From positions 1 to 48,313 of the forward strand of contig JAUSDQ010000101.1 in assembly GCA_030650525.1 (NCBI GenBank): DNA of 48,313 nucleotides. The letters run 5' to 3'. The notes under the pieces are model-generated. The model did not search any database. It saw only the letters and a program-made list of their open reading frames with translations, and was not told the DNA's origin. Below, one piece after another: positions 1 to 48,313 of this stretch. The stretch is from Sulfuricaulis sp. (GTDB lineage Bacteria; Pseudomonadota; Gammaproteobacteria; Acidiferrobacterales; Sulfurifustaceae). Numbering within the stretch: the stretch's first letter is position 1; every line of letters starts with the position of its first letter. Made by a program: the position numbers and the translations under genes.

Positions 1-2
1 AG

Positions 3-374
3 ATCACCCATTGTGCGGATGGTGTCCGTGCGATTATCGAGTTGCTCAGCAATGGATATGACTGGGCGATCATCAACGGCCGTGCTGTTAGCGGGGGCGA
101 AACGGATATTGCCCGCCTCATTCGTGCAATGGGTCCTGACATTCAAGACAAACCCGCCGCCTGCTCTCGGTCGGGCGACAAAGCCAACGCGGGCGGCATG
201 CGCACCTCCTGCGGGGCGGAGTGGACGAAAGACGGGGTGTTGCAGCTCCATTGCGGCCTGCACGAGTTACTAAAGGCTGACGCCTTACCGCGGCGCGACA
301 ATCTGGGTTGTGCCGGAGAGATTATTTTTGAGTATCACGCACCGTGCAGCAAAGCGCGGGGGCGTCATGGCTGA
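3..374 (+). CDS. C-terminal part of an unidentified protein, weakly receiver-like (partial)
   Basis: The frame is open from the window edge to a TGA at 372-374, so the gene starts upstream of the window. The visible 123 residues begin ITHCADGVRAIIELLSNG, followed by YDWAIING and then ARLIRAMG. The alternation resembles strand 2, helix 2, strand 3 and helix 3 of a response-regulator receiver domain, but the aspartate expected at the end of strand 3 is absent (ING). The last 60 residues resemble nothing I know. Its stop overlaps the ATG of the next gene by 8 bases, which suggests translational coupling with the GGDEF/EAL protein and a shared signalling role. The receiver assignment is an inference from pattern only. 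Confidence 0.45.
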   Translation: MTHCADGVRAIIELLSNGYDWAIINGRAVSGGETDIARLIRAMGPDIQDKPAACSRSGDKANAGGMRTSCGAEWTKDGVLQLHCGLHELLKADALPRRDNLGCAGEIIFEYHAPCSKARGRHG

Positions 375-2457
375 GGAACAAATCCTTAATTTGCCGTTCA
401 AGCTGTTTTTTCTCAACGCGTCGACCGGGCTGGTCTTGGCCGATCTGCGAGGAAAAATCCTCATCGCCAATCCCGCTTTTGCCAAGCTCTTTGGGTACGA
501 CAGCCAGGACATCAGCCACCGGGATTTTCTGAGTTTCATACCCGGAGACAAGGTCAAAGACGTGAATAACATGCTCGATGGAGCGGTCATGGGCGCACCA
601 CAATACTGCCATAAGGAAGCCCCGTTCCTGTGCCAAGACGGAAAATCCTTAAGCGTCATGCTCAGCGCGGCCCTCGTGCAAGACGTCATGGATAAACCGT
701 TATGCGTCATGATCACTCTGGCGGAGATAATCGGCTATCAGGACAGGAGGAATAACCGAAAACCCTTGCCCTCGCTGGCTATAGCCAGCAACGGGCAACG
801 CCGTCAGGTGTTAGACGGCGTTGATCGCCCGCTGATACTCGTCAACGAGGCACGGCGTATTGAAGGAATCAACCTGCATTGCGAGAAGTCGTTCGGTTTC
901 CTGCTACAGGAATTACTAAACCAGCCGATTGGATATCTACTGCCCGAGTTTGACCGGCAATGGCCGATTCAATCACACGCCAATCCGGCGCTCATCGGTT
1001 CAAATTCGGCGAAACCTGCTTTCGCTACCCATGCCTTGCACAAGGATGGCCGCCGGCTTCCGGTATTGCTGGACCTCACCCCCATCAACCTGGGCGATCG
1101 GCGCCTGTGGATGGGCATCATCCAGAATCTCTCGGAACACCAAGCGGAGCAAGAATCTGCTTCCAGCCTGGCCTGGTGCGACAGCGTAACGGGCCGAAAC
1201 AATCGCCCATTGTTCCAGGAGCGGTTACGTCACGCTATCCGCAGAACCGAACGTGAAGGAAAAAAACTGGGTGTATTATTCCTCGATCTGGATCAATTCA
1301 AACGGCTGAACGACTCGTTCGGCTATGAAGCCGGCGATCAATTGCTGAAAGACGCCGGTGCGCGCATTGCCGACTCGGTGCGTAAAAGCGACACTGTCGC
1401 CCGGTATAGCGGTGACCGGTACACGATACTGCTTGAAGGGCTCGACATGGCCGAGCATATTTCGTCCGTCGCGCAAAAACTTATCGGCCGGTTTGGCGCG
1501 CCGTTCCAATGGCAGGGACAGGACGTGTATGTAACGGCCAGTATCGGGATCAGCGTTTATCCGGTGGACGGGATCGATGGCGACAGCCTGATCAAGAATG
1601 CCGAGAGCGCCATGCATCAAGCCAAAAATGACGGTGGTAACGCCTTTCAGTTCTACACACAAGCACTGAACACCCGGGCCATGGAGCGCATGAAACTGGA
1701 CAGCGACCTGCATCGGGCGCTGAAACAAGGCGAATTTGTTATCCATTACCAACCCGTGGTTAATATCACCAACACGGGAGTAAGCTGTCTCGAGGCCTTA
1801 GTGCGCTGGCATCATCCGGAAAAAGGGCTGCAGCCGCCCTTGTCTTTCATTCCCTTCCTGGAAGAAACCGGGTTAATCGTGCCCGTCGGCGACTGGATTT
1901 TGCGTACCGCCTGCCGCCAGATCAAAGCGCTGCGAACCCACGGACACAGCGACCTGCGCATGGCCGTCAACATATCGGGGAGACAATTGTTACAGAAAGA
2001 TTTCGCGCAAAGTCTTGGGGATATATTGCAGGAAACGGGACTGGACCCGCGTGCCTTGGAGCTGGAAATCACCGAAAGCGTGCTTATTCGAGACACGGAA
2101 GGGAGCGCGAAAATGCTGAGCTCACTGGTCGAGCGTGGCGTCAGTATCGCCCTGGACGACTTCGGTACCGGTTATTCACCGCTTTCCTATCTCAAGCGCT
2201 TTCCGATACATACTATCAAGATCGACCGAAATTTTATCCAAGGCGTTCCTAAGAAACGGGACGACGTCGCCATCACCAACGCCATCTTGGCGCTGGCTGC
2301 GAACCTCGGCATGAACGTCATTGCGGAAGGGGTAGAGACAGAAGAGCAACTGGCATTTCTTCGCGAGCGCGATTGTCACGAACTCCAGGGTTTCCTGTTC
2401 TCCAAGCCGATGCCCGCCAGCGATCTGAGTCACTGGCTGCATAACCGGTCGCACTGA
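367..2457 (+). CDS. PAS-PAS-GGDEF(degenerate)-EAL c-di-GMP phosphodiesterase
   Basis: This is a soluble 696-residue signalling protein. A PAS domain covers about residues 8-115 (FGYDSQDISHRDF), a second PAS-like region about 150-260, GGDEF about 270-430 and EAL about 440-690. The GGDEF signature is SGDRY, so cyclase activity is probably lost, but LDLDQFKRLND and an RxxD inhibitory site (RKSD) five residues before the signature remain. The EAL domain keeps its catalytic set: EALVRW, NISGRQL, ELEITES, DDFGTGYS, IKIDR, AEGVE and QGFLFSKP, so hydrolysis of c-di-GMP to pGpG is likely. ATG 367 was chosen because it overlaps the upstream stop; a GTG at 310 is an in-frame alternative. No membrane segment is visible, so the signal is probably sensed in the cytoplasm by the PAS domains. 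Confidence 0.9.
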   Translation: MAEEQILNLPFKLFFLNASTGLVLADLRGKILIANPAFAKLFGYDSQDISHRDFLSFIPGDKVKDVNNMLDGAVMGAPQYCHKEAPFLCQDGKSLSVMLSAALVQDVMDKPLCVMITLAEIIGYQDRRNNRKPLPSLAIASNGQRRQVLDGVDRPLILVNEARRIEGINLHCEKSFGFLLQELLNQPIGYLLPEFDRQWPIQSHANPALIGSNSAKPAFATHALHKDGRRLPVLLDLTPINLGDRRLWMGIIQNLSEHQAEQESASSLAWCDSVTGRNNRPLFQERLRHAIRRTEREGKKLGVLFLDLDQFKRLNDSFGYEAGDQLLKDAGARIADSVRKSDTVARYSGDRYTILLEGLDMAEHISSVAQKLIGRFGAPFQWQGQDVYVTASIGISVYPVDGIDGDSLIKNAESAMHQAKNDGGNAFQFYTQALNTRAMERMKLDSDLHRALKQGEFVIHYQPVVNITNTGVSCLEALVRWHHPEKGLQPPLSFIPFLEETGLIVPVGDWILRTACRQIKALRTHGHSDLRMAVNISGRQLLQKDFAQSLGDILQETGLDPRALELEITESVLIRDTEGSAKMLSSLVERGVSIALDDFGTGYSPLSYLKRFPIHTIKIDRNFIQGVPKKRDDVAITNAILALAANLGMNVIAEGVETEEQLAFLRERDCHELQGFLFSKPMPASDLSHWLHNRSH

Positions 2458-2481
2458 CTCGGGATTGTGGCGCGGGACATA

Positions 2482-3069
2482 TTATTTACCAAACACACTC
2501 TTGCGTATCATCTCCCATTGCCGCTCCCATCCTGCCACGGGAGAGGAATGAAATTCACTACGGACAAAACGAGTAATGGAACCTTCCATTATGGCAAGCA
2601 GAAGAGCCGCGACATCGGTAACCGGAACACGCAAATTTTCATTCACCTCGGCCTCACGCAGGACCTGCTTCAACTGGGTTTCGATACGCTCATAAATCTG
2701 TGCCACACGCTTGCGCAGGCGTTCGGTTTCCCCCACCAGCACGTCACCGTACAGCAAACGCGCCATGCCGGGGTTCTTATCGGCGAAACCAAGAACAAGA
2801 AACAATATGCTCTGGATGCGCGCTTCGGCGCGGGATTCTTCCACGAGTATACGGTTGATGCGGGTGAAAAGCGTTTCCTCGATGAACTCCAGCAGACCTT
2901 CGAAGATCTTGGCCTTGCTGGGAAAGTGGCGATAGAGCGCCGCCTCGGAGACGCCGACGGCGCGCGCCAGTTGCGCCGTGGTAATGTGCTCGCCCTGAGT
3001 TTCCTGCAGCAGGCGCGCCAGCACCTCGAGAATCAGTTGACGGCGTTCGCCGCGTCGCGGTCTGGCCAT
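2482..3069 (-). CDS. slmA: nucleoid occlusion factor SlmA (TetR fold)
   Basis: SlmA binds specific chromosomal sites and blocks FtsZ ring assembly over the nucleoid. The 195-residue protein has the TetR-type helix-turn-helix ITTAQLARAVGVSEAALYRH near residues 29-48, followed by FPSK, which is nearly identical to the SlmA recognition region. The conserved family blocks FIEETLFTRIN, LVLGFADKNPGMARLL, IYERIETQLKQVLREA and RFVRSEF follow. It starts 10 bases downstream of the argB stop on the same strand, so the two are probably cotranscribed. Its 3' end converges on the GGDEF/EAL gene with a gap of only 24 bases. Family membership is clear; an ordinary TetR repressor is unlikely given the FtsZ-interacting helix signatures. 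Confidence 0.93.
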   Translation of the reverse strand: MARPRRGERRQLILEVLARLLQETQGEHITTAQLARAVGVSEAALYRHFPSKAKIFEGLLEFIEETLFTRINRILVEESRAEARIQSILFLVLGFADKNPGMARLLYGDVLVGETERLRKRVAQIYERIETQLKQVLREAEVNENLRVPVTDVAALLLAIMEGSITRFVRSEFHSSPVAGWERQWEMIRKSVFGK

Positions 3070-3079
3070 GATGGAGCGG

Positions 3080-4012
<933 letters not shown>

Positions 4013-4064
4013 TCAGGGAGAAAAGTTAGCGCATATTCACGTCAAAGTCAGCATGCATGTTGTC

Positions 4065-4094
4065 CAAAAAAGCAAGGCCGCGTACGCGGCCTTT
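4065..4094 (-). terminator. intrinsic terminator of hsp20
   Basis: A perfect 9-base-pair stem AAGGCCGCG/CGCGGCCTT (4074-4082 and 4085-4093) with a two-base loop is followed on the minus strand by GCTTTTTTGG. It lies about 34 bases after the hsp20 stop and before argB, separating the two units. On the plus strand the hairpin is followed by TTTCTTTA, but no plus-strand gene ends there. Confidence 0.8.
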
Positions 4095-4127
4095 CTTTAT
4101 CCGGGTTCCTTCCCGGCGATAGTGGGA

Positions 4128-4589
4128 TTATGCGACATCCACTGTAATCTTCTTGGGCTTCACTTCCTCGGCCTTGGGCAGGGTCAACTCCAGCACCCCG
4201 TCCTTATAGTTGGCCTTGACCTGTTTCTCGTCGATCTGGGTTCCGAGACGCAGGCTGCGGACATACTTGCCGTAGCGGCGTTCCTGGCGCAGCACGCGTT
4301 CGCCTTGCTTCTCTTCCTTCTCGCTCTGGGTTACGGCAGTGATGGTCAGAATGCCGTTTTCCAGGGTCACGTCAATGTCCTCTTTCTTGGCGCCGGGAAC
4401 ATCCGCCACGATGACATACGCGTCATCGCGTTCCTTCACGTCCATGGCCGGGAACAGGTCTTCGCCGCGCGCCTCTTCCACCCAGCGCATCGGGCTCAGG
4501 AAGCCCTGAAACATCCGATCAATATCATTGTCCCATAGTCCCCAGCGGGTCAGCGGGGTCCGGTCTTCACGTCGTACCAGTCTGGTCAT
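4128..4589 (-). CDS. Hsp20/alpha-crystallin family small heat-shock protein
   Basis: This is an ATP-independent holdase that binds unfolding proteins during heat stress. The 153 residues have a short N-terminal arm ending in the tryptophan- and phenylalanine-rich segment RWGLWDNDIDRMFQGF. The alpha-crystallin domain runs from about residue 45 to 140 (AMDVKERDDAYVIVADVPGAKKEDI, here cited only as the core; then YKDGVLELTLPKAE). The C-terminal ITV matches the IxI/V anchoring motif of the family. A strong GGAGGTG ribosome site precedes the ATG by 5 bases. A near-perfect sigma-32 promoter lies upstream and a hairpin terminator downstream, so it is a single-gene heat-shock unit between hslU and argB. 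Confidence 0.95.
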   Translation of the reverse strand: MTRLVRREDRTPLTRWGLWDNDIDRMFQGFLSPMRWVEEARGEDLFPAMDVKERDDAYVIVADVPGAKKEDIDVTLENGILTITAVTQSEKEEKQGERVLRQERRYGKYVRSLRLGTQIDEKQVKANYKDGVLELTLPKAEEVKPKKITVDVA

Positions 4590-4675
4590 AAAACACCTCC
4601 GGCAAAAATTAAACGGTTATTCGGCAATTTTGGACTGGTTCCAGTAAACCCCGTCCGTTTTGCTTTGCGTTTTTT

Positions 4676-4703
4676 TAATGGGGACAGCGCGGGAGATTTC
4701 AAG
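4676..4703 (-). promoter_or_regulatory. sigma-32 heat-shock promoter of hsp20
   Basis: On the minus strand, CTTGAA (4698-4703), a 14-base spacer and CCCCATTA (4676-4683) match the RpoH consensus CTTGAA-N13-15-CCCCATNT almost perfectly. The predicted transcript would have a leader of about 80 bases before the hsp20 ATG. This is read directly from sequence; the use of RpoH is inferred from the consensus. Confidence 0.85.
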
Positions 4704-4741
4704 AGCGGGAAAATCGCGAACCAGGTCAACAACCGCTACAG

Positions 4742-6082
4742 CTACAGGATATAGCGCATGAGATCCTCGTTGCCGATGAGACTGCCCAAATGCTGGTCCA
4801 CGTAAGCCGCGTCAATCCTGGTTTTTTCGCTGCCGCGATCGGCCGCTTCGAACGAAACCGTTTCAAGCAATCGCTCCATGACGGTGTGCAATCGGCGCGC
4901 GCCGATATTCTCGGTACGTTCATTCACCTGCCACGCCACCTCGGCAATGCGGCGAACCCCGTCGGCGGTATATTCAAGCACGTGCCCTTCCGTGGCCATT
5001 AATGCGCTGTACTGTTCCGTGAGCGAGGCGTCCGGTTCCGTCAGGATGCGCTCAAAGTCCTCGGCCGTCAGCGGATCGAGCTCGACACGGATGGGCAGTC
5101 GCCCCTGCATTTCCGGTATCAGGTCCGAAGGCTTCGACAGGTGGAACGCGCCGGAGGCGATAAAAAGAATATGGTCGGTCTTGACCATGCCGTGTTTCGT
5201 TGAAACCGTGCAACCTTCCACGAGCGGCAGCAAGTCGCGCTGCACGCCCTCGCGCGAAACATCGGGGCCACGGCTCTCGGAACGGCCGACGATCTTGTCA
5301 ATCTCGTCAAGGAACACTATGCCATGCTGCTCGACGCGAGCAAGCGCTCGCCCCTTGATGTCTTCCTCGTCGATCAAACGCGCGGCCTCATCCTCGGTGA
5401 GCAACTTTTTCGCCTCGCGTATTTTCACCTTGCGCGGACGGGCACGACGGCCCCCCATGTTCTGAAACAGGCCCTGCAACTGGCTGGTCATTTCCTCCAT
5501 GCCCGGTGGCGCAATGATCTCAACCCCCATCGCCGGTGCGGAAATCTCGATTTCAATCTCCTGATCGTCCATGGAACCTTCGCGCAGTTTTTTGCGGAAC
5601 ATCTGGCGCGCCGCCCCCTCGTTCGGACGCGACTCCTCGCCCACGGCAAAACCAACCTCGCGCGCCGGCGGAATAAGAATATCGAGAATCCGGTCCTCAA
5701 CGGCGTCGGAGGCCACGGCACGAACCTTGGTCATTTCCTCGACGCGCGTCATTTTCACCGCCATGTCCATGAGGTCGCGAATGATCGAGTCCACGTCGCG
5801 TCCGACGTAACCCACTTCCGTGAATTTGGTCGCCTCGACCTTGATAAACGGGGCGTTGGCCAGCTTGGCCAAGCGACGCGCGATTTCAGTTTTGCCAACA
5901 CCCGTGGGACCGATCATTAAGATATTCTTGGGCGTGATTTCGGCGCGCATGGTTTCATCCTTGACCTGGGCGCGACGCCAACGGTTGCGCAGCGCGATCG
6001 CCACCGCGCGCTTGGCGGCGGCCTGGCCAATGATGTGTTTGTCCAGTTCCTGAACGATTTCCCGTGGGGTCATTTCCGACAT
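4742..6082 (-). CDS. hslU: ATP-dependent protease ATPase subunit HslU
   Basis: HslU is the AAA+ unfoldase ring that feeds substrates to the HslV peptidase in the cytoplasm. The 446 residues (E. coli 443) begin with the family start [17 protein letters not shown]. Walker [10 protein letters not shown] is near residue 58, followed by [15 protein letters not shown] with the pore GYVG loop, the intermediate I domain to about residue 240, Walker [10 protein letters not shown], and the sensor 2 arginine region [10 protein letters not shown]. The C-terminal tail LMRYIL is the segment that docks into HslV. It follows hslV by about 120 bases in one operon, the usual arrangement. Confidence 0.97.
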
Positions 6083-6202
6083 ATTTGTCTCTGTATATAT
6101 AACTAAGAATTTCGGCCACCGAGCTCACGGAGAAGGTAAGTATTCCAACTGCAAATAGCCTCCATTCCGCTCTCTGTGTCCTCGATGATCTCTGCGGCAA
6201 CT

Positions 6203-6745
6203 TTAGAAGTTTAACTCTTCAATGGTCAGATTGCGGTTGGTATATATGCAGATGTCCGCGGCAATATTCAATGCCCGCTCAACGATGGCGTGCGCATCGA
6301 GCTCGGTATTTTCCATCAGGGCGCGGGCGGCGGCCTGGGCATAGGGCCCGCCGGAGCCGATGGCGATGAGCCCGCCCTCCGGCTCGATGACGTCGCCCTG
6401 GCCGGTGATGACGAGCGAAGCGGTTTTGTCCGCCACGGCCAGCAGCGCCTCGAGGCGGCGTAAAATTCGGTCGGTACGCCAATCCTTGGCCAATTCCACG
6501 GCGGCGCGCACCAACTGGCCCTGATGCTTTTCCAGTTTGCCCTCGAAACGCTCGAACAGCGTGAAGGCATCGGCGGTGCCGCCGGCAAATCCGGCGATCA
6601 CCTGATCCTTGTACAGGCGGCGAACCTTGCGCGCATTGGCCTTCATAACGGTATTGCCCATGGTCACCTGGCCGTCGCCGCCAATAACGACGAGGTCGCG
6701 GCGGCGCACCGATAAAATCGTTGTTCCGTGAAACATCGGTTCCAA
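6203..6745 (-). CDS. hslV: ATP-dependent protease proteolytic subunit HslV
   Basis: HslV is the proteasome-like N-terminal threonine peptidase partnered with HslU. The catalytic threonine is the first T of [21 protein letters not shown] with its lysine, [24 protein letters not shown] and [14 protein letters not shown] follow the family closely. The start is decided by the ribosome site: AGAGGAG lies 7 bases before a TTG at 6743-6745, giving MEPMFHG before the threonine, similar to the short propeptide of betaproteobacterial HslV. The ATG at 6736 would be 16 bases from that site. Either way a short propeptide must be removed to free the threonine. A sigma-32-like element lies just upstream. 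Confidence 0.95.
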
Positions 6746-6772
6746 TTTAAACTCCTCTAAATAAAGCAAATA

Positions 6773-6800
6773 ATACGGGGATCCGGCACCGCAACAAAAG
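6773..6800 (-). promoter_or_regulatory. candidate sigma-32 promoter of hslVU
   Basis: On the minus strand CTTTTG (6795-6800), a 14-base spacer and CCCCGTAT (6773-6780) give a fair match to the RpoH consensus: the -10 half is good and the -35 half is poor. The -35 half overlaps the T-rich tail of the lysR terminator. It is supported by position, just before the hslV ribosome site, and by the known RpoH control of hslVU in E. coli. Confidence 0.5.
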
Positions 6801-6825
6801 CGGCCGTGAAAGACGGGAACGGCCG
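6792..6825 (-). terminator. probable terminator of the LysR-type gene
   Basis: The stem CGGCCGT/ACGGCCG (6801-6807 and 6819-6825) with an 11-base loop is followed on the minus strand by CTTTTGTTG. It begins 3 bases after the stop of the LysR-type gene and precedes the hslV promoter. The T tract is short, so termination may be incomplete. Confidence 0.5.
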
Positions 6826-6827
6826 GC

Positions 6828-7718
6828 TCAAAGCATCGGTACGACATCGGCGCGACATGCCGCCTCCGGGGGCGAGTAGGCCGGCTTGAGGAGACCCAGC
6901 ACCTGTTCCAGCAGGGCCTGACGCTCGCTCACCAGCGGATACACGACATAGACGCGACGGTCGATTACCGGTGCATCCTCCACGCGGTGCAGGCGCCCGG
7001 AATGCAGGTATTCGCCTACCATCTGCTCGGCCAGGTAAGTAGCGCCGCCATTGTGCAGGAGAAAAGCCAGCGCCATGCGCCCGAGACCCATGCGGATCGC
7101 GGGCGGCGGGATATCGGGGAAGTGCCGCACGTGCGCTACGGCAAACGATGTGCCCCAATCGGTCATGATATAGCCGTTACCCACGGCTTCGCGGGCCATG
7201 AGATCGGGGCGGTCGGCCACCATGATCAATTTAATCAACGCGATCTCGCGCACCTCAAGCTCCGCCATCTGTGTCGGCTCGAACATGAACGCGATGTCGA
7301 GCGCGCGGTCGAGCAACCGGCGGATAAGCACTTCCGGGCCATGGGCCTCGGCCTGCAGTACCACGTGGGGCAGCTCGCTATAAAGCCGGTGCGTCAAGTC
7401 CTGGAGCAGGATATCCCACAAACTGTAGGCGCCTCCAATGGCCAATGATATTTTGGCTTCCTCTCCGAGGGCGGAGTCCTGACGTACACGGTTCCACGCA
7501 TTCAGGATGGTGTCAGCGTATTTCAGTAGCCGTGTGCCGGCGGTTGTCAGCTGAATATCATTGCGCGTGCGGGTAAAGAGCGGCGCGCCCAGCGTCTCTT
7601 CGAGTAAACGAATACGCGCGCTGACCGCCGATTGGGTCAGGTACAGATTCTCCGCGGTGCGGCCAAAGTGACGGGTGCGATAGACTTCAAGGAAGGTCTT
7701 AAGGAGGTCAATATCCAT
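6828..7718 (-). CDS. LysR-family transcriptional regulator, HdfR-like
   Basis: The 296-residue protein carries the winged helix-turn-helix of LysR regulators at residues 1-60. [20 protein letters not shown], then [20 protein letters not shown]-type recognition residues and the [12 protein letters not shown] wing, are close to the E. coli flagellar regulator HdfR. An effector-binding periplasmic-binding-protein-like domain covers about 90-285. It is transcribed away from the DUF2156 gene with a 274-base shared intergenic region, the usual geometry for a LysR regulator acting on its divergent neighbour. The ligand is unknown, and control of flagellar genes is not implied by the window, which has none. 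Confidence 0.85.
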
Positions 7719-7992
7719 CTCTTTCGAGCAATTTATTTTATCGTGTCAATCATTTCATTTCGCTTTATTGCTGGCAAGGCTAATCCTATAAAGGTACCAA
7801 CAGTGCCACATTCCAAACACAAGCGATTGTTTCTGAAAGTTAATTCTGCGCTGCATTCACTGGCATCGCCACTAGCGACTGAAACTGTCGCGCGCCTGTC
7901 TGTTACCCGGCGCCAACCATGATTCCCCTTTGCCTAGCCCCGTGTCGACCTGCATAACGGTCAGCGGTTCATTAATTAACCAGGAGAAATAA

Positions 7993-9054
7993 GTGCTCAG
8001 CCAGAACGAAGAACCTCCGCTAGACCAACCGGACAATCTTGTTGCCGGCCAAAAACCACTTGCACCCGCCCATGTTCTCGGCCTGCCTAACAACCAACTT
8101 TTTCCGCGCCATTATCTCGCGATCGAAAACCACCGGCTTTACCCCTTCACGATAGAAGCCAAAACGCTGTTCGACCGCTACGCCCAGTTTATTGAAGCAC
8201 CGCTTTCCGATTACACGTTCGCCAACAACATCATTTGGCTCTCGCAAAAAAGCGGTTTCTACCAGATTATCGAGGACTGCTTCTGTCTTTTCAGCCTGAA
8301 TGGCAATTGCCTGACCATGCTGTTACCGCCGATGGGGGCAGCGGCACGCCAGCTGGCCGCACTCGCGGCCTGTTTTCGCATCATGGATGGATACAATCCG
8401 ACGCGTTATTTCAGCGTGGTGGAATACGTATACCGTGATTTCATGAACCTGCTCGATCCGGCCGATGATCGCTGGATGGTCGAGCGCAGCTTGCCTGACT
8501 ATATCTATCGCACCGACGATCTGATTCAGCTTAAAGGCAACGCCTATAAAACCAAGCGCAGCGAGATTAACCAGTTCCGCCGGACCTACCTCGATCATCG
8601 CCTCGAACAACTCGGTCCACAACACTGGGACGGCATCCGCGAACTCATCAACACCTGGTTGCGCAACCGCATCAAGTATATGTCCGGAGAAACCATCGCC
8701 GATTTCTTCTATACCGTCGAGCAGGAGCGCCAGGCCATCGAGCGCGCGCTGGCCCATTACGACACCCTCGGCCTGCGCGGGCTATGCCTGTTCATCAACA
8801 ACCGCTTGGAAGGTTTTACTTTCGGAGAATGCATCACGCCGGATGTGGCCAACGTGCTGGTTGAAAAAACCAACTTCGCCATCCCCGGTTCGGCGCAGTA
8901 CCTGTTCCGCGAATTCGCCAAGGATCTCTCCAATTGCACGTTTATCAACGTCGGCGACGACCTGGGTCTTGAAAACCTGCGGCGGGTGAAAATGAGCTAC
9001 CGGCCGGCGCTGTTCGGCGAAAAAATCACCTTGCGGCACAATTCCCCGCTTTGA
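7993..9054 (+). CDS. DUF2156 (LPG synthase C-terminal-like) protein
   Basis: The 353 residues resemble the PF09924/DUF2156 fold, a double GNAT-like domain found at the cytoplasmic end of aminoacyl-phosphatidylglycerol synthases (MprF) and also as stand-alone proteins of unknown substrate. Characteristic segments include LSDYTFANNIIWL, LTMLLPPMG, YIYRTDDLIQLKGNAYKTKRSEINQF and INVGDDLGLENLRRVKMSYRP. No membrane helices are present, so it is not a full lipid lysyltransferase. The start is GTG with AGGAG six bases upstream. The next gene, an acetyltransferase, begins 17 bases after the stop, suggesting one operon and linked acyl or aminoacyl transfer. The divergent LysR regulator may control it. 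Confidence 0.85.
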   Translation: MLSQNEEPPLDQPDNLVAGQKPLAPAHVLGLPNNQLFPRHYLAIENHRLYPFTIEAKTLFDRYAQFIEAPLSDYTFANNIIWLSQKSGFYQIIEDCFCLFSLNGNCLTMLLPPMGAAARQLAALAACFRIMDGYNPTRYFSVVEYVYRDFMNLLDPADDRWMVERSLPDYIYRTDDLIQLKGNAYKTKRSEINQFRRTYLDHRLEQLGPQHWDGIRELINTWLRNRIKYMSGETIADFFYTVEQERQAIERALAHYDTLGLRGLCLFINNRLEGFTFGECITPDVANVLVEKTNFAIPGSAQYLFREFAKDLSNCTFINVGDDLGLENLRRVKMSYRPALFGEKITLRHNSPL

Positions 9055-9071
9055 TATTTCGTAGGCGCGCC

Positions 9072-9560
9072 ATGAATATACGCATTGCCAATTCCAACGA
9101 TCTCGGCGCACTGACTCAACTCGAACAATATTTTCCCTCGGACCGTATCAGCCGTTCGAGCTTTCGCCATCTCATACATAAAGGCCACGCGGATATCTGG
9201 GTGTGCGATATCGCCGGCGATTTGGTCGGGAATGCGGTCGTGCTGTACCGGCGAGGTGCGCCAAGCGCGCGCCTCTATTCGCTCGTGGTTCGTCCCGATT
9301 ATCAGCGCCAAGGCATTGCTCGATCGCTCATGGCGGCCGCCGCCGCCGCCGCCGGCGAACATGGCTGCCGCGAACTGCAATTGGAAGTGCGGCCGGATAA
9401 TAACTTGGTCGTCGGTTTCTACCGGAAAGCCGGCTTCCAAGCGATCGGTAAGATCGAGCGGTTTTACGATGACGGAGCGGACGCGCTCAAGATGCGCAAG
9501 CCGCTGGCGCCCGCGATGCAGAACCTTGGTGGGCGCTCCCGGCGACCGCGGCGCACATAA
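9072..9560 (+). CDS. GNAT-family N-acetyltransferase (RimI-like)
   Basis: The protein is 162 residues long. The acetyl-CoA loop is clear: LYSLVVRPDYQRQGIARSLM around residues 70-90 contains the RxxGxA motif, followed by ELQLEVRPDNNLVVGFYRKAGFQAIG, cited in part, which is the RimI-type fourth strand and tyrosine region. ATG 9072 was chosen since the family begins with a phrase like MNIRIANSNDLGAL; a TTG at 9051 overlaps the previous stop. A run of five GCC codons gives a polyalanine stretch after the CoA loop. It is probably coexpressed with the DUF2156 gene. The substrate is unknown; the last 15 residues are basic and off-family. Confidence 0.85.
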   Translation: MNIRIANSNDLGALTQLEQYFPSDRISRSSFRHLIHKGHADIWVCDIAGDLVGNAVVLYRRGAPSARLYSLVVRPDYQRQGIARSLMAAAAAAAGEHGCRELQLEVRPDNNLVVGFYRKAGFQAIGKIERFYDDGADALKMRKPLAPAMQNLGGRSRRPRRT

Positions 9561-9798
9561 ATCGGCGACGATCCAGGTAAACTGCTTTCGGTGTAATTTC
9601 GCAAGCGAGAATATCGCTGGGCTTTTCGATCGGCATGGTTCCTTGGTATCGGCCGTCCAGGGTATCCGCCCATTTAGGGGCACCGCCATTGCAGGATAGT
9701 TGCCCGCCTGGCAAAAAAATGAACCTATAGTTCGGATGGTGGACTAAAAGTCACGTCGCCCATAAACCCGCGGTAATATCTGCAAAATATCGACACCC

Positions 9799-10572
9799 AT
9801 GCGAAACAAAACCTTACTGCTCATCATCGGGCTGCTCGCCGGCACCTCCGGGACGACACTGGCCGCGGCATCCTGCTCGGGTAAAAGTGGAAATTTCACG
9901 ACGGCACTGCTCGAGCTATATACGTCGGAAGGTTGCAGCAGCTGCCCGCCCGCTGACCAATGGCTGACGGGTTTCCGCTCCAGCGGGCTGGCGGCGAATC
10001 AAGTGGTGCCGTTGGCGCTGCATGTGGATTACTGGAACGACTCGGGATGGGAAGATCCCTTCTCCCAGAAGACATTCACGCTGCGTCAATACGCCCTGGC
10101 GAAGATCAACAAGCAGCGCACCGTGTACACGCCTCAAGTTATTTTAAGCGGGCGCGATCTACCGCGCTGGCGCTATTCCACCGAGACGGCCGTCCGGCGT
10201 ATCAACGTCATGCCGTCGCGCGCGCATGTCTCGCTGCAACTGTCGCGGGATGCACGCCAAGTCATGGTCACCGCCGATGCCAAGACCAAAGACTACCGCG
10301 GCCCGGCCGAGATGTATGTCGCGCTGTATGAAAACAACCTTGCTGGCCGCATCGAGGCCGGAGAAAACCGTGGTCTTACGCTGCGCCATGATTATGTTGT
10401 GCGCCAACTGATCGGGCCCACGTTGTTGGACGAGAGCGGCGCGGCACGTTACGCACAACCGATTGCGTTAGACGAGTCTTGGAAGCAAGACGACCTCGGT
10501 GTTGCTGTCTTCGTGCAGAACCGAGATAGCGGCGAGATACTCCAGGCCCTGGCGCTGCCGCTTTGCCGCTGA
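9799..10572 (+). CDS. secreted DUF1223 thioredoxin-like protein
   Basis: The 257 residues start with a signal peptide (MRNKTLLLIIGLLAGTSG, cleavage probably after LAAA near residue 24). The DUF1223 signature is present: LYTSEGCSSCPPAD with a CxxC pair near residue 49, HVDYWNDSGWEDPFS, FTLRQ and TVYTPQVILSG. The N-terminal half is expected to be thioredoxin-like, which suggests a periplasmic thiol-redox role, but no DUF1223 function is established to my knowledge. It stands alone: 238 bases separate it from the GNAT gene, and a bidirectional terminator follows before convergent htpX. Confidence 0.9.
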   Translation: MRNKTLLLIIGLLAGTSGTTLAAASCSGKSGNFTTALLELYTSEGCSSCPPADQWLTGFRSSGLAANQVVPLALHVDYWNDSGWEDPFSQKTFTLRQYALAKINKQRTVYTPQVILSGRDLPRWRYSTETAVRRINVMPSRAHVSLQLSRDARQVMVTADAKTKDYRGPAEMYVALYENNLAGRIEAGENRGLTLRHDYVVRQLIGPTLLDESGAARYAQPIALDESWKQDDLGVAVFVQNRDSGEILQALALPLCR

Positions 10573-10584
10573 AGCCATGTGTGA

Positions 10585-10626
10585 CAAAAAACCCCACCGT
10601 GCTGGCGCACGGCGGGTTTGATTTTT
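10585..10626. terminator. bidirectional terminator between DUF1223 gene and htpX
   Basis: AAACCCCACCGTGC and GCACGGCGGGTTT form an imperfect stem of about 13 pairs with a 4-base TGGC-type loop, flanked by AAAAAA on the left and TTTG-ATTTTTG on the right. It would stop transcription from both converging genes. Confidence 0.8.
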
Positions 10627-10636
10627 GTTCGGAGGA

Positions 10637-11521
10637 TTATCGCGCCTGTTTCAGGGCAGCGATACGTTCATCCAGCGGCGGGTGCGACATAAACAGGCGC
10701 TTCCAGCCACCATCGCGCCGGCCCGCGATGCCAAACGCCGCCATTTGGTCGGGCAACTGAACCGGTTCGTGCGCGGATTTCAGGCGTTCGAGCGCGGCGA
10801 TCATTTTCTCGCGGCCCGCGAGTCTGGCCCCGCCCGAGTCGGCACGAAATTCACGTTGGCGGCTGAACCACATCACGATCATGCTGGCAAAGACGCCCAG
10901 CACGATCTGCGCAACCAGGCTGCTGACAAAAAATCCGACCCCGGTGCCGCGCTCATTTTTCAGTAATACGCGATCGACAAAATAACCGACCACGCGCGAC
11001 AGCACGATGACAAAGGTATTCAACACGCCCTGAATGAGCGCCAGCGTGACCATGTCGCCGTTGGCCACGTGGGTAATTTCATGGCCCAGCACCGCCTCGG
11101 CTTCACTCTTGTCCATGCCATGCAGCAGACCGGTGCTGACCGCGACCAGCGCGGAATCGCGGCTCATGCCGGTGGCGAAGGCGTTGATGTCCGGGGCGTC
11201 GTACACCGCCACCTCCGGCATGCCGATGCCGGCCTGCTTGGCCTGGCGCCGGACGGTTTCAAACAGCCATTGCTCGGTGCTGTTGCGCGGCTGCTCAATC
11301 ACCGTCGCGCCGGTGGCTCGCTTAGCCATCCATTTGGACATGGCGAGCGAGATAAATGAACCGCCGAAACCGAGCACGGCCGCGAACACGATCAGGGATT
11401 GAAGATTAAGCCCTCCGGGTATCTCCTCGATGCCAAGGGCTCGGGTCAGGATGCTCGCCGAGACGCTGAGCACCAGCAGCACGGCAATATTGGTTATGAT
11501 GAACAACGATATACGTTTCAT
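10637..11521 (-). CDS. htpX: membrane protease HtpX (M48)
   Basis: HtpX is a zinc metalloprotease of the inner membrane that degrades misfolded membrane proteins. The 294 residues (E. coli 293) have two N-terminal membrane helices (residues 4-24 and 35-55), the zinc motif HEITH in [14 protein letters not shown] near residue 140, two further hydrophobic helices (about 155-180 and 193-213), and the third zinc ligand region [18 protein letters not shown]. The ATG is preceded by GGAG. A sigma-32-like promoter lies 45-75 bases upstream, in line with heat-shock control of htpX in enteric bacteria. It converges on the DUF1223 gene. Confidence 0.96.
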
Positions 11522-11566
11522 GGACTTTGATTCTCCGGTAAAAAACCATTCTTTTCCGAGTCTGTT

Positions 11567-11595
11567 AGATGGGGCCGGTGCCTGGCAAGTTCAAT
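11567..11595 (-). promoter_or_regulatory. sigma-32 heat-shock promoter of htpX
   Basis: On the minus strand ATTGAA (11590-11595), a 15-base spacer and CCCCATCT (11567-11574) match the RpoH consensus with one mismatch in the -35 and a full CCCCATNT -10. The leader to the htpX ATG would be about 40 bases. Confidence 0.75.
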
Positions 11596-11751
11596 CCCCG
11601 CCGGGAAACCCCGATAAAACATACTGTGCACGGGTCTCGGGGCGGCAGTGCTATATTAATGATGAAGGAACGTCAGGGCAATGTACCCGGGTCTGACTTT
11701 ACCACTATTGCCCGGACCCATCCGGATACGCCACACCCATCGGCATGCGCC

Positions 11752-12969
11752 ATGAAGCTCGAAGACAAACCCGCTGCGCCCCAGCATCGCGAGGCATTCA
11801 TCTCGCTGACCGCGCTTTATTTCATCGAGGAGCACGCCTTACTTCGGCTCGATCAGCTGGAAGACGCCAAGCAAAGCTTGCAGGCACTGTTCCTGCACAC
11901 GAGCGGCGAAGAAACGATGCTGCGCAAACTGATCGATATTCTAAAAACCACCAAGCAGATTCATCAGTCGTTTGCCAGTATCGCCAATATCCTTGAGGGC
12001 ATTTCCCGCAGCGTACGCACGGTTGACAACAAGATCGTTGCCTACAAGCAGGCGTTGGCCACGATGACGCTGGCGGCCGAGGAAAATATGGCGTTTGCCG
12101 GGCCGTTCCTGTCTTTCTCACAGACATTTCTGCAAAAGATCGACAGCCTGGAGAATAACATACGGCAATACGTGGAGTTCAAGGAAACCGAGGCACGCTA
12201 TGCCAGCATATACCACATCGCCATGGAAGCGCGTGAACGTCTGAAAAAACGTCTCTCCGGTGTCCTGGGAACTCACACCCGCAGCGCGGTTGAATCCCGG
12301 ATCAAACAAAGTGTTGTCTCCTCCTTCGACTACAGCGAGGCTGAAAGCAATGTTCAGTTCGCCCAACGGGATGCGCACAACAAGGAAGGGGAAATCATGG
12401 AGCAGCTTGAGGATATCCGGGCGATGTGCCAGATGGCCAAAAACCCTTCGATGCGCGAGAAAGGCGACGATTCCATCACCCACACGGTATCCTCCTATTC
12501 GCAGATTCCAACCGCCAAAACCGCCAAACCCAAGGAAGAATATGAAGATGTATTCAAGCTCTTCTCCCAAACGCTACGTTCTCACCCGCGTCTGCTCCAG
12601 CTGAAGGACATCGTGCTGGATCTGTTCAAGATTTATCAGCACTCCTATGGAATGTTCCACCTTGACTGTAACAACCTCAACAAGGCGATGGAAACCATGT
12701 TCGACAACTCGGAGGCCTATTTCGAGGCCAAAGAAGAAGACAAGGACATCATCGCCAAGCGCGAAAAACTTAAAATGATCGAAGGGCTGATCCCCTTCCT
12801 CGAACATACCGCTACGCTGACGATGGATAACACACCGGAAACTTACAGCAGGTTCTCCCGCCGGCTTTCAGACGTCATTTCCGAAAAAAAAGCCGCCTGG
12901 GCGCACATCGCCGAACATCTGCTGCGCGCCAAAGTGCAGGCCGAAGCCGATCTCAGCACGCGCCTGTAG
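11752..12969 (+). CDS. hypothetical all-helical cytoplasmic protein
   Basis: I do not recognise this 405-residue protein. It has no signal peptide or membrane segment and appears almost wholly alpha-helical, with heptad-like stretches (ALLRLDQLEDAKQSLQALF, MLRKLIDILKTTKQIHQSF, and the region of ETEARYASIYHIAMEARERL). Only three cysteine codons or fewer are seen in the body. A proline- and lysine-rich linker (IPTAKTAKPKEEYED) near residue 260 splits it into two helical halves. The frame is open back to 11569, but that start lies inside the htpX promoter; ATG 11752 is my choice, without a clear ribosome site. It is divergent from htpX and ends just before a repeat. A structural or scaffold role is only a guess. 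Confidence 0.7.
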   Translation: MKLEDKPAAPQHREAFISLTALYFIEEHALLRLDQLEDAKQSLQALFLHTSGEETMLRKLIDILKTTKQIHQSFASIANILEGISRSVRTVDNKIVAYKQALATMTLAAEENMAFAGPFLSFSQTFLQKIDSLENNIRQYVEFKETEARYASIYHIAMEARERLKKRLSGVLGTHTRSAVESRIKQSVVSSFDYSEAESNVQFAQRDAHNKEGEIMEQLEDIRAMCQMAKNPSMREKGDDSITHTVSSYSQIPTAKTAKPKEEYEDVFKLFSQTLRSHPRLLQLKDIVLDLFKIYQHSYGMFHLDCNNLNKAMETMFDNSEAYFEAKEEDKDIIAKREKLKMIEGLIPFLEHTATLTMDNTPETYSRFSRRLSDVISEKKAAWAHIAEHLLRAKVQAEADLSTRL

Positions 12970-12973
12970 CATC

Positions 12974-13010
12974 AACTACGATTCACGGTTTACGGCTCAC
13001 GGCTCAGCGG
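12974..13010. repeat. dispersed 7-8-mer repeat overlapping the DUF2007 gene end
   Basis: On the minus strand the unit CGTGAGCCGTAAACCGTGA, continuing ATCGT, is built of alternating CGTGANC and CGTAAAC words. The same words form the large inverted repeat after cfa (35592-35689). Its CGTGAGCCGTAA supplies the last three codons and the stop of the DUF2007 gene. Confidence 0.65.
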
Positions 13011-13307
13011 CTTGCCACAGCTCCAACAGATTTCAAACCCCTGCGGGTTAAACTCGCCGCAGGCCTGGCACTGAGCCGTATCCGGCGACAAGGGCGCGCG
13101 CTCGAATTCTCTGACAATTTCACGCGCCCGTGGCGCATCGGCCGCTTCCATGATCCAGATCTCGGGATAGGCATGGGTGAACGGGATATCGCCCAACCCG
13201 CCCTGGGCATGCTCATTGAGCACGCGCGCCTCGATCCCGGCATGCATCAGCCGGTGCAGCAGCAGATGGGCCTCGGGCAGGTTGGCGGCGGTGCAGAGCC
13301 GTAACAT
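12990..13307 (-). CDS. DUF2007 protein with C-terminal zinc ribbon
   Basis: The 105 residues join an N-terminal DUF2007 domain (about 1-70; LCTAANLPEAHLLLHRLMHA, then GIEARVLNEHAQGGLGDIP and YPEIWIMEAADAPRAREIV) to a zinc ribbon with two CxxC pairs (CQACGEFNPQGFEICWSCGK). DUF2007 is called a putative signal-transducing domain with a ferredoxin-like fold, but no function is established to my knowledge. The last codons, SREP-stop, are encoded inside a dispersed repeat, so the original C-terminus may have differed. Dodecin lies 10 bases upstream on the same strand, suggesting cotranscription. Confidence 0.88.
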   Translation of the reverse strand: MLRLCTAANLPEAHLLLHRLMHAGIEARVLNEHAQGGLGDIPFTHAYPEIWIMEAADAPRAREIVREFERAPLSPDTAQCQACGEFNPQGFEICWSCGKPLSREP

Positions 13308-13317
13308 GGCGCGCCGG

Positions 13318-13527
13318 CTAATCCTCCATGCGGAAGCCGATCTTTATTTTCACCTGCCAGTGCGCCACTTTGCCGTCCACCAGATGGCCGCGGGTCTCGA
13401 CCACTTCGAACCAATCCAGATTTCGCAGGGTTTTGGCGGCACGGGCAACAGCATTCTGTATGGCTTTGTCCGTACCCTGGCTGGATGAGCCCACCAGTTC
13501 CACTACTTTAAAAGTATGCTCGCTCAT
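13318..13527 (-). CDS. dodecin family flavin-binding protein
   Basis: Dodecins are tiny proteins assembling into hollow dodecamers that store or buffer flavins. The 69 residues MSEHTFKVVELVGSSSQ, AIQNAVARAAKTLRNLDWFEVVE and WQVKIKIGF follow the family from end to end, with the flavin-stacking tryptophan in NLDWFEV. The start is set by GAGGA 8 bases upstream; an earlier in-frame codon adds five residues without support. A 10-codon reading frame with a strong ribosome site lies just upstream. The DUF2007 gene follows 10 bases after. Confidence 0.93.
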   Translation of the reverse strand: MSEHTFKVVELVGSSSQGTDKAIQNAVARAAKTLRNLDWFEVVETRGHLVDGKVAHWQVKIKIGFRMED

Positions 13528-13538
13528 TGTTAAATTCC

Positions 13539-13571
13539 TCAATCGTTGTGGGTGGCCGTTAATTCTGGCAT
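13539..13571 (-). other. possible 10-codon leader frame before dodecin
   Basis: On the minus strand an AAGGAGGGGG ribosome site lies about 5 bases before an ATG opening a frame that reads MPELTATHND and stops at TGA. That TGA overlaps the GAGGA ribosome site of dodecin, so the frame could couple translation to dodecin. The ribosome site is stronger than that of dodecin itself. Nothing else supports it. Confidence 0.3.
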
Positions 13572-13731
13572 TTTTCCCCCTCCTTTGTCCGCTGCTTCGC
13601 GGTATTCTTTCTTGGGGGTAGGAGGATTCTTGTCCTACACTTAACTACTTGTAAGCTGATATGGCGATTTTGCACAGAATCGCAGGATGGCGGGATACCA
13701 TCGCAGAGTGGCAGGAAGCCATCGGGTATAA

Positions 13732-15000
13732 ATGAAAAGAAAACTCGACGTTCAACAACTCAAAGTGGGCATGTTCGTCAGCGAGCTAGACCGTCCCTGG
13801 CGCGAGACCCCTTTTGTTTTTCAGGGTTTTGAAATCATCAGTGAAGATGAAATCCGTCAACTGCAACGTTACTGCCAGTACGTCTACATTGAAACCGCCG
13901 AAACCTACCGGACGCCGCCCCCCCGCACACCAGCCGAAAAAGCGGCAGCCGAAGAGACGGTGCGTCATAAAAAGGCCGAACGCGATCTTTTTATCAAGAT
14001 CGAAAGCCATCCGCTGCTCAAACCCGCCTACCACGATGTAACCAGCCTCGAAGAGGAAATCAAGGTTGTTCGTGAAATCCATCGCGAAACGCAAGATCTG
14101 ATTCGCGGCATCATGGAAGACGTGCGTCTCGGGAAACCCATTAACAGCGCCGGCACCAAGAAAATAGTAAACGAAATGGCGGAAAGCATCATACGCAACC
14201 CGGACGCGCTCACCTGCTTCACGCAATTGAAAAAGAAAGATGAATACACCGCGCAGCACAGTATGCGCGTCTGCATCCTGGCGCTGTCCTTCGGACGCCA
14301 CCTGGGACTTGAAGCCCATGAACTCAACCTGCTCGGTCTCGGAGCGCTACTGCACGACATCGGCAAGATGAAAGTACCGAACGAAATTATCAACAAACCC
14401 GGTCCGCTCAACGACTATGAATTTGCTCTGATGAAAAGCCATGTCCCGCGCGGGGTGGAAATTCTCGAGAATACTTCCGGCATCCCGCGTCCGTCGATCG
14501 AGGTGGCGCGTTGTCATCACGAGCGCTACAGCGGCAGCGGCTACATCCATGGATTGAAAGGCGATCAGATCGGCCTGTTCGGCATGATCGGCGGCATCGT
14601 CGACTGTTACGACGCCGTGTCCAGTGACCGCGCCTATCACAGCGGCATGTCGGCGCATGCCGCCCTGAGAAAGATGTACGAATGGCGCAACCGCGATTTC
14701 CATCCCGGCCTGATGGAACAGTTCATCCAGTGCATGGGAATTTATCCGATCGGAAGCGTGGTGGAACTCAACACCGGCGAGGTCGGCGTGGTGGTGACCA
14801 TGAACCGCATGCGGCGCCTGAAACCCCGCGTGGCACTCGTACTGCAAGCCGACTATTACCCCGTCCCCTGCGCCACGACCGTGGATCTCATGGATTACAA
14901 ATCCCGCAACGGCCAACCGTGCGAAATCGAGCGCGTACTCGAACCGGGCGTATACGGCATTAACCCGGTTCAGTTTCTCCCCGTCACCGCGGCAACCTGA
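13732..15000 (+). CDS. DUF3391/HD-GYP c-di-GMP phosphodiesterase
   Basis: The 422-residue cytoplasmic protein begins with a DUF3391 domain (about 1-125; QQLKVGMFVSELDRPWRETP) and continues with an HD-GYP domain (about 160-340), which hydrolyses c-di-GMP. Metal-ligand motifs are present: QHSMRVCILAL, GALLHDIGKMKVP, ILNKPGPLNDYE-type (here IINKPGPLNDYEFALMKSH), VARCHHERY and GGIVDCYDAVSSDRAY. The signature GYP region reads HHERYSGSGYIHG, so the usual Asp and Pro are replaced by Ser and Ile. The C-terminal 60 residues (SVVELNTGEVGVVV) form the beta-rich tail common in DUF3391 proteins. It is a single gene with no clear ribosome site. Confidence 0.92.
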   Translation: MKRKLDVQQLKVGMFVSELDRPWRETPFVFQGFEIISEDEIRQLQRYCQYVYIETAETYRTPPPRTPAEKAAAEETVRHKKAERDLFIKIESHPLLKPAYHDVTSLEEEIKVVREIHRETQDLIRGIMEDVRLGKPINSAGTKKIVNEMAESIIRNPDALTCFTQLKKKDEYTAQHSMRVCILALSFGRHLGLEAHELNLLGLGALLHDIGKMKVPNEIINKPGPLNDYEFALMKSHVPRGVEILENTSGIPRPSIEVARCHHERYSGSGYIHGLKGDQIGLFGMIGGIVDCYDAVSSDRAYHSGMSAHAALRKMYEWRNRDFHPGLMEQFIQCMGIYPIGSVVELNTGEVGVVVTMNRMRRLKPRVALVLQADYYPVPCATTVDLMDYKSRNGQPCEIERVLEPGVYGINPVQFLPVTAAT

Positions 15001-15013
15001 ATACCAACTGTTT

Positions 15014-15673
15014 TCAGATAGTCAACATCTGGGGTGCGGTACCCTCGGTAAACAAAAATCCTTCCTGCCAACCGTTCAGTACAAACTGAACCGCCAGCGC
15101 CGCGAGCACCACTCCCAGCACGCGGCTCACGACATTAGCGCCGGTCTCACCCATAAAGTTCATGATGCGCGCGGAGAATAATAATGACGCCATTGTCGCG
15201 AGCAACACCACGAACAACACCGCCAGTACGGTGCCGATCACCACAGGATCATCGCCCTGCTCACCCACCATCAACAGTACCGTGGTCAGCGCACCCGGTC
15301 CGGCGATAAGCGGAATGGCCAGCGGGAAAACTGAAATGTCCTTTTTTGCCTGGGCCTCCCGCTGCTCGCGCTCGGTCGGTGCGCGCAGGCCCGACGGGCG
15401 GGCAAAAACCATATCCACGGCCAATAAAAAAAACAGTATCCCGCCCGAAATTTGAAACGCCGGCATCCCTATTCCCAGGACATTCAGCAAACTGTCGCCT
15501 ACCAGCACGAAAGTCACGAGAATCGCGCCCGCGATGAGCGTACCGCGGATGGCCATATGACGCCTGGCGGCGGCGGTTTCCCCGTGGGTAAGCGCCGCAA
15601 AGATGGGGGCCAGCCCCACCGGGTCGACGACCACAAACATGATAATCAATGAATCCACGAACAACTCGAACAT
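15014..15673 (-). CDS. MarC family integral membrane protein
   Basis: The 219 residues show six hydrophobic segments at about 5-25, 43-63, 68-88, 113-133, 145-165 and 185-205. Family motifs are VVDPVGLAPIFAALT near the N-terminus, AFQISGGILFFLLAVDM, and FPLAIPLIAGPGALTTVLL. MarC/UPF0056 proteins are inner-membrane proteins of unknown transport role; the name comes from the mar locus of E. coli, but a drug-resistance role was not upheld. The gene converges on the HD-GYP gene with a 13-base gap and is divergent from the CBS-pair gene. Confidence 0.9.
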   Translation of the reverse strand: MFELFVDSLIIMFVVVDPVGLAPIFAALTHGETAAARRHMAIRGTLIAGAILVTFVLVGDSLLNVLGIGMPAFQISGGILFFLLAVDMVFARPSGLRAPTEREQREAQAKKDISVFPLAIPLIAGPGALTTVLLMVGEQGDDPVVIGTVLAVLFVVLLATMASLLFSARIMNFMGETGANVVSRVLGVVLAALAVQFVLNGWQEGFLFTEGTAPQMLTI

Positions 15674-15791
15674 GCTGGGCGCCTCGGCTCAAGAATTAGT
15701 CTAACTGTACCTTCCGTGGAAAAATTCTCAAGGAGGCCGAGAGAACGGCGGGGAAAGGTGAATTCGGCAGGTTACACGCGGAAAAAAAATA

Positions 15792-15854
15792 CCGCCGTCC
15801 AATTACTAGGTCACCAGGGAGATGTGGTGGCCGTGCGGAGACACCGGACGGCGG
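15792..15854. other. nested inverted repeat, candidate structured RNA
   Basis: An outer perfect 9-pair stem CCGCCGTCC/GGACGGCGG (15792-15800, 15846-15854) encloses an inner stem GGTCACC/GGTGGCC (15809-15815, 15826-15832, one G-U pair). There is no T tract, so it is not an ordinary terminator. It could be a regulatory RNA, a leader of either divergent gene, or a protein-binding site. Confidence 0.4.
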
Positions 15855-15910
15855 CTTGCCCTACTGAGGCGGAAACGCGCGTAAGTTCGCAGATAAATCC
15901 GCTGTGTTCA

Positions 15911-15941
15911 TTGATCTGGATCAAAAGACAAGCATCTCAAA
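15911..15941 (+). promoter_or_regulatory. FNR/ANR-box class II promoter of the CBS-pair gene
   Basis: TTGATCTGGATCAA at 15911-15924 is a perfect FNR consensus (TTGAT-N4-ATCAA). TAAAAT follows 21 bases after the box (15946-15951), which places the inferred start 41.5 bases from the box centre, the class II activator position. The same box could serve ANR or DNR, which read the same consensus. Oxygen or nitric-oxide control is therefore likely. Confidence 0.8.
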
Positions 15942-15973
15942 GGAATAAAATTTATTTATTTGAGGGCGGCAAT

Positions 15974-16423
15974 ATGACCGTAGGAAAAGTCTGCAACCGC
16001 GAAGTTATCGTCGTTGACAAGATGGCATCCATTGCGGAAGCCGCGCGCTTGATGCGCGAGTACCACGCGGGCGATCTGGTGGTGGTAGAAGAGAGAACGG
16101 GGAAACGCGTTCCTGTCGGCATTGTCACCGATCGCGATATTGTCCTCGAGGTCATCGCCGAAGGCGTGGACTTGAACGATGTCAACGTGGGTGACATCAT
16201 GAGCAATAATCTCGTCACGGCGCGGGAAAATGACAGCGTTCTCGAAACGGTCAAGATAATGCGCGCCAAGGGCATTCGCCGGCTCCCCGTTATCAACGAT
16301 GACAGCGATCTGGTGGGCATCCTCGCGGTCGACGATCTGATCGATCTGTTTTCCGAACAGATCGTCGACCTCGCCCGGTTGATTGCGCGGGAGCAACAAC
16401 GGGAAACGGAACAAAGGAAGTAG
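15974..16423 (+). CDS. CBS-domain-pair protein
   Basis: The 149 residues are essentially two CBS domains forming one Bateman module (about 5-65 and 72-132): VVDKMASIAEAARLMREYHA with GIVTDRDIVLEVI, and DSVLETVKIMRAKGIRRLPV with LVGILAVDDLIDL. Such modules bind adenosine nucleotides such as AMP, ATP or S-adenosylmethionine and regulate partners. The last 17 residues are a charged tail, and no partner domain is fused. ATG 15974 follows GAGGGCGG; an upstream open frame is ignored. The perfect FNR box upstream suggests induction in low oxygen, as for some universal-stress-type genes. It converges on the porin-like gene, which has the same type of promoter. Confidence 0.9.
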   Translation: MTVGKVCNREVIVVDKMASIAEAARLMREYHAGDLVVVEERTGKRVPVGIVTDRDIVLEVIAEGVDLNDVNVGDIMSNNLVTARENDSVLETVKIMRAKGIRRLPVINDDSDLVGILAVDDLIDLFSEQIVDLARLIAREQQRETEQRK

Positions 16424-16439
16424 CCGTTTGCCGCCGTTC

Positions 16440-17255
16440 TTACTGGGCCAGCTTGAGAGCGATCCCCAGTCCCCAGTCGGGACTGCCGTCTGCCAGACCT
16501 TTCAGAACATAGCCCGTTAATTTGGTTTTCTTGTCGAGTTTGTTGCTCAGGAACAGAGTTAGTTCCGATTGTCCCGACGCGCCGGACAGCGTGGTTTGCT
16601 GCGCATCGTACGCGAGCCCTGCCGTGCGGACGGCATCCAGCCTGTGTGAAAAACCGATGGAGCCGTAGAAAACATTTCTGAAATCCGTGCCAGGAGGATC
16701 ACCGAGGATCTTATACCCCGCTGAACCGAAAATACTGTTGCTGTTGAGATGATTCTCGAGGTCCAGTTGCACGGCATAGTCGTTCTCGCCCGTTCCAAGA
16801 TTATCTTTTTCATCCGCCGTGCCGAACTTGATCTTGCCGGTCAGATCGATCCGCGCAGAGACGGTACTAACGATGGCATGGGAACCGGTCAGTACGACAT
16901 CCCCAAACCCGGAATCCGTGCGCGTGGAAGTGCGCGTCGAACTCCGGCTTATCGGGCTCGCGCCTCTTCCCATGCCCATGTCCCCGCCCGCCGTAGGCAC
17001 GACATCGCCCTGGCCTTCAACGCTGACATAGGGAACGGTCAGAGAAATCATATTCACATCCGCTTCATACTTGAGTGTGGCGGGGAAATACCAGATGGTC
17101 GTCTTCGATAAAGTCCCATAATCGCCGGTGCTGTATTCAGCGCCAAGACTGACGCTGGTCTCGCCGTCCGCAGCGGCATGCACAGACAACGGCACGCTCA
17201 AAAAAGTCATGCATACGGGAAAAATTGCTAGCGTCAGACGTCTTTTAATAATCAT
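16440..17255 (-). CDS. outer-membrane porin-like protein (phenol MetA degradation/transporter-like)
   Basis: The 271 residues start with a signal peptide (MIIKRRLTLAIFPVCMTFLS, then SVHA before AADGE). The rest is a string of amphipathic strands ending in an aromatic-poor strand LGIALKLAQ, as in a small beta barrel. FGDVVLTGSHAIVS and GSAGYKILGDPPGTDFRN recall the PF13557 family of putative outer-membrane transporters. A serine/threonine/arginine-rich loop (SRSSTRTSTRTDSG) near residue 115 is likely surface exposed. GAGGA lies 5 bases before ATG 17255; an upstream open frame to 17330 overlaps the FNR box and is rejected. The substrate is unknown. Confidence 0.75.
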   Translation of the reverse strand: MIIKRRLTLAIFPVCMTFLSVPLSVHAAADGETSVSLGAEYSTGDYGTLSKTTIWYFPATLKYEADVNMISLTVPYVSVEGQGDVVPTAGGDMGMGRGASPISRSSTRTSTRTDSGFGDVVLTGSHAIVSTVSARIDLTGKIKFGTADEKDNLGTGENDYAVQLDLENHLNSNSIFGSAGYKILGDPPGTDFRNVFYGSIGFSHRLDAVRTAGLAYDAQQTTLSGASGQSELTLFLSNKLDKKTKLTGYVLKGLADGSPDWGLGIALKLAQ

Positions 17256-17288
17256 CGAATCCTCATTGGCGTGGAAATTCTTGAGTAA

Positions 17289-17330
17289 GATTACACTAGA
17301 GCTTTTCGAACTTTCATTGATAAAGATCAA
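17289..17330 (-). promoter_or_regulatory. FNR/ANR-box class II promoter of the porin-like gene
   Basis: On the minus strand TTGATCTTTATCAA (17317-17330) is a perfect FNR box. TGTAAT (17290-17295) follows 21 bases after it, again the class II spacing with the box centre at about -41.5. The leader to ATG 17255 is about 28-35 bases and contains a GAGGA ribosome site. Confidence 0.8.
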
Positions 17331-17356
17331 TCAATGACCGTAGCACCATAAACATA

Positions 17357-18055
17357 TTAATGCGAGGCAAGGTGATGCGCCTGGCGTGTCGTCTCCGGCA
17401 AGCGGTAGCACGGGGTGCAGCGCAAGACGTACTCAATCGCGGTGGCCAAACCGATACGATGTCCGATGGAGACATAGACCGGCTTGACTCCCGGGCGCGT
17501 GCGCAGCACCGCGCCAATTATTTCCATTCCATCTTCCAACTCCCCTGCTCCCTTTGTGAGAAAAGCAGCGGGTGCAGGATGGCCTAACAAGGGCACCCAC
17601 TCACCCTTGCTGCGTGGCACGGCGCCGTGCGTACCCGTCAGCCGGGATTTTGCCACGCCTATGCTTGGAATATTCGTTATCAACCCGAGATGACACGCCA
17701 GGCCGAAGCGACGCGGATGTGCCAATCCTTGTCCGTCGCATAATAAAAGATCCGGTTGCATGTGAAGTTTCTTAAGCGCCGCGAGCACCGCCGGGATTTC
17801 GCGAAACGACAGATAGCCCGGCACATAGGGAAACCGCGTGCGTTGGCGCGCGATCGCTTGCGCGCGCCGCTCCAGGCTGGGGAAATCGAGCACCACCACG
17901 GCCGCGCGCATGACGGTCCCGCCTTTTTCAAAACCCACATCAACACCGGCCACTGTTTTTACCTGGCCTAATTTATCATCGGCGATGACCTGGGCGCGCA
18001 GCGACTCCTGAATCTGGCGTGCTTCAGCGACAGTGGTGGGCCAAGTCAAAGGCAT
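17357..18055 (-). CDS. nfi: endonuclease V
   Basis: Endonuclease V (EC 3.1.21.7) nicks DNA one base 3' of deoxyinosine and starts repair of deaminated adenine. The 232 residues carry the family blocks [12 protein letters not shown] with the first catalytic Asp, [18 protein letters not shown] with the YxPGxLxFRE wedge, [21 protein letters not shown] with the second Asp, and [12 protein letters not shown]. The end [20 protein letters not shown] and [11 protein letters not shown] also matches. ATG 18055 aligns with the usual N-terminus; an open frame extends to 18172 with no similarity. No operon partner is seen. Confidence 0.94.
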
Positions 18056-18235
18056 AGGGATTTTCAATTCGGGTTCTCGCTCCGGCGGGGGTTTGCCTTT
18101 TTTCTGCTGGCTGGATATTGTATTCCAATGTCGTTTCCACTCAGGACAGGGATGCCTGACGCCAACAGGCAAAAAGTGCGCGCTGCTGGGGGCAGGGAAT
18201 AAATTTGAAGACAGATGCTATTTAGGTGAAAAAGT

Positions 18236-18508
18236 ATGCACGCTTGTCCTCATTGCGGCAAACCCGCGATCACCGTTCTGCGAAAAACCTTTTTGGGCCC
18301 GGGAGTCCCGGTGGACTGCCAGTCCTGCGGAAAGCCGGTCAGGGTCACCTATCCCGCTTGGATGAAGGCCGCCTTCCCGGGGGCGGCGGTCATGGTCGGA
18401 GCGCTCTTATTCGACTCAGAACTGCTCATGTATGCGGCCAGCCTGGCAGGGCTGGGACTGATGATCGGGCTTCATCTGCTGTGGGTGCCGCTGGTTAAAG
18501 ATCGATAA
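18236..18508 (+). CDS. small zinc-ribbon membrane protein
   Basis: The 90 residues open with a zinc ribbon (CPHCGK near residue 4 and CQSCGK near residue 28) and continue with two hydrophobic helices (about 45-62 and 66-86, ending WVPLVKDR). AGGTGA precedes the ATG by 7 bases. Similar CxxC-plus-two-helix proteins are common as uncharacterised gammaproteobacterial products. The zinc ribbon is probably cytoplasmic. It stands alone. Confidence 0.8.
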   Translation: MHACPHCGKPAITVLRKTFLGPGVPVDCQSCGKPVRVTYPAWMKAAFPGAAVMVGALLFDSELLMYAASLAGLGLMIGLHLLWVPLVKDR

Positions 18509-18789
18509 CGGCTGGCGGATCGCGCCACGCTGTCCCGCTGGTCTTTCTCCCCGTTTTCCTGTATCGTCCGCGCCGGCTGAGTGATCCAGATGGAAATTTT
18601 AAGTCTGATCCGGCCTACGTTCATCGCTCTCTGACCCACCTTCTGGTTTCAGTTTCCCTGGAATTTCAGCAATAAAACGGTTGGCGACGATGTGTTTCGC
18701 GCCAGCAGTTCTGCTACGCCGTTGCCTGATACGGGTAAACGGTCGCGCTTATCTGTACGCGCCATTTATCTCTATTTTAAGGAAGCAAC
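18509..18789. other. 281-base intergenic region before the helicase gene
   Basis: No reading frame with a ribosome site and no clear hairpin terminator was found. The stretch just before the GTG is T-rich (CGCCATTTATCTCTATTTTAA) and may be the helicase leader. A long 5' leader would fit cold-shock control of RNA helicases, but this is not shown by the sequence. Confidence 0.4.
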
Positions 18790-20097
18790 GTGACTTTTGA
18801 AAAACTGGCTTTACACCCGTCCATCCTCAAGGCGATTACCGAGAGCGGCTACACCGCCCCCACACCGATCCAAACGCAGGCGATACCACAAGCGCTGGCA
18901 GGCCACGACCTCATGGCCTCGGCCCAGACCGGCACCGGCAAGACGGCCGCGTTCGTCATGCCCGCGCTGCAACGGCTGAGCACAGCGTCGACAGTTAATT
19001 CACGCGGCCCACGCGTCCTGGTGCTGACACCGACGCGCGAACTCGCCAATCAGGTGACCGCGGCGGCCATCAAATACGGCAAGCACATGCGCTTTCGCAT
19101 CGGCAGCGTGGTCGGCGGCATGCCTTACCCGCCGCAAATGCGGCTGCTGTCCCAGCCGCTCGATATTCTCGTGGCCACACCCGGAAGGCTGCTCGACCAC
19201 ATGGAACGCGGGCGCATCGATTACTCGCGTCTGGAAGTGCTGGTGCTGGATGAGGCCGACCGCATGCTCGACATGGGTTTCATTCACGCGGTCGAAAAGA
19301 TTGCCGCGGCCACACCGGCCACCCGCCAGACGCTGCTGTTTTCCGCGACGCTCGACGGTAACATCGCCAAGCTCGCGAGCCGCCTGCTGAAAAATCCCAA
19401 GCGCATCCAGATGGCAACGCAGCAGGAACGACATGAGAATATCGAGCAACGGCTGCATCATGTGGACGATGGCGCGCACAAGCAGCGCCTGCTGACACAT
19501 CTGTTGGAAGACATCAACCTGGACAAGGCCATCGTGTTCACCGCCACCAAGCGCGGCGCGGATCGTCTGGCCAAGACCCTGTACGCCAAGGGCCACCCGG
19601 CCGCGGCACTGCACGGCGACATGAATCAGAACCAGCGCAACCGTGCGATCACCAATTTGCGTTCGGGTACCGTGCGCTTGCTGGTGGCAACCGACGTCGC
19701 GGCGCGCGGCATCGACGTCTCCGGCATCACCCATGTCATCAACTTCGATCTGCCGAAAAGCGCCGAAGATTACGTACACCGCATCGGCCGCACCGGCCGC
19801 GCGGGCGCCAAAGGCATCGCCATCTCGTTTGCCGCGCCGGATAATTTCCAGCAATTGCGCGATATCGAGCGTTTTACCCAGCAGACGATCCCGAGCCATG
19901 TGATTCCCGGGTTGGAACCGACCAGCAAACCTCGGCAACACGCTCCGTCAGGCCAACGCCGAGGTAGCTCGTTCAGTCAGAAGCCGCGGCACCCTGGTAA
20001 TTCCCAGCGATATTTCAAAGGAAAGGGCGGCCAGAATCAGCCAGGATCCGGTCAAGGCCGGCGCCAGGGTTCGGGTGACGCCGGTGGCCACGGGTAA
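18790..20097 (+). CDS. rhlE: DEAD-box RNA helicase, RhlE type
   Basis: The ATP-dependent helicase remodels structured RNA, probably in ribosome assembly and mRNA decay. The 435 residues start with the Q motif (MTFEKLALHPSILKAITESG) and continue with motif I AQTGTGKT near residue 44, Ia PTRELANQV, Ib TPGRLLDH, II LDEADRML, III SATLDG, IV FTATKRGADRL, V ATDVAARGIDV and VI HRIGRTGRAG. The tail after about residue 370 is basic and rich in Gly, Gln, Ser and Arg, typical of RhlE. The start is GTG after TAAGGAAGC. The RRM protein gene 270 bases downstream is a plausible functional partner. Confidence 0.93.
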   Translation: MTFEKLALHPSILKAITESGYTAPTPIQTQAIPQALAGHDLMASAQTGTGKTAAFVMPALQRLSTASTVNSRGPRVLVLTPTRELANQVTAAAIKYGKHMRFRIGSVVGGMPYPPQMRLLSQPLDILVATPGRLLDHMERGRIDYSRLEVLVLDEADRMLDMGFIHAVEKIAAATPATRQTLLFSATLDGNIAKLASRLLKNPKRIQMATQQERHENIEQRLHHVDDGAHKQRLLTHLLEDINLDKAIVFTATKRGADRLAKTLYAKGHPAAALHGDMNQNQRNRAITNLRSGTVRLLVATDVAARGIDVSGITHVINFDLPKSAEDYVHRIGRTGRAGAKGIAISFAAPDNFQQLRDIERFTQQTIPSHVIPGLEPTSKPRQHAPSGQRRGSSFSQKPRHPGNSQRYFKGKGGQNQPGSGQGRRQGSGDAGGHG

Positions 20098-20370
20098 AGG
20101 CTGCCCGTGAATTAGCTTTTCATAGGCCGATAGGCCAAAGAACGGAAAGCGATCCTTGAGCACTTGGACGCCGGCGAAACTCAGGCGTATTATCTGTCGC
20201 GGATACCGATGCGGGGTTACTGAAACTCACCCTTTCTTATGCCGATACCAAGGAACCTGGTTCACGCCCGTTCATCCAGCTATCCGGCCGCGCCCTTCTT
20301 TTTTGAGGCACCGTTTCAGGAAAAGAGACACGGTCCATGCTGCCTTACCCTTTCAACTCAGGAGTTAGAT

Positions 20371-20769
20371 ATGAATATCTTTGTAGGAAATCTGTCGCGC
20401 GATGTCACTGAAGAAGATTTGCGGGAGGCGTTTAGTGCCTTTGGACAAATCAGCAAAGTCACCATTCTTAAAGATAAATTCAGTGGTGAACCGCGCGGTT
20501 TCGGTTTCGTCGAAATGCCCGCCAAGGCCGAAGCGACAGCGGCCATCAATGGCATGAACCAGAAGGACTTGAAAGGGCGCGCGTTGAACGTCAATGAAGC
20601 CCGTCCCAAGACCGAGCGTACCGGCGGTGGCGGTGGTGGCGGTGGTGGTGGCGGCGGCCGCGGCGGTTTTGGAAATCGCGGTGGCGGTGGTGGTGGCGGT
20701 GGCTGGGGCAATCGCGGCGGTGGCGGTGGCGGTGCCGGCGGTGGCGGTGGCGGGCGGCGCAGCTACTAG
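20371..20769 (+). CDS. glycine-rich RRM RNA-binding protein
   Basis: The 132 residues comprise one RNA recognition motif (1-80) with RNP2 IFVGNL and RNP1 RGFGFVEM, and a tail of about 50 residues made nearly only of glycine with RGG, FGNRG and WGNRG units. It belongs to the cold-inducible bacterial Rbp type that resembles plant glycine-rich proteins and binds single-stranded RNA. The ATG follows AGGAG by 7 bases; the open upstream frame is ignored. Its position just after rhlE suggests joint action on structured or cold-stabilised RNA. The GGN-repeat DNA is prone to length change. Confidence 0.93.
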   Translation: MNIFVGNLSRDVTEEDLREAFSAFGQISKVTILKDKFSGEPRGFGFVEMPAKAEATAAINGMNQKDLKGRALNVNEARPKTERTGGGGGGGGGGGGRGGFGNRGGGGGGGGWGNRGGGGGGAGGGGGGRRSY

Positions 20770-20819
20770 CACCCTCTGATTTATCCACGTAACCGGGCAT
20801 CTACTTACCTGACATTAAT

Positions 20820-20853
20820 GCGGGGGCATTGCCGGAGGATGGCATGCTCCCGC
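20820..20853 (+). terminator. hairpin after the RRM gene (no T tract)
   Basis: GCGGGGGCAT (20820-20829) and ATGCTCCCGC (20844-20853) form a 10-pair stem with one G-U pair and a 14-base loop. It lies about 50 bases after the stop. A T tract is lacking, so it may act as an mRNA-stabilising hairpin rather than an intrinsic terminator. Confidence 0.4.
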
Positions 20854-21030
20854 CAGTCAGTGTCTGGACATTCTTCGCGCTTGGCTAGTGCCACGGCGTT
20901 TATTTTTCGATCCGCATTATCTTTGCCATATCTCGCGACCTATTTTTTTCTGAATAAAGTTGTCACGCGGCGAATAGCCGGGTAGTTTATTTCCACCGAC
21001 ACGGCCCGGACGCGAAAGCGGAGCCCACTC

Positions 21031-22515
21031 ATGTCAGACCAGGAAAGTAACGTCGCGCAATTGCTGAGCCTGAGCCGTGCCGCGCGTCTCGTCGGCGTTT
21101 CGCGCGGTGCGCTTCAGAAAAAAATCAAAAACGGCGAACTGCCAACCTTCGAGGGCATGGTCAAGCCTGAAGATCTGGTGCGCGCCTATCCCGATACGCA
21201 GTTGGAAGACAACACCGCCCTCGAACGCTTTTCCCGCATCAAGGACGAGGCCTTCAATTTGCGAGTTCGTGAGCGTCTGCTGCCTGAGCCCGAAGTCCTG
21301 GTCGAAAGACTGGCCGGACTGGGTCGGGAACTGGCGCAAACCAAGGCGCTGGTCGAGCGCTACAAGACCGTCACCGAGTGGCTTTACGACAAGTTCAGCG
21401 AATTCGAAAAGTCCGGCGGTCGCGAAATCATGGGCGTCATGGGGCCGCTGAAGCTGTGGCTGCGTCATGAACTGGAGAAAGAAACGCCCAGCGACTATCT
21501 TCAGTCTTACCTTGTCAAAGATAGTTTTCTTCGGCTTATGACAGCCCATATCCGCCTGCTCCCGGGCCGCCGCGAATTTTTTGTGGAAGGCTCGGATACC
21601 ATCCTGGATGCCGCGCTACGTGCCGGCATTTCCCTGCCCTATCGATGCAGTAACGGCATCTGCGGCTTGTGCAAGGCCAAGGTGGTTTCCGGCAAAACGC
21701 TCCCGGTACGCCATTCTGACTACAGCTTTAGCGAGGTCGAAAAGAACCAGGGCTACGTGCTGCTTTGCTCGCACACGGCGGTATCCGATTTGGAGATTGA
21801 AGCCGCCGTCATCGGCGGCGCACAGGATATACCGGAACAGCAGATCGCCGCCCGCGTCAAGAAGATCGAGCGGCTGGGCGAGAACATGGCCCTGCTGCAC
21901 CTGCAAACACCGCGGACAAAACGACTCCAGTTTCTCGCGGGGCAATCGGTGCTGCTCGAAACCGGCAATGGCGCCGAGGCGGAGCTGCCGGTGGCCAGCT
22001 GCCCGTGCGACGACCGGAATCTCCAGTTCCACATCCAGCGTTTCTCAGATAACCGCCTTTCCGATTACGTGTTCCGGAAACTCAAGAACGGAGATATCGT
22101 CACCCTGACGGGTCCGAAAGGTGAATTCGCCCTGCATGAGGATTCCACGCACTCGCAGATTTATCTCGCCTACGACACGGGATTTGCGCCGATTAAAAGC
22201 CTCATTGAGAATGCCATGGCGCGCGATGTCGCCGACACCATGCATTTGTATTGGGTGGCCGGGAAAGAGGGTCACTACCTTAACAATCTCTGCCGTGCCT
22301 GGACCGACGCGCTGGATAATTTTCAGTACACACCGGTGGTGGCAGAGACAGCCGAAGCGACCCAAGTGCTCGAGCAGATTCAGGCCGATCATGCCGATTT
22401 ATCAGGTTATGATATCTACGTCGCCGGGCCTGCATCGTGCCTGACGGTCGTGAAAGAATTCCTGCGCAACATTAACTTCCCTGAAAACCAGCTGGTGATG
22501 ACCCGCGTCGAATAA
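21031..22515 (+). CDS. HTH-[2Fe-2S] ferredoxin-oxidoreductase-like fusion
   Basis: The 494 residues fuse parts rarely seen together. Residues 8-55 read as a MerR/excisionase-type helix-turn-helix (LSRAARLVGVSRGALQKKIK, then NGELPTFEGMVKPEDL). A helical linker (about 60-165) follows. Residues 170-260 are a plant-type [2Fe-2S] ferredoxin with CSNGICGLC near 206-214 and LLCS near 246, so the cluster ligands CX4CX2C...C are intact. Residues 265-494 align with CDP-6-deoxyglucoseen reductase/AscD-like FAD-NAD modules, but the FAD motif RxYS is replaced by AELPVAS and the NAD glycines of GGTGFAPIKS by AYDTGFAPIKS. I infer a cluster-sensing regulator or a redox protein with altered cofactor use. GGAG precedes the ATG. 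Confidence 0.85.
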   Translation: MSDQESNVAQLLSLSRAARLVGVSRGALQKKIKNGELPTFEGMVKPEDLVRAYPDTQLEDNTALERFSRIKDEAFNLRVRERLLPEPEVLVERLAGLGRELAQTKALVERYKTVTEWLYDKFSEFEKSGGREIMGVMGPLKLWLRHELEKETPSDYLQSYLVKDSFLRLMTAHIRLLPGRREFFVEGSDTILDAALRAGISLPYRCSNGICGLCKAKVVSGKTLPVRHSDYSFSEVEKNQGYVLLCSHTAVSDLEIEAAVIGGAQDIPEQQIAARVKKIERLGENMALLHLQTPRTKRLQFLAGQSVLLETGNGAEAELPVASCPCDDRNLQFHIQRFSDNRLSDYVFRKLKNGDIVTLTGPKGEFALHEDSTHSQIYLAYDTGFAPIKSLIENAMARDVADTMHLYWVAGKEGHYLNNLCRAWTDALDNFQYTPVVAETAEATQVLEQIQADHADLSGYDIYVAGPASCLTVVKEFLRNINFPENQLVMTRVE

Positions 22516-22523
22516 ATTCTCGT

Positions 22524-24452
22524 TTAAAGATTCTCGATGACCACGGGCACCAGGGAATCGGCGGGGGTAAAACCAAAAAGACGCGAATAGAAATACAGCT
22601 CGGCCTCCAACGCGCGCTGGATATTTTCCGCGCGCCGGAATCCGTGTGACTCGCCGGCGAACGGCACGTAGGCCACGGCAATGCCTTGCGCGCGCAAGGC
22701 ATTCACCATCTGCTCCGTCTGATCCGGGGGCACGACCTTATCCTCCAGCCCCTGAAAGAAAATCACCGGGCACGACAGGCGGTCCACGTGATGAATCGGC
22801 GAACGATTGCGATACAAATCGCGGCGCGCCGGATACCGGCCGATCAACCGATCGAGATAATGCGCCTCGAACTTGTGCGTATCTTTGGCCAGCGACTCCA
22901 GGTCACTCACGCCGTAATAGGCCGCCCCGGCGTGAAAAATTTTGTGAAACGTTAACGCACATAAGGTCGTATAACCTCCCGCGCTTCCGCCGCGAATGGC
23001 CAGGCGTTGCTCATCCGCCAAACCATGCGCCACAAGATAGCGCGCGCCCGCGATACAATCCTGCACATCGGCCAGCCCCCACTGTCCATCCAGCTTGTGG
23101 CGGTAGTCGCGGCCGTATCCCGTGGATCCACGATAATTCACGTCGATCACAGCGAACCCGCGGCTGGTCCAATATTGAATCTTGAGGCTCAGCGCGCTGG
23201 AAGCGGCCGACGTCGGCCCGCCATGTCCCAGCACGAGCAATGGCGGTTGCTCGTCCGCGGGCGCGCGGAAATCGCGATTCGCGGGAGGATAATAAAAGGC
23301 GTGCGTCGGTTCCCCATTGTCGCTGGGATAAGTTATCGCCTGCGGAACCGAAACATGGGCCACGTCGGGGGCGACACGGCTGGATGAGTGCAGAATTTCA
23401 TATTGATGTGTGGCGAGGTCAAAGCGTACAACGGCCGGTAGCAGCGCCGGTGACGCGCCAATAAAAACCGCCCGGCCATGAGCGGCGGTCACCGCGTGGA
23501 TATCGGTAAACGGCGTCGTGACGATATCGAACCGGAGCGTGGCAACATCCAGCGCGGCCAGTTGCCAGGTTCCCGCACGGTTAAATGCGCACACCAGCCG
23601 CCGCGCCGATTCAAAAGCATAGGTGGACTGGCCAAAGATCCATTGCGGCAGACCGAACTCCGCTTCCATCGGAGCGAGCGCCTCAACATAACCGTCACGC
23701 AGGCGGTAAAGATTCCACCAATTGCCACGATCGGAGACAAAGTAAAGCGTGCCGTCGGGTGAAAAACTTGGCTGAAAAACCGACTCATCGTGACCACCCG
23801 CCACGCGCCGTTTGTTGGTGAGCAGGCCGTCCAACCCAACATCCGCCAGCCATAACTCGCTGCCGTCCCACGGCATGTCTGGGTGATTCCAGGCCAGCCA
23901 TGCCAGGCGCGACCCATCCGGGCTTAAGCGCGGGGACGCGAAAAAATCATGCCCGGAAACCAGTATTCGATCCCGGCCCGTTCCGCTGAGATCCACGGCC
24001 ATTATCGTGTTGACAGGCTCGGCGCCCGTCCCGTGGTCCTCGCACACGCACAGGATTCGATTCAAGCGGCGGTCAATGAGGCTATCGGCATAACGCCGGC
24101 TGGCTGCGGACGTGATGGCGCGCGGAGCGCGGCCCGGCGTCAGCCGATACAGCCGCTGGTCAGCGTCGTTACTGAAATAAAGCTCGCCATCAGCCACCGT
24201 AAACGCACCACCACCGTATTCATGGGCCCGCGTGCGGGCATTGAAGGGTGCCGGTAGGACGTCTTCGGCGATCCCGTCGCGCCAGCGCACGATGGTGTTG
24301 CGTCCAGCTTCGGCCGGACGCATCTCGCTCCAGTAAATATCGTGCGCATCGAGCGCGATCTGGCCAAGGCCGATGGAGCTGGCGGCGATCTGATTCGCGG
24401 TGATCGGCGATAACCAGGAGCCGTACGGAGCAATTTTCCGTGGATCGTTCAC
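22524..24452 (-). CDS. S9 family peptidase (prolyl oligopeptidase-like)
   Basis: The 642 residues have an N-terminal beta-propeller region (about 1-370; repeats such as ASPRLSPDGSRLAWLAW and FQPSFSPDGTLYFVSDRG) and a C-terminal alpha/beta hydrolase (about 400-630). The catalytic set is Ser in RGGSAGGYTTL, Asp in FQGLEDKVVPP and His in GESHGF. RGSTGYGRDYR and WGLADVQDC match acylaminoacyl-peptidase-type S9C enzymes. No signal peptide is seen. The GTG start overlaps the yjbQ stop by four bases (GTGA), so the genes are translationally coupled. Its natural substrate is unknown. Confidence 0.93.
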   Translation of the reverse strand: MNDPRKIAPYGSWLSPITANQIAASSIGLGQIALDAHDIYWSEMRPAEAGRNTIVRWRDGIAEDVLPAPFNARTRAHEYGGGAFTVADGELYFSNDADQRLYRLTPGRAPRAITSAASRRYADSLIDRRLNRILCVCEDHGTGAEPVNTIMAVDLSGTGRDRILVSGHDFFASPRLSPDGSRLAWLAWNHPDMPWDGSELWLADVGLDGLLTNKRRVAGGHDESVFQPSFSPDGTLYFVSDRGNWWNLYRLRDGYVEALAPMEAEFGLPQWIFGQSTYAFESARRLVCAFNRAGTWQLAALDVATLRFDIVTTPFTDIHAVTAAHGRAVFIGASPALLPAVVRFDLATHQYEILHSSSRVAPDVAHVSVPQAITYPSDNGEPTHAFYYPPANRDFRAPADEQPPLLVLGHGGPTSAASSALSLKIQYWTSRGFAVIDVNYRGSTGYGRDYRHKLDGQWGLADVQDCIAGARYLVAHGLADEQRLAIRGGSAGGYTTLCALTFHKIFHAGAAYYGVSDLESLAKDTHKFEAHYLDRLIGRYPARRDLYRNRSPIHHVDRLSCPVIFFQGLEDKVVPPDQTEQMVNALRAQGIAVAYVPFAGESHGFRRAENIQRALEAELYFYSRLFGFTPADSLVPVVIENL

Positions 24453-24856
24453 TCGCCCAGATGCACCACAAGCTGGCGCGCTCCGCCCTTGTGCCGATGC
24501 TCCCACAGATAAACGCCCTGCCAGGTGCCGAGCGCGAGCCGCCCACCGGAAACCGGAATGGAAAGGCAGGTCGCCGTCAGGGCTGATTTGATATGTCCGG
24601 GCATGTCATCGGGCCCTTCGTTCCGGTGGGTATACAACGGATCGTTTTCCTGCACGAGCCGGTTGAGCCAGTGCTCCAGATCGCGCTGCATGGCCGGATC
24701 GGCGTTCTCCTGAATCAGCAGACTGGCCGAGGTGTGCTGTACAAACAGGGTGCACAGGCCTTCCCGCACGCCGGCAGCGCGCACCAACGCCTCGATCCGG
24801 TCGGTGAATTCATGCAGGCCCTGTCCGGGTGTGGTGATGGTGAGATGTTTGATCAT
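24449..24856 (-). CDS. yjbQ: YjbQ/UPF0047 family protein
   Basis: The 135 residues match the YjbQ family: LCTLFVQHTSASLLIQENADP with metal-ligand His, NRLVQENDPLYTHRNEGPDDMPGHIKSAL, cited in part, and LGTWQGVYLWEHRHKG with conserved histidines. E. coli YjbQ has weak thiamine-phosphate synthase activity in vitro; its main role is uncertain. It leads a two-gene unit with the S9 peptidase, overlapping it by four bases. It is divergent from slyD across 254 bases, in which I saw no strong promoter or hairpin. Confidence 0.92.
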   Translation of the reverse strand: MIKHLTITTPGQGLHEFTDRIEALVRAAGVREGLCTLFVQHTSASLLIQENADPAMQRDLEHWLNRLVQENDPLYTHRNEGPDDMPGHIKSALTATCLSIPVSGGRLALGTWQGVYLWEHRHKGGARQLVVHLGE

Positions 24857-25110
24857 GGCGATTCAGAAATTGACGGGGCTTACAAGATAAAACAATTTAA
24901 AAGAATAATCCCGTCCATTTTCTTTTCTATCGCTGGGTCCCAGATTTTGGACTCGGGCCATCCTGACCCTCGCCCTTAAAAATCCCGCGCGCTTGGCCTG
25001 TCCGCGCCGGTGAAATCCGCGCACACGTGGGCGCGGCAACTCGTGTTGGGACCAGGCCCTGAATTGCGTTATAGTCGCGAATTCTTAACTATCTCTCAGA
25101 GGATTTTCAC

Positions 25111-25593
25111 ATGAAGGCTGCCCAAGGCATGGTGGTTTCCATGCACTACACCCTCACCGATGACAGCGGTGCGACACTCGACTCCAGCCGCGAGGGCGAA
25201 CCGTTCAACTATTTGCACGGGCACAGCAATATTATTCCGGGGCTCGAGAAGGCGCTCGAAGGCGCCGAGGCCGGTTTCAAATCCGAGGTGACCGTGGCGC
25301 CCGGGGAAGGGTATGGAGAGAAAGACCCGGAAGCGATTTTCGAGGCGCCGAAGGAACATTTCCCGCCCGACATGAAACTGGAACTCGACGCGCGCGTTTA
25401 TGCCGACGGACCCAACGGGCCGGTCACGCTCACCGTGGTCAAGCTCACCGAGACCGGCGCCGTGCTCGACGCCAACCACCCGCTGGCCGGGAAGACGCTC
25501 CATTTTGACGTGGAAATCACCACGGTGCGCGCCGCGACCGCGGAAGAAATCGAGCATGGCCACGTGCATGGCGAGGGCGGCCACCAGCATTAG
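25111..25593 (+). CDS. slyD: FKBP-type peptidyl-prolyl isomerase, SlyD-like
   Basis: The 160 residues begin MKAAQGMVVSMHYTLTDDSG and hold the FKBP fold split by the insert-in-flap chaperone domain (about 68-125): IIPGLEKALEGAEAG, VAPGEGYGEKDPEAIF, NHPLAGKTLHFDVEI. The C-terminal HGHVHGEGGHQH is a short histidine-rich metal-binding tail, poorer in cysteine than the E. coli one. It catalyses proline isomerisation and may deliver nickel. AGAGGA lies before the ATG. It converges on the next gene. Confidence 0.93.
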   Translation: MKAAQGMVVSMHYTLTDDSGATLDSSREGEPFNYLHGHSNIIPGLEKALEGAEAGFKSEVTVAPGEGYGEKDPEAIFEAPKEHFPPDMKLELDARVYADGPNGPVTLTVVKLTETGAVLDANHPLAGKTLHFDVEITTVRAATAEEIEHGHVHGEGGHQH

Positions 25594-25595
25594 TC

Positions 25596-25949
25596 CTAGG
25601 CCAGCCGCACCGGCTGCTCGTCGGCAAGGCCCAGCACCTTCGCGGCCACCACGAATGCCTGCTCGCAAAAATCATCCAGGTTCTCCCACCGGTCCGATGA
25701 TTCGATTTCCTCGTCCAGACCTTGGGTGATGACGCGCAGGCGATGCGAGCCCTCATGAGCGCGGCCACGCGGGTTTTTCTCCGATGTCACGTAAAACCCG
25801 GGCCGGCTTTCGCCCGCGCGCACGAGTGCCAGGATGTAGCGGTATTTCACGGCGTCGGTGCTTTCAATTTCACCCAATACCACCCCGCTGTATTCGCCGA
25901 ATTGATAACGGCGCTGCGGGATGGCCGTCTGGATTTTCGGTACCTCCAT
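25596..25949 (-). CDS. conserved hypothetical protein
   Basis: I recognise no domain in this 117-residue soluble protein. It begins MEVPKIQTAIPQRRYQFGEY and includes LGEIESTDAVKYRYILALVR and YVTSEKNPRGRAHEGSHRLR, which look well folded and beta-rich, then an acidic helical end. The ATG is preceded by GGGAGA. It converges on slyD with a two-base gap and stands before the GGDEF/EAL gene end. Confidence 0.75.
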   Translation of the reverse strand: MEVPKIQTAIPQRRYQFGEYSGVVLGEIESTDAVKYRYILALVRAGESRPGFYVTSEKNPRGRAHEGSHRLRVITQGLDEEIESSDRWENLDDFCEQAFVVAAKVLGLADEQPVRLA

Positions 25950-26108
25950 CTATCGTCTCCCGGAGAAAATTTTCATTTGCCATCCGATCGAGATGGCCAC
26001 CGGTATTTATAGCAATAAAACTTCCACGCGGCACCTGCTCGCGGCGATGCCGGACATGCGACTTCTGCGGGAATTATCAAGGCGGTTCTCGCTTGAGAGC
26101 GCCTACGG

Positions 26109-28580
26109 TCAACGGAAAGGCTCGGGACGCGGGCGGTGCAGCGTGACAACAGAGCTTTCTTTTTTGCCGGAGGCCGCGGGACTTGCGCCCTGTTTCATGC
26201 TCCAGGAGGAAGTACCCAGCCATTCAATCAGTTCGTTATGGGGGAGCGGCTGGCTGAAGAAATAGCCCTGGACTTTGTCGCAACCGAGCGAAATCAGCAG
26301 ACGCAGGGTTTCCGGATTTTCCACACCCTCCGCCACCACCTGCAGGCTCATGTTGTGCGCGAGGTCGATGGTGGAGCGGACAATAACGGCGTCATTGCCG
26401 TCGAGTTTCATGTCTTTAACAAACGACTTGTCGATCTTGATTTCATCGACGGGCAACCGCTTGAGATAGGCCAGAGACGAATAGCCGGTACCGAAATCGT
26501 CGATTGAAATTCGAACACCCATGGTGTCGAGGCGCGACAGAACCTCGAGCGCGTGCTTGGGATCGGACATCACCGCGCCTTCGGTCAGCTCCAGCGACAA
26601 TCTGGCGGGCGCCACTTCCCAACGGTGCAAAGTATCCATGACATAGTCCACAAAATCGGGCTCATGAAGATTCATGACCGACAGATTGACCGACACGTCG
26701 ATGGAAAATCCTTTTTTTCGCCAATACGAACAGTGCTCCACGGCACGATTGAGCACCCAGCGCGTCAACGGCTGGATCAGGCCGCACTGTTCGGCGATAT
26801 AAATGAATTTTTCCGGCGGCGTAAGATCTTGCGCCGGATAACGCCAGCGAACCAGGGCCTCCACGCAGCATGCCTTGCCGGTGCGAATATCGATCATCGG
26901 CTGGTAATACAATTCGAGACTGTCTTTCTCAATGGCCTGGCGCAGATCGCGTTCAAATGTCAATTGCAGCAGTTTGTGACGATCGCGGACGCTGTCGAAA
27001 AAGGCATAACCGACCTTGGTCTTCTTGGCCTGGTACATGGCGATGTCCGCCTGCCGCAGGAGCGTCATGGGGTCGGAGCCGTGCTCAGGATAAAGGGCGA
27101 TACCAATACTGACGCCAACATGGAAACGATGCATCCCGATCATGAACGGTTGTTCCATCGCCTTGATGAATTTCTGGCTGATGTTCACGGCCAGATTGGC
27201 TTCGCTGACGTCCGGCAAGATGACCGCGAATTCATCGCCACCCAGCCGCGCAATAATCGTTCCTTCTTTCAGTGTCGCGTTTTCTTCCCCCGCGGAGACG
27301 GAATTATTGTCGGAGCGACGCAGCACTCCTTTGAGCCGGGTGCCGACCTGTTTCAGCAGTTGATCGCCGATATCATGGCCAAAGGTATCGTTGACCTCCT
27401 TGAAACGATCGAGATCCATGACAAACAGGCCAAGCGGTTTTTGATTCTTAAGAGTGGAACCGGTCAACTGCTTCAAAGATTCATGAAAATGGGCCCGATT
27501 CGGCAACTCGGTGAGCGTATCGGTGTACGCCATGCGCCTCAGCATCCGATGCAACCCCCCCAGTTCCGTGCTCAGGGTATTGAAATCCTGCGCGAGTTCG
27601 CGAATTTCAACGGTGCCGTCCGGCGCCAGGGTCTCACCCAGACGGGTACGGTCTTTCTGCACGGTACGCAGTTTATCGTGCAACGCCAGTAACGGGCGCA
27701 GCGTCGTGTTCCGCAACACCAGCAGGGCAACGGCGATCATCAGCAGCGTAATGATGCCCGCGACCATCATGACCATATTACGCGTCATGGCCAGCTTTTC
27801 ATGAAGCGCTTGAATATCGCTCAGTATCGCCACCGTCATGACCCGCCCCGTGACAGGAGTTTCCAGCGTGAATTCCGCCACCAATGCCTTTTCCATGGCA
27901 TTCGGCGGCATCCATGCTTTCGACTTGTATAGTACCAAACCGGGGGGAATCGTCATCTTGAGCGGCATTCCCAGGGCGGATTCGATCTGGGCGAGACTGT
28001 AAGAAGGATCGGTAGTGACCTGCAGATAACCTCGCGGCCGCAGTCCGCCGACAGGAACGATTACCGCGTAATAAGGCTGATCGGCAAACACACAAAGTTG
28101 AGAAGCCGGTAATAACCGGAAGCGCCCTTGGCGTGCCCGGACCTGTGCAATCAAAGCAGGACAGGCCACATTTCCGTTGGCCAGCTTCGCGGTACCCTCG
28201 GAAGACTCCGCGACCTGTGAAAACTCAAGATCGAACACCTGCAGTTTTTGCAACTTGATCACATCGGCCGTGGCGAAATATTGGTGAAACTGGCTGTCCA
28301 TCAGACGCGCCAGGGCACCGGCATCGCGCGCGTTAAAGGCACGCTGAAATTTGTCTCCGTGCTGAATCATCAGCCCCAGGTCACGTGACTTTGACTCAAG
28401 GTCGCTGAGAAGATCGCTGGTCTTGAGCTGCAGCATGCTCACCATGGCCGTGCGTTGGTTCTCCAACGCTTCCTGGCGATACATTTCACCGGTCACCAGC
28501 GCGAGAACGAGACCGAACAGACCCATCACCACGATAGTGAGGGTCAACGAAGCGCGCATGGTCAAACGTTGTATCAGCAT
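26109..28580 (-). CDS. membrane sensor GGDEF-EAL c-di-GMP enzyme
   Basis: The 823 residues have a membrane helix at 10-32, a periplasmic sensor of about 230 residues holding only two cysteines (NVACPAL near 138 and SQLCVFAD near 160), a second helix at about 270-292, a HAMP-like linker, GGDEF (about 355-540) and EAL (about 550-795). GGDEF is intact (ARLGGDEFAVILPD). An insert of about 17 residues separates the RRSD inhibitory motif from it. EAL residues EALVRW, NLSVMNL, ELTEGAV, DDFGTGYSS, IKIDKSF, AEGVE and QGYFFSQP are intact, so it may both make and degrade c-di-GMP. It starts 19 bases after the rhodanese gene. Confidence 0.93.
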   Translation of the reverse strand: MLIQRLTMRASLTLTIVVMGLFGLVLALVTGEMYRQEALENQRTAMVSMLQLKTSDLLSDLESKSRDLGLMIQHGDKFQRAFNARDAGALARLMDSQFHQYFATADVIKLQKLQVFDLEFSQVAESSEGTAKLANGNVACPALIAQVRARQGRFRLLPASQLCVFADQPYYAVIVPVGGLRPRGYLQVTTDPSYSLAQIESALGMPLKMTIPPGLVLYKSKAWMPPNAMEKALVAEFTLETPVTGRVMTVAILSDIQALHEKLAMTRNMVMMVAGIITLLMIAVALLVLRNTTLRPLLALHDKLRTVQKDRTRLGETLAPDGTVEIRELAQDFNTLSTELGGLHRMLRRMAYTDTLTELPNRAHFHESLKQLTGSTLKNQKPLGLFVMDLDRFKEVNDTFGHDIGDQLLKQVGTRLKGVLRRSDNNSVSAGEENATLKEGTIIARLGGDEFAVILPDVSEANLAVNISQKFIKAMEQPFMIGMHRFHVGVSIGIALYPEHGSDPMTLLRQADIAMYQAKKTKVGYAFFDSVRDRHKLLQLTFERDLRQAIEKDSLELYYQPMIDIRTGKACCVEALVRWRYPAQDLTPPEKFIYIAEQCGLIQPLTRWVLNRAVEHCSYWRKKGFSIDVSVNLSVMNLHEPDFVDYVMDTLHRWEVAPARLSLELTEGAVMSDPKHALEVLSRLDTMGVRISIDDFGTGYSSLAYLKRLPVDEIKIDKSFVKDMKLDGNDAVIVRSTIDLAHNMSLQVVAEGVENPETLRLLISLGCDKVQGYFFSQPLPHNELIEWLGTSSWSMKQGASPAASGKKESSVVTLHRPRPEPFR

Positions 28581-28599
28581 AACGAAGGTGTTCCTGTTC

Positions 28600-29043
28600 T
28601 TATTCCTTCAAGAACGGATAATTCTTCTGCTTCCACTCCTCGAAGCCGCCGCGGAACCAGTAAACTTGGGTATAGCCGCATGCCAGCGCATGCCGGGACG
28701 AAGAAACGCTGCGACCGCATTTGGGGCCGTTGCAGTAAAACAGCACCGGCGATGACTTCCGCGGAATGATTTTCTTGAGCGACTCGCATGAGGTGTCGAC
28801 ATCCGGCAGACTGACGGAGCCTTCGATGTAGCCCTGCACCCGATCCTGGCGAATGCGTGCATCGATAATGACGAGGTGCGGAATCTTCTCCACCACATCA
28901 AGCACGCCTTCGGCATCCACTTTCGTGGTGCCGGGTATCGTGTCCGGGGCTATCACTTTGTCCGCGGCACGGGCAAGACCGGCAAGGCTCGTTGCCATAA
29001 CCGTGACGAAAAAAATTCGCAAAATAGGCTGGCGCACCATCAT
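28600..29043 (-). CDS. secreted rhodanese-like sulfurtransferase
   Basis: The 147 residues carry a signal sequence (MMVRQPILRIFFVTVMATSL, cleaved after ARA near residue 27) and one rhodanese domain (about 45-147) with IDARIRQDRVQGYIEGSVSL and the active loop CNGPKCGRS, whose first cysteine is the expected sulfur carrier. It should transfer sulfane sulfur in the periplasm. The start is chosen by AAGGTGG 5 bases before the ATG pair; an open frame reaches 29103. It is the first gene of an operon with the membrane GGDEF/EAL sensor, which suggests that sulfur or thiol state is coupled to c-di-GMP (inference). Confidence 0.88.
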   Translation of the reverse strand: MMVRQPILRIFFVTVMATSLAGLARAADKVIAPDTIPGTTKVDAEGVLDVVEKIPHLVIIDARIRQDRVQGYIEGSVSLPDVDTSCESLKKIIPRKSSPVLFYCNGPKCGRSVSSSRHALACGYTQVYWFRGGFEEWKQKNYPFLKE

Positions 29044-29332
29044 GACGGCCACCTTGATCTGTGTCCCGAACAGCATTATTTCTGCAATGTTCATACCATC
29101 CAAATGAAATATAAGGAGTTTTTCTTCATTGGGCCCTTCCCGGAGATTGACCGGAAATTCTATTCGGGCAGATTACACCGATGCCAGACCGGATGTAATC
29201 GATGTTTCGGGAATATGACGGGTTTTTGTATGATGTCAATGACATACCGCCGGGCAGGGTCTCGAGGAAGACTCCGCTGTCCGCGGCGGAAGCCAGAGAC
29301 AATAACAATGCGCCCATGACATGGAGAGTGAC

Positions 29333-29482
29333 ATGAAATTCATCGCCGTCAGCATCGACTTTAGGCTGGACAAGGCGCGTCAGACCCTGTCGAATCCCGA
29401 CGGGCAGGGCATAATAGTCGCCGACTGGAACAGGTCGGGCGCATCCGCGCCGGCGAACCCGGATCACACGCCCTGGAAATAA
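29333..29482 (+). pseudogene. glnK: truncated glnK/PII-like reading frame before amtB
   Basis: A 49-codon frame with GGAG six bases before its ATG begins MKFIAVSIDFRLDKARQTLS and continues NPDGQGIIVAD. It lines up with the first 30 residues of PII proteins (MKFITAIIKPFKLDEVREAL and the QGITVTEV region): shared M, K, F, I, A, F, L, D, R, L, S, Q, G, I, V in register. The T-loop with its uridylylated tyrosine, and the whole C-terminal half, are missing; the remaining 18 residues are unlike PII. It lies 25 bases before amtB, exactly where glnK sits in glnK-amtB operons. I infer a deletion remnant, possibly still translated. Confidence 0.65.
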
Positions 29483-29507
29483 TAACCACACCACAGGAGA
29501 AAATATT

Positions 29508-30809
29508 ATGACTGTCCGCAATCTCACGAGGCTGATCGTTGCCTTGCTGCTCGCCGCGCCGGCGCTGGCACTGGCGGCGGAGCCGCCGGCGCTTAACATG
29601 GCCAACACCGCCTGGATGCTGACCTCCTCGGTGCTGGTGCTGTTCATGACCATACCGGGGCTGGCCCTGTTCTACGGCGGCCTGGTGCGCACCAAGAACG
29701 TGTTGTCCATCCTGATGCAGTGTTTTGCCATCACCTGCATGGTATCCGTCGTCTGGGTGCTGTTTGCCTACAGCCTCGCCTTTAGCGACGGCGGAGCGAG
29801 CAACGCCTGGCTCGGCGGCATGGGTAAAGCGCTGATGGCCGGCATTGGCGTGAATACCCTCAAGGGAGATATCCCCGAGACCGTGTTCGCCATGTTTCAG
29901 ATGACCTTCGCCATCATCGCGCCGGCACTCGTGGTGGGCGCTTTCGCCGAGCGCATGAAGTTTTCCGCGATGATGCTCTTCAGTCTGTTCTGGCTGTTGC
30001 TGGTATACGTTCCCGTTTGCCATTGGGTGTGGGGCGACGGCTGGCTGCAAAAGTTGGGCGTGATGGACTTCGCGGGCGGCACCGTGGTGCACATCAATGC
30101 CGGTGTGGCGGCGCTGGTGGCGGCACTCGTTCTCGGCAACCGCAAAGGTTTCCCGGAAACGGCGATGCCCCCGCACAATCTCACCATGACCGTCATCGGC
30201 GCCTGCATGCTGTGGGTAGGCTGGTTTGGTTTCAATGCAGGCAGCGCGCTGGCGGCGAACGGCACCGCCGGCATGACCATGCTGGTCACCCACATCGGCG
30301 CGGCCGCCGGCTCGCTGACGTGGATGTTCTGCGAATGGGTTCGCTTCGGCAAACCTTCCGTGCTGGGCATCGTCACCGGCATGGTGGCGGGCCTCGGCAC
30401 CATCACACCGGCCTCGGGCTTCGTGGGTCCGCTGGGCGCGCTCGTGATCGGCGTGACCGCCGGCCTGGTATGCTTTTTTGCCACCAACTTCATGAAACGT
30501 TCACTGCGTTTGGACGACTCGCTCGACGTTTTCCCCGTGCATGGGGTGGGCGGAATCATCGGCACTCTCCTGGCCGGCGTATTCGCCGCCACGGCCCTGG
30601 GCGGCGTCGGTTTCGCCGATGGTGTGACCATGGGTAAACAGGTAATGACCCAGCTTACCGGCATTTTCGCCACCGCCGTCTGGTCCGGCGCGATCACTTT
30701 TGTGCTGCTTAAATTAATTGACGCCACGGTTGGATTGCGCGTCACGATCGAACAGGAGACCGAAGGACTCGATACCGTGCTGCATAACGAGACGGGTTAC
30801 AACCTTTAA
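29508..30809 (+). CDS. amtB: ammonium transporter AmtB
   Basis: AmtB is a trimeric inner-membrane channel for ammonium. The 433 residues have a signal-like first helix (cleaved after LALAA near residue 24) and eleven membrane helices. Landmarks are MLTSSVLVLFMTIPGLALFYGG, cited in part, with the Am1 region, the FQMTFAIIAPALVVGAFAER segment, DFAGGTVVHINAGVAALV with the pore His, WFGFNAGSAL, and DVFPVHGVGGIIGTLLAG with the second pore His. CAGGAG lies before the ATG. Its usual partner glnK is only a fragment here, so PII gating must come from a protein encoded elsewhere. Confidence 0.96.
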   Translation: MTVRNLTRLIVALLLAAPALALAAEPPALNMANTAWMLTSSVLVLFMTIPGLALFYGGLVRTKNVLSILMQCFAITCMVSVVWVLFAYSLAFSDGGASNAWLGGMGKALMAGIGVNTLKGDIPETVFAMFQMTFAIIAPALVVGAFAERMKFSAMMLFSLFWLLLVYVPVCHWVWGDGWLQKLGVMDFAGGTVVHINAGVAALVAALVLGNRKGFPETAMPPHNLTMTVIGACMLWVGWFGFNAGSALAANGTAGMTMLVTHIGAAAGSLTWMFCEWVRFGKPSVLGIVTGMVAGLGTITPASGFVGPLGALVIGVTAGLVCFFATNFMKRSLRLDDSLDVFPVHGVGGIIGTLLAGVFAATALGGVGFADGVTMGKQVMTQLTGIFATAVWSGAITFVLLKLIDATVGLRVTIEQETEGLDTVLHNETGYNL

Positions 30810-31323
30810 ACCCTTGTTACAAAATTTCCGATTAATTAACTTGAACCGCCAAGGACGCCATGTTTTTCTCTGTGGCGGCCTGGGGTGCAACAAAAATCGT
30901 TGCGCCCGTTCGGCGGTTATGAATATTATTCAAAGATTCTTTGGCATTGGTGCGGATACCGGAAAAAATCGTCTGCAAAATACGGTCCGCCGGGGATAAT
31001 GAACGGCACGTCGTCAACCGCTGTTGCCTGCCAGCAAAGCGGCGTCAGCCATCCTCCGTGTCAGAAAACTTTACACTTTAGGCTGCCGGCGACCGCATTT
31101 TTGGCAATTTCATACCGGATGGCATGAAATCCGCGTCGTGGGTGCCACCGGTCAAACGGTTTGGCTGTACTCAAGCGCTAAATTAGTTATACTAATTTCG
31201 CAGTTGTGTATTGCCGTTCGTTGTTATGTTGGTGTTTGCAGGCATCCGCGGTCCGCGCCTGGCGAAATTTCCACCATTACAGCACGTATTTTTTCATAAA
31301 TTAAATCGAGGAGGGGGTGCGCC
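30810..31323. other. 514-base intergenic region before the cold-shock gene
   Basis: No gene is supported here. It starts with an AT-rich stretch after amtB and a partial ACCGCCAAGGACGCCA repeat-like segment (about 30844-30860) followed by TGGCGGC. Further on are an ATTTCAT/ATGAAAT inverted repeat (31107-31113, 31124-31130) and a promoter-operator-like palindrome at 31180-31198. The last 125 bases are probably the 5' leader of the cold-shock mRNA. Confidence 0.5.
31161..31198 (+). promoter_or_regulatory. palindrome over a possible -10 of the cold-shock gene
   Basis: AAATTAGT (31180-31187), TAT, ACTAATTT (31191-31198) is a perfect 8+3+8 inverted repeat. Its middle contains TATACT, a good -10 hexamer, about 130 bases before the cold-shock ATG. 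TTGGCT lies upstream but the spacing (21) is long. A dimeric repressor or activator binding over the -10 is plausible. Confidence 0.45.
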
Positions 31324-31530
31324 ATGCATAGCGGTACTGTTAAGTGGTTTAACGATTCCAAAGGTTTCGGTTTTATTTCCCCGCAGGACGGTAGCGCGGA
31401 TATTTTCGTCCACTACTCCGTCATCCAGGCTGAAGGCTACAAAAAGCTGGCCGAGGGCCAGCGAGTTGAGTTTGAAAGTCAGAAGGGACCGAAGGGAATG
31501 CAGGCCACGGTCGTGAAACCCCTCGCCTAA
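31324..31530 (+). CDS. CspA-family cold-shock domain protein
   Basis: The 68 residues form one cold-shock domain with RNP1 SKGFGFISP and RNP2 DIFVHYSVI, a single-stranded nucleic-acid chaperone that melts mRNA structure. The opening [16 protein letters not shown] is canonical. A very strong GAGGAGGGGG ribosome site lies 6 bases before the ATG. A leader of more than 100 bases is likely, as in E. coli cspA. An 18-pair terminator hairpin follows. Confidence 0.95.
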
Positions 31531-31572
31531 CGCGGGCTGGTTCAACGACGGATCACCGGCAAGGAAAAACCT

Positions 31573-31613
31573 GTAAACAACAATCCCGCCATGATGGCGG
31601 GATTGTTGTTTAC
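31573..31613. terminator. bidirectional 18-pair hairpin terminator
   Basis: GTAAACAACAATCCCGCC (31573-31590) and its exact complement (31596-31613) form a perfect 18-pair stem around ATGAT. The AT-rich outer arms give T-rich tails on both strands (TTGTTGTTTAC on the right). It lies 42 bases after the cold-shock stop and 18 bases after the stop of the converging gene. Confidence 0.85.
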
Positions 31614-31631
31614 GACAGAGCAGCGGGCGTG

Positions 31632-32861
31632 CTAGCGCTTGCCGATTCGGCCGGTCTCGAAATTCACTTTCTCGTTTTTCATCAGTTCACGATCCATCGT
31701 CCAACCGCTGGCTTGGCGCCGGAAGAGATAGGCCGTTTTTATTTTCTCCCCGGCCGGATCGAGTTTGTAACTCGATTCACAAACGCCGAGCTTGAACTTG
31801 TCGCTGTGGCGGGTGACGAACTCTGGTTCGTAGATACCCTTGTTCGGGAATTTCTTCTGGGTGTCCGCTTCCAGTTTCTTGGCGGCCAGGTATGTCAGCA
31901 ACTTCACGGGTGAAGCCTTTGAGCCCGGGGCCTGTAACGGATGTGCCTCGTCCAGCTGGTTGGCCTTGAGCGTGTTCGCCACCTTCCAGGCGCCGGCATC
32001 CTTAACAAACTGGAATCGCTGAACCGCCGACGGGCCCCCGCTGGAGCGATATTCCGTCTCGAGATAGCCGGTCATGGTGTTGCCCACCAAGTCGGATGGG
32101 GCGTAACGACCGTCGCGGAACGCGACCACCTCAAGATTTTGATTGGGATCGTCCTTCAGCAACTCACGCAGCGACAGATACTGCAACGTGTCGACCGAAT
32201 CGACCGTCAGATCGGGTTTGCCATTGACGATGCGAAACCCCCTGATGTCGGCGTCGAAGGTGCCGGCCACATGGCTTTTAACCGCATCCGGCAGACTGAG
32301 AGAAATCTTGCCCGGAAGTTTGTTGTCTTTCTCCTGGCCGAGTTCGAGATTCAGTGTGTACTTTTCGGTGAACTTTTGCTCCGTGGACGCGCTCTGCCCT
32401 GGTTCCCTCCAGGCCAGCACCACCGCGGGCGAATTCGCGCCACTCGCATTGGCGATCTTGAACTTCTTCCCGGCCGGCACTTCCCAGGGCGGCGTGAGCA
32501 GCATCAGCTTCACCTCGAGATCGGAATTCACGTCTTTGCCAAGACGCAGCGTGAGCACGCCATTCTCGATGCTGCTGCTCTCGACGCTAAACGGCTTGCC
32601 GTGAACCACCCCTTTCGCCGGCGTTGAAGGGATCGCCGGGGTCTCATCCTTAACCTTATGCTCCTCCGTGGCGGCGGAAGACTTTTGCGCTCTGGTGACG
32701 GGCGCCCGGGTCGTCGCGGGTCCGCTCTCAATAAAACCGGTAAGGAAGTCCAGTCCGCCTTCCTGCTGCATCAGGTAGGCGCCCACGCCGACAAGAATGA
32801 GGACGACCAACAAGACGATTTGAATCAGGGATTTTTTATTGATTTCCATCTTCAGACTCAT
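31632..32861 (-). CDS. membrane-anchored hypothetical protein
   Basis: I do not recognise this 409-residue protein. A short cytoplasmic start (MSLKMEINKKS) precedes one membrane helix (about 13-33, LIQIVLLVVLILVGVGAYLM). A Thr/Pro/Ala-rich linker to about residue 80 then leads to a large periplasmic part. This part looks beta-rich (NGVLTLRLGKDVNSDLEVKL, LPGKISLSLPDAVKSHVAGT) and ends with a basic tail. One cysteine (LGVCESSYK) is present. ATG 32861 is preferred over an upstream TTG at 32885 and a downstream ATG at 32849. It may be an envelope-stress or surface protein, but no family was identified. Confidence 0.75.
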   Translation of the reverse strand: MSLKMEINKKSLIQIVLLVVLILVGVGAYLMQQEGGLDFLTGFIESGPATTRAPVTRAQKSSAATEEHKVKDETPAIPSTPAKGVVHGKPFSVESSSIENGVLTLRLGKDVNSDLEVKLMLLTPPWEVPAGKKFKIANASGANSPAVVLAWREPGQSASTEQKFTEKYTLNLELGQEKDNKLPGKISLSLPDAVKSHVAGTFDADIRGFRIVNGKPDLTVDSVDTLQYLSLRELLKDDPNQNLEVVAFRDGRYAPSDLVGNTMTGYLETEYRSSGGPSAVQRFQFVKDAGAWKVANTLKANQLDEAHPLQAPGSKASPVKLLTYLAAKKLEADTQKKFPNKGIYEPEFVTRHSDKFKLGVCESSYKLDPAGEKIKTAYLFRRQASGWTMDRELMKNEKVNFETGRIGKR

Positions 32862-32967
32862 GGAACACCCGCCTGTGATTTCCAAGTAACCTTATAAGAG
32901 TAGTATGCTTGGCGCTTTCCGCCAATCGTTTTCTCCGGGGGCAAAACCGCACCCGCAGCGTACGCAT

Positions 32968-34107
32968 TCAGAAAACAAAGTAAAGCCCTAACCCGGTGTA
33001 GCGCAGGGGTTCACGATAAAACTGGCCGTTCGGCGAGTGGCCCTGGAAATGCTCCAGCATCAGGCGCACCCGGCGGGTGCTGGTGCTGCGGAACTCAAGA
33101 CCCACCTGGTAGGAACGGCTGCGCCCCCAGTCGAGTTCCTCCGAGGCCCGCAAATCCGCGGCGGCGATAAAGTTAAACCTGCCTATCGCGCGGGGCTTGA
33201 CATATTCGGCGCCACCGTGGACCTGCTTGGGCGCCAGCTCCGGTTCCGAATGCACCAGATACCCGCCACCGCCGTAAACACGCCACCGCTCCCATTCGTA
33301 CGAAACAAGACCTTCCAGGTCTTCATAACTCAAGTTCACTCGATCGATCCCCGGATTGCCGAGAATGAATTCATCTCCGAGATGCGAACTCTGATGATAT
33401 AACCGAATCAGATACGACCAGGGGCCCCGGCGGTAACTGATCGGCAGGCCTATCCAATAATCCGCGTTGATAAGATCGCTGGACGGCGCATCGAGATTGA
33501 ACAGGGCGAACACCGCCGCCTGAATTCCGATCTGCGAGCTGCCCGCCTTGCCAAACAATCCCGACGCCAGACCGAAATATTCGCCCAACGCCACGTTCGC
33601 CGCGGAAAACTTCCTGGTTTTGCCACGGTAGTTCTGATAGCTCATGGAAAATCTTGGTTGACGGGTATCGGCCAGCAGCGGTGCAAACAGCTCTTCCTCC
33701 GGCAACGCGCGGAAATCGATCGATATCGGGGTCTCACTTCCGGCCGCTGCCCGGTCGGGTTCCGATGTCACACCCGATTCGTCGCAATCCGCGGAAAAGG
33801 CCCATTGAACATTATCAACGCCGCCCGCGTCGTTGAGCAAATAGACGATGTCGCGTTTCTGGGACGGACCGAGGCAGGTCTGGGACGTCAAGGTGACGCC
33901 TCTCTCCGGCGTGATCGTCTGCGCGCGCAATCCCAGCCCGGGATAGCGGCTGTCGAGCAGCGCATCGACATACCCGCGAAGATATTCATCGCGCTGGCTG
34001 GCCGCTGCCGGCGCGGCCAAGCTCCACATGACCGGGATCGCCAGAATAAGAAAACGCGCCGTGGCCGCATTCGCCCGGCGGCACAGAAAGGTTCCGACAA
34101 TTTTCAT
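32968..34107 (-). CDS. DUF1207 outer-membrane protein
   Basis: The 379 residues begin with a signal peptide (about 1-37, cleaved after AAPAAAS). The remainder alternates hydrophobic and polar residues as a beta barrel and ends with an aromatic final strand YTGLGLYFVF, typical for BAM-dependent insertion. IRLYHQSSHLGDEFIL and the YEDLEGLVSYEWERWRVYGG region are DUF1207 hallmarks. The N-terminal part has a cysteine pair (SQTCLGPSQ, FSADCDES) that may form a disulfide. Function is unknown. It is divergent from cfa across about 190 bases. Confidence 0.88.
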   Translation of the reverse strand: MKIVGTFLCRRANAATARFLILAIPVMWSLAAPAAASQRDEYLRGYVDALLDSRYPGLGLRAQTITPERGVTLTSQTCLGPSQKRDIVYLLNDAGGVDNVQWAFSADCDESGVTSEPDRAAAGSETPISIDFRALPEEELFAPLLADTRQPRFSMSYQNYRGKTRKFSAANVALGEYFGLASGLFGKAGSSQIGIQAAVFALFNLDAPSSDLINADYWIGLPISYRRGPWSYLIRLYHQSSHLGDEFILGNPGIDRVNLSYEDLEGLVSYEWERWRVYGGGGYLVHSEPELAPKQVHGGAEYVKPRAIGRFNFIAAADLRASEELDWGRSRSYQVGLEFRSTSTRRVRLMLEHFQGHSPNGQFYREPLRYTGLGLYFVF

Positions 34108-34298
34108 GCGGGGATTTTACACTTTTCATCCATGGGATGTGACGTGGGATGCAGAAATACCCCTGGGTGGCGGGATCTGGCAACATCTTTCCAGTCCGGA
34201 ACCGACGGCGGATATGCCCAACTAACTGACCGAGCGACAGGTCGTTTGGAAATAGCCGCGTCAAAGAGGTAGGATAAACGCTGTTTTGATAACAAGTA

Positions 34299-35603
34299 AT
34301 GAACGCGATGGAAAAGGACATCCAGAAAAACAGGCTTGCCTCGCTCAACATCCCGTCGCTGACCGGAGGCAGGTACAGCGCCGAGGCCCCCTATTCACCG
34401 TCACCTGTCTCGGCGCTGGACCGCTGGATGGCGCGCAAGCTGCTCGACCTTCTCGGCCAGCCGCCGCTCGCCTTCGTGCTATGGAACGGCGAGCAAATTT
34501 CCCCCTCCGGCGTTGTACCGGCCGTGCGGGTAGTGCTGCACGACAGCGAGGTGCTGCATCAACTCCTCATAAACCCCGCGCTGCATTTCGGAGATCTCTA
34601 CACCGCGGGGCGCATCGATATTGAAGGCGATCTCGTCGATTTCCTCGAAATCGCCTACCGCGCCGCGGATTCATCGCCTAAATACCAGAAACTGAAGAAT
34701 GCCCAAACGCGGCTTTTTTACCGTCCACGCAAGAACCAACCCAAGGATTCGCGCGATAACATTCACCATCACTACGATATCGGCAACAACTTCTATGAAC
34801 TCTGGCTCGATCGCGAAGCCATGCAGTACACCTGCGCTTATTTCCCGTCACCGGATCTCACGCTCGAACAAGCGCAACGCGCCAAAATGGATCACGTCTG
34901 CCGCAAGCTTCGGTTAAAACCGGGCAACCGGGTGGTCGAGGCCGGCTGCGGCTGGGGCGGGTTGGCGCGCCACATGGCCAGACATTATGGCGTCAAGGTA
35001 CGTGCGTACAATATTTCGCGCCAGCAGATTGTTTATGCCCGCGCACAAGCCAAGGCTGAAAGCCTGGACGGAAGCGTGGAATATATCGAAGACGATTACC
35101 GCAATATAACCGGGGAATTCGATAATTTTGTTTCCGTGGGCATGCTCGAACACGTGGGGCCGAATCACTATCGCGAACTGGGTGACGTTATCGATCGCTG
35201 CCTGTTGCCGCATGGATACGGACTCATCCACTCCATTGGACGCAATAAGGCCGAACCGATAAACGCCTGGATCGAAAAACGCATTTTTCCCGGCAGTTAC
35301 CCGCCCACGCTGCGCGAAATGATGGAGGTGTTTGAGACGCGCCAATTTTCCGTGCTCGACGTTGAGAACCTGCGCCTGCATTACGCAAAAACACTCGAAC
35401 ATTGGATCGCGCGTTTCAACCGGCACACGGAGAAAATCGAACAAATGTACGACCGGGCCTTTATACGCGCCTGGCAACTGTATCTGGCCGGCTCCCTGGC
35501 TGGCTTCGCCGTCGGCACCCTACAACTCTTCCAGGTTGTCTTCGCCCGCCGTACCAATAACGATATCCCCTGGTCACGGGCGCATCTTTATCGTGAACCG
35601 TAA
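34299..35603 (+). CDS. cfa: cyclopropane-fatty-acyl-phospholipid synthase
   Basis: Cfa transfers a methylene from S-adenosylmethionine to cis double bonds of membrane lipids (EC 2.1.1.79), protecting cells in acid and stationary phase. The 434 residues show the N-terminal lipid-binding region (to about 145), HHHYDIGNNFYELWLD, the SAM loop VVEAGCGWGGLARHMA, VSVGMLEHVG with the active-site Glu, YGLIHSIGRN, and FPGSYPPTLREMM. The closing codons REP-stop (CGTGAACCGTAA) belong to a dispersed repeat that continues downstream. ATG 34299 has no strong ribosome site; ATG 34308 is an alternative. Confidence 0.95.
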   Translation: MNAMEKDIQKNRLASLNIPSLTGGRYSAEAPYSPSPVSALDRWMARKLLDLLGQPPLAFVLWNGEQISPSGVVPAVRVVLHDSEVLHQLLINPALHFGDLYTAGRIDIEGDLVDFLEIAYRAADSSPKYQKLKNAQTRLFYRPRKNQPKDSRDNIHHHYDIGNNFYELWLDREAMQYTCAYFPSPDLTLEQAQRAKMDHVCRKLRLKPGNRVVEAGCGWGGLARHMARHYGVKVRAYNISRQQIVYARAQAKAESLDGSVEYIEDDYRNITGEFDNFVSVGMLEHVGPNHYRELGDVIDRCLLPHGYGLIHSIGRNKAEPINAWIEKRIFPGSYPPTLREMMEVFETRQFSVLDVENLRLHYAKTLEHWIARFNRHTEKIEQMYDRAFIRAWQLYLAGSLAGFAVGTLQLFQVVFARRTNNDIPWSRAHLYREP

Positions 35604-35689
35604 ATCGTAAATCGTGAGTCGCGAAAAGACGGCTCGTTCTGTGGCTCACGGTTCACGAATTACGAATCACGATTTACGACTCACGGTCA
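35592..35689. repeat. large inverted repeat of CGTGANC/CGTAAAT words
   Basis: Two arms, about 35592-35625 and 35642-35689, are imperfect reverse complements. Each is built from 7-8-base words such as CGTGAACCGTAAATCG and CGTGAGTCGTAAATCG (and complements). It contains the stop codon of cfa at its left edge, and on the minus strand begins with the TGA of the S24-like gene at its right edge. It probably forms a hairpin between the converging genes. Confidence 0.75.
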
Positions 35690-36058
35690 GTAATAGTGCT
35701 TATGATCCTTGCGCCGCCGGCTCGCGCGCTGGGTAACCACGCCGCGCACCCGGTAGTTCTCCACCATTTCAATCGTCGGGTAAGCGTCATTGAGCGCCTT
35801 GAGGAATTTCCTGCCTGGCTCCACCATAAACTGGCGAAACGTGGTCTCGCCCCGGTAGTCGATGATGACATAAGCGCCATGCTCGGGTGGCATGGCCGGA
35901 TCGATAATAATGATGTGCCCGTCAAGAAATTCGGGGGCCATGCTGTCCCCGATCACACGCAACGCGTACGGTTCGGCCTCGGCACAACTTGTTATTTCTG
36001 CCTGTTCTTGATTGGCCTGCGCGGGCAGAATGGGAATGGTTTTTAATTTGTCGGCCAT
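35687..36058 (-). CDS. S24 peptidase-like protein lacking the catalytic lysine
   Basis: The 123 residues are a lone S24 (LexA/UmuD-type) domain. The catalytic serine is present in RVIGDSMAPEFLDG, with IIIIDPAMPPEHGAYVII after it. The position of the general-base lysine (TVKRL in LexA) reads TFRQF, so Lys has become Arg. The remaining GRKFLKALNDAYPTI and VRGVV follow the fold. No DNA-binding domain is fused. Without the lysine it probably cannot cleave itself and may act as a folded binding module. The end is lysine-, arginine- and histidine-rich. Confidence 0.85.
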   Translation of the reverse strand: MADKLKTIPILPAQANQEQAEITSCAEAEPYALRVIGDSMAPEFLDGHIIIIDPAMPPEHGAYVIIDYRGETTFRQFMVEPGRKFLKALNDAYPTIEMVENYRVRGVVTQRASRRRKDHKHYY

Positions 36059-36399
36059 CGGCCAAACCTCAATAAAAAATTAGATGTCATTCCCGCAGTA
36101 TCGAGGATTCTATCTCTCGATGATTTGGTCGCCATGAGACTTCGCTCTTGCGGACAGGTCGGTCCATTTTAAGCCATTCTTAACAGGACAGTAAGTCTGC
36201 AGGAAATACACTTACGCCGCGTCAGGCCTAGCCGCCGGATCCCGTGGCGCAGGGCGAACTCCCTTCCGAGGCGAAGGGCGCCTCCTTTCCGAGGCGAAGC
36301 TTTTTCGAAAGGAGGACGCCGGGCTGCCACAAAAGGCAGCGCTCTTTGAGGCGCACCGGCTGCCACCTCCGAAAGAGCTGTCGCCTCGGGCACGGGGCG
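36059..36399. other. 341-base hairpin-rich intergenic region
   Basis: Between the S24-like gene and the hypothetical gene at 36400, three adjacent hairpins are seen: CCCTTC/GAAGGG (36261-36266, 36273-36278), CCTCCTTT/AAAGGAGG (36281-36288, 36308-36315) and GCTGCC/GGCAGC (36323-36328, 36335-36340). TTCCGAGGCGAAG occurs twice (about 36264 and 36288). A 74-codon minus-strand frame (36169-36393) is not protein-like. Confidence 0.5.
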
Positions 36400-37260
36400 C
36401 TATGTGGAGCGGCGGATCACGGCCTCGACAAAAGCGACGTTGAGCAAATCGGTGTTGACGATCTCAGGCAAAAAATGCCGGATCTTGTACAGCTTCTCCG
36501 CTTGGCGACAGGCGGCGTGTTCGAGGCGGTCACGCGTGGCGCGGGTGAGATTTCGGTGAGTCAGCAGATTCGGCGCCTGCCAATCGTGATAATCATGGAC
36601 GAGATTTTTTTCCCGCGCGTCATCCCATTCTTGGCGCAACAACAATTCGGGAAATTCATCGCGTTCGAGTTTTCTCCCGACCTGCGCGGCATCGAGACGA
36701 TTCCCGTGCAGACCGGTGCCGCTGCCATCCTGCTCGCGTCGAAACCACTGCGCCCGGTCGAGCGGTCCCGCGGCTTTCTGTACGCAACGGCTCAGTACTT
36801 CGCAGTGGGAAATAGGCGAGGGGGAAACGCCATGACTACCGACCGCCGAAAGACTGGGCGCCACGAAACTGTCGTCGCCCTCCAAGGCCGCATGCCAGAC
36901 GCTGTCCACGGCGCGCGGTGGGTTTATATGGCTCAGGGTGCTGGCAAGAATCGCCAGCGGCCGGTGCTGCTTAACATCCAGCAACCACAATTCAAGACTG
37001 TCCGTGGGCGGAAAAGGAAACGGCGGATGATTTCGCAGCGCCTCGATGAATTCACTCGTGCGCCCGGTTTCGATCAGATTACCGCTGCCGTCGGCGCGCC
37101 ACAGGGCGTAGCTGGAAAGTCGTGTGCGCTGTTTGAGGAACTGTACCCGCCACGTCAAACCATCGGACGACATGGCGCGGAAGCCCGCTGTTTCGACGAC
37201 CTGCACCGTGCCTTGGTAGGGCGAGAAACGACGCATGCTGTAATAACGGGCGTCGCTCAT
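36400..37260 (-). CDS. hypothetical protein coupled to xerC
   Basis: I recognise no family in this 286-residue soluble protein. It opens MSDARYYSMRRFSPYQGTVQ and includes WRVQFLKQRTRLSSYALWR, LELWLLDVKQHRPLAILAS and a charged helical end (NLLTHRNLTRATRDRLEHAA). Its ATG overlaps the xerC stop by four bases (ATGA), so it is the last gene of the lysA-dapF-xerC unit and translationally coupled. Conserved coupling would suggest a role near chromosome resolution or cell wall synthesis, but nothing in the protein shows this. Confidence 0.75.
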   Translation of the reverse strand: MSDARYYSMRRFSPYQGTVQVVETAGFRAMSSDGLTWRVQFLKQRTRLSSYALWRADGSGNLIETGRTSEFIEALRNHPPFPFPPTDSLELWLLDVKQHRPLAILASTLSHINPPRAVDSVWHAALEGDDSFVAPSLSAVGSHGVSPSPISHCEVLSRCVQKAAGPLDRAQWFRREQDGSGTGLHGNRLDAAQVGRKLERDEFPELLLRQEWDDAREKNLVHDYHDWQAPNLLTHRNLTRATRDRLEHAACRQAEKLYKIRHFLPEIVNTDLLNVAFVEAVIRRST

Positions 37261-38165
37261 GGCGTGGTTTTCTTGTGCGCGCGCGGGTGCGCCTGGTCGT
37301 ACACTTTCGCCAGATGCTGAAAATCAAGATGGGTGTAAATTTGCGTGGTGGAAATATTGGCATGGCCGAGCATTTCCTGCACCGCCCGCAAATCGCCGCT
37401 CGATTCGAGCAGATGACTGGCAAACGAGTGACGCAACATGTGCGGGTGCACCGGCACTTCCATCCCCTGCCTGGCCGCCCACAGTTTCAATCGATATTGC
37501 ACCGCGCGGCCGCCCAGCCGTTTGCCGCTGCGCGCGACAAATACCGCCACCTCGCCGACGCCGGCAAATCGATGCCGCGCCGCCAGCCACGCGCCGAGCG
37601 CCGCTCGTGCCTTGGCACCCACCGGGACCTCGCGCACTTTCCTGCCTTTGCCGGTCACGCGCACCAGGCCGCCGGTCAGATCGAGTTCGGCAAGATTGAG
37701 ATTGACGACTTCGGATAATCGCAGACCGGAAGAATACAACAGCTCCAGCAGCGCGCGGTCGCGCACCATGAGCGGATCGTGACCCGCCAGCATGACCAGG
37801 CGCGTGGCCTGATCGGCGGTGAGTGTCTTGGGAAGGCGGCGCGCCGATTTCGGAGCGGTCACGCCGTTGACGGGGTGGTGTGTCACCGCCTGTTCGCGCA
37901 GCAGATAACGGTAGCAGCTGCGCAACGCGGAAAGTGCGCGCTGAATGCTTTTGCCGGAAAGTCCGCGGCGATGCATCGCCGCTACCCACCCGCGCACTTC
38001 GGCGGTGGTCAGGCTGTCCCAGTTCGTCACACCGGCGGAATCGCAGTACGCCATGCACTGGGTAAGGTCGCGGCGGTAGTGGCGCAGCGTGAGCGGCGAT
38101 AACCGCCGCTCCACGCCGAGATGGCGGAGAAACTTTTCCAGGAGCTGGTGGGCGCGCTCGTGCAT
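37257..38165 (-). CDS. xerC: site-specific tyrosine recombinase XerC
   Basis: XerC with XerD resolves chromosome dimers at dif. The 302 residues have the SAM-like N-terminal core-binding domain (RRLSPLTLRHYRRDL, AALSALRSCYRYL-type ALSALRSCYRYLL) and the catalytic domain with Arg in YSSGLRLSEVV, Lys in VTGKGRKVREVP, HxxR in HPHMLRHSFASHLLE, His in LGHANISTTQ and the nucleophile Tyr in IYTHLDF. ATG 38165 was chosen; a GTG at 38174 is possible. It lies 21 bases after the DUF484 gene and overlaps the next gene, as in the conserved dapF-DUF484-xerC order. Confidence 0.96.
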   Translation of the reverse strand: MHERAHQLLEKFLRHLGVERRLSPLTLRHYRRDLTQCMAYCDSAGVTNWDSLTTAEVRGWVAAMHRRGLSGKSIQRALSALRSCYRYLLREQAVTHHPVNGVTAPKSARRLPKTLTADQATRLVMLAGHDPLMVRDRALLELLYSSGLRLSEVVNLNLAELDLTGGLVRVTGKGRKVREVPVGAKARAALGAWLAARHRFAGVGEVAVFVARSGKRLGGRAVQYRLKLWAARQGMEVPVHPHMLRHSFASHLLESSGDLRAVQEMLGHANISTTQIYTHLDFQHLAKVYDQAHPRAHKKTTP

Positions 38166-38186
38166 CCTCGGCACGCGTGTCGAATC

Positions 38187-38888
38187 TTATCCCTTATGCC
38201 TGGCGAGACTGTGAGTCAGCAGTTCGCCCAAGCGCGCGAGATAGACCGTCCCCATCCCGGGATGGAAACGATGCGGGTCGTGGGTGCCGAGACCCAGTAC
38301 ACCGTGAGGGCTTTTCTCGCCGAGCGGGATCAGGGCGGTTGATTTGATTTCAGACGCGCGGCCGCTGAAAAGATAACTCATCAGGCTGTCGTCGAACTTG
38401 CCGCCGCATAAGGGCTTGCCGGAGCTGAACTGCTGGAACAGGGCGTTGAGTCGCCGGTCGTCATCCGCCACCCATTCGGCGCGGCCTCCGGAGCTGGACC
38501 GGCCTTGCAGCAGGATCACCACGGCATCCAACTTGAATTCCTGACGCAGCAGATCGTAGGTCGTATCCAGCACGTCATCGAGCGAGGTGCAGCCATTCAT
38601 GGCATTGGCAAAGCTATGCAGGCGGGCGCTCAGGACGTCATTCTCACGGGCATTATTGACCAGCTCCCGCAATTGGCGCTGCAGTGTCTGATTCTGCTCG
38701 CGCAACACCTGGACCTGACGCTCGATAAGCGAAACGGCCTTGCCGCCGGTTTCGTGCGCCAGCAACAGCCGTGAGAGCACCTCGGGATAGCGCTGAAAAT
38801 AGTCGGGATGGTCCTCGAGGTAGCGGGAAACCGCCTCCTCCCAGGAAAGTTCTGTCTGTAATTCCGTGCTGGGTAATTTTTGTGTCAT
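38187..38888 (-). CDS. DUF484 family GAF-like protein
   Basis: The 233 residues begin with a helical region ([20 protein letters not shown]) and a coiled coil ([20 protein letters not shown]), then a GAF-like domain (about 90-230; [20 protein letters not shown] and [11 protein letters not shown]). DUF484 is found almost always between dapF and xerC in proteobacteria, but its role is not settled. The ATG overlaps the dapF stop by four bases, giving coupled translation. Confidence 0.93.
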
Positions 38889-39724
38889 AGCCGATCCAGT
38901 TCGATAGTTCCCTCAAAAACCGTAACCGCCGGACCCGTCATCCACACCGGTTGTCCTTCACCGGCCCAGGACACATGCAGCGTCCCACCGAGCAGTTTCA
39001 CGTCTACCTTATCATCGAGCAGGCCCCTTTGGCGACCGGCCACCACGGCGGCGCAGGCGCCGCTCCCGCAGGCCAGCGTCTCGCCGGTACCGCGCTCGTA
39101 CACCCGCAGCCGTATATGGCGCCGGTCCACGATTTGCATGTAGCCGGCATTCACGCGTCGCGGAAAACGTGGATGCCGCTCGATCATCGGCCCCTGCGTG
39201 TTCACCGACGCGCTGTCCACTTCCGGGACCACCTGCACCGCGTGCGGGTTGCCCATGGACAGAACACTCACGCTGACGCTATGACCGTCAATCGTTAAAT
39301 CATAGACCGTGGCGCGCGCACTTGCCTCAAAAGGCACATCGGCGGGCTCAAACCGTGGCACGCCCATGTTGACCGTGACGCCGCCGTCCGACTCGAGACG
39401 CGGGTAGATCATGCCCGCCAGCGTCTCCACGGCTATCTCGTCCTTGGACGTAAGCCTTTTATCGCGGACAAACCGCACGAAACACCGTGCACCATTACCG
39501 CACTGCTCGACCTCACCCCCGTCGGCATTGAAAATCCGGTAGCGGAAATCCGCGCCCGCGACCGTGGGCCGCTCCACCAGCAACACCTGGTCGCAACCGA
39601 CGCCGAAGTGGCGGTCCGCCAGGCGGCGGATGATCGACGGGGTGAGATGAATCGGGCGGGAAACGCCGTCCAAGACCACGAAGTCGTTTCCCGCCCCGTG
39701 CATTTTGCTGAACGGAATCGGCAT
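38885..39724 (-). CDS. dapF: diaminopimelate epimerase
   Basis: DapF (EC 5.1.1.7) interconverts LL- and meso-diaminopimelate, the precursor of lysine and peptidoglycan. The 279 residues carry both active-site cysteines: [16 protein letters not shown] near residue 73 and [14 protein letters not shown] near 217. [16 protein letters not shown] and [10 protein letters not shown] are also family motifs. It is in one unit with lysA upstream, the last enzyme of the same pathway, and is coupled to the DUF484 gene by a four-base overlap. Confidence 0.97.
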
Positions 39725-39777
39725 ACGCCAAGCTTACCGGTTGCCGTGCGCCAAATAAACTCCGGCGGCCAACACGC

Positions 39778-40212
39778 TCAGGGGTGCGGCACCGGACCGA
39801 AGAAGCTCATGTAGTCCCGATAAACGCAACGGTTCATCACCACCGCCATGCCGTCGGCGCGCGCCCGCGCCGCCGCCGGGGCATTCACTATGCCGTCTTG
39901 CAGCCAGATCGCGGGCAGATTAAGCGCGAGGCACTGCTCCACGATCGCGTCGACATGCTCCGGCGCGCGAAACACATCCACCAGGTCAATCTTGTCCGGC
40001 ACCTCGCGCAGCGAGGCATAGGCCTTCTCGCCCAACACCGATTCCACCGCCGGGCGTACCGGGATAATCCGGTAACCAAACCGCTGCAGCTGCGACGCGA
40101 CCTTATAGCTCGGCCGATTCGGTCGCGGTGACAGGCCGACCACGGCGATGGTGCGCACGCGCACGAGCAGTTCCCTGATTTCCTGTTCTGACGGATTTTG
40201 AAAGTTTTCCAT
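39778..40212 (-). CDS. CoA-binding domain protein (YccU type)
   Basis: The 144 residues form a single Rossmann-type CoA_binding domain: TIAVVGLSPRPNRPSYKVAS near residue 22, GYRIIPVRP, VDVFRAPEHV, and AIWLQDGIVNAPAAARARADG, cited in part, with MNRCVYRDY near the end. This is the YccU family, whose ligand or enzyme role is uncertain. ATG 40212 fits the family start. It is between lysA and dapF, separated from lysA by the AATCCTGT repeat. Confidence 0.92.
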   Translation of the reverse strand: MENFQNPSEQEIRELLVRVRTIAVVGLSPRPNRPSYKVASQLQRFGYRIIPVRPAVESVLGEKAYASLREVPDKIDLVDVFRAPEHVDAIVEQCLALNLPAIWLQDGIVNAPAAARARADGMAVVMNRCVYRDYMSFFGPVPHP

Positions 40213-40248
40213 GACGAATAGGCTAAGAACCGCTAACAAATGAAATAG

Positions 40249-40345
40249 ACAGGATTAACAAGATTCTTCAGGATTTACAGGATTAAGGATATTGATAAAT
40301 AAAAATCCTGTTAATCCTGTTTTTAATCCTGTAAATCCTGTCTAT
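40249..40345. repeat. AATCCTGT/ACAGGATT inverted repeat cluster
   Basis: The left arm (about 40249-40288) has ACAGGATT twice (once as TAGACAGGATT and once as TTTACAGGATT) and a related TTCAGGATT. The right arm (about 40303-40341) has AATCCTGT four times. The arms are largely complementary (ATAGACAGGATT with AATCCTGTCTAT) and form a long hairpin between lysA and the CoA-binding gene. Such AATCCTGT clusters recur in proteobacterial intergenic DNA. Confidence 0.75.
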
Positions 40346-40352
40346 GCATTTT

Positions 40353-41618
40353 TTATTTTGGCAGCATGGTCTCGGAAGCGAGCAGTTCCGCAACGGTCTC
40401 GCGCCGGCGCACCACGTGGAACCGGTTGCCGTCCACCATCACCTCCGGCGCGCGCGCGCGGGTGTTGTAGTTCGAACTCATCGTGGCACCGTAGGCGCCA
40501 GCGGAGACCACCGCGAGCAAATCGCCGGCATCGATCCCGAGTGCGCGCTCGCGTCCGAGAAAATCCCCGCTTTCGCACACCGGACCGACGACATCATAAG
40601 TGCGCAAGGTGCGCGGTGCGTCCACGGTCACCGGTGCGATGTCATGCCAGGCATCGTAGAGCGCGGGGCGCAGCAGATCGTTCATCGCGGCGTCGACCAC
40701 GGCAAAGTTCCGCTCATCCCCCAGCTTGAGAAAAATTACCCGCGTCAACAGTATGCCGGCATTGCCGACAATGGCACGGCCCGGCTCGAAGACCAGGCGC
40801 AACTGTTGGTAACGGGCGTCCTGTGACCGGAGCCGCTCAAGAATCGCGCCGACATAGTCGCCCGGCGGCGGCGGCCGTTCTTCGTTATAACGGATACCCA
40901 GGCCGCCGCCGAGATCGAGGTGCTGCAAGAAAATTCCCTGGTCGAACAGCGCGCCGGCCAATTTGATAACACGATCCAGCGCCTCAAGAATGGGGGCCAT
41001 GTCCGTGAGTTGCGATCCGATGTGACAGGCAATGCCCTGAATGCGCAGATGCGGCAACGATTGCGCGTAGCGATACACCGTCTCCGCGCGCGCGATATCG
41101 ATGCCGAACTTGTTGTGCTTCAGTCCCGTGGCGATATAGGGGTGCGTGGCGGCATCGACGTCCGGGTTGACGCGCAGGGCGATGGACGCCGGCTGGCCGA
41201 GTTCCGCCGCCACTTGGTTCAGCGCCTCCAGTTCCGCTTCGGATTCCACGTTGAAACAATAAATACCGGCCGACAGCGCGCGCTGCATTTCCGCGCGCGT
41301 CTTGCCCACGCCGGAGAACACGATTTTCGCGGGATCGCCGCCCGCCTGTAACACGCGCTCCAGCTCGCCGCCTGAGACGATGTCAAAACCCGAACCGAGG
41401 CGCGCGAGCAGGTTCAGTACCGCCAGATTGGAGTTGGCCTTGACGGCATAACAGATAAGGTGGTCGCGTCCGGCGAGCGCGCCGTCAAACGCGCGGAACC
41501 GCTCCTCGATGTAGGCGCGCGAATAAACGTAACACGGCGTGCCGACCTGCTCCGCGATCTCGGATAGGCGCACATTCTCGGCACACAGTTGCCGGTCCTG
41601 GTAGGCAAAGGGGTTCAT
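40353..41618 (-). CDS. lysA: diaminopimelate decarboxylase
   Basis: LysA (EC 4.1.1.20) is a PLP enzyme converting meso-diaminopimelate to lysine. The 421 residues show ICYAVKANSNLAVL with the PLP lysine near residue 60, SGGELERVLQAG, HIGSQLTDM, LDLGGGLGIRYNE, FEPGRAIVGNAG, the second-subunit active site VGPVCESGDFLG with catalytic Cys, and GAYGATMSSNYNTR. It lies 15 bases after lptM and upstream of dapF, the conserved arrangement. No lysine riboswitch was seen before the unit. Confidence 0.97.
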   Translation of the reverse strand: MNPFAYQDRQLCAENVRLSEIAEQVGTPCYVYSRAYIEERFRAFDGALAGRDHLICYAVKANSNLAVLNLLARLGSGFDIVSGGELERVLQAGGDPAKIVFSGVGKTRAEMQRALSAGIYCFNVESEAELEALNQVAAELGQPASIALRVNPDVDAATHPYIATGLKHNKFGIDIARAETVYRYAQSLPHLRIQGIACHIGSQLTDMAPILEALDRVIKLAGALFDQGIFLQHLDLGGGLGIRYNEERPPPPGDYVGAILERLRSQDARYQQLRLVFEPGRAIVGNAGILLTRVIFLKLGDERNFAVVDAAMNDLLRPALYDAWHDIAPVTVDAPRTLRTYDVVGPVCESGDFLGRERALGIDAGDLLAVVSAGAYGATMSSNYNTRARAPEVMVDGNRFHVVRRRETVAELLASETMLPK

Positions 41619-41633
41619 GCGGGGGCGGTGGAG

Positions 41634-41828
41634 TTACCGGTCCGGTCGGGATGGCGCGGGCTGGGTGGCCGGCGTGCCGGGTTTGTTATGCGCCGCGGCG
41701 TCATCCGGCAGATACAGCGGCCCTTTCTTGCCGCAGGCCACGGGCAGCAAAGCCGCTATGAATGCGCCGAGCAGCCACCCATACCGTATACGGCGGCCTG
41801 ACCGAGAGTGATTTTCCTGGTGATCCAT
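41634..41828 (-). CDS. lptM: LptM (YifL) lipoprotein
   Basis: The 64 residues have a basic start, one hydrophobic helix and the lipobox LLPVAC directly followed by GKKGPLYLPDD, the LptM/YifL signature CGxKGPLY. LptM helps LptD reach its native disulfide state in the outer-membrane LPS translocon. The tail is short and proline-rich. It precedes lysA by 15 bases, as yifL precedes dapF in E. coli. Confidence 0.92.
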   Translation of the reverse strand: MDHQENHSRSGRRIRYGWLLGAFIAALLPVACGKKGPLYLPDDAAAHNKPGTPATQPAPSRPDR

Positions 41829-41876
41829 AACCTTAAGCTTACCTTGCCTGTTTGCACCACATCCAGTGGCGGGGGC

Positions 41877-42962
41877 TCAAACCCGCACCAGGGTAATGTC
41901 GTAATCGACCAGTTCGGCCTTAATCTCATCCCACGTCAGCAGGCCGACACAGGGAACGGCGCCGGTCTCCGGAACGCCATGCTCAACCCATTTGCGGATC
42001 AGCGCCACCGCCGGACTGCACGAGATGGCCGGACCATTATCGTCGCGGGCGATAAGGAACACGGTGTGCTCGAGCTCCTGCCCGTGCTTGTGGCCGCGCA
42101 TCAGCACCCGCATGCCGCCGGCCACCCCGCCGAAGGATTGGAACAGGTGACTGATCGTCATCAAGCCCGGCGCCCAACTCGTCAGATCCTTTATCCATCC
42201 CCAGCGCCGAAACCTTCCCAGGAACGCCAGGCCGTAATTGAACAGATCAAGCTCCATACCGGCGCGGAACGTAACCGATTGCGCGCCATAGCGCGTGGGA
42301 AATATGTCGAGATCCGGCACATCGCACAGGTAGACTCGGCGCTTGCCAACGGGCTTGGGAAATTTCACCTTTTGCGACTCACTCCAGCCGTAGGCATAAC
42401 GCCAGTGGCCGCTATCCTTGATACGAAAAGCAGCGCCGGTGTAGCTCAAAAACGCACGCACGGTGGCCAGACCGATCAGGTTTTTATTTCCCGCGGAGAG
42501 GCAGGTGTGAATTTCGCTGATGCGATCGAATTCGGGTGCCAGCGTTTCAATCAGCGCCGCCGACACCGCGGGCACGGAACTCGCGCCGCTGACAATGAGA
42601 CAGCCTTTTTGCGTCGCGCGCCGCTGCAGACGCGCGATGCCATCGACATAGGCGCGGCCATCGGCCAGATCCACGTAATGAACTCCCTGACCGGCGCAGG
42701 TTTCGGCGACGGTATAGTCACATCCCTGAAACGGCCCCACGGTGTTGACCACCGCAAACACGCCTTTAAGCGCGGCCCGCAGGCTGGCCGGGTCATTAAC
42801 ATTCACCGCAACGGTGGCGATATTTTCACCTGTCGTCGGTCCGGTTTTTGCGGGACGGCGTCCGCCAATGACACACTCCACGGACGGAATGGCGGCGATA
42901 GTCCGGCTGATGCGCCGGCCGAAGCTGCCATAGCCTCCCAGGACGAGAATTTTCTTACCCAT
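41877..42962 (-). CDS. saccharopine dehydrogenase-like NAD(P)-binding protein
   Basis: The 361 residues begin with a Rossmann loop KILVLGGYGSFGRRISR, continue with VECVIGGRRPAKT, VVNTVGPFQGCDYTVAETCA and VHYVDLADGRAYVDGI, cited in part, and with GASSVPAVSAALIE. This is the SDR/saccharopine dehydrogenase NADP-binding type (PF03435-like), where the substrate is usually unknown. The C-terminal part is not diagnostic. It is divergent from cyaY with only about 87 bases between starts, and upstream of the lptM-lysA unit on the same strand. Confidence 0.88.
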   Translation of the reverse strand: MGKKILVLGGYGSFGRRISRTIAAIPSVECVIGGRRPAKTGPTTGENIATVAVNVNDPASLRAALKGVFAVVNTVGPFQGCDYTVAETCAGQGVHYVDLADGRAYVDGIARLQRRATQKGCLIVSGASSVPAVSAALIETLAPEFDRISEIHTCLSAGNKNLIGLATVRAFLSYTGAAFRIKDSGHWRYAYGWSESQKVKFPKPVGKRRVYLCDVPDLDIFPTRYGAQSVTFRAGMELDLFNYGLAFLGRFRRWGWIKDLTSWAPGLMTISHLFQSFGGVAGGMRVLMRGHKHGQELEHTVFLIARDDNGPAISCSPAVALIRKWVEHGVPETGAVPCVGLLTWDEIKAELVDYDITLVRV

Positions 42963-43049
42963 GATTGCGGCGTATCATAACAGATGGCCTGTTCACCCGT
43001 ACCCTGCTCCGTTAACATGCCGATCGAGCTCCACGCGGACACCGACACC

Positions 43050-43364
43050 ATGAACGAATCCGAGTTTGACAAAAAAGCCACCGACGCCCTGCTGTACATC
43101 GAACAGGCCATCGAGGAAAGTGGCGCCGACATCGATTTCGAAGGCACCGGCGGTATCCTGACGCTCGAATTCGAAAACGGCTCGAAGATCGTCATCAATA
43201 AGCAGGGAGCGGCCAAGCAGATCTGGGTCGCGGCCAAATCCGGCGGCTTTCACTACGGCTTCGTCAATGGCCAGTGGATCAACGACCAGGGCGGCGGGGA
43301 ACTGATGAGCGAGCTGTCGCGTTTTATCCGTGAACAGTCGGGTCAAAATGTCACATTATCTTAA
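43050..43364 (+). CDS. cyaY: frataxin homologue CyaY
   Basis: CyaY binds iron and the IscS desulfurase and tunes iron-sulfur cluster assembly. The 104 residues start MNESEFDKKATDALLYIEQA like the E. coli protein. An acidic first helix follows, then DIDFEGTGGILTLEFENGSK, IVINKQGAAKQIWVAAKSGG, and FHYGFVNGQWINDQGGGELM. The ATG at 43050 fits the family; upstream in-frame ATGs lack similarity. It lies beside the lptM-lysA-dapF-xerC block, as in E. coli, but on the opposite strand. Confidence 0.94.
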   Translation: MNESEFDKKATDALLYIEQAIEESGADIDFEGTGGILTLEFENGSKIVINKQGAAKQIWVAAKSGGFHYGFVNGQWINDQGGGELMSELSRFIREQSGQNVTLS

Positions 43365-43384
43365 AATATTTTGAAACCGCAGTT

Positions 43385-43453
43385 TGTAGGGTGAGCATCG
43401 CCCACCAACACGGCTTCGCTGGCCGTCCAACGGTGGGCAGTGCCCACCCTACA
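43385..43453. repeat. TAGGGTGGGC hairpin repeat after cyaY
   Basis: TGTAGGGTGAGCATCGCCCA-CC (43385-43406) and GGTGGGCAGTGCCCACCCTA-CA (43432-43453) form a 22-base stem with two or three mismatches. The loop holds a second small stem ACGGC/GCCGT. It lies between cyaY and the converging CXXC gene, 20 bases from the cyaY stop. This GTAGGGTGGGC hairpin type is widespread as a dispersed intergenic repeat in proteobacteria; it may also terminate both genes. Confidence 0.75.
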
Positions 43454-43468
43454 TTTTTGAGATGGCTT

Positions 43469-43747
43469 CTACTCCCAGCTTCCTTCCTTCGGCGTAATCA
43501 CCCCCGGCTCGCTGCACTTGGGACAGTTCACGCGGCGCGTGTCATCGGGCAGCATGGTGAGGGCGTCGTCGTAGCACTGACTGCAGCGCGGGATCTTGTT
43601 CTCGTGGATCCAGGTGCTGCCAAGGGTGTGGCAGTGGTGGCAACGGTACAGCGCCAGAAACGGAAACTCGGCCTGGCCGCGGCCGACGCCGATGCTCGGT
43701 TCCTCGTACTGGCAGAATTTGCACTTGAAGCCGACAAAACTTCCCAC
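43469..43747 (-). CDS. small protein with four CxxC zinc knuckles
   Basis: The 92 residues hold four CxxC pairs at about 9 (CKFC), 36 (CHHC), 55 (CSQC) and 75 (CPKC), consistent with two zinc ribbons. The start is GTG with GAGG 8 bases upstream. It follows lon by 14 bases on the same strand, so it is probably cotranscribed. The zinc content suggests nucleic-acid or protein binding; no family is certain. Confidence 0.8.
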   Translation of the reverse strand: MGSFVGFKCKFCQYEEPSIGVGRGQAEFPFLALYRCHHCHTLGSTWIHENKIPRCSQCYDDALTMLPDDTRRVNCPKCSEPGVITPKEGSWE

Positions 43748-43761
43748 GACTGACCTCGCCT

Positions 43762-46239
43762 TTATTTCTTTTTCGGAAAGACAACCCGCGCCACGTCCTG
43801 ATAGTGACTGGCAAAATGCGCCTTGAGGCCTTTGCGGATATGTTCCGGCAGATCGTCGAAATCGCCACGATTGGCTTCCGGTAATATCAATTCGGAAATC
43901 TTCGCGCGGCGCGCGGCGATCACCTTCTCACGGATGCCGCCGACCGGCAACACCTGGCCGGTGAGGGTGAGTTCACCGGTCATGGCCAGCGGCCGCACGA
44001 TTTTCACGCCACGCGCGAGTGACAGCAAGGTCGTGGCCATGGTCACGCCGGCGCTCGGACCGTCTTTCGGCGTCGCCCCGGCCGGTACGTGCAGGTGCAC
44101 GAAGGCCTTTTCGAAATAATCCGGTTTCGCGCCGTAGGTCTTGGAGTGCGACGAGATGTAACTGTAGGCGATCTCGGCCGATTCCTTCATGACATCGCCG
44201 AGCTGACCGGTGAGCTTGAAGCCGCGCGTGGTCTGGTGCACGCGCGTGGCCTCGACATCCAGTGTCACCCCGCCCAGCGGCGTCCACGCCAGCCCCGTGA
44301 CCACGCCCACGCCAATCTGCGGCTTTTCCGGCCTGAATACCGGTTTACCCAGGTATTCCTCGATATTCTTCACGCCCACGTGGATCGGTGTTTTAACGCC
44401 ATTCAAAATCTTCACCACGGTCTTGCGCGCGATCTGGCCTAGGCGCTTTTCCAGATTACGCACGCCGGCTTCGCGCGCGTAGCGTTCGATGACTTCACGT
44501 AACGCGGCCGTTTCAATCTTGAGCTGGCTGTTCTTGAGTCCCGCCTTTTCGATCTGTCGCGGAATCAGGTGATGCTCTGCGATCGCCATTTTCTCGCTCG
44601 TGATGTAACCGGACAGCCGGATGATCTCCATGCGGTCCAGCAGCGGCGCCGGAATGGTATCAAGCTGGTTCGCGGTGGCCACAAACAGCACCTTGGAGAG
44701 ATCGAAGCGCACGTCGAGATAATGATCGAGAAAATCCTTATTCTGCTCCGGATCGAGCACCTCCAGCAGCGCCGAGGCCGGATCGCCCTGATAGGAGGCA
44801 CCGATCTTGTCGATCTCATCCAGCATGATCACCGGGTTGGCCACCGCGACGTCCTTGATCGCCTGAATGAACTTACCCGGCAGCGCGCCGATATAGGTAC
44901 GGCGATGGCCCTTGATCTCGGCCTCGTCGCGCATGCCGCCGAGGGAGAAACGGTAAAACTTGCGCCCCAGCGCTTGCGCGATGGAACGGCCCACGGAGGT
45001 CTTGCCGACACCGGGCGGGCCGACGAGCAGCAGAATGGATCCGGCGATTTCGCCCTTCATGGAACCCACGGCAAGAAACTCGATGATGCGGTCCTTCACG
45101 TCCGCCAGCCCGTCGTGGTCGCGGTCGAGGATTTTGCGCGCGTGCTTGAGATCGAGCTTGTCTTTCGTCACTCCCGGCTTCCTGCCTCCCGCGACACTTG
45201 TACGTCCCTGTACGTCGGAATATTTTCCCCACGGCAGTTGCGTCAGCCAGTCGAGATAGTTGCGGGTCACGCCATATTCCGGCGAACCGACTTCGAGCAC
45301 CGACAGCTTTTCGATTTCCTCGTCGATGCGCTTCTGCGCCTCCTCGGGGAGCGTGAGGTCCTTCAGGCGCGCGCGAAATTTGTCCAGCTCCGCGGTGCGG
45401 TCGTCCTTGGCGATGCCCAGTTCCTTCTGGATCGCCTTCATCTGTTCGCGCAGTAGAAACTCGCGCTGGCGCTTCTCCATGCTTTCTTCCACTTTCTTGT
45501 GGATCTGCATCTGCGCCTTGGCCACCTCCACTTCCTTCTTGAGCAACACCAGCACTTTTTCCATGCGCTCGAGGATGTGGGTCTTCTCGAGCACCTCCTG
45601 CAGTTCTTGCTTGTCGGAGGTCGTGAGGCTCGCGGCAAAATCGGCGAGCCGCGCCGGATCATCGGGTCCGAAACGGTTTAAAAAATATTTGAGTTCTTCG
45701 CCGTAGAGCGGATTGAGCGGCAACAACTCCTTGATGGTATTAATGACCGCGACCGTGTATGCCTTGAGCTCCGGCACGTCCTTGTAGCTGGTCTCGGGAA
45801 AATACTGCGCGCGCACCGCGAACGGCCGTTCGCGCGACACCCATGATTCGATGCGGAACCGCTGCATGCCTTCGACGAAGATTTGCAGCTTGTCATCGAG
45901 CTGCACCACCTTGTGGATACGACTGGCGGTGCCCATGGTGTAGAAATCATCGGGTCCGGCGGTTTGTGGATCGTCGCCGCGGATCAGCACCAGGCCGACG
46001 TATGGATTACCCGATTCAACCGCCAGCTCCAGCGTGCGCTGCCACGGCGCGCGGTCCACCACCAGCGGCACCATCTGCGCGGGGAAGAACGGACGGTTGG
46101 CGAGCGGGAGGATGTGCAATAGCCCGGGCAACACATCGCTCGGGCGCGCGAGCTGCCCGCCTTCGACCGGCTCAACAGGTGGTGAATCGTTCACGCCTTC
46201 GGCGTCCATTTTTAATAGTTCTTCTTCTTTTTTAGGCAT
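43762..46239 (-). CDS. lon: ATP-dependent protease Lon
   Basis: Lon degrades misfolded and regulatory proteins in the cytoplasm. The 825 residues (E. coli 784) have the N-terminal substrate domain (about 30-240, ILPLANRPFFPAQMVPL), a coiled linker (EKRQREFLLREQMKAIQKEL), the AAA+ module (Walker A GPPGVGKTS, Walker B VIMLDEIDK, SALLEVLDPEQN) and the C-terminal protease with Ser in PKDGPSAGVTM and Lys in GIREKVIAARRAK. The upstream frame to 46302 overlaps the SagB-type gene stop, but a sigma-32 promoter sits at 46248-46275, so ATG 46239 (after GAAGG) or ATG 46209 fits a heat-shock transcript better. A CXXC protein follows. Confidence 0.95.
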   Translation of the reverse strand: MPKKEEELLKMDAEGVNDSPPVEPVEGGQLARPSDVLPGLLHILPLANRPFFPAQMVPLVVDRAPWQRTLELAVESGNPYVGLVLIRGDDPQTAGPDDFYTMGTASRIHKVVQLDDKLQIFVEGMQRFRIESWVSRERPFAVRAQYFPETSYKDVPELKAYTVAVINTIKELLPLNPLYGEELKYFLNRFGPDDPARLADFAASLTTSDKQELQEVLEKTHILERMEKVLVLLKKEVEVAKAQMQIHKKVEESMEKRQREFLLREQMKAIQKELGIAKDDRTAELDKFRARLKDLTLPEEAQKRIDEEIEKLSVLEVGSPEYGVTRNYLDWLTQLPWGKYSDVQGRTSVAGGRKPGVTKDKLDLKHARKILDRDHDGLADVKDRIIEFLAVGSMKGEIAGSILLLVGPPGVGKTSVGRSIAQALGRKFYRFSLGGMRDEAEIKGHRRTYIGALPGKFIQAIKDVAVANPVIMLDEIDKIGASYQGDPASALLEVLDPEQNKDFLDHYLDVRFDLSKVLFVATANQLDTIPAPLLDRMEIIRLSGYITSEKMAIAEHHLIPRQIEKAGLKNSQLKIETAALREVIERYAREAGVRNLEKRLGQIARKTVVKILNGVKTPIHVGVKNIEEYLGKPVFRPEKPQIGVGVVTGLAWTPLGGVTLDVEATRVHQTTRGFKLTGQLGDVMKESAEIAYSYISSHSKTYGAKPDYFEKAFVHLHVPAGATPKDGPSAGVTMATTLLSLARGVKIVRPLAMTGELTLTGQVLPVGGIREKVIAARRAKISELILPEANRGDFDDLPEHIRKGLKAHFASHYQDVARVVFPKKK

Positions 46240-46247
46240 AAGGCCTT

Positions 46248-46275
46248 CATTGGGGCCGGGCCCCGGTGATTCAAG
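46248..46275 (-). promoter_or_regulatory. sigma-32 heat-shock promoter of lon
   Basis: On the minus strand CTTGAA (46270-46275), a 14-base spacer and CCCCAATG (46248-46255) match the RpoH consensus well (-35 perfect, -10 with CCCCA). It lies just past the end of the SagB-type gene. The expected start point is only 1-3 bases before ATG 46239, so the transcript would be almost leaderless unless ATG 46209 is used. Confidence 0.75.
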
Positions 46276-46298
46276 GGCGTTTCGTCGGCGGTCGGGCC

Positions 46299-47924
46299 TC
46301 ATTCCGGATAAGGCGGATGGGTCGTCAGGCGCGTATCTTCCACGCCACCGCCGAGCGTAAAGTGATAAAGGTTCTGGTAGCGCCGGTCGCGCAGGCCGAG
46401 TAATTCGTGTACCGGGTCATCGAAAAAACAACCAATGCCGGTGGCCTGAATTCCGCAGGCCTCCGCCTCCAGATAAAGCAACTGACCGATGACGCCGCAT
46501 TCCCAATAGAGCCGCCGATAGAACCACGGACCGTAGCGCCTGAGCGGCTGTTCGAATTCCGCCAGCATGGCCATGGCAAACACGCCATCGGCGGCAATCT
46601 GCTGATGACAGCTTACGCGCGCGGCAAGCTGGCGGCAGTCACCGCTCTCCAAACGATACAACGGCAGATGATCCGGACAGGCTTCCGGCCGAATCCAGTC
46701 GAACTCCCGCCCAAATGCCTGCCGCAGGTCGGCTTCCTGCGCTGCATGACGCGTCAGCAGATATAGCCCGGGCGGAACATCCTGCACCCGATGCACAAAG
46801 AGCAAGAGCTGTACCATGGGTGGCCACGGCAGCGCGCTAAAGGGAAATCGATTTGTCCGCGGCTGGCAGCGTTGCAATATCGAAAAGAAACCGGCGCGGG
46901 TAAGCCCGGTGTGTCCATCCATCGCCACGGCACTGCGGCGCTGGTGAATCAATCGCCGCAGCAAAACCGTCGGATCGCTGGGCGCCGGTTCGACCGGCGG
47001 CACGCTCTCCGCGGCGAGATAAGTTTCAATAGTGTCGGCCTTGCGGGTCGCCTCATCCACTTCATCGATGATCGGCCAGGGACAATGCGATGGGCTTAAG
47101 ATATTAGGCGTGCCTTGCCAATCGTTTTGTGCGATCGCCGTGATCGCCGCGCGCGGCAGCGTGTGCGTGCGGCAGGCGTGGCCCTGCGGATACACGGCCA
47201 GCAAACACTCCGGGCGCTCGGTTTCCGGGCCGCGCCCGCGCGGCAGGCCGAGCAGTTCCGCGACGGCGGCATCGCCGAGATCGTCCAGCAGCGATATTTT
47301 CCAGCCTAGCGCGGCGGCGGCGAATGCGATCGCCGCGATCGCATGCCCGGTGTCATGCTGACAATAACGGAATGCGCGGCTGCCGTATTTCCACGCCTCG
47401 CGCCAGTAAATGGATGTCAGGCCGATCAACACGGATTGTGGCGGCAAGCCCACGGTCAGTTGCTGCCAAAGCTCGGATGAAAAGCGGGCGCGAATTTCGA
47501 GCGCGTGAATTCGCGGTGCGTAATGACTCACGGCCGGCGTATCGAGCAGGCCCGTGACCGGACCGCTGATCAAATAGGCCTCGGTCGGATGCAGATTGCC
47601 GCTGGAGGGATTAACGCGCAACGCCCAGCGGTTTCCCCCCGCCTGCTTCCAGGCGGACAGCGCCAGACTGTCATAAAACAGCCGCGACAGGGAATCGCGC
47701 CCAGGCGTGGCGGGTGCGAGGCGATCCTCGATTAATGCCTGGTCATAGGCCGGACCGTCAACGCGGAAAAATTTATCGAGCGGAAGAATTTCAGATTCGG
47801 CATAGCGCCGGAACGGATCGGGTTGACTTGCCCAATCCAAGGCGCCCGGCCCCGGGGCGTAGGAATGAAACCGATGCTTGGTAGCGTCGTGGTAGGCAAT
47901 CACCTTCTCAAGGCTGGAGGGCAT
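46299..47924 (-). CDS. SagB/ThcOx-type double nitroreductase-domain protein
   Basis: The 541 residues start with the SagB/ThcOx phrase VIAYHDATKHRFHSYAPGPG and DWASQPDPFRRYAE, then a first FMN-nitroreductase-like domain (to about 250; NRWALRVNPSSGNLHPTEAY, YCQHDTGHAIAAIAFAAAAL) and a second (about 315-530; HQRRSAVAMDG, YRRLYWECGVIGQLLYLEAE, ATGIGCFFDDPVHELLGL). Family members with partners oxidise azolines to azoles in peptide toxins. No precursor, cyclodehydratase or exporter is nearby, so this one is an orphan of unknown substrate. Its stop abuts the lon promoter. Confidence 0.9.
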   Translation of the reverse strand: MPSSLEKVIAYHDATKHRFHSYAPGPGALDWASQPDPFRRYAESEILPLDKFFRVDGPAYDQALIEDRLAPATPGRDSLSRLFYDSLALSAWKQAGGNRWALRVNPSSGNLHPTEAYLISGPVTGLLDTPAVSHYAPRIHALEIRARFSSELWQQLTVGLPPQSVLIGLTSIYWREAWKYGSRAFRYCQHDTGHAIAAIAFAAAALGWKISLLDDLGDAAVAELLGLPRGRGPETERPECLLAVYPQGHACRTHTLPRAAITAIAQNDWQGTPNILSPSHCPWPIIDEVDEATRKADTIETYLAAESVPPVEPAPSDPTVLLRRLIHQRRSAVAMDGHTGLTRAGFFSILQRCQPRTNRFPFSALPWPPMVQLLLFVHRVQDVPPGLYLLTRHAAQEADLRQAFGREFDWIRPEACPDHLPLYRLESGDCRQLAARVSCHQQIAADGVFAMAMLAEFEQPLRRYGPWFYRRLYWECGVIGQLLYLEAEACGIQATGIGCFFDDPVHELLGLRDRRYQNLYHFTLGGGVEDTRLTTHPPYPE

Positions 47925-47987
47925 GACGCAAGATTGTAGCGCTGCTCGCGCGCGAGGTCCGCTCCGTCATGCCCCACCCAGGGCGCG

Positions 47988-48034
47988 GTAACACTCACCG
48001 CCGGCGTGCACGCCGCCGGCGGGAACAGCGTGTT
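47988..48034 (-). terminator. GC-rich hairpin after the lipoprotein gene
   Basis: On the minus strand GTAACAC...GTGTTAC outer arms (47990-47996, 48028-48034) enclose an inner CCGCCGGCG/CGCCGGCGG stem. The outer arm includes the stop codon. No T tract follows, so termination is uncertain. Confidence 0.4.
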
Positions 48035-48302
48035 ACTTCTTCTTTTTCTTTTTCAACGCCGCCAGGTCGCGCTTGAGCGTGTCGCGCTCGGCCTTGATCT
48101 TCGCCATCTCGGCGGCCTGCGCGTCCACGGTGGCCTGCATCTGGCTAGCCTTGGCGCTGAGTTCACCCGCCTCTTTGTTCTTTCCGGCGAGCTGGTCTTT
48201 GGTGGTGGCCAGTTCTTTCTGCGTCTGGGTCACCTTGGCATTCAGTTCTTCAATTTCCTTTTTTCCGCATCCCAGCGGGCCGGCCGCCAGAAATGCCGCC
48301 AT
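48033..48302 (-). CDS. coiled-coil lipoprotein (5' end near or beyond the window edge)
   Basis: The visible 89 residues begin MAAFLAAGPLGCGKKEIEEL. GPLGC looks like the end of a lipoprotein signal (cysteine 12), too short to be a full signal peptide, so the true start probably lies a little beyond the window edge. The mature part is one uninterrupted coiled coil (VTQTQKELATTKDQLAGKNK, MAKIKAERDTLKRDLAALK) and ends in a run of lysines. It resembles small murein-lipoprotein-like coiled coils. A GC-rich hairpin CCGCCGGCG/CGCCGGCGG (about 48000-48020) follows on the minus strand. Confidence 0.75.
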   Translation of the reverse strand: MAAFLAAGPLGCGKKEIEELNAKVTQTQKELATTKDQLAGKNKEAGELSAKASQMQATVDAQAAEMAKIKAERDTLKRDLAALKKKKKK

Positions 48303-48313
48303 AATCGCCCACA

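Follow-up and report, generated by a model that had tools for sequence, protein, structure and literature searches.

A gene at 21031..22515 on the forward strand raises the question of why a helix-turn-helix (HTH) should stand at the head of a protein that otherwise resembles an iron-sulfur flavin reductase, and whether such a protein acts as an enzyme or as a regulator. It lies within a stretch of 48,313 nucleotides from Sulfuricaulis sp. (contig JAUSDQ010000101.1), which was analysed as a whole and is referred to here as the window. The gene starts with ATG and encodes 494 amino acids plus a stop codon, and full-length homologues exist. The original prediction had read the protein as an HTH, a helical linker, a [2Fe-2S] ferredoxin domain and a decayed reductase module, which together might form a one-component redox or oxygen sensor controlled by the cluster.

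Domain architecture and database matches

The proposed domain order was borne out by Pfam matches, conservation and structural models, with all features on the forward strand. The MerR/excisionase-like HTH covers residues 9–57 (21055..21201) and is followed by a helical linker at residues 58–170 (21202..21540), in which two AlphaFold models predict a long helix at residues 87–128. The plant-type [2Fe-2S] ferredoxin domain occupies residues 171–260 (21541..21810; Pfam Fer2 at 181–248, E 2.9e-13). The reductase-like half, assigned from Pfam, the model and structural neighbours, consists of a FAD-domain-like part at residues 266–372 (21826..22146; FAD_binding_6 at 274–366, E 1.9e-6) and an NAD-domain-like part at residues 373–494 (22147..22512; NAD_binding_1 at 383–470, E 8.5e-6). 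These three Pfam matches exceeded their gathering scores, and an HTH_17 match at residues 11–40 fell under its own (E 0.01, 16.5 vs. 27 bits). As predicted, the cluster motif is intact: the CSNGICGLC loop (21646..21672), read from sequence and alignment, supplies the ligands C206-x4-C211-x2-C214, C246 completes the set, and all four cysteines were present in 32/32 full-length alignment rows.

Neither Pfam nor NCBIfam had a specific family model for the whole fusion protein, and the nearest NCBIfam model, BenC, scored 147.2 bits against a cut-off of 430. A PADLOC search gave a best E of 0.0042 over the HTH alone, and a plasmid search at E 1e-60 returned no match to the fusion protein. A literature search, in which several queries demanded most rather than all terms, found the regulator ThnY and no description of the fusion. 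The protein appears to belong to a conserved family that had previously gone unstudied.

The predicted HTH and helical linker

For the reality of the predicted HTH, sequence conservation is a stronger argument than the sequence or structure matches. Seven residues (R16, A17, A18, L20, G22, R25 and Q29) were identical in 32/32 full-length HTH-bearing rows, window protein included, indicating that the domain is retained in homologues. Median dN/dS, estimated from nine same-genus sequences with between 32 and all 36 pairs usable in each region, was lowest among the five regions in the HTH (0.09), compared with 0.15 in the linker, 0.10 in Fer2, 0.11 in the FAD-like part and 0.17 in the NAD-like part. 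Both AlphaFold models placed a helix-turn-helix at the N-terminus, with pLDDT block means of 67–86 over residues 11–50 (mean pLDDT of the N-terminal model, 69). Because seven residues are invariant, dN/dS is lowest there and both models contain the fold, we do not regard the HTH as a chance match.

In a Foldseek search with the N-terminal model, the ten top-ranked structural neighbours were MerR, Xis, BldC or SoxR-type regulators, although the best E-value was only 0.18. They included HiNmlR, SkgA, BldC, SoxR (2zhh, weak) and Xis 4j2n, the last aligning with a probability of 1.00 and 1.3 Å over 47 columns. MerR-like HTHs can also bind proteins, as in the CbpM complex. Since this complex (3ucs) appeared at rank 14, DNA binding by the predicted HTH is graded as likely rather than established on the strength of the sequence and the models.

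The HTH and linker also exist as separate proteins of ca. 150 amino acids. Such stand-alone HTH-plus-helix proteins occurred at loci L094–L113 (e.g., L100:5828-6262 and L110:5666-6121); eight N-type proteins scanned against Pfam matched no family above cut-off, and three checked against NCBIfam gave no match. In four loci, the stand-alone HTH half comes after a gene belonging to one particular neighbour cluster, the L094 representative of which carries an Xre/MbcA/ParS domain at its C-terminus.

A remodelled reductase-like half

A structural search with the model assigned the redox half a ferredoxin-reductase fold (best PDB match 5ogx, E 1.1e-18); the ferredoxin domain was modelled poorly, with pLDDT under 50 over residues 151–265. 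Alignment with paralogues that keep RRSFS confirmed that both cofactor motifs are altered in the window protein. The RxYS position reads A317-E318-L319-P320 (21979..21990) and the GGTG position Y381-D382-T383-G384 (22171..22182), so that the first two glycines of the GGxGxxP signature are replaced and G384 and P387 are retained. Between them lies Cys324-Pro325-Cys326 (CPC; 22000..22008), found in 32/32 full-length rows and absent from 6/6 ordinary paralogues. A further family-specific cysteine, Cys421 in an NxCR context (22291..22293), is near-invariant (30/32 full-length rows).

To survey these positions, 934 open frames over 250 amino acids from the collected loci were scored with a profile of 13 relatives, giving 109 unique scored rows: 100 above 310 bits (window included), seven at 240–310 bits and two weak. 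Six of the seven middle rows were ordinary paralogues that have Arg at position 317 and lack CPC; the remaining one, L170, is a divergent, CPC-carrying fused protein that falls below the 310-bit cut. Cys324 and Cys326 occurred in 100/100 family rows and in 0/6 ordinary paralogues, counts that should be read knowing that the profile was built from CPC-bearing sequences and that the rows are related and hence not independent. Entry into the 100 rows required neither ferredoxin Cys, A322 nor P325. Cys421 was present in 88/100.

The changes at the FAD and NAD motifs proved common across the family rows. Arg at 317 was kept in 6/62 rows labelled fused, 24/38 not labelled fused and 6/6 ordinary paralogues, and the second glycine of GGTG was Asp or Glu in 45/62 fused and 31/38 not-fused rows. 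G384 was retained in 97/100 rows and Tyr stood at 319 in 33/62 fused rows. The 'fused' label missed L085 and L165, which are fused on inspection, and L043 is cut by a contig end; L033 was omitted from the alignment as being on the same contig as L015, and L028 was left out of A2 and A3 owing to a stop-codon error and used elsewhere as its open frame. Because the half is under purifying selection (dN/dS of 0.11 and 0.17 in its two parts) and carries an invariant CPC alongside the near-invariant Cys421, the description of it as decayed did not hold, and it is better regarded as remodelled. FAD may still be bound despite the altered motif.

BenC and the class IB/III dioxygenase reductases share the Fer2-FAD-NAD order and fold (1krh, 5ogx). 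Relative to them, the window protein adds the HTH and CPC, alters RxYS and GGTG, and has no dioxygenase cluster beside its gene. The same genome encodes a BenC-like paralogue (C155, L002), which we take to be AscD-like; it is 36–38% identical over the redox half, has RRSFS, lacks CPC and the HTH, and scored 223 bits against the NCBIfam BenC model, under the cut-off.

Distribution and history of the fusion

Among 60 relatives, 22 gave matches that start in the HTH and extend into the redox half, including 8/8 from the same genus. Named genomes supplied eleven loci, among whose hosts are an Acidiferrobacterales bacterium, a further gammaproteobacterium, and betaproteobacteria including Rhodoferax. 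The sample from the class comprised 369 genomes; an N half was detected in 66 of them and a C half in 70 (71 with the genome of L170). The C half was called by score, with CPC read in part; its cut was set in a score gap from 321.8 to 296.4 bits, and at most five candidates were scored per genome. By placement, the 369 genomes gave 34 places with a fused gene, eight with the two halves side by side on one strand, 25 with an N half by itself and 41 with a C half not beside an N half, the fused form occurring under 17 family labels. The two halves occurred together in 54 genomes, with N only in 12, C only in 16 and neither in 287 (Fisher p 2e-38, kinship ignored; the genome of L170 was counted as N only in this test). 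In 11/369 genomes an N half was present for which no C half was detected, and 16/369 showed the converse. In the phylum sample, 6/398 genomes, the window's own included, matched at E 1e-90; one of these six genomes, from outside the class, had two copies, one of them fused.

A maximum-likelihood tree of 107 redox halves, read with the labels of L085, L165 and L043 corrected, separated the six ordinary paralogues with support of 100/100. All 65 fused rows fell into one group of 68, whose support (92/83) is under the tool's strong mark and whose other members were L026 and L135, with no detected HTH, and the truncated L043. Thirty separate C genes formed a second group (97/93). The fused label requires two changes on this tree. 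This pattern fits one old fusion with few losses, without proving it.

Association with Dsr-type sulfur oxidation

The occurrence of the family tracks Dsr-type sulfur oxidation, an association new in this analysis. Within this class, the presence of dsrA usually points to the oxidation of sulfur and not to the reduction of sulfate. The gene (TIGR02064) was over cut-off in 106 of the 350 genomes that this count covers (G402–G420, including G409 and G413, were presumably left out of the 369). It was found in 68/80 genomes with either half vs. 38/270 with neither (p 2e-32, kinship ignored), and five more of the 80 carry a partial dsrA. Considering only fused-bearing genomes, dsrA was present in 25/33 and partial in three more, leaving five without it (G123, G233, G241, G339 and G370). 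DsrC-family genes were found in 54/54 fused-bearing genomes searched, but also in 187/369 genomes of the class; three or more of them occurred in 73/82 genomes with either half vs. 44/287 without (kinship ignored).

The DsrC family (PF04358) is also a neighbour that recurs across families. A DsrC-family gene lies directly beside the fused gene on the same strand in L054 and L059, and directly beside the C half in L161 (same strand) and in L163 and G394 (convergent); in the Rhodoferax-group loci it is found roughly three genes upstream, and several other loci have it within ca. 6 kb. C-half genes lie 3.6 kb from dsrA in G011 and 10–16 kb from it on the same contig in G071, G098, G143, G238 and G301. 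In the single-contig genomes G005 and G011, which represent the window's genus and family, the distance between the fused gene and the closest listed dsrA or DsrC gene exceeds 240 kb (400 kb in G005, the one from the genus). The genome that contains the window carries seven genes of the DsrC family. Its two dsrA genes, both over the curated cut-off, are on different contigs (G000:C189 and G000:C135), and G005 and G011 also have two.

Genomic neighbourhood and upstream region

In the window, genes for a DEAD-box helicase and a glycine-rich RRM protein (18790–20769) lie directly upstream of the fusion gene, and a gene for a GGDEF/EAL protein (26112–28580) lies downstream. Six of the seven window neighbours scanned had a Pfam match (DEAD-box helicase, RRM protein, S9 peptidase, UPF0047, FKBP and endonuclease V), and there was no reductase, oxygenase or LysR gene among the seven, in agreement with the prediction that no reductase partner is nearby. 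Within the genus, the S9 peptidase gene was adjacent in 9/9 loci and the helicase gene was within three genes in 9/9.

Neighbours were clustered around 30 loci taken as fused, 20 N-half matches and 20 C-half matches. L061 in the fused set, L097 and L104 in the N set, and L148, L150 and L151 in the C set gave no target, and at least five fused loci (L047, L048, L049, L051 and L058) were read by cluster label. The neighbour clusters that cross families were K2, the DsrC family, and K1, GGDEF/EAL proteins, whose domain is a common one. In seven Rhodoferax-group loci, a TauD-family dioxygenase gene lies directly upstream of the fused homologue, so that an oxygenase partner is conceivable there. 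In L039:2308-4924 and sister Rhodoferax-group loci, the genes upstream of the fused gene are Cas6-like, DsrC-family, unnamed and TauD-family, the Cas6-like assignment having been scanned in L039.

Separate CPC-type genes showed other neighbours. In two genomes of one family, such a gene directly follows hemE (L144, in which URO-D was scanned, and L147, by cluster), and in two genomes of another family it adjoins a molybdopterin oxidoreductase gene (L156 by Pfam, L154 by cluster).

An operator common to the genus was not found in the upstream 330 bases of nine same-genus genes. Upstream conservation was limited to the window, L044, L047 and L048, and an imperfect palindrome at 20928–20943 was not conserved. 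With no genus-conserved operator upstream, autoregulation is therefore without support here.

Proposed function and alternatives

Because the usual cofactor motifs are missing and the hosts are mainly sulfur oxidisers, the protein may switch genes according to redox or sulfur state rather than act as an enzyme. On balance, sequence and analogy incline us towards a DNA-binding regulator that responds to redox or sulfur state and is employed chiefly by Dsr-type sulfur oxidisers, that is, an electron-transfer protein apparently turned regulator. The idea of a sensor in the original prediction is thus reasonable, with the sulfur-oxidation context added. In such a protein, the linker would dimerise the chain and the HTH would bind DNA. 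The cluster would receive its electrons from another protein, a ferredoxin or reductase, instead of from NAD(P)H. The remodelled half would relay the state of the cluster, perhaps with the CPC thiols as intermediaries, to the linker and on to the HTH, with target genes presumably serving sulfur oxidation. Counted against a regulator are the 38 dsrA-bearing genomes with neither half, the five fused-bearing genomes without dsrA, the genomes with one half only, the large distances to dsrA and DsrC genes in G005 and G011, the TauD-family neighbour in the Rhodoferax group, the protein-binding HTH of CbpM, the sub-threshold HTH_17 match and the lack of a conserved operator. A narrower version is put forward only as a doubtful possibility: a widespread class of one-component regulators of Dsr-type sulfur oxidation, in which CPC, as a redox, sulfane-sulfur or metal site, replaces FAD and NAD(P)H and sets DNA binding together with the [2Fe-2S] cluster.

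The closest known parallel is ThnY of Sphingopyxis granuli TFA. According to the available text of its description, ThnY holds FAD and [2Fe-2S], has lost the glycine signature, is reduced by the ferredoxin ThnA3 and not by NAD(P)H, and, when oxidised, assists the LysR regulator ThnR as a transcriptional co-activator; the same text presents it as the first case of a ferredoxin-like reductase from a dioxygenase system with a sensing role in gene expression (PMC6563040). In the accessible part of a second paper, mutation of the cluster residue Cys40, or restoration of consensus residues at N201 and S206, abolished discrimination between inducers (PMC3771892). As far as these texts go, ThnY and the window family share a plant-type [2Fe-2S] domain and a ferredoxin-reductase half with an altered glycine signature (PMC6563040, PMC3771892), and the role of ThnY is regulatory rather than catalytic, as it would be by analogy for the window protein. 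The two differ in that ThnY keeps RxYS (Arg137, Tyr139) and FAD, whereas RxYS is altered in the window protein, and in the signature changes themselves (N200, N201 and S206 in ThnY; Y381 and D382 in place of Gly in the window protein). The same portions of text give ThnY three domains, none of them an HTH, and make it dependent on ThnR, whereas the window protein has its own predicted HTH. ThnY as so described makes the idea of a redox regulator plausible, though there a separate LysR protein binds DNA. The window family might act like ThnY and its DNA-binding partner joined in one polypeptide or, in genomes with split halves, encoded as an adjacent gene pair.

SoxR/MerR regulators have a MerR-type winged HTH, which the predicted HTH of the window protein resembles weakly in sequence and structure, and SoxR also has an iron-sulfur redox sensor. 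The SoxR cluster motif is placed after the coiled coil. No SoxR-type motif was found at that place in the window protein, whose cluster ligands instead belong to a separate plant-type ferredoxin domain accompanied by a large reductase-like half.

The strict conservation of CPC bears on a different possibility, that sensing is really done by these cysteines, alone or together with Cys421, and the [2Fe-2S] cluster only feeds electrons to them; the site could be a thiol/disulfide or persulfide switch, or bind a metal, heme or second cluster. C324 and C326 are kept more strictly than the flavin or NAD residues, and most hosts are Dsr-type sulfur oxidisers, in which sulfane-sulfur signals are expected. 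SqrR and CstR are Cys-pair persulfide sensors. Cys421, however, is absent in 12/100 rows, and the hemE adjacency of L144 and L147, which counts in its favour, is confined to one family. We consider this explanation unlikely though not negligible, noting that CPC is the active-site motif of Mia40 in the accessible text of PMC4019985.

It is quite unlikely, in our estimate, that the protein instead carries electrons in sulfur metabolism, e.g., delivering them to DsrC or to an enzyme encoded nearby, while the HTH serves for tethering or interaction. FAD_binding_6 and NAD_binding_1 do remain above gathering score, G384 and, in about half of the fused rows, Tyr319 persist, and DsrC-family genes (L054, L059, L161, L163 and G394) or TauD-like genes (the seven Rhodoferax-group loci) can be direct neighbours. 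Against this, the RxYS arginine is missing in 56/62 fused rows, an acidic residue stands in the pyrophosphate loop in 45/62, the BenC score is far under its cut-off, and most family copies lack a DsrC- or TauD-type neighbour in the flanks read. TauD-type enzymes, moreover, draw electrons from 2-oxoglutarate. The HTH could also be a protein-interaction module as in CbpM, making the protein a redox adaptor; the CbpM complex at rank 14 and the sub-threshold HTH_17 score are consistent with this, but the ten top-ranked structural neighbours are all regulators and R25 and Q29 are invariant, and we find it the least probable of these explanations.

Should the DNA-binding regulator be the correct reading, a fused family spread across 17 family labels would make the ThnY type of route general, and the fusion would allow communication between an electron-transfer chain and DNA to be tested within one protein. 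Its link with dsrA and DsrC makes the family a candidate for regulating sulfur oxidation, and finding an invariant CPC in a fold whose usual occupant is flavin raises a question of chemistry.

Other arrangements of the redox half

In L095:3044-6494, the gene that comes after a split HTH/redox pair, on the same strand, encodes a protein kinase with a fused FGE-sulfatase domain. Another paralogous ferredoxin/reductase half in the window's genome (L003, G000:C278:23321-24232) is part of a 659-amino-acid frame whose N-terminus, by eye, looks like a membrane cytochrome b, and frames of similar length recur in the genus.
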